Origin: a virus
IMG/VR virus record: IMGVR_UViG_3300020450_000050
Location: 1-37,017 of that record
Direction: 5' to 3' (one strand)
DNA: 37,017 bases
Under the pieces are notes generated by a model, which worked only from the letters and a program-made list of their open reading frames with translations, did not search any database and had not been told where the DNA came from. Positions within the stretch are counted from its first letter, which is position 1. Each line of letters opens with the position of its first letter. The position numbers and the translations under genes are program-made. Shown piece by piece: positions 1 to 37,017 of this stretch.

Positions 1-2
1 GG

Positions 3-1094
3 TTACCATATGGTAAATCAATGATTGAGAATGGTAGAAGATTATGGAAACAATTGTCTTTAATGGAAGATGCAATGTTAATCCATAGAATCATGAGAGC
101 ACCAGAAAAAAGAGTATTTAAAGTAGATATAGGAAATATCCCTCCAACAGAGGTTGATAACTATATGCAGAGAATCATCAACAAAATGAAGAAAGTTCCT
201 TTCGTTGATAGAAATACTGGTGACTATAACTTAAAGTATAATATGCAAAATCTAACTGAAGATTTTTATTTACCAGTTAGAGGTGGAGATAGTGGAACGA
301 ATATTGATAACCTTGCAGGTTTAGAATATGCAAGTATCGAGGATATTGATTACTTAAAAAATAAATTATTTGCTGCACTTAAGATTCCAAAAGCTTATTT
401 AGGATATGAAGAAAATGTTGCAGGTAAAGCAACATTAGCAGCTGAAGATGTTAGATTCGCAAGAACAATTGAAAGAATTCAAAGAACTGTAATTTCAGAA
501 TTAACTAAGATTGCAATCATTCATTTATATTCACAAGGAATAACAGATGCTGAAATGACTAATTTTGAATTAGCATTAGTAAATCCATCTTACATATATG
601 AACAAGAAAAATTAAACTTGTGGAGTGAAAAAATAAGATTGGCTCAAGATATACAATCTTTAAATATGTTATCTAAACAATGGGTATATGATAATATATT
701 CAAATTATCAGAAGCAGAAGAAAACGAACAAAGAGTGGAGATGTTAGATGACCTTAAAGATAGATTTAGATTTAGGTCAATTGAAGATGAGGGTAATGAC
801 CCTGCTACAGAAGATGAAGAACCTGATGATATTGAAGAATCTTTGGAAAAACTAAAACAAGAAATCAAGGATAAAGGTGGTAGACCAAGAGAGGGTGGAA
901 CTTATAAAAAAGATAAACACCCATATGGTAGAGACCCACTTGGTGATAAGGAAAGAAGGGATTCAAGAAAGAATACTACTTCAGAAGATAAAGCTATAAA
1001 ATATATTAGCGGAATTGCATCAAAAAGAAAATATTTACACGAAATAAAGAGTATGCTTGATGAGGAAAACCTCATTAGTGATACTGAAAATTAA
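3..1094 (+). CDS. 20: Portal vertex protein, gp20-like (5' end cut off by the window)
   Basis: This is the C-terminal two thirds of a T4 gp20-type portal protein, the dodecameric ring through which DNA enters the head and on which the prohead is nucleated. The reading frame is open to the first base, so the ATG at 21 is internal and not the start. The diagnostic T4 block runs from nt 3 to about 160: an LPYGKS-like opening, then WKQL, MEDAM, HRIMRAPEKRVFKVDIGN. About 360 residues remain, against roughly 520 for T4 gp20. The tail is acidic (near nt 780-860), then charged with a GGRPREGG segment near nt 874-900. Capsid assembly genes follow, as in T4. The assignment is firm; only the missing N terminus is unknown. 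Confidence 0.93.
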   Translation, partial: LPYGKSMIENGRRLWKQLSLMEDAMLIHRIMRAPEKRVFKVDIGNIPPTEVDNYMQRIINKMKKVPFVDRNTGDYNLKYNMQNLTEDFYLPVRGGDSGTNIDNLAGLEYASIEDIDYLKNKLFAALKIPKAYLGYEENVAGKATLAAEDVRFARTIERIQRTVISELTKIAIIHLYSQGITDAEMTNFELALVNPSYIYEQEKLNLWSEKIRLAQDIQSLNMLSKQWVYDNIFKLSEAEENEQRVEMLDDLKDRFRFRSIEDEGNDPATEDEEPDDIEESLEKLKQEIKDKGGRPREGGTYKKDKHPYGRDPLGDKERRDSRKNTTSEDKAIKYISGIASKRKYLHEIKSMLDEENLISDTEN

Positions 1095-1113
1095 TTTATC
1101 TTTTATATTTTTA

Positions 1114-1125
1114 TATTTATAATAG
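1114..1125 (+). promoter_or_regulatory. Putative phage promoter box TATTTATAATAG
   Basis: This AT-rich box lies in the 67-base gap after the portal gene, 37 bases before the next start codon. It matches a TATTTATA-type box found upstream of most later transcription units in this window, always in the same orientation. It contains TATAAT, so it could act as a sigma70-type -10 element. No clear -35 element is visible. The call rests on recurrence only. Confidence 0.4.
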
Positions 1126-1161
1126 AGAAAATTTACTATATCATAATTGGAAGATAGGAAA

Positions 1162-2040
1162 ATGAAAAAAATAAAACACTCAAAATTTAAAAACACAGGC
1201 TTTTTGTTTGAATTACTAACAAGACAAATTACTTTAGAAGTAATTAATGGTTCAGAAGAAAAAGCTAAAAAAATAATGGCTGAATTTTATGGAAAGGGCA
1301 GTGAACTTTCTAAAGAATTACGATTATTTAATTTATTAATTAATGAAAAATATAGTTCAGATATTAAGGCTGAAAAATTTATCAATGCTATTTTAGAGGC
1401 ACATGGTAAACTTGAGTACAAAAAACTTCAACGAGAAAAATATAATTTAATCAAATCAATTAAAGAAAATTTTGAGATTTCTAACTTTCTATCTTCACCT
1501 GTAACAAATTATAAGGTTTTAGCATCAATACATAAAATATTTGAAGCTAAAAAATTAGATGTACAAAATGTAAAAGATGTATTTAACGCTAAACAAACTC
1601 TTGTAGAACATATTTCTTTATCTTCCAATACAAAGAATACTACAAATTCAAAACAAGATAAATTAGTTGAAGAATACAAAGCTAAGGATAAAGACCTTAG
1701 ATTATTGGCATATAAAATTCTTGTTGAAACTTTTAATAAAAAATATTCTAACTTAAATAAAGAACAAAAATCACTTTTAAGAGAATATATTAACAACATT
1801 AGTAATACAACAAAGTTCAACGAGTATTTTGAGTCACAATTAATCAAAACTATCACTTCTTTACACGAGATGTATAAAGGAATGAAAGATAAGATTACTA
1901 AAATAAAGTTGAAAGAAACTATAAATGTTTTAAAGAAGCAAAAAATTGGTAAAAAAATAACCGATGGGCAAGTTTCAGCTTTAATGATGTCTTATGAGTT
2001 GATTAAGGAGATAAATAATGTCAATGGAAAAAAGTCTTAA
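1162..2040 (+). CDS. Conserved hypothetical protein in the prohead-core position
   Basis: This is a 292-residue, Lys-rich, mainly helical protein with no signal peptide or membrane segment. The ATG at 1162 is preferred over an upstream TTG (1147) because AGGA sits just before it. The N terminus reads MKKIKHSKFKNTGFLFELL, a block I associate with unassigned proteins of marine T4-like phages. It lies between the portal and protease genes, where T4 has the prohead core genes 67 and 68, so a core or assembly role is plausible. This is inference from position; I see no sequence match to gp67 or gp68. The last 23 bases overlap the next gene, suggesting translational coupling. Confidence 0.6.
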   Translation: MKKIKHSKFKNTGFLFELLTRQITLEVINGSEEKAKKIMAEFYGKGSELSKELRLFNLLINEKYSSDIKAEKFINAILEAHGKLEYKKLQREKYNLIKSIKENFEISNFLSSPVTNYKVLASIHKIFEAKKLDVQNVKDVFNAKQTLVEHISLSSNTKNTTNSKQDKLVEEYKAKDKDLRLLAYKILVETFNKKYSNLNKEQKSLLREYINNISNTTKFNEYFESQLIKTITSLHEMYKGMKDKITKIKLKETINVLKKQKIGKKITDGQVSALMMSYELIKEINNVNGKKS

Positions 2041-2491
2041 AGAAATCTTAGATGAAATTCTTGATGAAGTAGAGAAAGAATTAGAAGAAGCCACTACTAC
2101 CGCAAATGTAGCTGGTTATCAAACCCCATACGCATTTTCAAGTAAAAAAGACAAAAAAAGAAAGAAAAAGGTTGCAACATCTATGGGTTATACTGTGGTA
2201 GATAATGATATGGATAATATTAATGAAGCCAAAGTAAAAAGACCTGTAAATAGATGGTTGGAATTAAAAAACGATGAATCCATGCATCCACATAAAAAGA
2301 TGGCAATGGGTCTTAAAGAATTAAAGTATCAATTAAGAGAAGTTGAGAAGTTTTTCAATTGGTATAACAAGATAAAAACGATTAATGAGTTAGATTCAGA
2401 CAAGTATTGGAAAAGAACAAATAGACATATTTATACAATAAAGGAGAAACTAATCAAAATCGCAAGAACTATACAGGAGATTGAGAAATGA
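2018..2491 (+). CDS. Small putative prohead core protein with a candidate protease site
   Basis: This 157-residue charged protein starts at an ATG preceded by AAGGAG. Its first 24 residues form an acidic, probably amphipathic helix ending in ELEE, followed by ATTTANVAGYQTPYAF. LEE|A fits the Leu/Ile-x-Glu cleavage rule of T4 prohead protease gp21, so residues 1-24 could be a removable targeting peptide. A Lys/Arg cluster (KKDKKRKKK) lies near residues 43-52, and the C-terminal half is helical. The gene overlaps its upstream neighbour by 23 bases and the downstream one by 4 (ATGA). The gene is secure. The role as a core or internal head protein is inferred from position and the cleavage motif. 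Confidence 0.6.
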   Translation: MSMEKSLKEILDEILDEVEKELEEATTTANVAGYQTPYAFSSKKDKKRKKKVATSMGYTVVDNDMDNINEAKVKRPVNRWLELKNDESMHPHKKMAMGLKELKYQLREVEKFFNWYNKIKTINELDSDKYWKRTNRHIYTIKEKLIKIARTIQEIEK

Positions 2492-2730
2492 AAATAACAA
2501 GAGAACAACTTAAAAATATAGTCAGAGAAACTCTTAAAGAAGAATCTGAGTACCAAAAATTTTTCAAAAAAGCTTTAGAAAAAGCTGGTAAATCTATTCC
2601 ACAAATGTCTGATGATGAAAAGAAGGCATTCTTTAACAAGATTGAAAAAACTTGGAAAGGAAGAGGACAAAAAAATGAAAGATTTGGTAGAGGTCATGTA
2701 GGCCCTACTTTTGGTTCTGAAGAGGATTAA
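2488..2730 (+). CDS. Small hypothetical protein (80 aa) of the portal-protease interval
   Basis: The start overlaps the previous stop as ATGA and has AGGAG upstream. The protein begins MKITREQLKNIVRETLKEE, an amphipathic helix. Then comes YQKFFKKALEKAGKSIPQMS and DDEKKAFFNKIEKTW, a compact helical motif that I believe recurs in short phage proteins but cannot name. The end is Gly/Arg-rich (about residues 61-75). It has no membrane segment or enzymatic motif. It is probably co-translated with its neighbours and may be a minor core or head component. That function is a guess from position. Confidence 0.55.
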   Translation: MKITREQLKNIVRETLKEESEYQKFFKKALEKAGKSIPQMSDDEKKAFFNKIEKTWKGRGQKNERFGRGHVGPTFGSEED

Positions 2731-2731
2731 A

Positions 2732-2908
2732 ATGACAAAGAGAGAATTGTATGATATAATCAATGAGGAAATCGTTAATTTTAAAAAAGGAAAAATAAAC
2801 GAGGAACTTACTGAATCTGATAAAGATATTATAAGAAAAATTATCAGACAAGAGGTATCTGCAATCTTTTTTGATTTATTTAAGAAAAGAAAAACTTGGG
2901 GAGCATAA
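2732..2908 (+). CDS. Very small hypothetical protein (58 aa)
   Basis: The ATG at 2732 is preferred over a TTG at 2711 because it directly follows GAAGAGG and avoids overlap with the gene before. The product is MTKRELYDIINEE followed by a charged linker and a C-terminal helix DIIRKIIRQEVSAIFFDLFKK, ending KRKTWGA. The stop overlaps the protease start as TAATG, so the two are probably translationally coupled, which suggests an accessory role in head assembly. No family could be named. Confidence 0.5.
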   Translation: MTKRELYDIINEEIVNFKKGKINEELTESDKDIIRKIIRQEVSAIFFDLFKKRKTWGA

Positions 2909-3501
2909 TGAACACATTACTAATAGAAACAAGATTATTCGAAGGTAAGGTAAACGAAGATGATAGTGGAAGAACTATCGTTAAGGGTATTCTACAAAGA
3001 GCTGGTTCAGAAAATCAGAATGGTAGAATATATCCAAAACCTATCCTTATGAGAGAGGCAAAGAAATACGAACAACTAATTAAAGAAAGAAGAGCATTAG
3101 GTGAGTTAGACCATCCTGATTCTTCTGTAATCAACCTAAAAAATGTATCACATAATGTAAGAGAGATTCATTGGGATGGTGATGATTTAGTAGGAACAGT
3201 TGAGATATTACCAACCCCAAGCGGTAACATCTTAAAAGAACTTCTACAAGCAGGTATTCTATTAGGTATATCATCAAGAGGTATGGGTTCGGTAGAACCT
3301 TTAACTGGTGGTAAAGTTCAAGTAGGTGAAGATTTTGAATTAATTGGTTGGGATTTTGTTTCTAACCCATCTACTCATGGAGCATTTATGGTTCCTATGA
3401 ACGAATCTGTGAACAAACAAATTCAAGAACAATCAGTAGTTTGTGAAGAATGGTGTAAGGCACAGCACATAATGAGAGAAATTATAACAGAAGCTAGTTA
3501 A
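2908..3501 (+). CDS. 21: Prohead core scaffold protease, gp21-like (peptidase family S80)
   Basis: This 197-residue serine protease should cut the core and capsid proteins during prohead maturation. The ATG at 2908 follows GGGGAG and overlaps the previous stop. The hallmark sequences are GRIYPKPIL, then GELDHPDSS with the probable catalytic His69, then GILLGISSRGMGS with the probable nucleophile at Ser122/Ser123, and WDFVSNPSTHGAF. The order and spacing of His and Ser match the herpesvirus-protease-like fold of family S80. The final residues, IITEAS, contain an Ile-x-Glu|Ala site, so the enzyme may trim its own C terminus. In T4 this gene directly precedes the scaffold gene; here a 4.4 kb cassette intervenes. 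Confidence 0.92.
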   Translation: MNTLLIETRLFEGKVNEDDSGRTIVKGILQRAGSENQNGRIYPKPILMREAKKYEQLIKERRALGELDHPDSSVINLKNVSHNVREIHWDGDDLVGTVEILPTPSGNILKELLQAGILLGISSRGMGSVEPLTGGKVQVGEDFELIGWDFVSNPSTHGAFMVPMNESVNKQIQEQSVVCEEWCKAQHIMREIITEAS

Positions 3502-3505
3502 GATT

Positions 3506-3694
3506 ATGGGATTTAATGTACAGGACTTTATGTCCAAAAATAAATTTAAGTTGGGTAAAGTTACCAGAGAAGTAGGAGAAACTCCATTCAAAGGTGGACA
3601 CAACGATATAAGAAAAACGAATTATGATGTTAAGTTAACCGAAGATGGTAAACTTGATTTATATACACATAAAAGGGAGACAAAAGAATTATGA
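3506..3694 (+). CDS. Small hypothetical protein (62 aa) after the protease
   Basis: This short hydrophilic protein begins MGFNVQDFMSKNKFKLGKV and ends in a charged stretch. Its start is four bases after the protease stop and has only a weak ribosome binding site, so it may rely on re-initiation. Its stop overlaps the next start as ATGA, tying it to the downstream gene. Codon use matches its neighbours. No motif was recognised. It is the first gene of the cassette between the protease and scaffold genes. Confidence 0.5.
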   Translation: MGFNVQDFMSKNKFKLGKVTREVGETPFKGGHNDIRKTNYDVKLTEDGKLDLYTHKRETKEL

Positions 3695-5079
3695 TTAAAT
3701 TAGGTGGTCTTATAACTCTAAAACCAATTACTGAAGCAGATGTATTCACTGCTACAAGTAAAGAAACTGGTACAACTTCTGTATTTAAATCTAAAGATGC
3801 AAGAGATGCTGCAATTAAAGCAGGAACTCACGAAAAAAGAAAAGATGATAAAGATGGTGCAGTTAAAGACCCAACAGATAAACCTAAAGTAAACATCTTT
3901 AAGAAAGATAAAAAAGATGAACCAAAATCAGAACCAAAATCAGAACCAATTGATGTTGATGTAAGAGATATTGAAGATTTTACAGTATTAGATGATATAA
4001 TCGCTCAAAATCAATCAAAGTTATCAAAACAACAAATCGATAAATTAAAACAATTATCAGCAGATTGGGAAGATGCCGAAGGTGAAATGATGATGGGTGG
4101 TGATGATGAAGCTGAAGCTGAATATCAAAGAACACTAAGTAGTATAAGAAAAGATATAAAAAATGTACTTACAAAATCAGATGAACCTAAAGATAGTAGT
4201 ACACCAACAGATTCAACTGGTGGTAGAGCAGGTAACCCTCAAGTAAACAAAGAAGTTCGCCAAAAAGCAAAAGATTTAGGAGTTCATCCAAATAACTTAG
4301 GAAGAAAAGAATATGAGAAAAGAATGAGTCAAGCAGCAGTACAAGCATTAACTGATTCAAACTTTCATTCTGAAGCAAGAAAACTAATTGCAGTATTAGA
4401 AGATAATCCTGATTTCGCTAAAGACCCAAGAAAAGACCCAAATATGCCAGATATCATGTCACCCGAATATGATGAGTGGAGAAAGAGTAGTGTATATGGT
4501 TCTGAATTTTATGATTCATCACCTGGTACTGATGAGATAGGAAATTTTGCTTCTCAAGAAGCTAGTTATAATGGTGTGGAAGCATTAGATGCCATTGCAT
4601 TTGATTTAAAAATGAATGGTAGTAAACAATTAGCTGCAAAATTACAAAGTATCATGGATACAAATGAATCATCAACAAAACTAAAAGCATTAGTACCAGA
4701 AGAATATAAAATTAACGAAGGAACTCGTTCACAAGTTGGTGTTATCGATAGAAGTGGTAAGATTGCATCTGCATATGTTCATTTTGATGGATACCCATCA
4801 AATATGAAACCTGGTCTTAAAAAACACATGAAGAACGAAAAAGATGTTCTAAACCTAATTAAAAAAGGTGGAGCAAGAGGTATTTATAATAATAAACCAG
4901 TAGAGTTCTATAATGAAAAACCATCACCAATAAAAGGTAACTTTAAAGATATAGAAAAATATATTAAAAGTGCAGACCAAAGAGGTGGAGCAGAATATGT
5001 ATATTTATACAATATGAAGGATAGGAAATGGTATTTTGCTGATACATACAAAGATAAAGATATTAAAAAATTATTTTAA
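3691..5079 (+). CDS. Multidomain hypothetical protein with HFDGYP domain; candidate internal head protein
   Basis: This 462-residue hydrophilic protein has three visible parts. The N terminus, MIKLGGLITLKPITEADVF, carries ITE|A at residue 15, a good match to the T4 prohead protease rule. Residues about 25-50 (TTSVFKSKDARDAAIKAG) form a small charged motif, followed by a Lys/Asp/Glu-rich linker with repeated EPKS. A helical middle (about 95-330) follows. The C-terminal domain (about 333-455) contains AYVHFDGYPSNMKPGLKKHM and ends with YVYLYNMKDRKWYFA. I recognise the HFDGYP domain as recurrent in phage proteins but know no function for it. A packaged core protein is the best inference. The start overlaps the previous stop. 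Confidence 0.6.
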   Translation: MIKLGGLITLKPITEADVFTATSKETGTTSVFKSKDARDAAIKAGTHEKRKDDKDGAVKDPTDKPKVNIFKKDKKDEPKSEPKSEPIDVDVRDIEDFTVLDDIIAQNQSKLSKQQIDKLKQLSADWEDAEGEMMMGGDDEAEAEYQRTLSSIRKDIKNVLTKSDEPKDSSTPTDSTGGRAGNPQVNKEVRQKAKDLGVHPNNLGRKEYEKRMSQAAVQALTDSNFHSEARKLIAVLEDNPDFAKDPRKDPNMPDIMSPEYDEWRKSSVYGSEFYDSSPGTDEIGNFASQEASYNGVEALDAIAFDLKMNGSKQLAAKLQSIMDTNESSTKLKALVPEEYKINEGTRSQVGVIDRSGKIASAYVHFDGYPSNMKPGLKKHMKNEKDVLNLIKKGGARGIYNNKPVEFYNEKPSPIKGNFKDIEKYIKSADQRGGAEYVYLYNMKDRKWYFADTYKDKDIKKLF

Positions 5080-5089
5080 GGAGAAAAAG

Positions 5090-5806
5090 ATGAAACTAAC
5101 CCAACTAATTAAAGAAAACGAAGAAAGACCTCTATCATCAGAGGTAAAAAGACATTTTCTTGAAATTGTTTCTACTTACAACAAGTATCAAGAATCAATG
5201 GATAGAAAATCAGATATAACCCAAGTAGCAGAAACTCTTGGTGGAATTACTGAGGCTGCTAGAACACTTGCTATTAAAGAAGCAGGAGATTGGTTCGATA
5301 AACATACTGTAAGAAGAAATATGAACGAATTGGATAAGTTGGGTAAACAATTCGATAAAGTTGCTGGTGAGGCAAGAAACCTTGACCAGAGAATGGCAGG
5401 ATTATATGAGGATATGGGACACATCCTTTCAAGATATTATAAGTTTGGTGAGATTACCGAAGATGAGATGAAATCAAGATTAGGTATAAACGAAACTAAA
5501 GAAGAAGATTGTGGATGTAATGAAATCAGAGAACAACAAGTAACTGTACACAACAGAACTTCAAATGGAAACATTGTTACTACTTTAAAAGAATCCGATT
5601 TAAATGAGCAAGAAATGAAACTTTATGAGTTTGGTAAAAAAGTTACTCGTTTAATGGAAAAGAATGTTCCTACAAACCCATCAAAGTGGGCATATTACAA
5701 AGCACAAGCAAAAAAGAAATTTGATGTTTACCCCTCAGCATACGCCAATGGTTGGGCTGCAAAACAATATAAAGCAGCTGGTGGTAGTTGGAAAAAAGGA
5801 AAGTAG
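5090..5806 (+). CDS. Hypothetical protein with C-terminal PSAYANGWA module
   Basis: The ATG at 5090 follows AAGGAG; longer in-frame starts would overlap the preceding gene. The 238-residue product has a helical N-terminal region, with GGITEAARTLAIKEAGDWF near residues 50-68 (ITE|A is again protease-like). A Cys pair follows in EEDCGCNE. The C-terminal basic module includes PSKWAYYKAQAKKKFDVYP, SAYANGWAAKQYK and GGSWKKGK. That last module recurs in small phage proteins and may bind nucleic acid, but its function is unknown to me. It sits in the protease-scaffold cassette, so an internal or core head role is inferred. Confidence 0.6.
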   Translation: MKLTQLIKENEERPLSSEVKRHFLEIVSTYNKYQESMDRKSDITQVAETLGGITEAARTLAIKEAGDWFDKHTVRRNMNELDKLGKQFDKVAGEARNLDQRMAGLYEDMGHILSRYYKFGEITEDEMKSRLGINETKEEDCGCNEIREQQVTVHNRTSNGNIVTTLKESDLNEQEMKLYEFGKKVTRLMEKNVPTNPSKWAYYKAQAKKKFDVYPSAYANGWAAKQYKAAGGSWKKGK

Positions 5807-5814
5807 GAGTTGAG

Positions 5815-6888
5815 ATGGGTCAAAAAAGATATAATCAAAAAGATGGTGTAGGTTCAGCAAAATACACAATCTCTTATCATGATGGTAAAAAGAAACACAA
5901 AGATGGTAGTGATTTCTTTGATATCCAAATTTTCAGAAATAAAAAAGATTTAGCAAAGTTTGTAAATACTCTACATAAGGGTGGTTACAAATATGGATTT
6001 GCTGAATCAGTTAATGAAGCTAAATACTATAACAAGGCCGATGCACTAACTGCATACTTCAAAGGTAAGATAGATGCTAAAGAATTAGATAAGATTGCAA
6101 GAAATCAATTTAAGAGTGGTATTGCAACTAAAAAAGAATTATCTAACTTCTTATCAAATAAGTTTACTCAAGATGTAATGAGTGATACCTACGGTATTCC
6201 TGCAGGTACATTAGTAAAACGAGTAAGAGGATTAATGAAATTTGCTGAATCAATAAATGAAAAAAGAGACCCTAATTTATTTTATGTATTATATCAAAGG
6301 AAAGGTGTATTTAACAAACCTGCAGCCGCTGGATATAAAGATAGAAAAGATGCTGAAAAATTTGCTAAAAGTTTAAAAAATCACAACACAATGATTCTTA
6401 ACAAACAAACAATGAAGAATGTAAAAGGTGTTGATATAAAAGAAGAGTTATCTCAAGCAGAAATCGATAAACTGAAAAAGATTGAAAAAGAATTACAAAA
6501 AGCATCTGATATACACAAAGCACAATCTGATGCTTTAGCTAAAGGTTCTAAAATGCATGCCGCACAAGCTGATAGAATAAATAAAATGTATGAAAGGTTA
6601 TATAAAAGATTAGATGCTGCGGTTGATAAAGATGGTGTACCTCAAGGATACGACCCTATTACAGAATCTAAGACTAAAGAAAGTAAAGCTGTTCAGATGA
6701 TATACAAATATGAAAAAAAAGAAAAAAAGTTTTATGATAAAATGGCTGAACATGAAAGAAGAATTGGGCCAAGAGAATATGCAAAGTTTATCATAAATGC
6801 ATTAAGAGGATTTGGAATTAACCCAAGGCAATACAAAAGAATACCTGATGCAGAAGAAAAACTTTATCAAACAGTATCAAAAAAATGA
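5815..6888 (+). CDS. Hypothetical three-part protein with N-terminal SYHDG-KKHKDGS domain
   Basis: The ATG at 5815 follows TAGGAG. The 357-residue Lys-rich product starts with a compact domain (residues 1-60) reading KYTISYHDGKKKHKDGSDFF followed by DIQIFRNKKDL. This domain is linked by FAESVNE|A (residue 68) to a helical part, then by FAESINE|K (residue 149) to a second small domain beginning FYVLYQRKGVF. ITE|S occurs further on. The repeated FAES-(V/I)-NE linkers look like processing sites for the prohead protease. The C-terminal part (about 290-357) is basic and helical. I suggest a cleaved core or internal protein. No enzymatic motif is visible. Confidence 0.58.
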   Translation: MGQKRYNQKDGVGSAKYTISYHDGKKKHKDGSDFFDIQIFRNKKDLAKFVNTLHKGGYKYGFAESVNEAKYYNKADALTAYFKGKIDAKELDKIARNQFKSGIATKKELSNFLSNKFTQDVMSDTYGIPAGTLVKRVRGLMKFAESINEKRDPNLFYVLYQRKGVFNKPAAAGYKDRKDAEKFAKSLKNHNTMILNKQTMKNVKGVDIKEELSQAEIDKLKKIEKELQKASDIHKAQSDALAKGSKMHAAQADRINKMYERLYKRLDAAVDKDGVPQGYDPITESKTKESKAVQMIYKYEKKEKKFYDKMAEHERRIGPREYAKFIINALRGFGINPRQYKRIPDAEEKLYQTVSKK

Positions 6889-7169
6889 TTAAACTAACAG
6901 ATATATTTAATGTTAATGAAAATGCTGAAATGATTGATAAAGCATCAATGATTTTACCAAGAGGAAAAAAAATATATTTACAAGCTGAGGAAAAAGATTA
7001 CTTAAGAGGTTTGATTGTAGAATTAGCTGAAGATGGTGGATATATTATAAATTACTGGTATGGTGAAGATGCTAAAGTATATCCTGTTGAAGTAGAAGTA
7101 GATGGTGAGGATGTAAAACCAGATGCAAAAGAAGTACATATAAAATTTCATCCACAATTAAAAAAATAA
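6885..7169 (+). CDS. Small acidic hypothetical protein (94 aa)
   Basis: The start overlaps the preceding stop as ATGA, so translation is probably coupled. After a short N-terminal helix (MIKLTDIFNVNEN) the rest looks like a small beta domain: GYIINYWYGEDAKVYPVEVE, then VDGEDVKPDAKEVHIKFHP. The opening MIKL resembles that of the gene at 3691, and VNE occurs near residue 10, so it may share a targeting sequence. No named family. It belongs to the cassette between protease and scaffold genes. Confidence 0.5.
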   Translation: MIKLTDIFNVNENAEMIDKASMILPRGKKIYLQAEEKDYLRGLIVELAEDGGYIINYWYGEDAKVYPVEVEVDGEDVKPDAKEVHIKFHPQLKK

Positions 7170-7179
7170 AATTAGTATC

Positions 7180-7515
7180 ATGAACTTAATGGATATCCTA
7201 CATGATTTAGTAAACGAACCAAAAAACGAAGATTTGCGTAAGTGGTTTGGTAAAGGAAAGACTGGCTCTACATCAGGTGGAGGATGGGATAGATATGGTT
7301 CTGATGGACAAAAATTAGGTAAATGTGGTGGAGGTAAAGAAGGTGGTGCATATGCAGCATGTTTATCAAAAGAAAAGGCAGCTAAATTAGGGCCAAAAGG
7401 TAGAGCAGCATTTGTAAGAAGAAAAAGAGCAGACCAAAAGAAAGCTGGTGATGCTAAAAAAGGTGGTAGTAGAACTAAAGGTAAAAAGCCAACATTTTCT
7501 AAAACAGGTGCATAA
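7180..7515 (+). CDS. Small basic Gly/Lys-rich protein with two cysteines
   Basis: This 111-residue, very basic protein has an N-terminal helix (MNLMDILHDLVNEP). A conserved-looking core follows: GWDRYGSDGQKLGKC, then AYAACLSKEKAAKLG and GRAAFVRRKRADQKKAG, ending in a Lys/Gly/Thr tail with KPTFSKTGA. The Cys-containing core resembles short basic proteins seen beside phage structural genes. The charge suggests nucleic-acid binding inside the head, which is inference. No strong ribosome binding site precedes the ATG. A gap with a promoter-like box follows. Confidence 0.55.
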   Translation: MNLMDILHDLVNEPKNEDLRKWFGKGKTGSTSGGGWDRYGSDGQKLGKCGGGKEGGAYAACLSKEKAAKLGPKGRAAFVRRKRADQKKAGDAKKGGSRTKGKKPTFSKTGA

Positions 7516-7529
7516 ATTCTCCTAATCAA

Positions 7530-7540
7530 TACTTATAATA
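7530..7540 (+). promoter_or_regulatory. Putative promoter box TACTTATAATA
   Basis: This box lies in the 51-base gap upstream of the bS21-like gene, 26 bases before its start. It is a one-mismatch form of the recurring TATTTATA-type box and contains TATAAT. It would allow the bS21-like gene to be transcribed apart from the upstream cassette. Confidence 0.35.
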
Positions 7541-7566
7541 AATAAGTTACACTTAAATTAAGGAGA

Positions 7567-7893
7567 ATGAGTAAACACCCAAAATTAGTTTCTGTTAAAG
7601 TCAAGAACAGAGATATCAACAAAGCACTTAAAATTTTTAAAAGAAGAGTCAATGAATCGGCACATTTATTTGAGTTGAGAGAAAGACAACAATTCACAAA
7701 ACCATCAGTAGTAAAAAGAAAAGCTAAGCAACAGGCAGTAAGAGAACAAGAAAGAGCAACAATCATTGCAAAAATAAATGATGGTAATACTAAACTTCAG
7801 TTAAAGACTAGAAAGAAAAAAAGAAAAAAAGGAAAACCCCAAAATCAGAAAAAAACTAATGAACAAAAAGGTTCATTTAAATTAATTTCATAA
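7567..7893 (+). CDS. Ribosomal protein bS21-like protein with basic tail
   Basis: This 108-residue, very basic protein starts right after AAGGAGA. Residues about 8-60 match bS21: VSVKVKNRDINKALKIFKRR, then a helix NESAHLFELRERQQF, then TKPSVVKRKAKQQAVREQ. Bacterial bS21 has the same order: a V-x-V strand, ALRRFKR, an R-R-x-F-Y-x-K-P turn and an R-K-x-K helix. The last 35 residues are a Lys-rich extension beyond the usual 55-70 residues of bS21. Viral bS21 genes are known from aquatic phages. If it is incorporated into host 30S subunits it could bias translation initiation. Its place directly before the scaffold and capsid genes is notable. The fold assignment is fairly sure; activity is unknown. 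Confidence 0.75.
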   Translation: MSKHPKLVSVKVKNRDINKALKIFKRRVNESAHLFELRERQQFTKPSVVKRKAKQQAVREQERATIIAKINDGNTKLQLKTRKKKRKKGKPQNQKKTNEQKGSFKLIS

Positions 7894-7920
7894 AAAATAA
7901 GGTTTTTCGTATATATTCTA

Positions 7921-7931
7921 TATTTATATAC
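7921..7931 (+). promoter_or_regulatory. Putative promoter box TATTTATATAC
   Basis: This copy of the recurring box lies at the start of the 174-base gap before the scaffold gene. The start codon is 137 bases downstream, giving a long leader that begins with a perfect palindrome (7935-7952). It probably drives the scaffold and major capsid genes, since no comparable box lies between those two. Confidence 0.45.
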
Positions 7932-7934
7932 AAT

Positions 7935-7952
7935 AATCCACAATTGTGGATT
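7935..7952 (+). promoter_or_regulatory. Perfect 18-bp palindrome at the start of the scaffold/capsid leader
   Basis: AATCCACAATTGTGGATT reads the same on both strands and lies 4 bases after the promoter-like box. If transcription starts just downstream of the box, this would be a hairpin at or near the 5' end of the mRNA, or an operator. Further down the leader, AATTCTTAT occurs twice (7979-7987 and 8011-8019), and a weaker GAAAAT/ATTTTC stem spans 8021-8040. The structure is certain; the function is not. Confidence 0.5.
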
Positions 7953-8067
7953 CATTTTTATGGTTTTTAATACCCACGAATTCTTATGTGAGGTGACCGA
8001 ACCGAAAATTAATTCTTATTGAAAATCCCTTAATATTTTCACGATAACAAACGAAAGGTTTAAAAAA

Positions 8068-9345
8068 ATGGCAAATTCAAATTTATTGAAAGAAGCTATT
8101 GCTGATGCTAAAGCTGTTAGAGAAACTGCTATTGCTAATGCTAAAATCGCTCTTGAAGAGGCTTTTACTCCAAGATTACAATCAATCCTTTCTCAGAAAC
8201 TACAACAAGAAATTGAAGGAGAAGATGAGAAAAATGAAATCGATGACGCTGATAAAAATGAAATAGATGACGCGGATAAGATGGATGAGATTGAAGGTGA
8301 TGATGATAAAAAAGAAGGAGAAGAGATGAAAGAAGAGTACGATAAAGATGATGCACCTGATGGTGGAGCATCTAATATCGGTGATGCGGATAATAAGCAA
8401 CCAGCAGATGATGCTAATAGTTCATCGCAAATAGCTCAAGGAAATCCTGATACTGAAGTTGACACTGCAGAAGTTGGTAGTGAAGAAGATGACTACGAAA
8501 AAGCTAAAGTAAGTGAAGGCGAAGAATCAGAGGACCATGATGAGAAAAAGATGGATGAAATCGATGATTCTCATGATGACAAAAAAGAAGAAGGGTACAT
8601 GGAAGATTCACACGACGATATCGATGAAGAACTCGACTTAGAATCAATTATCAAAGAACTCGAACAAGAACTTTCTGAAGAGGAAGCAGACCACGAAGAG
8701 GAACTTGATGATGAGGAAAAAGAAGAGGTTGAAGATATGGTTGATGACGCTGTTGATTCACATGAAGAAGAAAAACATGATGATGATATGGAAGAAACTT
8801 ATCACGAAGAAGAAGAACATTCTGATGATGACATGGACGAAGAAATTGATTTAGAAGAAATCCTAAGAGAAATGGGATATGGCGATAAAGAAGTTTCTGA
8901 AATCGATGACAAAGATGATAAGAAAGAGGACATGCACGACAAGGTTGAAGAAAACAACGAATTAGAAGAAACTAAAGCTGAACTAAGTGAAGCAATTTCT
9001 ACTATTAAAGAGTTGAAGTCTACAATCAATGAAGTAAATCTATTAAACGCTAAATTACTTTACACTAACAAATTGTTCAGAGCTTATGAACTAAACAACG
9101 ACCAAAAACATAAAGTTGTTGAAACATTAGACAGAACTAAAAATGTTAGAGAAGTAAAATTAGTATTCTCAACATTAGCTGAGAGTTTTAAAATGGGTGG
9201 AACTTCTAAGAAAGTAAAACAAGCTAAAATTAACGAATCATTTGCATCTAAGCCAGTTGCATCAACAGCTCCTAAAAAGGAAGTAATAGTTGAATCAACT
9301 AACGCAATTGCAGATAGATTTAAAAAATTAGCAAACATTAATTAA
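8068..9345 (+). CDS. 22: Prohead core scaffold protein, gp22-like
   Basis: This 425-residue, strongly acidic protein is expected to form the internal scaffold of the prohead and to be degraded by the protease. The N-terminal helix reads LLKEAIADAKAVRETAIANA and continues to ALEEAFTPRLQSILSQKL, a block typical of scaffold proteins in marine T4-like phages. Residues about 50-290 are dominated by Asp, Glu, His and Lys, with repeated SHDD and DDMEE runs. The C-terminal third is a likely coiled coil (ELEETKAELSEAISTIKELK). Several hydrophobic-x-E|A sites are present, for example LKE|A and LEE|A. It is longer than T4 gp22 (about 270) because of the acidic expansion. It sits 31 bases before the capsid gene. 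Confidence 0.82.
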   Translation: MANSNLLKEAIADAKAVRETAIANAKIALEEAFTPRLQSILSQKLQQEIEGEDEKNEIDDADKNEIDDADKMDEIEGDDDKKEGEEMKEEYDKDDAPDGGASNIGDADNKQPADDANSSSQIAQGNPDTEVDTAEVGSEEDDYEKAKVSEGEESEDHDEKKMDEIDDSHDDKKEEGYMEDSHDDIDEELDLESIIKELEQELSEEEADHEEELDDEEKEEVEDMVDDAVDSHEEEKHDDDMEETYHEEEEHSDDDMDEEIDLEEILREMGYGDKEVSEIDDKDDKKEDMHDKVEENNELEETKAELSEAISTIKELKSTINEVNLLNAKLLYTNKLFRAYELNNDQKHKVVETLDRTKNVREVKLVFSTLAESFKMGGTSKKVKQAKINESFASKPVASTAPKKEVIVESTNAIADRFKKLANIN

Positions 9346-9376
9346 TTTAATTTAAAAATTTTAAGGAGAGATAAAA

Positions 9377-10981
9377 ATGGCAAATTTTGATTTATCTAAA
9401 CTTATGGAAGGAAAGAACCCACAAGCAGTTATGCTAGCTGAGACTAGAGAGCTTAAAGGTAAGTGGGAACAAACTGGACTTCTTGAAGGTTTAAACGAAA
9501 GAGAGCAATCTCAAATCTCTGTACTTCTTGAGAATCAAGCAAAACAATTGTTAGATGAAGCTACTAATACTGGTACTTCAGCTGGTTCTGAGGAGTGGAG
9601 TGGTGTTGCTCTACCATTGGTTAGAAGAATTTTTGGCGAAATCGCATCAAAAGAATTCGTTTCTGTACAACCAATGAACTTACCATCAGGTCTAATATTC
9701 TATTTAGACTTTAAATATGGTACTGCACAGCCAGGTAATCCTGCATTTAACGGAAAATCACTTTTCGGTGGTACAGGAAATGACCTTGGTTCTACTGACC
9801 AAGCAATAAACGGTCTTTACGGAGACGGTAGATTTGCTTATTCAGCAAACGATGTAACTGATTCAGTTGCAGTTGGAGACTTAACATTATCATCAGCATC
9901 ATGGGAAGATGTTGGATATGATGCAGCATTATCAGCATCAGTAGCTGCTGGTACACTAGCAAAAATCCAATTCGCTCATTCAGAGTTAACAAGACCTGAT
10001 TTAGATGGTGTGAGAAGTTATTTCTTCAGTTCATCTGACTTTGCATCTGCAAATGCATATTTCCCTGCACACACAGAAGTAACTGGTTCTAACATTGCGA
10101 TTTACGCAACAACTGATGGAACTCCGTTAGCTGATGGATTACAGGTGAAGCATTCACAACAACCAGTCGCTGAAAACAGAGGTGATTTCGAAGATGGAAA
10201 CGCATCTGCAGCTGTTGGAACAGATTTAGGTATACCAGAAGTTGACCTTGAGTTGAAGTCTGAAGCAATCGTTGCTAAGACAAGAAAACTAAAGGCTGTA
10301 TGGACACCTGAACTTGCACAAGACCTTAACGCTTACCACAGTATAGATGCTGAAGCTGAATTAACTTCTATGTTATCTGAGTACATCTCATTAGAGATTG
10401 ACTTAGAAATCTTAGATATGTTAAAAGCTAACGCTCTAACTACTGAGTTCTGGTCTGTAACATTAGGTGAAGAATATGATGCTAATACAACATCATGGGT
10501 AGCTGGTACAAACGCAGCGGCTTACACAAAAAATTCTTGGTTCCAAACTTTAGGTGCTAAGTTAAATAAAGTAAGTAACAAGATTCACCAATTAACTCTA
10601 AGAGGTGGTGCTAACTTCGTAGTTGCATCTCCTGATGTATGTACAATCTTAGAATCAATTCCAGGATTTACAGTATCTGCAGATAAAGATGCTTCATCTT
10701 TCGCAGCTGGTGTAACAACTGTTGGTTCTATCGCAAACAGATATACTGTTTACAAAAACCCTTATATGACTTCTAACGAAATCTTATTAGGATTTAAAGG
10801 AAGTAACTTCCTTGAAACAGGAGCTGTTTACGCACCGTATGTACCACTTATCATGACACCATTAGTGTATGACCCAACTAACTTCACTCCAAGAAGAGGA
10901 GTTATGACGAGATACGCTAAGAAAATGGTAAGACCTGAGTTCTATGGTAAAATCTTCGTTAAAGATTTAAATAACTTATAA
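9377..10981 (+). CDS. 23: Major capsid protein, gp23-like
   Basis: This 534-residue T4-type major head protein has a strong AAGGAG site 8 bases before the ATG. The diagnostic block is VALPLVRRIFGEIASKEFVS followed by VQPMNLPSGLIFYLDFKYGT (about residues 75-115). The C-terminal end has PRRGVMTRYAKKMVRPEFYG, also typical. Residues 58-62 read QLLDE|A, matching the Leu-x-Glu rule. Cleavage after Glu61 would correspond to the T4 gp23 cut after Glu65 and remove the N-terminal targeting segment. The central part carries an Ala/Ser-rich insertion region. A strong terminator follows directly, consistent with very high expression. No gp24 vertex paralogue is in the window. Confidence 0.96.
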   Translation: MANFDLSKLMEGKNPQAVMLAETRELKGKWEQTGLLEGLNEREQSQISVLLENQAKQLLDEATNTGTSAGSEEWSGVALPLVRRIFGEIASKEFVSVQPMNLPSGLIFYLDFKYGTAQPGNPAFNGKSLFGGTGNDLGSTDQAINGLYGDGRFAYSANDVTDSVAVGDLTLSSASWEDVGYDAALSASVAAGTLAKIQFAHSELTRPDLDGVRSYFFSSSDFASANAYFPAHTEVTGSNIAIYATTDGTPLADGLQVKHSQQPVAENRGDFEDGNASAAVGTDLGIPEVDLELKSEAIVAKTRKLKAVWTPELAQDLNAYHSIDAEAELTSMLSEYISLEIDLEILDMLKANALTTEFWSVTLGEEYDANTTSWVAGTNAAAYTKNSWFQTLGAKLNKVSNKIHQLTLRGGANFVVASPDVCTILESIPGFTVSADKDASSFAAGVTTVGSIANRYTVYKNPYMTSNEILLGFKGSNFLETGAVYAPYVPLIMTPLVYDPTNFTPRRGVMTRYAKKMVRPEFYGKIFVKDLNNL

Positions 10982-11010
10982 TAGTTAATTAAAACTTTAG
11001 AGTAAAATTA

Positions 11011-11038
11011 AGAGGAACTTCGGTTCCTCTTTTTTTTT
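11011..11038 (+). terminator. Rho-independent terminator with UUCG loop after the capsid gene
   Basis: AGAGGAAC-TTCG-GTTCCTCT forms a perfect 8-bp stem closed by a UUCG tetraloop and is followed by eight T residues. It lies 30 bases after the capsid stop codon and should end the scaffold-capsid transcript before the neck operon begins. Confidence 0.93.
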
Positions 11039-11067
11039 GTTTTATACTCTCCTTTTAAATAAATTTA

Positions 11068-11080
11068 TATTTATAGTAGT
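11068..11080 (+). promoter_or_regulatory. Putative promoter box TATTTATAGTAGT
   Basis: This copy of the recurring box lies directly after the capsid terminator and 28 bases before the neck gene start. Because a terminator sits just upstream, a promoter is needed here, which makes this one of the better-supported copies. An AGGAG ribosome binding site follows at 11095-11099. Confidence 0.55.
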
Positions 11081-11108
11081 ATAATTGAATAGATAGGAGT
11101 AAAAAGAT

Positions 11109-12260
11109 ATGTCTCAAGCAAGAATTTGGACGGGTTCAGCAGATTTTTCATCAGGTTCTTCAACCCCATTTGGTACATATGATTCGGATACATCCTTTCA
11201 AACCGATGCACCTAAAGTTGCATCTTGGTGTGCGAAAAGATTAGGATATCCAATCATTGATATTGAATTAGAAGGTGAAAACTTTTTTGCAGTTTTTGAA
11301 GAAGCTGTTAGTGAATATTCTTCACAAGTGAACCAATTTAACATAAGAAATAATATAGGAGCCTTAGAAGGACAAGCTACAGGTTCTAACTATACAGGTA
11401 AATCAGTATTAGGTTCTGAAATAAACAATGTTGTAACAGTAGCCGAAGCATATGGTAACTTTGCAAATGTTGGTGGTAGAACTGATATAAAGAAAGATTA
11501 TATAACAGTAAGTACTGGTTCTCAAGAATATGATTTACAAACCCTATTTGCAGATGTTTCAGAAAGTGGAGAAAGAATTGATGTTACAAAAGTATTTTTT
11601 GAAACAACACCTGCTATTCAAAGATTCTTTGACCCATACTCAGTAAGTGGACAAGGAACACTTAACTTAATTGATGAATTTGGTTTCGGTTCATTCTCAC
11701 CAGCGGCACAATTTATTTTAATGCCTATCTACGAGGATATGTTAAGGATTCAACAGATTGAATTCAATGACCAGATGAGAAAGTCTGCACATTCATTCAA
11801 CATAGTTAATAATAAATTACAGATATTTCCAAAACCACAGAGTGAATATAAATTATGGTTTGAATACCAAGTTGTAAAAGATAGAAGAGAAAACGCAACT
11901 ATCATAACCTCTGATGTTGTTTCTGATTACTCTAATGTTGGATATAATTTTGCAGAATATGCAAAAATAAATGATGTTGGTAAACAATGGATTAGAAAAT
12001 ATACACTTGCTTTAGCAAAAGAAATGTTAGGAGCTATACGAGAAAAATATTCAACAGTACCTATACCAGGTTCAGAAGTTTCCTTAGATGGTGCAGCATT
12101 AAGAGCTGAAGCACAAACAGAAAAAGATGGACTTATAGAACAGTTAAGAGAAAACCTTAATGAAGTAAGTAGAAAACAAAGAATGGAAAACGAATCTTCA
12201 ATTGTTGAACAACAACAACAAATTATGAATCGAGTTCCTCTAAACATTTATATAGGATAA
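11109..12260 (+). CDS. 13: Neck protein, gp13-like
   Basis: This 383-residue protein corresponds to T4 gp13, a head-completion neck component. An early RLGYPIIDIEL segment matches the T4 RLGAPIINVEL region. A later block WIRKYTLALAKEMLGAIREK followed by PIPGSEVSLDGAALRAEAQ aligns with the T4 block WVKDYATALAKELNG...PGGVTIDGQRLIEEA. The protein is about 70 residues longer than T4 gp13 owing to an N-terminal extension and insertions, and ends NRVPLNIYIG, similar in style to T4's PFGILVG. The gene opens a new transcription unit after the capsid terminator. In T4 the gp13-15 genes lie upstream of the portal gene, so the order here is rearranged. Confidence 0.85.
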   Translation: MSQARIWTGSADFSSGSSTPFGTYDSDTSFQTDAPKVASWCAKRLGYPIIDIELEGENFFAVFEEAVSEYSSQVNQFNIRNNIGALEGQATGSNYTGKSVLGSEINNVVTVAEAYGNFANVGGRTDIKKDYITVSTGSQEYDLQTLFADVSESGERIDVTKVFFETTPAIQRFFDPYSVSGQGTLNLIDEFGFGSFSPAAQFILMPIYEDMLRIQQIEFNDQMRKSAHSFNIVNNKLQIFPKPQSEYKLWFEYQVVKDRRENATIITSDVVSDYSNVGYNFAEYAKINDVGKQWIRKYTLALAKEMLGAIREKYSTVPIPGSEVSLDGAALRAEAQTEKDGLIEQLRENLNEVSRKQRMENESSIVEQQQQIMNRVPLNIYIG

Positions 12261-12264
12261 CATT

Positions 12265-12828
12265 ATGCCGAAGTTTTTCAATGCAAAAGATTTAGATTTT
12301 ATAAAAACTATTTCTGAGGAAGTAGTAGATTATGTTGTCGAATCAGCAGTAACTTTATTTAAAGTATCTGTTGGTGAAACAAAAACTAATTTATATGGTG
12401 AATCGTTAGGTAAAGTTTGGAGAGCACCTTCTACTCTTATGGCTATAGTTGATAGAGAACCTATGAATGTAGTTTATGAGGGATTTGGTGCAGATAGACA
12501 ACAGGCCGTAGAATTTAGATTCAATAGAATGAGATGTAGAGAAACTTCATTTGCTGTTCCAAAAGTTAGAAATGTTAATGGTGTATTAGTTCCAACAGAG
12601 GCTATACAAAACTTAACTGCTGGATATCCTGAAATAGGTGATGTAATTTTATTTGATGGTTCATATTATGAAATTGATAATATTAGAGAATCAAGATTGA
12701 TTGGTGGTTCACCTGAAATTTATGATAAAGAAAATGATGAATTTGATGATGCAAGAACAGAATTAACAGCAGTCGCATTCATGGTAAGAAGAAGTCAAAT
12801 ACAAATAGATGAAAGGATATATCACTAA
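12265..12828 (+). CDS. 14: Neck protein, gp14-like
   Basis: This 187-residue protein lies between the gp13-like and gp15-like genes, the position of T4 gene 14. The middle reads AGYPEIGDVILFDGSYYEID, comparable to the T4 gp14 segment EGDLIYFPMDNSLFEIN. Its N terminus (MPKFFNAKDLDFIKTISEE) is unlike T4, and it is shorter than T4 gp14 (about 256). It would bind the gp13 layer at the head-tail joint. AGGA precedes the start and the stop overlaps the next start as TAATG. The assignment rests on context plus this one motif. Confidence 0.65.
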   Translation: MPKFFNAKDLDFIKTISEEVVDYVVESAVTLFKVSVGETKTNLYGESLGKVWRAPSTLMAIVDREPMNVVYEGFGADRQQAVEFRFNRMRCRETSFAVPKVRNVNGVLVPTEAIQNLTAGYPEIGDVILFDGSYYEIDNIRESRLIGGSPEIYDKENDEFDDARTELTAVAFMVRRSQIQIDERIYH

Positions 12829-13991
12829 TGGCAATAGACCCTCTAAAAAAATTACCAAAAAATAGAGCCCTTCAATATAAAAAAGAAAGTATAGAACAAG
12901 GAAAAGGGGTAAAATTATTTGATGTTGATTTAGCAATAGCTGAACACATGATTGATACAGTTTTACCAACAGTTGAAATATTTGAAGAAAAGCAAAAAAT
13001 ACCTGTTGTATATGGAAATCCTGAAAGATGGAAAGGAGTTCAAGTAGATGGATTCTTGAGAGATAAAAAGGGAGTTATACAAATTCCTTTGGTAATGTTT
13101 AAAAGAAATTCTATTGAAAGAAACGATGTATTATCTAATACAATGAATCGACATGTATCATATCCATCAGTTTCTAAATATTCAAAAAAACATAGATACG
13201 ATAAGTTTTCAGCAATGACAGCAACAGAAAAACCTGTTGAACTGTATGATATAGTAATACCTGATTATGTTACTTTAACATATGAAGTAATTATATGGAC
13301 TGATTTTACTGAACACATGAACAAAGTAGTAGAAGCTTTTCAATATGCTACAGATGAGTATTGGGGAGATAAGAATGGATTTAAATTTAGAGTAAAAATA
13401 GATTCATTTGATAATACCACAGAACTAAGTGAAGGTTCACAAAGAATTGTTAGAACAAACTTCACTATGGCAGTGAATGCTTATTTATTACCAGAACAAT
13501 TTGATAATGAATCAACACATAAAAAATCTATTTCACCTAAAAAAGTAGTTTTTGGATTAGAAACAGATTTGACTGGTTTAGATGGTGGTAATGTAACAAA
13601 CTCAACAATAAAGAAAAAATTATTAAATGAATATGCTGATGTAATTGATTTTGTATCAATAAGAGGGGCAAGTCAAGGTTCTTTCGTAGATGCAGATACA
13701 ATGAAATTAACAAGTGTAGAACTACCTAAATTACCACCTGAACTAATTGGTACATTTGATGAAGATGAATGGTTTAGAGTTTATATAAATGGTGTGTTGA
13801 TTCCAAAAGCAAAATATAACTTTGTTTATACAGATAATACAGATGAGGTTTACTTTAATTTTTCAACAGGTTCTTTATCTGAAGGTGGAACATATCCAAC
13901 AGATTTACAGGCAAGTTCTACTGATTTAGGATTTATATTGGAAAATGATGATGAATTTGGTGTAACTGGTAAATTTATAGAATTATCATGA
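12828..13991 (+). CDS. 15: Tail completion / sheath stabilisation protein, gp15-like, with extra C-terminal module
   Basis: In this 387-residue protein, residues about 25-225 resemble T4 gp15, the terminator that caps the tail tube and sheath. It has an IDTVLPTVEIFEEKQKIPV stretch, then LTYEVIIWTDFTEHMNKVVE matching the T4 MIYELSIFTRYEDDMFQIVE region. A strand VRTNFTMAVNAYLLPEQ matches T4 EWSLTFEVNGWMYPP. The last 100 residues are additional and contain WFRVYINGVLIPKAKYNF and end TGKFIELS. A related module is seen in the next two genes. The start overlaps the gp14-like stop; the stop overlaps the next start (ATGA). It probably forms the joining ring between neck and tail. Confidence 0.72.
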   Translation: MAIDPLKKLPKNRALQYKKESIEQGKGVKLFDVDLAIAEHMIDTVLPTVEIFEEKQKIPVVYGNPERWKGVQVDGFLRDKKGVIQIPLVMFKRNSIERNDVLSNTMNRHVSYPSVSKYSKKHRYDKFSAMTATEKPVELYDIVIPDYVTLTYEVIIWTDFTEHMNKVVEAFQYATDEYWGDKNGFKFRVKIDSFDNTTELSEGSQRIVRTNFTMAVNAYLLPEQFDNESTHKKSISPKKVVFGLETDLTGLDGGNVTNSTIKKKLLNEYADVIDFVSIRGASQGSFVDADTMKLTSVELPKLPPELIGTFDEDEWFRVYINGVLIPKAKYNFVYTDNTDEVYFNFSTGSLSEGGTYPTDLQASSTDLGFILENDDEFGVTGKFIELS

Positions 13992-14314
13992 TAAAAGATT
14001 TAGTAAATATATTAGCACAAGTACATGAACCTGATGAATATCAGTTAAGTCCTCATAACTTAAATCATAGTACATTTTCTATTTGGAAATTAGAAGATGG
14101 TAAAATGAAAGATTTAGATTTACAAGTTAGGTCAAAAAGACCCGAACATGCAAGGTTTGATATATTTATAAATGGTCAATATATTTTAGAAGCAGATTAT
14201 ATTTTTGAACATGATGGCAAAAATTTACTTATTAAGTTTATAAAAGAAAATTTTAGTTATAGTTTAGATAGTAGTGATGAAATAAAAATAGAAGGAGATA
14301 TACAAGTAGGATGA
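13988..14314 (+). CDS. Small protein sharing the FINGQ module with its neighbours
   Basis: This 108-residue protein starts inside the previous stop codon (ATGA) and ends the same way, so all three genes are probably translated together. The N-terminal half reads LAQVHEPDEYQLSPHNLNHS, without a recognised family. The C-terminal half, ARFDIFINGQYILEADYIF, then LLIKF and a final DEIKIEGDIQ, is the same small beta module found at the end of the gp15-like protein. It is likely a minor neck or tail-tip component. Function is inferred from position only. Confidence 0.55.
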   Translation: MIKDLVNILAQVHEPDEYQLSPHNLNHSTFSIWKLEDGKMKDLDLQVRSKRPEHARFDIFINGQYILEADYIFEHDGKNLLIKFIKENFSYSLDSSDEIKIEGDIQVG

Positions 14315-14685
14315 GTTATACTAATAAACCAAAACCTAAAATCATAACTCCTTTTGATGATAAACAAAGGTTTAAAAATCTTGTGTTAGAGGTGATAAAA
14401 GATATGGAAATATTTACTCATACACCAGATTCAATATCATTAGATGGAAGTATTTTTACACTTACACTTAATAATAAAAAACTTGTTTATCAAGATATAT
14501 CTGTTGATGATATACCAGAATATGTAGATGTTTTTCTACAAGGAGTAAAAAAAGCATCAGATACCTATGGGGTTACTGATAATGGAACTAATGTAGTAAT
14601 TGTTTTTACTGAAAGTATAACATTAAATCCTGATTTAATTGTAAATACAGATTTTTCAGTAAAAGGTAAAATAGTGAGTAGATAA
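14311..14685 (+). CDS. Small protein sharing the C-terminal beta module (124 aa)
   Basis: The start overlaps the previous stop as ATGA and the stop overlaps the start of the giant fibre gene as TAATG. The first 50 residues are polar and helical (KPKIITPFDDKQRFKNLVLE). From about residue 65 on, the protein repeats the module of the two genes before it: EYVDVFLQGVKKASDTYGV, NVVIVF, and a final NTDFSVKGKIVSR. It could be an adaptor between the neck or tail and the following giant protein. No named family. Confidence 0.55.
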   Translation: MSYTNKPKPKIITPFDDKQRFKNLVLEVIKDMEIFTHTPDSISLDGSIFTLTLNNKKLVYQDISVDDIPEYVDVFLQGVKKASDTYGVTDNGTNVVIVFTESITLNPDLIVNTDFSVKGKIVSR

Positions 14686-17600
14686 TGGCAACACTTATAC
14701 AAAGTAAACAGATTGAAGGAGTAGTAACGGCCTCAGTAATTGTAGGTGAGTTTGAAGTTAGTGGTTCATCACAATTTACTGGCTCTTTAAGTATTACTGG
14801 CGATGTTACAGCATCTGGTGCGTTCATTGGAGATGGTTCTAAACTTTCTTTTGGTGGAACAAATATAGTAAGTGGTTCATCCCAATTAACATTTTCAGAA
14901 TTAGGTGGCTTACCAGCAGGATTAATTAGTGGTTCCTCACAAGTAGATTATACATCACTTACAAATGTACCAACCTTTTTACCAGGTGAAAATACTACAA
15001 TCACATCTGGTAGTAATATTATAACAATATCCTCAACAGGTGGTGGAGCAAATGATTCATTGAACTCATTTACTGCATCGTACTTTGGTGATTCTGCATC
15101 TTTTGATTCAAGAATCGATGGTATAAGTGCAAGTGGTAGTGGTGCTGATTTTAATGTAAACCTATCAAATATTCCAAGTGGTTTAGTAAGTGGTTCATCT
15201 CAAGTAGTATTTACAAGTTTAAGTAGTATCCCAAGTGGTATAATCAGTTCTTCAGAACAACTTCCAGCAGGTGTTGTAAGTGGTTCTATACAAGTTTTAG
15301 GTGGAACTGATATAATTAGTGGTTCACAACAAATAACTGCGTTAGGATTCATTTCCTCATCTCATACAGATATAACATCTTTAAACTCATACACTGCATC
15401 AAACGATATTAAAATATCTAATTTAGAATCTACAACATCTTCATTAGATACAAGAATCACACAACTATCGAACGCAACAGGTTCATATGAAACAGTAGGT
15501 AGAGGTATAATAAGTTCATCAGAACAATTACCAAGTGGTGTTCTTAGTGGTTCAGAACAAATAACATCTTTAGGATTTATATCTGAATCTTCAGTAAATA
15601 CATCATTAAACACATTCACTTCATCTATTCAAACTGAAGTTGATGGATTAAGTGCAGCAACATCATCCTACTTAACATCAAGTGGTTCAGTTGATTATAG
15701 TGATTTAACTTCTGTACCAAGTGGAATTGTTAGTGGTTCAGAACAAATTACAAGTTTAGGATTTATATCCGAATCATCTGTAAATACATCTTTAAATGAG
15801 TTTACAGCATCTGCAACAATACAATTATCTAATTTGGAATCAACAACTTCTTCATTAGATACAAGAATTACTACTGAAAAAACAAGAATTGATAATATAC
15901 TAAGTGGTGCTGATGCAAATTATGACCAATTCGTAGAGATTGTTGATTTAGTAAATTCAACAGATACAGAAAACGATACTGCATTTGCAAATCACTATAC
16001 TTCAAGTAGACAAAGAGATTTAGCACTCGAACAATTCAGTAGTTCAATACAAACTGAAGTAGATGCATTAAGTGCAGCAACTTCTTCATATCTAACTTCA
16101 TTAGATGGTGGTATTATAAGTTCATCAGAACAATTACCTGGTGGAATAGTAAGTGGAAGTTCACAATTAACTGGCTTAGGATTTTTAAGTGGTTCTTTAT
16201 TACCAGGTACTAATATAACAATCAACTCTGGTAGTGATGGATTCTTTATTAGTTCTTCAGCGGGTGGTGGTTCAAGTGTAACTGTTTCAGATTCAGCACC
16301 AGGTTCTCCATCAGAAGGAGATTTATGGTGGAAATCTAATGATGGTAATCTTTATGTATATTATGATGGGTATTGGGTAATATCTATTGATACTACAAAC
16401 GCTTTACCAACAGGTGTTCTTAGTGGTTCTGCTCAAATAACTGCATTAGGATTTGTAAGTAGTAGTGGTGATAGTACACCAGCAGGGACAATAAGTGGTT
16501 CACAACAAATTACTGATTTAGGATTTATTTCTTCATCAGATTCAACAACATCATTAAATACATTTACCTCATCCATACAAACAGAGGTTGATGGATTATC
16601 AGCAGCAACTTCTTCTTATTTAACTGAAGTACCAGCTGGAACAATAAGTGGTTCATCACAATTAACCTCTTCTTACGATGCAAGATATGCTTTAAGTGGT
16701 AGTGGAGGAGCAATACCATCGGGTACTGTTAGTGGTTCATCACAATTAACTTCCTCATACGATGATAGATACCAATTAAGTGGTTCATCTATACCTTTTG
16801 ATGGAAATAGAATTGTATCCCAAGAAAAATTACCAACGATGTTTACTTCATCGTTTAATCCTGGTACAAGTGGTTCTGTTGTAGATTTCTTAAATGCAAT
16901 ATTCTATCCAAATAGTGACCCTTCAATTACAAGTGGTAACCAAACAATATCAGAATATAGTGCAAGTTCAGCAGCAATATTTACTTTAGAAGCAACAGAC
17001 CCTGAAGGTCAAACAATTACATTTGGTACTGCCTCTGATTATACAGATGATTTAGTTAGAGTTGCATCTAATGGTGTTGTAACTTTAAATGCATTAGCAG
17101 AATCATCTTCATTTAATACTGATTTAGTGGGTGGTTCACATGGACATACATTTACTGCAACAGCAACTGATACATTTAATTCAACAGTAGAAAAAGATAT
17201 TACAATATTTGTTACTCCAAACGCAGCACCGATATTTAGAGAAACATCGGTAGCAGGAAATCAAATTACAAATGTTACCGCAAGTTTAAATGAAAGTTCA
17301 ACAAATGGAACTTTAGTAAAAAGAATATTCTTTACAGATGCTGAAAGTGATACTATTACAATTGATTCATCATCAATATCACCTCAGGCACACTTTACAA
17401 TTACAAAATCAGCAACTTATGTTGATATAACACAAAATACAGGTTCACTTAATTATGAAGTAGACCCATTATATACTTTCAGTATTAGTGCATCTGATGA
17501 ACATTTCCAAAACTCACAAGATAGTGATTCTATTTCAGTTTTACCAGTATCAATTAGTATTGTTGATAATGCAACACCAACTGTTAATAATCAATCACTT

Positions 17601-20600
17601 TCTGCTATAAATGAAAATAGTTCAAATGGAACAGTAGTAGGTTCTATTTCTGCAAATGATACAGAGGGAGATACTATTACATTTGTAAACTTTAACTTAT
17701 ATAAATTAGAATTAGATAATGCAAATGTATCGAGTGGTTCATATGGTGGAACATCACAATTAACAGACCCACATGAAAATCCATTCCAAATGAATTCATC
17801 AGGTCAAGTAACTCGTAAAACAGGTGTATTTATAAATTCTGATTTAATTAACGAATATCAATATACTGTTGAGGTTAGGGATTCATATAATAATAACTCT
17901 AATCCAGCGATTATAACAATACCTATTACTGATGATACACCAGCAACACTTACAGATAACTTTACTAATTTATTTATTAAAGAATCTGAAGTAAGTGGTT
18001 CAACTATAAAAACAACAAACTATGGTTCAACAACTGCTGATTTTGATTCTAATCAAGCTGGAACATTTTCATCATCTAATCCAGCAATAGCAATTAATAG
18101 TAGTGGTAATTTATCAATGAATGTAGATTTAAGTGGTTCAGTAACTCAAAGTGGAGAAACAATAGATTCTACAATTACATTTACAAATGGATTTAGTACA
18201 ACAACTACTCAAGCAATTAGTGTAACAGTTGTTCCAAATTCGCACCCAAGTGCATCATTTACATTACAAAATTCAAATCTAAATACAAATTTAGCAACAA
18301 CAAATACAAATTTGGTTTCTGTATCGATAACGGATACAGAGAGTGATACTCCTTTTTCTGCTTCTTTATCTGGTACTGATGCAGCAAAACTTAATATCAA
18401 TTATACAAACTCAAATTCATCATCTCTCTTCATTAGAGCAAATGAGAACTTATCTGCAGGAACCATAACTTATAACCTAAGAGTAACTGATGCTTATAGT
18501 GAAGTATCTGATTACACAGGTCAAACAATTCCTATCAATAAAGTAGATACAGGTACTCTTGGTGGGGATACAACATCACATTTAATTGAATCAGCAAGAA
18601 GTGGTTCAGTTTTAAGAGATGCAAGTGGTTTTGAGGCAGGAAATGCTTCACAATTGACTGTTTCATACTCAGGTTCAGATGGAACCCCATCTGTACAATC
18701 ATTTACTTCATCAAATGCAGCAATTGATATTGATAATAGTGGTAATCTTACCCTTGCAGTTGATATAAGTGGTTCAGCTACTTCATCGGGTGATACAATT
18801 TCATCTGATATAACATTCCAAGATAATTATGGTAATTTAGGTAGTGGTAGTTTAACAGTAAATGTATTTGCAAACTCACATCCAAGTGCTTCATTCACTA
18901 ATAATAGTGGAGTTTATAATACAAACCAAGCAACATCAAGTGCATTGATGGTTTCACTAACAATTACAGATGAAGAAACAGATACTCCATTCAGTATGAG
19001 TTTAAGTGGAACAGATGCAAGTAAATTTAATATAGTACCACAAAATTCAAATACTTCTTCAGTTCAATTAACTGCGGCATCTGATTTTGATGGTGGAACT
19101 TATTCATATACCGCTTCAATCTTTGACCAATTTGGTGAAACTTCACAATATGAAAGAGAAATAACAATTGCTCAAGCAACTTTAGGTACATTATCAACTA
19201 ATGGTACATTCTATGTTATAGAATCAGCAACAAATACAGCACAAATAAAAACAAATTCAGATGGTAGAACTGGTACAAATGCTGATTTAGGAGTTAGTTA
19301 TTCACCTAACTATGGTTCACAAGTTGTACAATCATTTACTTCATCAAATGCATTTATTGCTGTAAATTCAAGTGGTGCCTTAACTGTTGGTAATCCTATA
19401 AGTGGTAGTGGTAATGTTAGTGGTGATACACTTAATTCAAATATAACATGGGCAGACCAACATGGTAATATAGGTAGTGGTTCAATATCAGTTAACATAA
19501 CTACAAACAATGCACCTACAACAAGTTCAATTTCAACACAATTTGAAAATACAAATCAGGCAACTGGTTCAAGTCAACTATTATCATTAACAATTTCTGA
19601 TGTAGAAAGTGATTCAATACCAGATTCAGCTTTAAGTTGGTCAATTTATAATGATACATATTTTGTTCCAAATATTAGTTCACCATACATGAGATTGTTG
19701 GTAAACAATACTTCAGTACCAAGTGGAACTTATCCTTGGGAAGTTCATTTACAAGATGTACATGGATTTAGTACAAGAGTTGTAAGTGGTTCATTAGTAA
19801 TAGCTCAAGCAGATACAGGTACTATGAGTGGTGATACTGCAATTTATGCAATAGAATCTGCATTAAGTGGTTCAGTACTAAGAGATGCGACTGGATTTGG
19901 AAATGGAAACGCATCAGATGTAGATGTTTCTTATTCACCAGCATATGGTTCACCAGTAGTACAATCCTTTACTTCATCAAATGCAGCGATTGCAATAAGT
20001 GATAGTGGAGCAATGACATTAGCAGTTGATTTAAGTGGTTCGGCAACACAAAGTGGGGATACAGTAAGTACAACAATAACATTTGATGACCAATATGGAA
20101 ATGTTGGTAGTGGTTCAGTTACCTTGAATGTATTTGGTAACTCATCACCAGTTGCAGCATTTACATCATCATCAAACTATGAAAGTGATAACGCAACAAG
20201 TGGTTCTGATGCAGGTGCATTAGTAGTAACTGATGTAGAAAGTAATTCACCATTTACAGTTACCCTCGCAGGTACAGATGGTGGTAAATTTGATGTAAGT
20301 GGTTCAACCTCACCATTTGAGATACAACCAACAGGTTCATTAGCTGCAGGAACATACTCTATTAATATAACAGTAACAGATAGTTACTCAGAATCAGTAA
20401 CATTATCAAATCAATCAATAGTAGTAGACCAATCAGCAAATAATGGTAAGGTATATATTTATTATTCGAACTACGCTTCGGATGGTAATTATTCGAGTGC
20501 GTATAACTCGGTGATGGGTGCAAGTACATTAAATAGTGATACTCCACCTGAAGTAACTGCTTATACGGCAAATACAGCATCACCGTATTACAAAATTAAA

Positions 20601-21017
20601 ACATCGGTAGGTGATAGTTCATATGCACTTGCTGGTGGTAAAACTATGACACTTGCGGCAACGATAAGTGGTTCAGATTTCCCAACAATTCTTTCAGCTT
20701 CCGCAGGAGCTATGAGTTGGGGAACTACTGTACAAACCGTTATTGTTATACCAAGTGGTTCAAGTATGACAAATGTACCAACTTCAATGACAGATGGATT
20801 TGGAGGAAGTACTGTGGGAGAATATGCTTTAGTTCACTACGCTGATGGAACATCTGCACCTTTAGGAGCATCTCCATCAATGATACATACACTTGATGTT
20901 GATGGAACACAAGGTGGGTTTGATAAGTGGCATGTATTAGGAGCTAAAATTAATAGTAGTGCAACAAACATGAGAATTAAAGTAGTACCAAGTAGTGGTT
21001 CATTAGGAAATTTTTAA
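14685..21017 (+). CDS. Giant Ser/Thr-rich fibre-type protein with Ig/cadherin-like repeats (2110 aa)
   Basis: This very large secreted-type structural protein lacks a signal peptide. Residues 1-530 contain about 17 copies of a SGSSQ-type motif (variants SGSAQ, SGSEQ, SSSEQ), spaced by short strands and heptad-like NTSLNTFTSS stretches. A GDLWWKSNDGNLYVYYDGYW segment lies at about 540-565, a motif common in phage fibres. Residues about 745-1085 are cadherin-like, with AINENSSNGTVVGSISAND as the clearest copy. Residues 1085-1917 consist of four tandem units of about 200-215 residues. A distinct C-terminal domain (1918-2110) begins NNGKVYIYYSNYASDGNYSS. It is translated from a start that overlaps the upstream stop, directly after neck genes. 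A long whisker, head or tail fibre is likely. Confidence 0.75.
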   Translation: MATLIQSKQIEGVVTASVIVGEFEVSGSSQFTGSLSITGDVTASGAFIGDGSKLSFGGTNIVSGSSQLTFSELGGLPAGLISGSSQVDYTSLTNVPTFLPGENTTITSGSNIITISSTGGGANDSLNSFTASYFGDSASFDSRIDGISASGSGADFNVNLSNIPSGLVSGSSQVVFTSLSSIPSGIISSSEQLPAGVVSGSIQVLGGTDIISGSQQITALGFISSSHTDITSLNSYTASNDIKISNLESTTSSLDTRITQLSNATGSYETVGRGIISSSEQLPSGVLSGSEQITSLGFISESSVNTSLNTFTSSIQTEVDGLSAATSSYLTSSGSVDYSDLTSVPSGIVSGSEQITSLGFISESSVNTSLNEFTASATIQLSNLESTTSSLDTRITTEKTRIDNILSGADANYDQFVEIVDLVNSTDTENDTAFANHYTSSRQRDLALEQFSSSIQTEVDALSAATSSYLTSLDGGIISSSEQLPGGIVSGSSQLTGLGFLSGSLLPGTNITINSGSDGFFISSSAGGGSSVTVSDSAPGSPSEGDLWWKSNDGNLYVYYDGYWVISIDTTNALPTGVLSGSAQITALGFVSSSGDSTPAGTISGSQQITDLGFISSSDSTTSLNTFTSSIQTEVDGLSAATSSYLTEVPAGTISGSSQLTSSYDARYALSGSGGAIPSGTVSGSSQLTSSYDDRYQLSGSSIPFDGNRIVSQEKLPTMFTSSFNPGTSGSVVDFLNAIFYPNSDPSITSGNQTISEYSASSAAIFTLEATDPEGQTITFGTASDYTDDLVRVASNGVVTLNALAESSSFNTDLVGGSHGHTFTATATDTFNSTVEKDITIFVTPNAAPIFRETSVAGNQITNVTASLNESSTNGTLVKRIFFTDAESDTITIDSSSISPQAHFTITKSATYVDITQNTGSLNYEVDPLYTFSISASDEHFQNSQDSDSISVLPVSISIVDNATPTVNNQSLSAINENSSNGTVVGSISANDTEGDTITFVNFNLYKLELDNANVSSGSYGGTSQLTDPHENPFQMNSSGQVTRKTGVFINSDLINEYQYTVEVRDSYNNNSNPAIITIPITDDTPATLTDNFTNLFIKESEVSGSTIKTTNYGSTTADFDSNQAGTFSSSNPAIAINSSGNLSMNVDLSGSVTQSGETIDSTITFTNGFSTTTTQAISVTVVPNSHPSASFTLQNSNLNTNLATTNTNLVSVSITDTESDTPFSASLSGTDAAKLNINYTNSNSSSLFIRANENLSAGTITYNLRVTDAYSEVSDYTGQTIPINKVDTGTLGGDTTSHLIESARSGSVLRDASGFEAGNASQLTVSYSGSDGTPSVQSFTSSNAAIDIDNSGNLTLAVDISGSATSSGDTISSDITFQDNYGNLGSGSLTVNVFANSHPSASFTNNSGVYNTNQATSSALMVSLTITDEETDTPFSMSLSGTDASKFNIVPQNSNTSSVQLTAASDFDGGTYSYTASIFDQFGETSQYEREITIAQATLGTLSTNGTFYVIESATNTAQIKTNSDGRTGTNADLGVSYSPNYGSQVVQSFTSSNAFIAVNSSGALTVGNPISGSGNVSGDTLNSNITWADQHGNIGSGSISVNITTNNAPTTSSISTQFENTNQATGSSQLLSLTISDVESDSIPDSALSWSIYNDTYFVPNISSPYMRLLVNNTSVPSGTYPWEVHLQDVHGFSTRVVSGSLVIAQADTGTMSGDTAIYAIESALSGSVLRDATGFGNGNASDVDVSYSPAYGSPVVQSFTSSNAAIAISDSGAMTLAVDLSGSATQSGDTVSTTITFDDQYGNVGSGSVTLNVFGNSSPVAAFTSSSNYESDNATSGSDAGALVVTDVESNSPFTVTLAGTDGGKFDVSGSTSPFEIQPTGSLAAGTYSINITVTDSYSESVTLSNQSIVVDQSANNGKVYIYYSNYASDGNYSSAYNSVMGASTLNSDTPPEVTAYTANTASPYYKIKTSVGDSSYALAGGKTMTLAATISGSDFPTILSASAGAMSWGTTVQTVIVIPSGSSMTNVPTSMTDGFGGSTVGEYALVHYADGTSAPLGASPSMIHTLDVDGTQGGFDKWHVLGAKINSSATNMRIKVVPSSGSLGNF
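17935..20437 (+). repeat. Four tandem ~610-640 bp units encoding paired Ig-like domains
   Basis: Units begin near 17935, 18543, 19171 and 19810. Each has a first half with (Y/H)xIESAxSGS, SFTSSNAAIAI, a SGSxTxSGDT loop and a (D/T)QYGNxGSGS strand, and a second half with NSHPSASFT, TDxESDTPFS and SGTDAxKFN. They are clearly homologous but diverged at the DNA level, so the expansion is old. Unit 1 lacks the N-terminal IESA form and unit 4 has a shortened second half. Confidence 0.8.
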
Positions 21018-21032
21018 AATGAAAGGAATAGT

Positions 21033-21620
21033 ATGCCATTAATAGGAGAAAGATTAGGTTTAACATCCGCAGTTAGTGCATCGGGTACAACTGCCTTACT
21101 GAATGTCGATTTCGTTAAAGGAGCATTTAAAGTATATAACTCCGCTACTTTAGTTGGTATTTCCCCTAACCTATTTTCAGATAACCAAATAATATATGTT
21201 GAAGATAGTGCTTCATTATTTAAAGCAGATGTTGTACCTGCAGATTTTATCGAAACATTTGCAGATACAGTATCTTTTTCTGAATTCTCATTTAATAGTG
21301 GTTCATTTACAAGTGCATCTTTTGATGGAACTGCAACCCTAACATTATTTGGACAAAATTTACAAGGTTCACCACAAGTATCAATGTCTATTGATTTATC
21401 AGCATTGACTGGCTCTGGTGGTGGAGGAGGAGGAAGTGGAGATATAACTGCAGTTTTTGCAGGAGATGGATTAACTGGTGGAGCTTCAAGTGGTAATGCC
21501 ACTTTAGAAGTTGATGCTGGATTAGGTATAAATTTAGTAGGTGGAGTAAATATTGATACTGGCTCTAATCATTTTGTTGGTGGAGTACAAAAAGTTGAAA
21601 TAGATGGAGATACTTTTTAA
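21033..21620 (+). CDS. Small fibre-associated protein ending in IDGDTF (195 aa)
   Basis: The ATG is preceded by AAAGGA, 15 bases after the giant gene's stop. The N-terminal 115 residues (MPLIGERLGLTSAVSASGTT) look like a beta domain. A GSGGGGGGSGD linker lies near residues 127-137. The rest, AVFAGDGLTGGASSGNATLE and GINLVGGVNIDTGSNHFVGG, is the same repeat type as in the large fibres at 21750, 24960 and 30293. It ends with EIDGDTF, a C-terminal signature shared with two other fibre proteins here. It may be a fibre hinge or tip. A promoter-like gap follows. Confidence 0.6.
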   Translation: MPLIGERLGLTSAVSASGTTALLNVDFVKGAFKVYNSATLVGISPNLFSDNQIIYVEDSASLFKADVVPADFIETFADTVSFSEFSFNSGSFTSASFDGTATLTLFGQNLQGSPQVSMSIDLSALTGSGGGGGGSGDITAVFAGDGLTGGASSGNATLEVDAGLGINLVGGVNIDTGSNHFVGGVQKVEIDGDTF

Positions 21621-21639
21621 GTAAACATTCCAACTTATA

Positions 21640-21650
21640 TATTTATAATA
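21640..21650 (+). promoter_or_regulatory. Putative promoter box TATTTATAATA
   Basis: This is an exact copy of the box at 1114, located in the 129-base gap before the next fibre gene and 100 bases before its start. As at 7921, it is followed within 7 bases by a perfect palindrome and a long leader. Confidence 0.5.
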
Positions 21651-21656
21651 AAAATT

Positions 21657-21711
21657 ACACTATATAGTGTTAAAAAGGGTTTTTCCCGTTGAACAAATGT
21701 TTCAATTGAAA
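21657..21711 (+). promoter_or_regulatory. Leader with two perfect palindromes
   Basis: ACACTATATAGTGT (21657-21670, 14 bp) and TTTCAATTGAAA (21700-21711, 12 bp) are both perfect palindromes. GGG-TTTTT-CCC lies between them. Together they could fold the 5' leader of the fibre mRNA. The first is placed relative to the promoter-like box much as the palindrome at 7935 is. Function unknown: mRNA stabiliser, operator or attenuator are the options. Confidence 0.4.
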
Positions 21712-21749
21712 TAAAGGTAATTAATTAAAATAAAAAAGGAAAATTAAAA

Positions 21750-24700
21750 ATGGCACAAATTATTAAACACAGAAGAGGTAATCTCGAAGGCCTGAAAGAT
21801 GCAACAACAAGAGCAGGTGAACTGTTAGTTGTTACTGGTTCAAGTGGTCTTGGTACGATTGCCAATGGGGCTAGTTTAGTATTTGTCGGTATTGATGGTT
21901 CAACGGCAACACCTGTAAACAAAATATTACAAGGTACAACCGTACCCGACCTGACTGGAGGAAATTATAATACCCATGTAGATGGAGTACCTTTCTATGA
22001 TACTGATGATAATAAACTATACATCCTAAACAAAGGTGGAAACATCGAGGTTAAGGCTACACCCGAAACTGGTGGTACAGGTATTATTTCTGGTTCTTCA
22101 CAACTTACATCATCATTAGAACAAGTAGGTAGTGGAATCGTATCAGGTGCGGCTCAAATAAACTCATTAATAAATGATACAATAGCTGCAACAATCGTAT
22201 CAGAAATAGACAATGATGAAATACCAATTGCAAAATTAGCATCAGATTCAATCACTATAAGTGGAACTTCGGTAACTTTAGGTGGTTCAATTACAGATGA
22301 AACATTATTTGGTGGAGTTGGAGTAGTTTCTGGTTCAGCTCAAATTGATGGTACCGCAATCGCAAATAAAAGTATGACTATTGCTGGTAACTCAGTAGCA
22401 TTGGGAGGTTCAGTAACTTTTGCAAATATAGCTAAAGGAACTGGTACTATTTCAGGTTCAGCACAAGTTAATGGTACAGCAATTTCAAATAACACAATAA
22501 CAATAGCTGGTAATTCAACGGCATTAGGAAGTTCAGTAACTTTTGCAAATATAGCAAAAGGGACTGGTACAATATCTGGTTCAGCTCAAGTTGTATCATC
22601 TCTTTCTAACCAAGCTACTGATTTTGGAACTGGTAGAGTTTCAGCAGATAACATAGGTAATTCTGCTGGTGATACTGTATTTACTGGTTCATTTAGTGGT
22701 TCTTACCAAGGTGATGGTAGTGGATTGACTGGTGTAGCAAGTACATTAGATATAAGTGGTTCATCTGGCAATGGTTCAGTTTCACTTACAAGTCAAGATT
22801 TAACAATTACTGGTACAGCAAATGAAATTGAAACTTCAGTTTCAGGTCAAACAGTAACAATTGGAATTCCAACAAACCCAACACTTGGTGGTAATGTAAC
22901 TGTAACTGGTAACTTAAATGTTGAAGGAACAACTACTACTGTTGATTCTACTACTGTTTCAATTGCTGATAACATATTAGAATTAAACTATGGTGGTTCT
23001 GCAACAAGAAGTGGTCTTTTAGTAAAAGATGCAACCGCAAGTTCAACTACTTCAGGTTCATTCTTATGGAATGCAACTTCTGATAGATGGATTGCAGGTA
23101 AAAGTGGTTCTGAGGCAAATGTACTATTAGCATTAGGTGATAGTGTATTTACAAGTTCTGCACAAGTATCAGGTATTACTAACTCACAATTAGCAGGTTC
23201 AATTTCAAATGATAAACTTGCAGGTTCAATTGCAAATGCAAAATTAGCAAACTCTGCAATAACAATTAGTGGTACTTCAGTATCATTAGGTGGTTCGATA
23301 ACTGATGAAACTTTATTCGGTGGAGTAGGAGTAGTATCGGGTTCTGGTCAAATAGTATTACAAAGTGCTGATAAAACTGGCTTTACAGGTGCCGCTTCTA
23401 TCACAACTGTTGGTACAATTGGAACTGGTACTTGGCAAGGAACAGTAATCGATAAAGCATATTTAGATGATGAATTACTTAACACTTCATTAAATGCATT
23501 TTCTGCAAGTAATGCTAATACATCTCTTAACTCAGCTACTGGTTCTTATTTAACCGCAGCTGGAATATCAGATACAGCTATTGATGAAGCAGCAGATTCA
23601 ATTGTATTCTTTGATGGTACTGATAGTGGAGTTAAAAGAGAATCAATTAGTGATTTCTTAACTGCAATCGCAGGTACTAATATATCAGTTTCATCTAATC
23701 AATTAAATGTAGATGGTGGTGGTGATATAACTGGTGTAACTGCAGGTGATGGTTTAACTGGTGGTGGTAACACAGGTGCTGTAACATTAGCAGTACAAGT
23801 TGATGATTCATCAATAGAAATAGATTCTGATACAGTTAGAGTTAAAGCGGGTGGTATTACTAACGCAATGTTAGATGGTTCAATTGCAAATGGAAAATTA
23901 GCAAACTCTGCAATTACAATTAGTGGAACATCTGTATCTCTTGGAGGTGCAATTACTGATGAAACATTATTTGGTGGAGTAGGAGTAGTGACTGGTTCGG
24001 CACAAATAGTAGCTGGATTATCAAATCAAGCAACCGATTTCGGAACTGGTAGAGTAAGTGGTGATGATTTCGGTGATGCAGCTGGAACATCTGATTTCAC
24101 TGGTTCATTTATTGGTGATGGTTCTGCTCTTACTGGTGTAGCAAGTACATTAGATATTAGTGGTTCATCTGGTAATGGAACTGTAGCTTTAAAAACACAA
24201 GATTTAACAATTGCTGGTACGGCAAACGAAGTAGAAACTTCAGTATCAGGTCAAACAGTAACAATAGGTTTACCTAATAATGTAACAGTTGGAAATAATC
24301 TTACAGTAGGTGGAAACCTTACAGTTGAAGGTACAACTACAACTGTTGATTCTACAACTGTTAACATAGGTGATAGAATCCTTGAACTAAACTACGCTAG
24401 AGGTGCTGGTGATGCTGGTATTTTAGTAAGTGATGTTGATGGAGGAGCTACTACAAGTGGTTCATTCCTATGGGATGCTAGTGAGGACCATTGGATGGCA
24501 GGTGCCCTTGGAAGTGAAAAGGAAGTTGCAAGATTAAATGCTACTCCAACTTCTAACAGAGTACTAAAAGCTAACGCTAGTGGATTATTAGTTGACTCGT
24601 TAATTTCAGATGATGGTACAAATGTATTAATTACTGGTACTGCGGAATTAAGAGTTAATGGAGCAACAGCAAATGGATTTGCATTCGTAAATGCAGATAA

Positions 24701-24800
24701 ATCTATTGAATCAGTTGCAGCATCTACTGATGGTGATTTAATTCAATGGAATGGCTCATCATTCGTTGCAAGTAACGAAGTAGATGGAGGAACCTTTTAA
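21750..24800 (+). CDS. Tail fibre protein with Mtd-like N-terminal motif (1016 aa)
   Basis: The N terminus MAQIIKHRRGNLEGLK with AGELL belongs to a family of short attachment domains shared by four proteins in this window and resembling phage Mtd/fibre N termini. FYDTDDNKLYILNKGG closes this domain near residue 100. The shaft is built of shuffled repeats: ITISGTSVSLGGSITDETLF, GDITGVTAGDGLTGGG and SGSAQ motifs. A module of about 130 residues occurs twice (DNA about 22741-23140 and 24138-24540). Each copy starts TLDISGSSGNG and contains VEGTTTTVDSTTV and SGSFLW. The end is EVDGGTF. Its own terminator follows. The protein probably forms a trimeric fibre. The gene's upstream leader carries palindromes. 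Confidence 0.78.
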   Translation: MAQIIKHRRGNLEGLKDATTRAGELLVVTGSSGLGTIANGASLVFVGIDGSTATPVNKILQGTTVPDLTGGNYNTHVDGVPFYDTDDNKLYILNKGGNIEVKATPETGGTGIISGSSQLTSSLEQVGSGIVSGAAQINSLINDTIAATIVSEIDNDEIPIAKLASDSITISGTSVTLGGSITDETLFGGVGVVSGSAQIDGTAIANKSMTIAGNSVALGGSVTFANIAKGTGTISGSAQVNGTAISNNTITIAGNSTALGSSVTFANIAKGTGTISGSAQVVSSLSNQATDFGTGRVSADNIGNSAGDTVFTGSFSGSYQGDGSGLTGVASTLDISGSSGNGSVSLTSQDLTITGTANEIETSVSGQTVTIGIPTNPTLGGNVTVTGNLNVEGTTTTVDSTTVSIADNILELNYGGSATRSGLLVKDATASSTTSGSFLWNATSDRWIAGKSGSEANVLLALGDSVFTSSAQVSGITNSQLAGSISNDKLAGSIANAKLANSAITISGTSVSLGGSITDETLFGGVGVVSGSGQIVLQSADKTGFTGAASITTVGTIGTGTWQGTVIDKAYLDDELLNTSLNAFSASNANTSLNSATGSYLTAAGISDTAIDEAADSIVFFDGTDSGVKRESISDFLTAIAGTNISVSSNQLNVDGGGDITGVTAGDGLTGGGNTGAVTLAVQVDDSSIEIDSDTVRVKAGGITNAMLDGSIANGKLANSAITISGTSVSLGGAITDETLFGGVGVVTGSAQIVAGLSNQATDFGTGRVSGDDFGDAAGTSDFTGSFIGDGSALTGVASTLDISGSSGNGTVALKTQDLTIAGTANEVETSVSGQTVTIGLPNNVTVGNNLTVGGNLTVEGTTTTVDSTTVNIGDRILELNYARGAGDAGILVSDVDGGATTSGSFLWDASEDHWMAGALGSEKEVARLNATPTSNRVLKANASGLLVDSLISDDGTNVLITGTAELRVNGATANGFAFVNADKSIESVAASTDGDLIQWNGSSFVASNEVDGGTF

Positions 24801-24820
24801 TTAGGTACACATTTTAAAAT

Positions 24821-24856
24821 AAAAATCCCCCTTCAATTTGTTGGGGGATTTTTTTT
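24821..24856 (+). terminator. Rho-independent terminator after the 1016-aa fibre gene
   Basis: AAAAATCCCCC and GGGGGATTTTT form an 11-bp stem around an 11-base loop and are followed by further T residues. The stem starts 20 bases after the stop codon. It separates this fibre gene from the next transcription unit, which has its own promoter-like boxes. Confidence 0.93.
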
Positions 24857-24874
24857 ATAGATTTAATTTTTCTA

Positions 24875-24886
24875 TACTTATAGTAG
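24875..24886 (+). promoter_or_regulatory. Putative promoter box TACTTATAGTAG
   Basis: This is the first of two boxes between the terminator and the next fibre gene. It resembles the box at 11068, including the GTAG ending and the following GTAAT/ATAAT. It lies about 74 bases before the start codon. Confidence 0.4.
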
Positions 24887-24926
24887 TGGTGTAATATTTT
24901 ATTATCATTAAAATCACACTTGAGAA

Positions 24927-24937
24927 TATTTATATAC
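24927..24937 (+). promoter_or_regulatory. Putative promoter box TATTTATATAC
   Basis: This is the second box of this gap, identical to the one at 7921-7931. It lies 23 bases before the start codon, with AAGGA between. Either this or the box at 24875 must restart transcription after the terminator. Confidence 0.45.
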
Positions 24938-24959
24938 AAGAATAAGGATATATCCATAC

Positions 24960-27900
24960 ATGGCTGCAATATTACAATTAAGAAAAGGAACAAATTCAGA
25001 TTTAAGTAGTATAGGTAATTTATCTATTGGTGAATTATTTTATAATACTGACAGAGAAGTTCTACAAGTTGGTACAGGTACCTCAAACATAACCCTTTCA
25101 AGATTAGGTGTCAACACAGGTTCAATCGAATTTACAGGTGATATTACTTTAGGTGGTAGTATATTCCTTGGAGATGCAAATACTGATAATATTATAATAC
25201 AAGGTGAACTTAGTTCATCTATTATACCAGATTCAGGTTCTACATACGATTTAGGTTCAGCCACGAAACAATGGAGAAATGTACATGCCATCAATGGATT
25301 ATTTGGTAATGGTATTATTAGTGGTTCAAGTCAAATTGTAGCTGCTTTACCAGATGGTTTAGTAAGTGGTTCATCACAAATAACTTTTGCAAACATAAGT
25401 AGTATTCCAAGTGGAATCATAAGTTCATCTGAACAACTACCAGCAGGAGTAGTAAGTGGTTCAATTCAAGTTCTTGGTGGCACTGATATAATTAGTGGTT
25501 CGGAACAAATTACTGATTTTGGATTTATATCTTCATCTGATTCGACTACATCATTAAATTCTTATACCGCATCAAACGATATAAATATAACTAATTTACA
25601 TTCGTTTACTTCTTCAAATGAAAATACATCTTTAAATACATTTACAGCAAGTAATGCGAACACATCATTAAATACATTTACATCAAGTAATGAAAATACA
25701 TCGTTAAACACATTTACAGCAAGTAATGCAAATACATCCTTAAATTCATATACTGCTTCAAACGATACAACCAACTCAGGTCAAGATACAAGAATAAACC
25801 AATTAGCAGCCGCAACAGGTTCATATTTAACAAGTATTAGTGATTCATTCCTAAATACTTCACTAAATGCATATACTTCTTCAAACGATATTAATATATC
25901 TAATATTCATTCTACTACATCATCATTTGAAAGTAGATTAGATTTCTTAAGTAATGTTTCACATTCACACGCTAACAAGGCAAATCTTGATACTATAAAT
26001 CAAAACTTAAGTACAACATCAGATGTAACATTTAATACTGGTTCATTTACTGGTAATATGACTATTACAGGTAATTTAACTGTTTTAGGTTCAGCAACTG
26101 AAATATCTTCAACAGAATTAAAAATAGAAGATAAATTAATTACAGTTGCAAGTGGTTCGGCTGATTCAGCAGCAGCTGATGGGGCAGGTTTAGAGATTGA
26201 TGGTGCAAATAAATCATTAAAGTGGGACCACAATACATCACAATTTGTATTTGATGCAAAAGTAAGTTCATCAGTAGGATTTAAAGGAGAAGGTGGAGAA
26301 CTTACAGGTATAGATACAGACCAAGTAACAGAGGGAAGTAATTTATATTACACAAATGCAAGAGTAAAACAAAAAATGACAGATGAAGTTGCACACTCTG
26401 GTTCATTCTTAGGAACAGCAACAACCTCAAATCTATCTGAAGGTTCAAATCTATATTTTACAGAAGCAAGATTTAGTTCATCATTAGATTCAAGAAATGT
26501 AGTTAGTGGTTCATCTCAAGTGTTAGATATTTTAGATTCACTAAATGCAGCTACAGGTTCTTATTTAACATCAGTACCAGCACAACATCAAAATACATCA
26601 TTGAACTCATTCACTGCATCAAATGCGAATGATTCATTGAATTCATTTACAGCATCAAATGCTAATACATCACTAAATGCAGCAACTTCATCATATCTTA
26701 CTACTGTTGATATTTCTTCAGATACAAACTTAGCAGTATCAGATACATCAGAAGTAAATATGATATTGACTGGTGATACATTATCCGCAGAATTGATAGG
26801 AGGTGTTGTATCAGGTTCAGGTCAATTAAATAATGTATTCTTATCAAAATTAGGAGATAGTGTTGTAAGTAGTTCAACATTTAGTTCTCCATCACAAGGA
26901 ACATTAAGAGCAACAATCAATGGAGCAAATAGTGATGTAAATATAGGATTGAGTACTGATGCAACTGCATCTTTTGCAAGATTAAATTTAACTGCTTTAC
27001 AAACAAGTAGTGATAGTACATTAACTGCATTATTTGTAGATAGTAATCAAGTTAAATTTAATTCGTTAGGAACAGCTGCATTATTACATTATTCAAACTC
27101 AATTGCAGATGGTAACTCACAAGTTATTGGTACTGCACAAGCAACAAAAAATTATATTGATGCACAAATCATCGAAGCAGGTGCTGGTGATATTACAGAA
27201 GTAAATGCAGGGTTAGGTTTAAGTGGAGGTGCACTTACTGGTTCGGCAACACTTACTTTAGATACCGCTTCAGCTCACTTTACAACTGCAGTTGCAGGAG
27301 CAGGAGGTGGAAGTACACTTTCATTAAATTCATACACCGCTTCAAATGATATTAATATTACTAATTTACACGCATTTACATCAAGTAATGCAAACACATC
27401 ACTAAACACATTTACATCAAGTAATGCAAATACATCCTTAAATTCATATACACAATCTGCAACATTCAGAGCAAGAGTTGATGATTATTTAGATGGTGGA
27501 AATGGTATTGAGTATGGTAGTGGTACAATAGATGTAGATAATACAGTAGTAAGAACATCCATAGGTTATGGTTTCATTAGTGGTTCATCTCAAGTATCAT
27601 ATACAGGCCTAAGTAATATACCTGGCGGAATAGTTAGTGGTTCATCTCAAATTACTGGTTCTGATTTAGACATGAATGGTAATAAAGTTTTATTTGCTAA
27701 TGTTTATAGTAATGAAGCAGATTTACCAAGTGCAGTAACATATCATGGTATGTTCGCTCATGTACATGCGACTGGTAGAGGATATTTTGCACATGCTGGA
27801 GCTTGGATTCCTTTAGTAAATTTAAGTGATGGCGTATTAAGTGGTTCATTACAAGCACAATTACCAAGTGGTACTGTAAGTGGTTCATCTCAAATTGACC

Positions 27901-29570
27901 ATAATGCTACAACAAATTATACAGCAAGTAGACACATCGACCACTCAGCAATTACAGTTGGTAGTGGACAAGGTTTAAGTGGTGGTGGTACTATTGATAC
28001 AAATAGAAGTATAACATTAGATACTGGCTCTAATCACTTTGTAGAAGGTGTGGATAATAGATTAGGTTCACTAAACTCATACACTGCATCTAATGATACA
28101 ACAAATTCAGCACAAGATACAAGATTAAATCAACTTTCATCAGCAACTGGTTCATATCTAACAACAGTTGATATATCCTCAGATACAAACTTAGCAGTTT
28201 CAGATACTTCTGAAGTAAATATGATTTTGACTGGTGATACAATATCAGCTGAATTAATAGGTGGAGTAGTTAGTGGTTCATCTCAAATTGATTTATCATC
28301 AGCAACTGGTGTTGCAACTTCAGCATCATTTGCAGAAACAGCATCATTATCAACATACACTGCTGAATGGATATTAGGAGCAAGTGGTGCAAGTCACTAT
28401 ACATTTACTGGTCCTGGTCATTTAACAGGTTCAAGTGACCCAGCTATATACTTAACAAGAGGTCAACAATATAAATTTAAAAATAATGCAGGTAGTCATC
28501 CATTTAGAATTCAATCAACTCCAAATGGTTCTGCAGGTACACAATACAATAATGGTGTAACAAACAACGATGCTGGTAATGGAACAACATTATTCTTTGA
28601 TGTTCCGATGAATGCACCAGAAACATTATATTATCAATGTACTTTACATGGTAATATGGGTGGCCCAATATACATAGTTGATTCAAATAGTGTTGATAGT
28701 AGATTAGATACTCTTGAAGGAGAATCACATGAAAATCCATTAACATTCAACGATACAAGTACTATTAATTTAGTAAGAAGTACCGATACAATTACTGCAC
28801 ACGCAATTGGAGGTGTTGTATCTGGCTCTTCACAAATAACTCTTGGTGGAGATGCGACAGGTAGTGCAAATGATATCAATGTAGTTGCGATAAATGGAGT
28901 TACAATTGATAATGCTGAAGCAACTCAAATAGCAAATATAAATGGAAGTACAATATCATCTACACAATGGGAATATGTAGGTGGATTAAACCAACAACTT
29001 GCAACTTCAAATGATGTTCAATTTAATGATTTAGTAGTTAGTGGTGATTTAACTGTACAAGGAACAACAGTTACTCTTAATACTACTAATTTAGAAGTTG
29101 AAGATAAATTATTATCTGTAGCAAGTGGTTCTACTACACCAGCACAGGCAGATGGAGGTGGATTACATATTAGTGGAGCAGATGCATCATTTACATGGGA
29201 TAATGGAAATAGTAGAATACACATTAATAAAAATACATTCTTTAGTGGTTCAGTACAAGCTAGTGGTGATATTATTGCATATGCTTCTTCAGATGAAAGA
29301 TTGAAAAATAATATACAACCAATCGAAGGTGCAATTAATAAAATTTCTCAAATTTCTGGTAATTCATTCGATTGGAACGAAGAAAAACAAAATATTTATA
29401 AAGGAAAAGATTATGGAGTTATAGCCCAAGAAATTGAAAGTATTTTACCTGAGTTAGTAAATACCAACCAAGATGGATATAAAAGTGTAAAATACGATAA
29501 AATTATAGCTTTATTAATCGAAGGTATTAAAGAACTATCAGCAGAAATAAATGAACTAAAAAATAAATAG
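24960..29570 (+). CDS. Tail fibre protein with cupredoxin-like and S74 chaperone domains (1536 aa)
   Basis: An N-terminal attachment domain (MAAILQLRKGTNSDLS, IGELFYNTD) is followed by SGSSQ repeats closely matching those of the giant protein (SSIPSGIISSSEQLPAG) and four 12-residue NTSLNTFTASNA units (222-269). Then come a LTVLGSATEIS module (about 371-445) and a HGMFAHVHATGRGYFAHAG segment (about 927-945). A cupredoxin-like domain (1136-1240) has candidate copper ligands His1180, Cys1227, His1230 and Met1233. A second LTVQGT module lies near 1363-1425. The C terminus is an S74 intramolecular chaperone with SSDERLK, where self-cleavage would be before Ser1444, releasing 93 residues. It is a trimeric receptor-binding fibre by family analogy. 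Confidence 0.85.
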   Translation: MAAILQLRKGTNSDLSSIGNLSIGELFYNTDREVLQVGTGTSNITLSRLGVNTGSIEFTGDITLGGSIFLGDANTDNIIIQGELSSSIIPDSGSTYDLGSATKQWRNVHAINGLFGNGIISGSSQIVAALPDGLVSGSSQITFANISSIPSGIISSSEQLPAGVVSGSIQVLGGTDIISGSEQITDFGFISSSDSTTSLNSYTASNDINITNLHSFTSSNENTSLNTFTASNANTSLNTFTSSNENTSLNTFTASNANTSLNSYTASNDTTNSGQDTRINQLAAATGSYLTSISDSFLNTSLNAYTSSNDINISNIHSTTSSFESRLDFLSNVSHSHANKANLDTINQNLSTTSDVTFNTGSFTGNMTITGNLTVLGSATEISSTELKIEDKLITVASGSADSAAADGAGLEIDGANKSLKWDHNTSQFVFDAKVSSSVGFKGEGGELTGIDTDQVTEGSNLYYTNARVKQKMTDEVAHSGSFLGTATTSNLSEGSNLYFTEARFSSSLDSRNVVSGSSQVLDILDSLNAATGSYLTSVPAQHQNTSLNSFTASNANDSLNSFTASNANTSLNAATSSYLTTVDISSDTNLAVSDTSEVNMILTGDTLSAELIGGVVSGSGQLNNVFLSKLGDSVVSSSTFSSPSQGTLRATINGANSDVNIGLSTDATASFARLNLTALQTSSDSTLTALFVDSNQVKFNSLGTAALLHYSNSIADGNSQVIGTAQATKNYIDAQIIEAGAGDITEVNAGLGLSGGALTGSATLTLDTASAHFTTAVAGAGGGSTLSLNSYTASNDINITNLHAFTSSNANTSLNTFTSSNANTSLNSYTQSATFRARVDDYLDGGNGIEYGSGTIDVDNTVVRTSIGYGFISGSSQVSYTGLSNIPGGIVSGSSQITGSDLDMNGNKVLFANVYSNEADLPSAVTYHGMFAHVHATGRGYFAHAGAWIPLVNLSDGVLSGSLQAQLPSGTVSGSSQIDHNATTNYTASRHIDHSAITVGSGQGLSGGGTIDTNRSITLDTGSNHFVEGVDNRLGSLNSYTASNDTTNSAQDTRLNQLSSATGSYLTTVDISSDTNLAVSDTSEVNMILTGDTISAELIGGVVSGSSQIDLSSATGVATSASFAETASLSTYTAEWILGASGASHYTFTGPGHLTGSSDPAIYLTRGQQYKFKNNAGSHPFRIQSTPNGSAGTQYNNGVTNNDAGNGTTLFFDVPMNAPETLYYQCTLHGNMGGPIYIVDSNSVDSRLDTLEGESHENPLTFNDTSTINLVRSTDTITAHAIGGVVSGSSQITLGGDATGSANDINVVAINGVTIDNAEATQIANINGSTISSTQWEYVGGLNQQLATSNDVQFNDLVVSGDLTVQGTTVTLNTTNLEVEDKLLSVASGSTTPAQADGGGLHISGADASFTWDNGNSRIHINKNTFFSGSVQASGDIIAYASSDERLKNNIQPIEGAINKISQISGNSFDWNEEKQNIYKGKDYGVIAQEIESILPELVNTNQDGYKSVKYDKIIALLIEGIKELSAEINELKNK
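25623..25766 (+). repeat. Four tandem 36-bp units (12 residues each) in the fibre shaft
   Basis: Four in-frame units at 25623, 25659, 25695 and 25731 encode NTSLNTFTASNA with variants (SSNE, ASNA, SYTASND). Units 1 and 3 alternate with 2 and 4 in the A/S and A/E positions, as expected from doubling of a two-unit block. Synonymous differences show that the repeat is maintained at protein level. Similar pairs recur near 27380-27450. Confidence 0.85.
28365..28679 (+). other. Cupredoxin-like domain within the 1536-aa fibre
   Basis: This segment encodes about 105 residues: SHYTFTGPGHLTG, AIYLTRGQQYKFKNN, SHPFRIQST, LFFDVPMNAPETLYYQC and TLHGNMGGPIYIV. The pattern His (in SHPF), then Cys-x2-His-x2-Met, is the spacing of the type 1 copper site of amicyanin. 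All four candidate ligands are intact: His1180, Cys1227, His1230, Met1233. Confidence 0.75.
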
Positions 29571-29581
29571 GAAACCAAATA

Positions 29582-30238
29582 ATGGCTCAGATTATAAAGC
29601 TTAAAAGAAGTACCACTGCATCATCTAAACCTACTACTTCAGATTTATCAATCGGAGAGTTAGCAATAAATGTTAATGATGGTAAAGTATTCCTAAGAAA
29701 ATCAGGTTCTGCAGTAGGTGATAATATTAAAGAGTTTGTAACTCTTGACCATCAAGGTACCTTAAGTGGTTCTTTAAATATTACTGGTTCAATAACTGCA
29801 AGTGCTTTCAAAGGTGATGGTTCTGGTCTTTCCAATATTACAGCAGAAATATCTGAAAATGCAACTGTTACTGCATCCTTTTCAAATACCGATACAATAA
29901 ATGTAACTCATAACTTTAATAGTAAAAATATAATGGTATCAGTTTATGATTCAGGTGATAGTATGATTATACCATCAGAAGTAAACTTAACAAGTGCAAA
30001 TGTTGCACAAGTAGTTTTATCAACAAATGATAGTGGTTTTGTAGTTGTTGCTAAAGGTGGACACATTGTAAGTGGTTCAGTAGATGCAAATCAGATTACT
30101 AATTTGGATGACCTTGTTGTAAACGAAGTTAATGAATTAGGAGTGTTTAGTGGTTCTGCACAAGTATCACTAAGTGGAGATGTAACTGGTACCGCAGCAG
30201 CTACTGTTATATCACAAGTAGATGGAGAAACTTTTTAA
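29582..30238 (+). CDS. Short fibre protein with Mtd-like N terminus and VDGETF end (218 aa)
   Basis: It starts 12 bases after the S74-containing gene, with AGGA upstream. The N terminus MAQIIKLKRSTTASS and LSIGELAINVNDGKVFLRKS is the attachment domain shared with the genes at 21750, 24960 and 34674. The middle (about 90-165), with TDTINVTHNFNSKNIMVSVY and GFVVVAKGG, is a beta domain resembling the C-terminal domain of the protein at 34674. It then repeats SGSAQVSLSGDVTGTAA and ends QVDGETF. It is too short for a full fibre, so a distal or side-fibre subunit is likely. Confidence 0.65.
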   Translation: MAQIIKLKRSTTASSKPTTSDLSIGELAINVNDGKVFLRKSGSAVGDNIKEFVTLDHQGTLSGSLNITGSITASAFKGDGSGLSNITAEISENATVTASFSNTDTINVTHNFNSKNIMVSVYDSGDSMIIPSEVNLTSANVAQVVLSTNDSGFVVVAKGGHIVSGSVDANQITNLDDLVVNEVNELGVFSGSAQVSLSGDVTGTAAATVISQVDGETF

Positions 30239-30263
30239 ATGTTATTGGATAATTAAATATTTA

Positions 30264-30275
30264 TATTTATATAAG
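30264..30275 (+). promoter_or_regulatory. Putative promoter box TATTTATATAAG
   Basis: The box lies in the 54-base gap before the 1425-residue fibre gene, 18 bases from the start codon, and overlaps a second TATTTATA at 30258-30265. AAGGAA follows as ribosome binding site. The closeness to the start codon would give a very short leader if it is active. Confidence 0.4.
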
Positions 30276-30292
30276 AAAAGGAATTAAACAAA

Positions 30293-33200
30293 ATGATTAT
30301 ACATAACCCCATAGTATCAGGTTCACTAAGATTTCCATCAGATGATAGTACTAATTTAGTAACCATGAAAGTGGTTAATGGAACCCTTGAAACTGTTACC
30401 TTAAATTCAAGTGGTGTTGACCAAAATGTTCAACCATCTGTTAATTACTCAGGTTCATTTACAGGTTCGTTTGTTGGAGATGGTTCAAGTTTAACTGGTA
30501 TCGCAGCAACATCATTTAACATCGATGCATTAGGTGCTTTAGGAAGTGCTACAGTTGCACAAGGAGATAATTTCCTTTTTAGTGATGATGGAACAGAAAA
30601 GAAAATAACTTTTTCTAATTTAGAAGATAGTATATTTGGAAATGTAAGTGGGAATGTAACAATAGCAGCAGGTGGTGCAGCTACAATAGCTAATTCATTT
30701 AAAAATGATTCATTAAATTCATTTACTGCAAGTTTATCACATAGTGATGTTGATTTCAAAGGTTCAAGTATAGTATCTGGTGCAGCTCAGATAAATTCAT
30801 TAATTAATGATACAATTGCAGCTACAATAGTAGCAGAAATAGATAATGATGAAATACCAATCGCTAAATTAGCATCAGATTCAATTACTATTGGTGGTAC
30901 ATCAGTAACATTAGGTGGAACATTATCTAATTCAGATTTATTAGAAGAAGTAGTTGGTGGAACTGGTATCCAATCTGGTTCAGGTGATATTGCAGGTGTA
31001 ACTGCAGGTGATGGTTTGACTGGTGGTGGAAATAGTGGTACAGTTTCTTTAGCAGTAAATGTTGATGATTCATCTCTTGAGATAAATTCAGATACAGTTA
31101 GAGTTAAGGCAGGTGGTATAACTAACGCAATGTTAGATGGTTCTATAACCAATGCAAAATTAGCAGATTCTTCAATTAGTATAAGTGGAACATCAGTTTC
31201 TCTTGGAGGTTCAATAACAGATGAAACACTATTTGGTGGAACAGGTGTTGTAACAGGTTCTGCTCAAGTAAATGCTAATTCAATTACAAACTTTGATACA
31301 AATGTAAAAGCAAAATTAGATGCTGAAACTGTAATTAGTGGTTCATCCCAAGTAACAAATATAGCAAACTCACAATTAGCAGGTTCAATAGCCAATTCAA
31401 AATTATCAAACTCCGCTGTAACAATTAGTGGTACTTCAGTATCTTTAGGAGGTTCAATAACAGATGAAACTTTATTTGGTGGTACTGGTGTAGTAACTGG
31501 TTCGGCACAAGTAACAAACATTGCAAACTCACAATTAGCTGGTTCAATTGCAAATGCAAAATTAGCAAACTCTGCTATCACTATTAGTGGTACTTCAGTA
31601 TCTTTAGGTGGTAGTATTAATGACCAAACATTATTTGGTGGAACTGGTGTAGTTAGTGGTTCATCACAAGTATCTTTAGAAACATTGACTGGAGGAAGTG
31701 GAATTCAATCAGGTTCTATTACGAATGCAGATTTAGCTGGTTCTATAGCAAATTCTAAATTATCAAATTCAAGTATTAGTATTGGTGGTATTAGTTTTTC
31801 ATTAGGAGATACAGATGCCACACCAGCATTTGATTTATCAGATTCAACAGGATATGCCACTTCAAATTTAAGTGGAACAATTACAAATTCACAATTAGCA
31901 GGTTCTATAGCAGCAAGTAAATTAGCTGGTTCTATTGGAAATTCAAAATTATCAAATTCAGCGATTACAATAAGTGGAACATCAGTTTCTCTTGGTGGTT
32001 CAATAACAGATGAAACTTTATTTGGTGGTGTTGGTGTTGTTAGTGGTTCAGGCCAAATATCACATGATTCTACAACTGGTTTTGTATCAAACGAACATAT
32101 AGACCACTCTTCAGTATCAATAACCGCTGGAACTGGTTTGAATGGTGGTGGAGATTTAACATCAACAAGAACTTTAAATGTAGATAATGATTATTTAAAT
32201 ACATCACTAAATACATTTACAAGTTCATTTAGTACATTTGGTTTATCATTAGTAGATGATTCAAATGCAAGTACAGCAAGAACTACTCTTGGGGTAGATG
32301 CAGCAGGTACAGATAACTCGACTAATGTAACATTAGATGATTCATCACATAACTATTTATCTTTATCAGGTCAAGAAATTACAATTGGTGAAGTAGATAT
32401 ATCAGATGATACTAACTTAGCAGTTTCTGATACAACAAATGTTGATATGATATTAAGTGGAGATACTCTTTCCGCAAATCTTAAAGGAGGAGTAGTTTCA
32501 GGTTCTGCACAAATAGCAGATGTAACACTTACAACTGCAGCACAAACAAATATAACATCATTAGGAACTCTTACAACATTAACAGTAGATGATATTACTC
32601 TTAATGGTTCTACAATTTCAGATAGTGGTGATTTAACATTAGATATAGGTGGTGATTTAAATATAGATGTAGATGGTACCGATATTGTATTAAAAGATGG
32701 TGGAACTGCATTTGGTAGATTTAAAAGAGATTCTTCAGATTTTATTATTAAATCAGAAGCTAATAATGAAGATATAATATTCAGAGGTCAAGATGGTGGT
32801 TCAACCATAGATGCTTTACTTTTAGATATGTCCTCAGCAGGTGAGGCTACATTTAATAGTGTAGTAAATGCTACCAAAGTAAATACTGGTCAAGGTGATA
32901 ACGAACTTTACGCCATGAACCAAGATGTTCAAACAACTAATAATGTACAATTTGCTAATTTAACATTATCTGGTGATTTGACAGTAAATGGTGAAACATC
33001 ATTTATTTCATCTTCAGTATTACAAATTGGTGATAATATTATAGAACTAAATGGTTCAGCAGCAGCTAATGGTGGTATTTATGTAAGAGATGCAGTAGGA
33101 ACAACAAATAGTGGTTCCTTACTTTGGGATACATCTAATGACTTTTGGAAAGCAGGAGCAAAAGATTCCGAAAACGAAATTTTAACAGTTGGTAATGTTG

Positions 33201-34570
33201 ATTCAGATATTAAAACATTTTCTTTACCAGCTAACACAACTATATCAACATTTGGTAAATCACTTATTGATGATTCAAATGCGAGTACGGCAAGAAGTAC
33301 TCTTGGTGTAGATGCAGCAGGAACTGATAATTCAACAGATGTAACATTAGCAGGAAACTCTTTCTTATCATTAAGTGGTCAAGAAATAACTGCAGAAACA
33401 ATAGATATTTCATCTCATACAAATTTAGCAGTTTCAGATACATCTGAAGTTAATATGATTCTTAGTGGAGATACAATCTCTGCTGAATTAATAGGTGGAG
33501 TAGTTTCTGGTTCATCACAAATAAGTGGAATTACAAACTCACAATTAGCAGGTTCAATAGCCAATTCAAAATTATCAAACTCAAGTATTAGTATTGGTGG
33601 TATTAGTTTCTCATTAGGTGATACTGATGCAACACCAGCATTTGATTTATCAGATGCAACTGGCTACGCAACTTCTAATTTAAGTGGTACGATTACAAAC
33701 TCTCAGTTGGCTGGTTCTATTGCAAATGGTAAATTATCAAATAGTGCTATTACTATAAGTGGAACATCTGTTTCTTTAGGTGGTAGTATTAGTGACCAAA
33801 CTTTGTTTGGTGGAACTGGTGTTGTAAGTGGTTCATCTCAAATTGATGTTACTTCTACAACAAACTATGTTGCACCAGCAATTAAAGATAATTCTGGTAC
33901 ACCAGCTTTAGTTTCTGGTATTACAGCAGCGGAAGTAAGAAGTACGATAGGAGTAGATGCCGCTGGTACTGATAACTCAACAGATGTAACTTTAAGTGGT
34001 ACACCTGATTATATCACAATTAGTGGACAAACAATTACAAGAAATCAAATTGATTTAGCAAATGATGTAACTGGTGTTCTTCCATCTGCTAATTTAGATT
34101 CAGATACAGCACACTTAAGTGGAACTCAAACATTTAGTGGAGCGAAAACATTCTCAGCTGCGGTTACTGTTTCTAATTCAACCGCTTCAACATCCAAAAC
34201 GACTGGAGCATTAAAAGTAACAGGTGGTATTGGTTTAAGTGGAGCACTTAATGCTGGAGGAGATGTTGTAGCATTCGCATCTTCGGATGAAAGATATAAA
34301 GATAATATTATTCCAATTCAGAATCCAAATGAAAAAATCAAACAAATAGGTGGATATACTTTTGATTGGAATGATAAACATGAAATATTTAAAGGTAATC
34401 ACGATATTGGTGTTATTGCACAAGAAATTGAAAAAGTATTACCTGAAATAGTTGAAACAAGAGAAAATGGTTTCAAAGCAGTGAAATACGAAAAAATTGT
34501 TGCTCTTCTTATCGAATCTAATAAAGAATTAATAAAAAGAATAGAAGAGTTAGAAAACAAAATATCTTAA
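30293..34570 (+). CDS. Tail fibre protein with long internal duplications and S74 chaperone (1425 aa)
   Basis: The N terminus (MIIHNPIVSGSLRFPSDDST) differs from the other fibres. The shaft is made of repeats of about 50 residues: NSQLAGSIANSKLSNS, ITISGTSVSLGGSITDETLF, then GGTGVVSGSSQ, at least six copies. Two larger duplications are visible: DNA about 31730-32055 against 33536-33844, and 32227-32520 against 33245-33529. A central segment (about 760-870) has DLNIDVDGTDIVLKDGGTA and ALLLDMSSAGEATFN, a motif set known from marine phage fibres. The C terminus is an S74 chaperone with SSDERYKDN; cleavage would fall before Ser1331 and release 95 residues. Its S74 domain is related to that of the gene at 24960. 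Confidence 0.83.
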   Translation: MIIHNPIVSGSLRFPSDDSTNLVTMKVVNGTLETVTLNSSGVDQNVQPSVNYSGSFTGSFVGDGSSLTGIAATSFNIDALGALGSATVAQGDNFLFSDDGTEKKITFSNLEDSIFGNVSGNVTIAAGGAATIANSFKNDSLNSFTASLSHSDVDFKGSSIVSGAAQINSLINDTIAATIVAEIDNDEIPIAKLASDSITIGGTSVTLGGTLSNSDLLEEVVGGTGIQSGSGDIAGVTAGDGLTGGGNSGTVSLAVNVDDSSLEINSDTVRVKAGGITNAMLDGSITNAKLADSSISISGTSVSLGGSITDETLFGGTGVVTGSAQVNANSITNFDTNVKAKLDAETVISGSSQVTNIANSQLAGSIANSKLSNSAVTISGTSVSLGGSITDETLFGGTGVVTGSAQVTNIANSQLAGSIANAKLANSAITISGTSVSLGGSINDQTLFGGTGVVSGSSQVSLETLTGGSGIQSGSITNADLAGSIANSKLSNSSISIGGISFSLGDTDATPAFDLSDSTGYATSNLSGTITNSQLAGSIAASKLAGSIGNSKLSNSAITISGTSVSLGGSITDETLFGGVGVVSGSGQISHDSTTGFVSNEHIDHSSVSITAGTGLNGGGDLTSTRTLNVDNDYLNTSLNTFTSSFSTFGLSLVDDSNASTARTTLGVDAAGTDNSTNVTLDDSSHNYLSLSGQEITIGEVDISDDTNLAVSDTTNVDMILSGDTLSANLKGGVVSGSAQIADVTLTTAAQTNITSLGTLTTLTVDDITLNGSTISDSGDLTLDIGGDLNIDVDGTDIVLKDGGTAFGRFKRDSSDFIIKSEANNEDIIFRGQDGGSTIDALLLDMSSAGEATFNSVVNATKVNTGQGDNELYAMNQDVQTTNNVQFANLTLSGDLTVNGETSFISSSVLQIGDNIIELNGSAAANGGIYVRDAVGTTNSGSLLWDTSNDFWKAGAKDSENEILTVGNVDSDIKTFSLPANTTISTFGKSLIDDSNASTARSTLGVDAAGTDNSTDVTLAGNSFLSLSGQEITAETIDISSHTNLAVSDTSEVNMILSGDTISAELIGGVVSGSSQISGITNSQLAGSIANSKLSNSSISIGGISFSLGDTDATPAFDLSDATGYATSNLSGTITNSQLAGSIANGKLSNSAITISGTSVSLGGSISDQTLFGGTGVVSGSSQIDVTSTTNYVAPAIKDNSGTPALVSGITAAEVRSTIGVDAAGTDNSTDVTLSGTPDYITISGQTITRNQIDLANDVTGVLPSANLDSDTAHLSGTQTFSGAKTFSAAVTVSNSTASTSKTTGALKVTGGIGLSGALNAGGDVVAFASSDERYKDNIIPIQNPNEKIKQIGGYTFDWNDKHEIFKGNHDIGVIAQEIEKVLPEIVETRENGFKAVKYEKIVALLIESNKELIKRIEELENKIS

Positions 34571-34611
34571 ATAAGGTATTAGTTTTCAAATAAATAAATA
34601 AATACATATAT

Positions 34612-34627
34612 ATCTTTATATAAAGAT
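34612..34627 (+). promoter_or_regulatory. Perfect 16-bp palindrome next to a promoter-like box
   Basis: ATCTTTATATAAAGAT is a perfect palindrome just upstream of the box at 34631, in the 103-base gap after the S74 fibre gene. It is preceded by a short AAAT tandem repeat (near 34588-34603). No T-run follows directly, so it is not a typical terminator. An operator or processing site is possible. Confidence 0.4.
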
Positions 34628-34630
34628 TTG

Positions 34631-34643
34631 TATTTATATGTAG
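34631..34643 (+). promoter_or_regulatory. Putative promoter box TATTTATATGTAG
   Basis: Copy of the recurring box, 31 bases before the start of the 158-residue fibre protein gene. Confidence 0.4.
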
Positions 34644-34673
34644 GATTATATAATTTAAAAGAAAGTCATATAT

Positions 34674-35150
34674 ATGGCACAATTGATTAAACTAAAAAGA
34701 ACTTCAGTAGAGGGTAAAGTACCCACAACATCTAATTTACAATTAGGTGAATTAGCAATAAATACTTATGATGGTAGAATATTCTTTGAAAAGAATGATG
34801 GTTCTGCAGCTATAAAACAAATACTTACTACTGATTCTATTACCACAGGTTCAATTACACTTTCAGCCACAGGTTCATTCGGTAGAATAATTGGTTCAAT
34901 TGGTTCAACAAATGGAGTAATTAGTGGTTCATCTCAAATAACAGATTTAACAACACATAAAGAAACGGTTACTGGTGCATCCTCATATACAGTAGACCAT
35001 AACTTAGGAGAACAATATCCAATTGTACAAGCATGGAATAGTGCAACTTCAAAACAAGAATTACCTAATTCTATAACAACAAATTCAACAAATAGAGTAA
35101 CTGTTGATTTTTCTACAACTTTTGCTGGAATAATAATTGTAAAAAAATAA
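34674..35150 (+). CDS. Short fibre protein (158 aa)
   Basis: The N terminus, MAQLIKLKRTSVEGKVPTTS followed by LQLGELAINTYDGRIFFEKN, is the fourth copy of the shared attachment domain. A single ISGSSQ follows. The C-terminal half (about 97-158), TGASSYTVDHNLGEQYPIVQ, with RVTVDFSTTFAGIIIVKK at the end, is a beta domain resembling the middle of the protein at 29582. This looks like a minimal fibre: attachment domain, one repeat and a tip. The start lacks a strong AGGAG site. A glycosyltransferase gene follows after 3 bases. Confidence 0.65.
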   Translation: MAQLIKLKRTSVEGKVPTTSNLQLGELAINTYDGRIFFEKNDGSAAIKQILTTDSITTGSITLSATGSFGRIIGSIGSTNGVISGSSQITDLTTHKETVTGASSYTVDHNLGEQYPIVQAWNSATSKQELPNSITTNSTNRVTVDFSTTFAGIIIVKK

Positions 35151-35153
35151 AAT

Positions 35154-36149
35154 ATGTATGATGTTTATTATACAACTGGTGGAGGCCCTTGGGTTAATGC
35201 TGGTACTGATACATGGGTAAATCTATGGATGGATTTAGTTGCACCTAAATTAGATGTAAAACCAATTCTTTTAATTCATAGAACAAAACCAAAAGTATAT
35301 GGAAATTTTGATTTTCCAATTGAAGCTTATTGGCATGGTGATGATATAGAGTTTGCAGAAAATCTTTGTAAAAATGCAAGAAGAATAAATATTTTACATG
35401 GTCATTATACTCCAATGAGTGTTTTACAAGATAACAAAGAAAAAATACATTCAAACATTCTTCACAATTCAGTAGACCATATTATAAAATCCCAAGTTCT
35501 AACAGATGCAACTTTAGGTTGGCATCCATATTTAGATTCAAGTTGGGAAAAGCAAGTAAATGAATGGGCGAAACATTCTATTTGGATTGGTTTATATAAT
35601 CTAAAAATTAAAAATCAAAACATACCAAATTTTTATGAATTTAAAAAAAATCTTCCTTTGAGTAAATCAAAAACATTAGGATTTGCATCAAGGTGTGAGG
35701 GAAGAAAAAATCCACATTATTTAGATGGATTGAAATCTATATTATTTACAGATTCTAATGAATTTAAAGCAATATGGAAAAATGGTGTGAAATTAGATAC
35801 ATCAAATCATAAAATATATCATTATAAATCACAATTTAAAGATAAGTTTTACAATATGGATTGGGGAATATCACATTCAGCCTTTACAAATGAACCATTT
35901 GGTTATGGAATTTTTGAAGCAGTTGATTATGGTAAATTACCTATTTTACACAAAACTTGGTGTAAAGATTTTGAATATCCATATAGGGTTTCATCAAAAA
36001 AAGAATTTAAAAATATTTATACTAAGTTAATTAAAACCCCATATTCTGAAAAAAATCATTGGTTTAATTTACTTAAAGAATATATGATAAGTAATTATAC
36101 TGATAAAGATAAGTGGGTAAAAGATTTACTTAATATTTATAATATATAG
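35154..36149 (+). CDS. GT-B glycosyltransferase-like protein
   Basis: This 331-residue protein contains the EX7E motif of retaining GT-B glycosyltransferases, with Glu247 and Glu255 in NEPFGYGIFEAVDYGKLPIL; the first glutamate often contacts the sugar nucleotide. Upstream, GFASRCEGRKNPHYLDGL (about 176-193) resembles the GR-x-(E/K)G(R/K)K segment at the start of the nucleotide-binding domain. An early GGGPWVNAGTDTWVNLW loop and NILHGHYTP fit the acceptor domain. There is no membrane segment, so it is cytoplasmic. Its place among fibre genes suggests glycosylation of fibre proteins or of host surface glycans; the substrate is unknown. No clear ribosome binding site precedes it. Confidence 0.75.
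   Translation: MYDVYYTTGGGPWVNAGTDTWVNLWMDLVAPKLDVKPILLIHRTKPKVYGNFDFPIEAYWHGDDIEFAENLCKNARRINILHGHYTPMSVLQDNKEKIHSNILHNSVDHIIKSQVLTDATLGWHPYLDSSWEKQVNEWAKHSIWIGLYNLKIKNQNIPNFYEFKKNLPLSKSKTLGFASRCEGRKNPHYLDGLKSILFTDSNEFKAIWKNGVKLDTSNHKIYHYKSQFKDKFYNMDWGISHSAFTNEPFGYGIFEAVDYGKLPILHKTWCKDFEYPYRVSSKKEFKNIYTKLIKTPYSEKNHWFNLLKEYMISNYTDKDKWVKDLLNIYNI
36134..36144 (+). promoter_or_regulatory. Possible promoter box TATTTATAATA inside the glycosyltransferase 3' end
   Basis: This exact copy of the box at 1114 and 21640 lies in the last codons of the glycosyltransferase gene, 15 bases before the next start codon. It encodes IYNI, so coincidence is possible. If it is real, the leader would be extremely short. 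Confidence 0.25.
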
Positions 36150-36158
36150 GAGAAACCA

Positions 36159-37017
36159 ATGGCCAGAAGTTCAGGAGATACACTCAGTTTAAATAATTTA
36201 GCAGCAGCTACCGGTAATACACAAAACTCAAATGTATCATTAGGTGATATAAAGGGTTCACCAAGTGCAGGTGATAATATAGGATTAGATACATTTGCAA
36301 TAGATGGTGTAGATAGTATAACTGGTTTTACATATGCTGTAGAAAGTACAGACGAAACTTATACATTAGGTTTCGATACATCTGGTTCAAATTTTATTAA
36401 AATTAGTGAAAGAGGAGCAAATTTTACATGGGCAGTTTCACCAACATATGATGCAGATGCAGATGCATCAGGTTATTTAGATATCGCATCAAACTCAGAT
36501 GAAAGTGCAGTGATATCAGTTGGCTCTATGAATCCACAAGGTTCAAGTGCTCAAACTTCATTATTAGGTACAGTAACTCATACACTATCTGTTACTTTCA
36601 ACGATGGTTATAATGACCATGCCACAAATTATAATTCAGCAAGAACTAAAACAGTATATTCAGTAGATTCATATGATGGTAATTCAACATCCTTATGTTT
36701 AACTGTGGATTCACCAGTAATTAAATCAGATGGAAGTGTAATTGAAGTTGGTGATTTGAGTGAAGGAGATACTATAAAAGGATTTGCAATTGGTGGTTTA
36801 TCAACTGATGAAGGAAGATTTTTAGATTGGGATACCCAACATTTATCAACAGAAAATATTGATGTTGAAGTAGTAAATTTAGTATATTCATTTGCAGATT
36901 CATATTATAATATTAATAATGGTGATATAACAGCAACTGGCGAACATCCATTATTAGTTAAAGATTCAGTTGATAATTTTTATAGATTTAAAGAAATTAA
37001 AAATATTAAAGATTCAG
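36159..37017 (+). CDS. Structural-type protein with intein/Hint domain (3' end cut off by the window)
   Basis: The start follows AGGAGA. The first 286 residues are visible. Residues 1-170 (MARSSGDTLSLNNLAAATGN) are Ser/Thr/Asp-rich and beta-like, as in phage tail proteins. From Cys180 the sequence reads CLTVDSPVIKSDGSVIEVGD and continues LSEGDTI, which fits block A of inteins and Hint domains. After about 80 residues, DITATGEHPLLV fits block B with His263. So a Hint fold starts at Cys180. The C-terminal part, with the His-Asn or equivalent residues that decide splicing or cleavage, lies beyond the window. It could be a true intein, a bacterial intein-like domain, or a self-cleaving virion domain. 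It follows a glycosyltransferase in the fibre region. Confidence 0.75.
   Translation, partial: MARSSGDTLSLNNLAAATGNTQNSNVSLGDIKGSPSAGDNIGLDTFAIDGVDSITGFTYAVESTDETYTLGFDTSGSNFIKISERGANFTWAVSPTYDADADASGYLDIASNSDESAVISVGSMNPQGSSAQTSLLGTVTHTLSVTFNDGYNDHATNYNSARTKTVYSVDSYDGNSTSLCLTVDSPVIKSDGSVIEVGDLSEGDTIKGFAIGGLSTDEGRFLDWDTQHLSTENIDVEVVNLVYSFADSYYNINNGDITATGEHPLLVKDSVDNFYRFKEIKNIKDS

Follow-up and report, generated by a model that had tools for sequence, protein, structure and literature searches.

A predicted BIL-like Hint domain beside a glycosyltransferase gene in the tail region of uncultured aquatic phages

The window analysed here is a whole virus record of 37,017 nucleotides, and its contig end falls about two thirds of the way into a Hint domain. 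The open reading frame that carries this domain (36159-37016, plus strand, 286 residues) runs off the contig end. The features at the locus are as follows.

35154-36149, plus strand: 331-residue open reading frame for a predicted GT-B fold glycosyltransferase, the upstream partner of the Hint gene.
36159-37017, plus strand: gene for the Hint-containing protein, truncated by the contig end to 286 of about 435 residues (relatives have 415-456).
36159-36695, plus strand: N-terminal domain (N-flank), beta-rich, with the last residues ...VDSYDGNSTSL.
36696-37017, plus strand: first two thirds of the Hint domain, with block A from Cys180.
36936-36950, plus strand: block B, T-G-E-H-P (T260, H263); among 96 relatives the His is invariant and the Thr is found in 95/96.

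The protein reads SLCLTVDSPV...DGSVIEVGDLSEGD...TGEHPLLV, with codons at 36696-36698 for Cys180, 36936-36938 for T260 and 36945-36947 for H263. The preliminary description of this DNA listed Cys180, a DG turn, GDLSEGDTI and TGEHPLLV with H263, all of which lie where it placed them. Blocks F and G fall beyond the window copy, so the C-terminal blocks are read from relatives, and any autoprocessing activity of the window copy is likewise extrapolated from them. The sole Pfam match of the window protein is DNAJC11, which is taken as chance.

The Hint gene has tail-fibre genes on one side and the gene for the tail sheath on the other. In all 95 loci with sufficient downstream sequence the sheath gene lies within a few hundred bases downstream, past a small conserved open reading frame. 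The latter (about 99 residues; 2506-2805 in locus L002) is always found between the two genes and matches no family. A few genes upstream in the window, positions 30293-34570 encode a 1425-residue tail fibre protein with a C-terminal Peptidase_S74 (endosialidase chaperone) domain, another kind of self-cleaving domain. The fibre gene is flanked by genes for small proteins (29582-30238 and 34674-35150) that have PHROG matches in common (fibre N-terminus, virion protein) and are perhaps paralogs, and an open reading frame of 2110 residues at 14685-21017 has no PHROG match. By major capsid and sheath proteins the window groups with the T4-like Microcystis phage Mel-JY01, Flavobacterium phage immuto and Rhodothermus phage RM378; upstream of the sheath gene in Mel-JY01 and immuto, neither a Hint nor a glycosyltransferase was found. 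Hint proteins of this kind are found in an extensive set of uncultured phages from aquatic habitats.

The preliminary claim of a Hint-type domain is borne out by a curated HMM, by the solved BIL structures that its profile matches and by its predicted fold, all of which agree. TIGR01445 (intein_Nterm) matches the window protein from residue 180 with an E-value of 0.0024 and 18.8 bits, short of the cut-off of 24.5 bits, and two relatives that are 56% identical to the window protein exceed that cut-off (28.2 and 27.9 bits). The same model matches all 11 family members scanned, and TIGR01443 (intein_Cterm) matches six of the 11. A search of solved structures with the Hint profile led to Tetrahymena BIL2 and the C. 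thermocellum BIL. An AlphaFold model was built for the relative L041 (62% identical to the window protein; 51-row alignment; pLDDT 83), and it informs on fold, side-chain geometry being beyond its reach. Its best match in the PDB is BIL2 (6y75, E 4e-10), followed by inteins and 2lwy, the latter with a TM of 0.84 on the target; a Hint fold, which the preliminary description expected of a structure prediction, is thus recovered in this relative. The marks of the Hint superfamily are present in the form of this fold in L041 and of Cys1 and T-x-x-H in the window and its relatives alike.

Relatives were gathered with the window protein, with a first alignment, with the Hint part (using patterns that included HNK) and with the N-domain alone. 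The 96 unique full-length relatives share one order, an N-domain of about 160-195 residues, a Hint of 150-159 and a C-terminal part of 98-115, and each runs from Cys1 through block B to His-Asn, then Lys-Gly and the C-terminal module. Cys1 is found in 96/96 and the block B Thr in 95/96, while no variation occurs at Leu-1, at the His of block B, at the terminal His-Asn or, in the N-flank, at D170, Y172, D173, N175 and L178 (L041 numbering), all of these being raw counts that kinship among the sequences inflates. Codons vary at the fixed residues, with five in use for Leu-1, two for Asn and two for Lys+1. Pooled dN/dS over 38 disjoint close pairs is 0.31 for the N-domain, 0.18 for the Hint and 0.27 for the C-terminal part. 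Constraint is thus strongest on the Hint, which is not expected of a decaying or dead domain. Pairwise distances of the three parts correlate about equally (r 0.58-0.65), as expected for a resident domain. In the window's clade the C-terminal part is FN3-like at a sub-threshold Pfam score and beta-rich in the AlphaFold model. The bacterial genomes searched gave two distant Hints only, so that the family looks viral. No orthologs were found among 50,697 records of cultured phages; that search yielded distant Hints in Erwinia jumbo phages and phage NCTB, and a small number of inteins encoded by replication or packaging genes. The uncultured phage LR756508 also has a distant Hint.

Neither Pfam nor PHROG offers a credible match for the 331-residue open reading frame upstream, whose AlphaFold model (pLDDT 84) is that of a GT-B glycosyltransferase. 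The Hint gene follows it in 69 of the 69 loci with sufficient upstream sequence. When the search was reversed, with a distant glycosyltransferase as first sequence, an adjacent Hint open reading frame was present in 79/80 loci, and in the sole exception the sequence stops 524 bases past the glycosyltransferase gene. The two genes form one cassette. The C-terminal parts of the Hint proteins anchored in this way are FN3-like, lectin-like (Laminin_G_3, for which three of three tested pass the Pfam cut-off), a part of about 140 residues that carries no assignment, or just 6-9 residues, as in the short-tailed members ending in HN|KGSDSNPF and HN|KGTNSI. In the huge phage LR756508 the gene pair occurs in reversed order, with a different N-domain and a Hint that ends in HN|KH. 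No description of a phage cassette of Hint and glycosyltransferase was found in the open-access literature.

The preliminary description expected a block G downstream, that is, His-Asn followed by Cys, Ser or Thr. The His-Asn is there in every full-length relative; the residue that follows is Lys. This Lys+1 is the sole invariant Lys among the 96 full-length relatives (96/96), and since the set found with the Hint part was partly picked by a pattern containing HNK, the count is to be read together with unbiased sets. Lys+1 is present in 80/80 loci selected by the N-domain alone, and Lys-Gly follows His-Asn in 61 of 63 glycosyltransferase-anchored Hint proteins, whichever of the four C-terminal parts they carry; each of the remaining two is a second Hint protein, encoded on the opposite side of the glycosyltransferase gene. 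Among 79 Hint segments whose mean identity between kinds is 28-36%, conservation reaches at least 95% at C1, G13, D20, G24, Y71, N75, T82, H85, D109, E135, H155, N156, Lys+1 and Gly+2, and Lys-Gly is thus conserved to the same degree as the catalytic residues, although the Hints of most kinds are only about 30% identical to one another. As a control, phage Hints were picked by another pattern (DxYFxNGxLxHN); their +1 residue varies, with Lys in 9 of the 43 that have the block B motif, and some end exactly in HNK. Lys at +1 therefore appears to be widely allowed and fixed only in the present family. That Lys-Gly stays fixed while the modules change suggests that the pair contributes to the reaction or to the function of the released end. 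It could also be a folding contact, or an exposed tag on the freed module, instead of a nucleophile.

Two further arrangements were seen among phage Hints. A family of large proteins from phages (loci L207, L227, L235, L241, L249 and L252) ends exactly in ...DWFFVNG.LVHNK, with the Hint at the extreme C-terminus and Lys alone after Asn. On a 213 kb contig that also bears the cassette (L188), positions 3457-5823 of the minus strand encode a protein of 789 residues in which three Hint segments stand in tandem; the last of them ends in HNK right at the stop codon, and the N-terminal half carries no assignment.

Taken together, the domain cut off at the window's end is most plausibly a BIL-like (type A-like) Hint that serves autoprocessing in a phage protein of the tail region, a reading to which we assign a probability of about 0.72. 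The preliminary proposal was that the protein splices or cleaves itself. Drawn from intact and strongly selected catalytic residues, that inference is sound and the domain is very probably active; with Lys at +1, however, it would be BIL-like and no canonical intein. In the proposed sequence of events, Cys180 would form a thioester with the N-domain through an N-to-S acyl shift, assisted by T260 and H263, and the terminal Asn would then cyclise, freeing a C-terminal module with Lys-Gly as its new start. Lys+1 would take part, its amine being the natural acceptor of the N-domain thioester. Type A BILs form a Cys1 thioester and cleave at Asn, after which the freed amine may attack the thioester and bring about ligation, although cleavage predominates (PMC4031507, PMC7664689).

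The domain may instead cleave at one or both ends without ligation, freeing the FN3 or lectin module, the N-domain or both, with Lys-Gly aiding Asn cyclisation or tagging the new N-terminus. We place this just short of even odds: type A BILs yield mainly cleavage products (PMC4031507, PMC7664689) and the short tails noted above offer almost nothing for ligation, but the near-invariant Lys-Gly would then lack an obvious reason, given that other phage Hints vary at +1. Ligation to Lys+1, by its alpha- or epsilon-amine, is a tentative proposal. An isopeptide through the epsilon-amine (BIL2-type) is hinted at by the invariant Lys+1, and Tetrahymena BIL2 reportedly forms such a bond with the epsilon-amine of a Lys (PMC8616854). 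It is unlikely that the Hint turns the N-domain into a thioester and passes it to a Lys of another virion protein as a cross-link; the nearest solved structure, BIL2, reportedly conjugates its N-flank to Lys of other proteins (PMC8616854), but here no candidate acceptor was identified and the cis Lys+1 is simpler. A catalytically dead Hint retained as a structural spacer would fit the fact that autoprocessing is here a prediction, and is nevertheless very improbable, the catalytic residues being invariant at about 30% identity between classes and dN/dS lowest in the Hint. Weakest of all is a canonical selfish mini-intein that excises itself tracelessly from a host protein: Cys1, TxxH and His-Asn are intact and folded domains lie on both flanks, but +1 is always Lys and never Cys, Ser or Thr in the 96 relatives, the Hint is present in 80/80 loci selected by the N-domain with zero Hint-less alleles, the fused-junction pattern is absent from 2.9 million viral contigs, the Hint has only 150-159 residues and no endonuclease, and the C-flank differs between classes, so that splicing would not restore any one host protein.

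Under the favoured reading of a BIL-like autoprocessing domain, the product would presumably be a matured component of the tail or surface, and the adjoining glycosyltransferase may modify that product or the same structure; the virion function would then be that of a glycosylated decoration or binding module of the tail surface. The maturation or release of a fibre, as put forward in the preliminary description, would be a speculative role. A fuller version is doubtful: in it, a self-ligating cassette uses Lys-Gly at +1/+2 as acceptor, and the amine of this Lys links the N-domain, perhaps by an isopeptide bond, to an FN3-like or lectin-like module that can be exchanged, free of ATP and in step with GT-B glycosylation. 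If Lys+1 is the acceptor, the cassette would represent a naturally occurring module for protein ligation that needs no ATP and in which the binding domains can be swapped. Most of what is known of phage Hint domains concerns parasitic inteins of replication and packaging genes. Unlike those, the Hint here is a fixed and strongly selected part of a tail-region protein.

Among known systems, class 1 inteins have Cys, Ser or Thr at +1, are inserted in an otherwise intact host protein and have intein-free alleles; this class was rejected on Lys+1 in 96/96, zero fused junctions and a Hint in 80/80 N-domain loci. BILs of type B are without the intein-like block G (no His-Asn) and are ruled out by the His-Asn of all relatives. 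Hedgehog Hog domains have no terminal His-Asn and carry a sterol-recognition region after the Hint, whereas here His-Asn is present and an FN3-like, lectin-like or short tail lies downstream. The PT-HINT of polymorphic toxins resembles the present proteins in joining a constant N-part and Hint to an exchangeable C-terminal module, but the modules here are FN3-like or lectin-like and no toxin domain was seen. PF07591 (PT-HINT) has no match in the window's family; it matches one cassette member and the Hint proteins of LR756508, NCTB and Erwinia phages below cut-off, and only the triple-Hint protein of L188 above it. In the Erwinia jumbo phages (phrog_38766) and the 'intein domain' proteins of phage NCTB, a Hint also occurs C-terminally in structural proteins of the tail/fibre region, but it stands at the C-terminal end with 3-12 residues after it and Thr, Ala or Lys at +1; a search of these phages for the glycosyltransferase gave no match. 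BIL2 of the Tetrahymena thermophila BUBL1 locus (PDB 6TMM, 6Y75) is the nearest solved structure by both profile and fold, with a Hint between folded domains and a Lys implicated as acceptor. It is about 19% identical, its flanks are ubiquitin-like whereas the phage flanks are beta-rich, and its acceptor Lys lies within the downstream ubiquitin-like domain rather than at +1. With the type A BIL of C. thermocellum (PDB 2lwy) the family shares the Hint fold, Cys1, TxxH, a C-terminal His-Asn and a +1 residue other than Cys, Ser or Thr, the last two, which define type A by sequence, being read in relatives. It differs in that Lys-Gly is fixed at +1/+2 and the domain is constant in one phage gene beside a glycosyltransferase while the downstream module varies. 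Judged on these residues, the Hint is no canonical intein and most resembles the BILs of type A.
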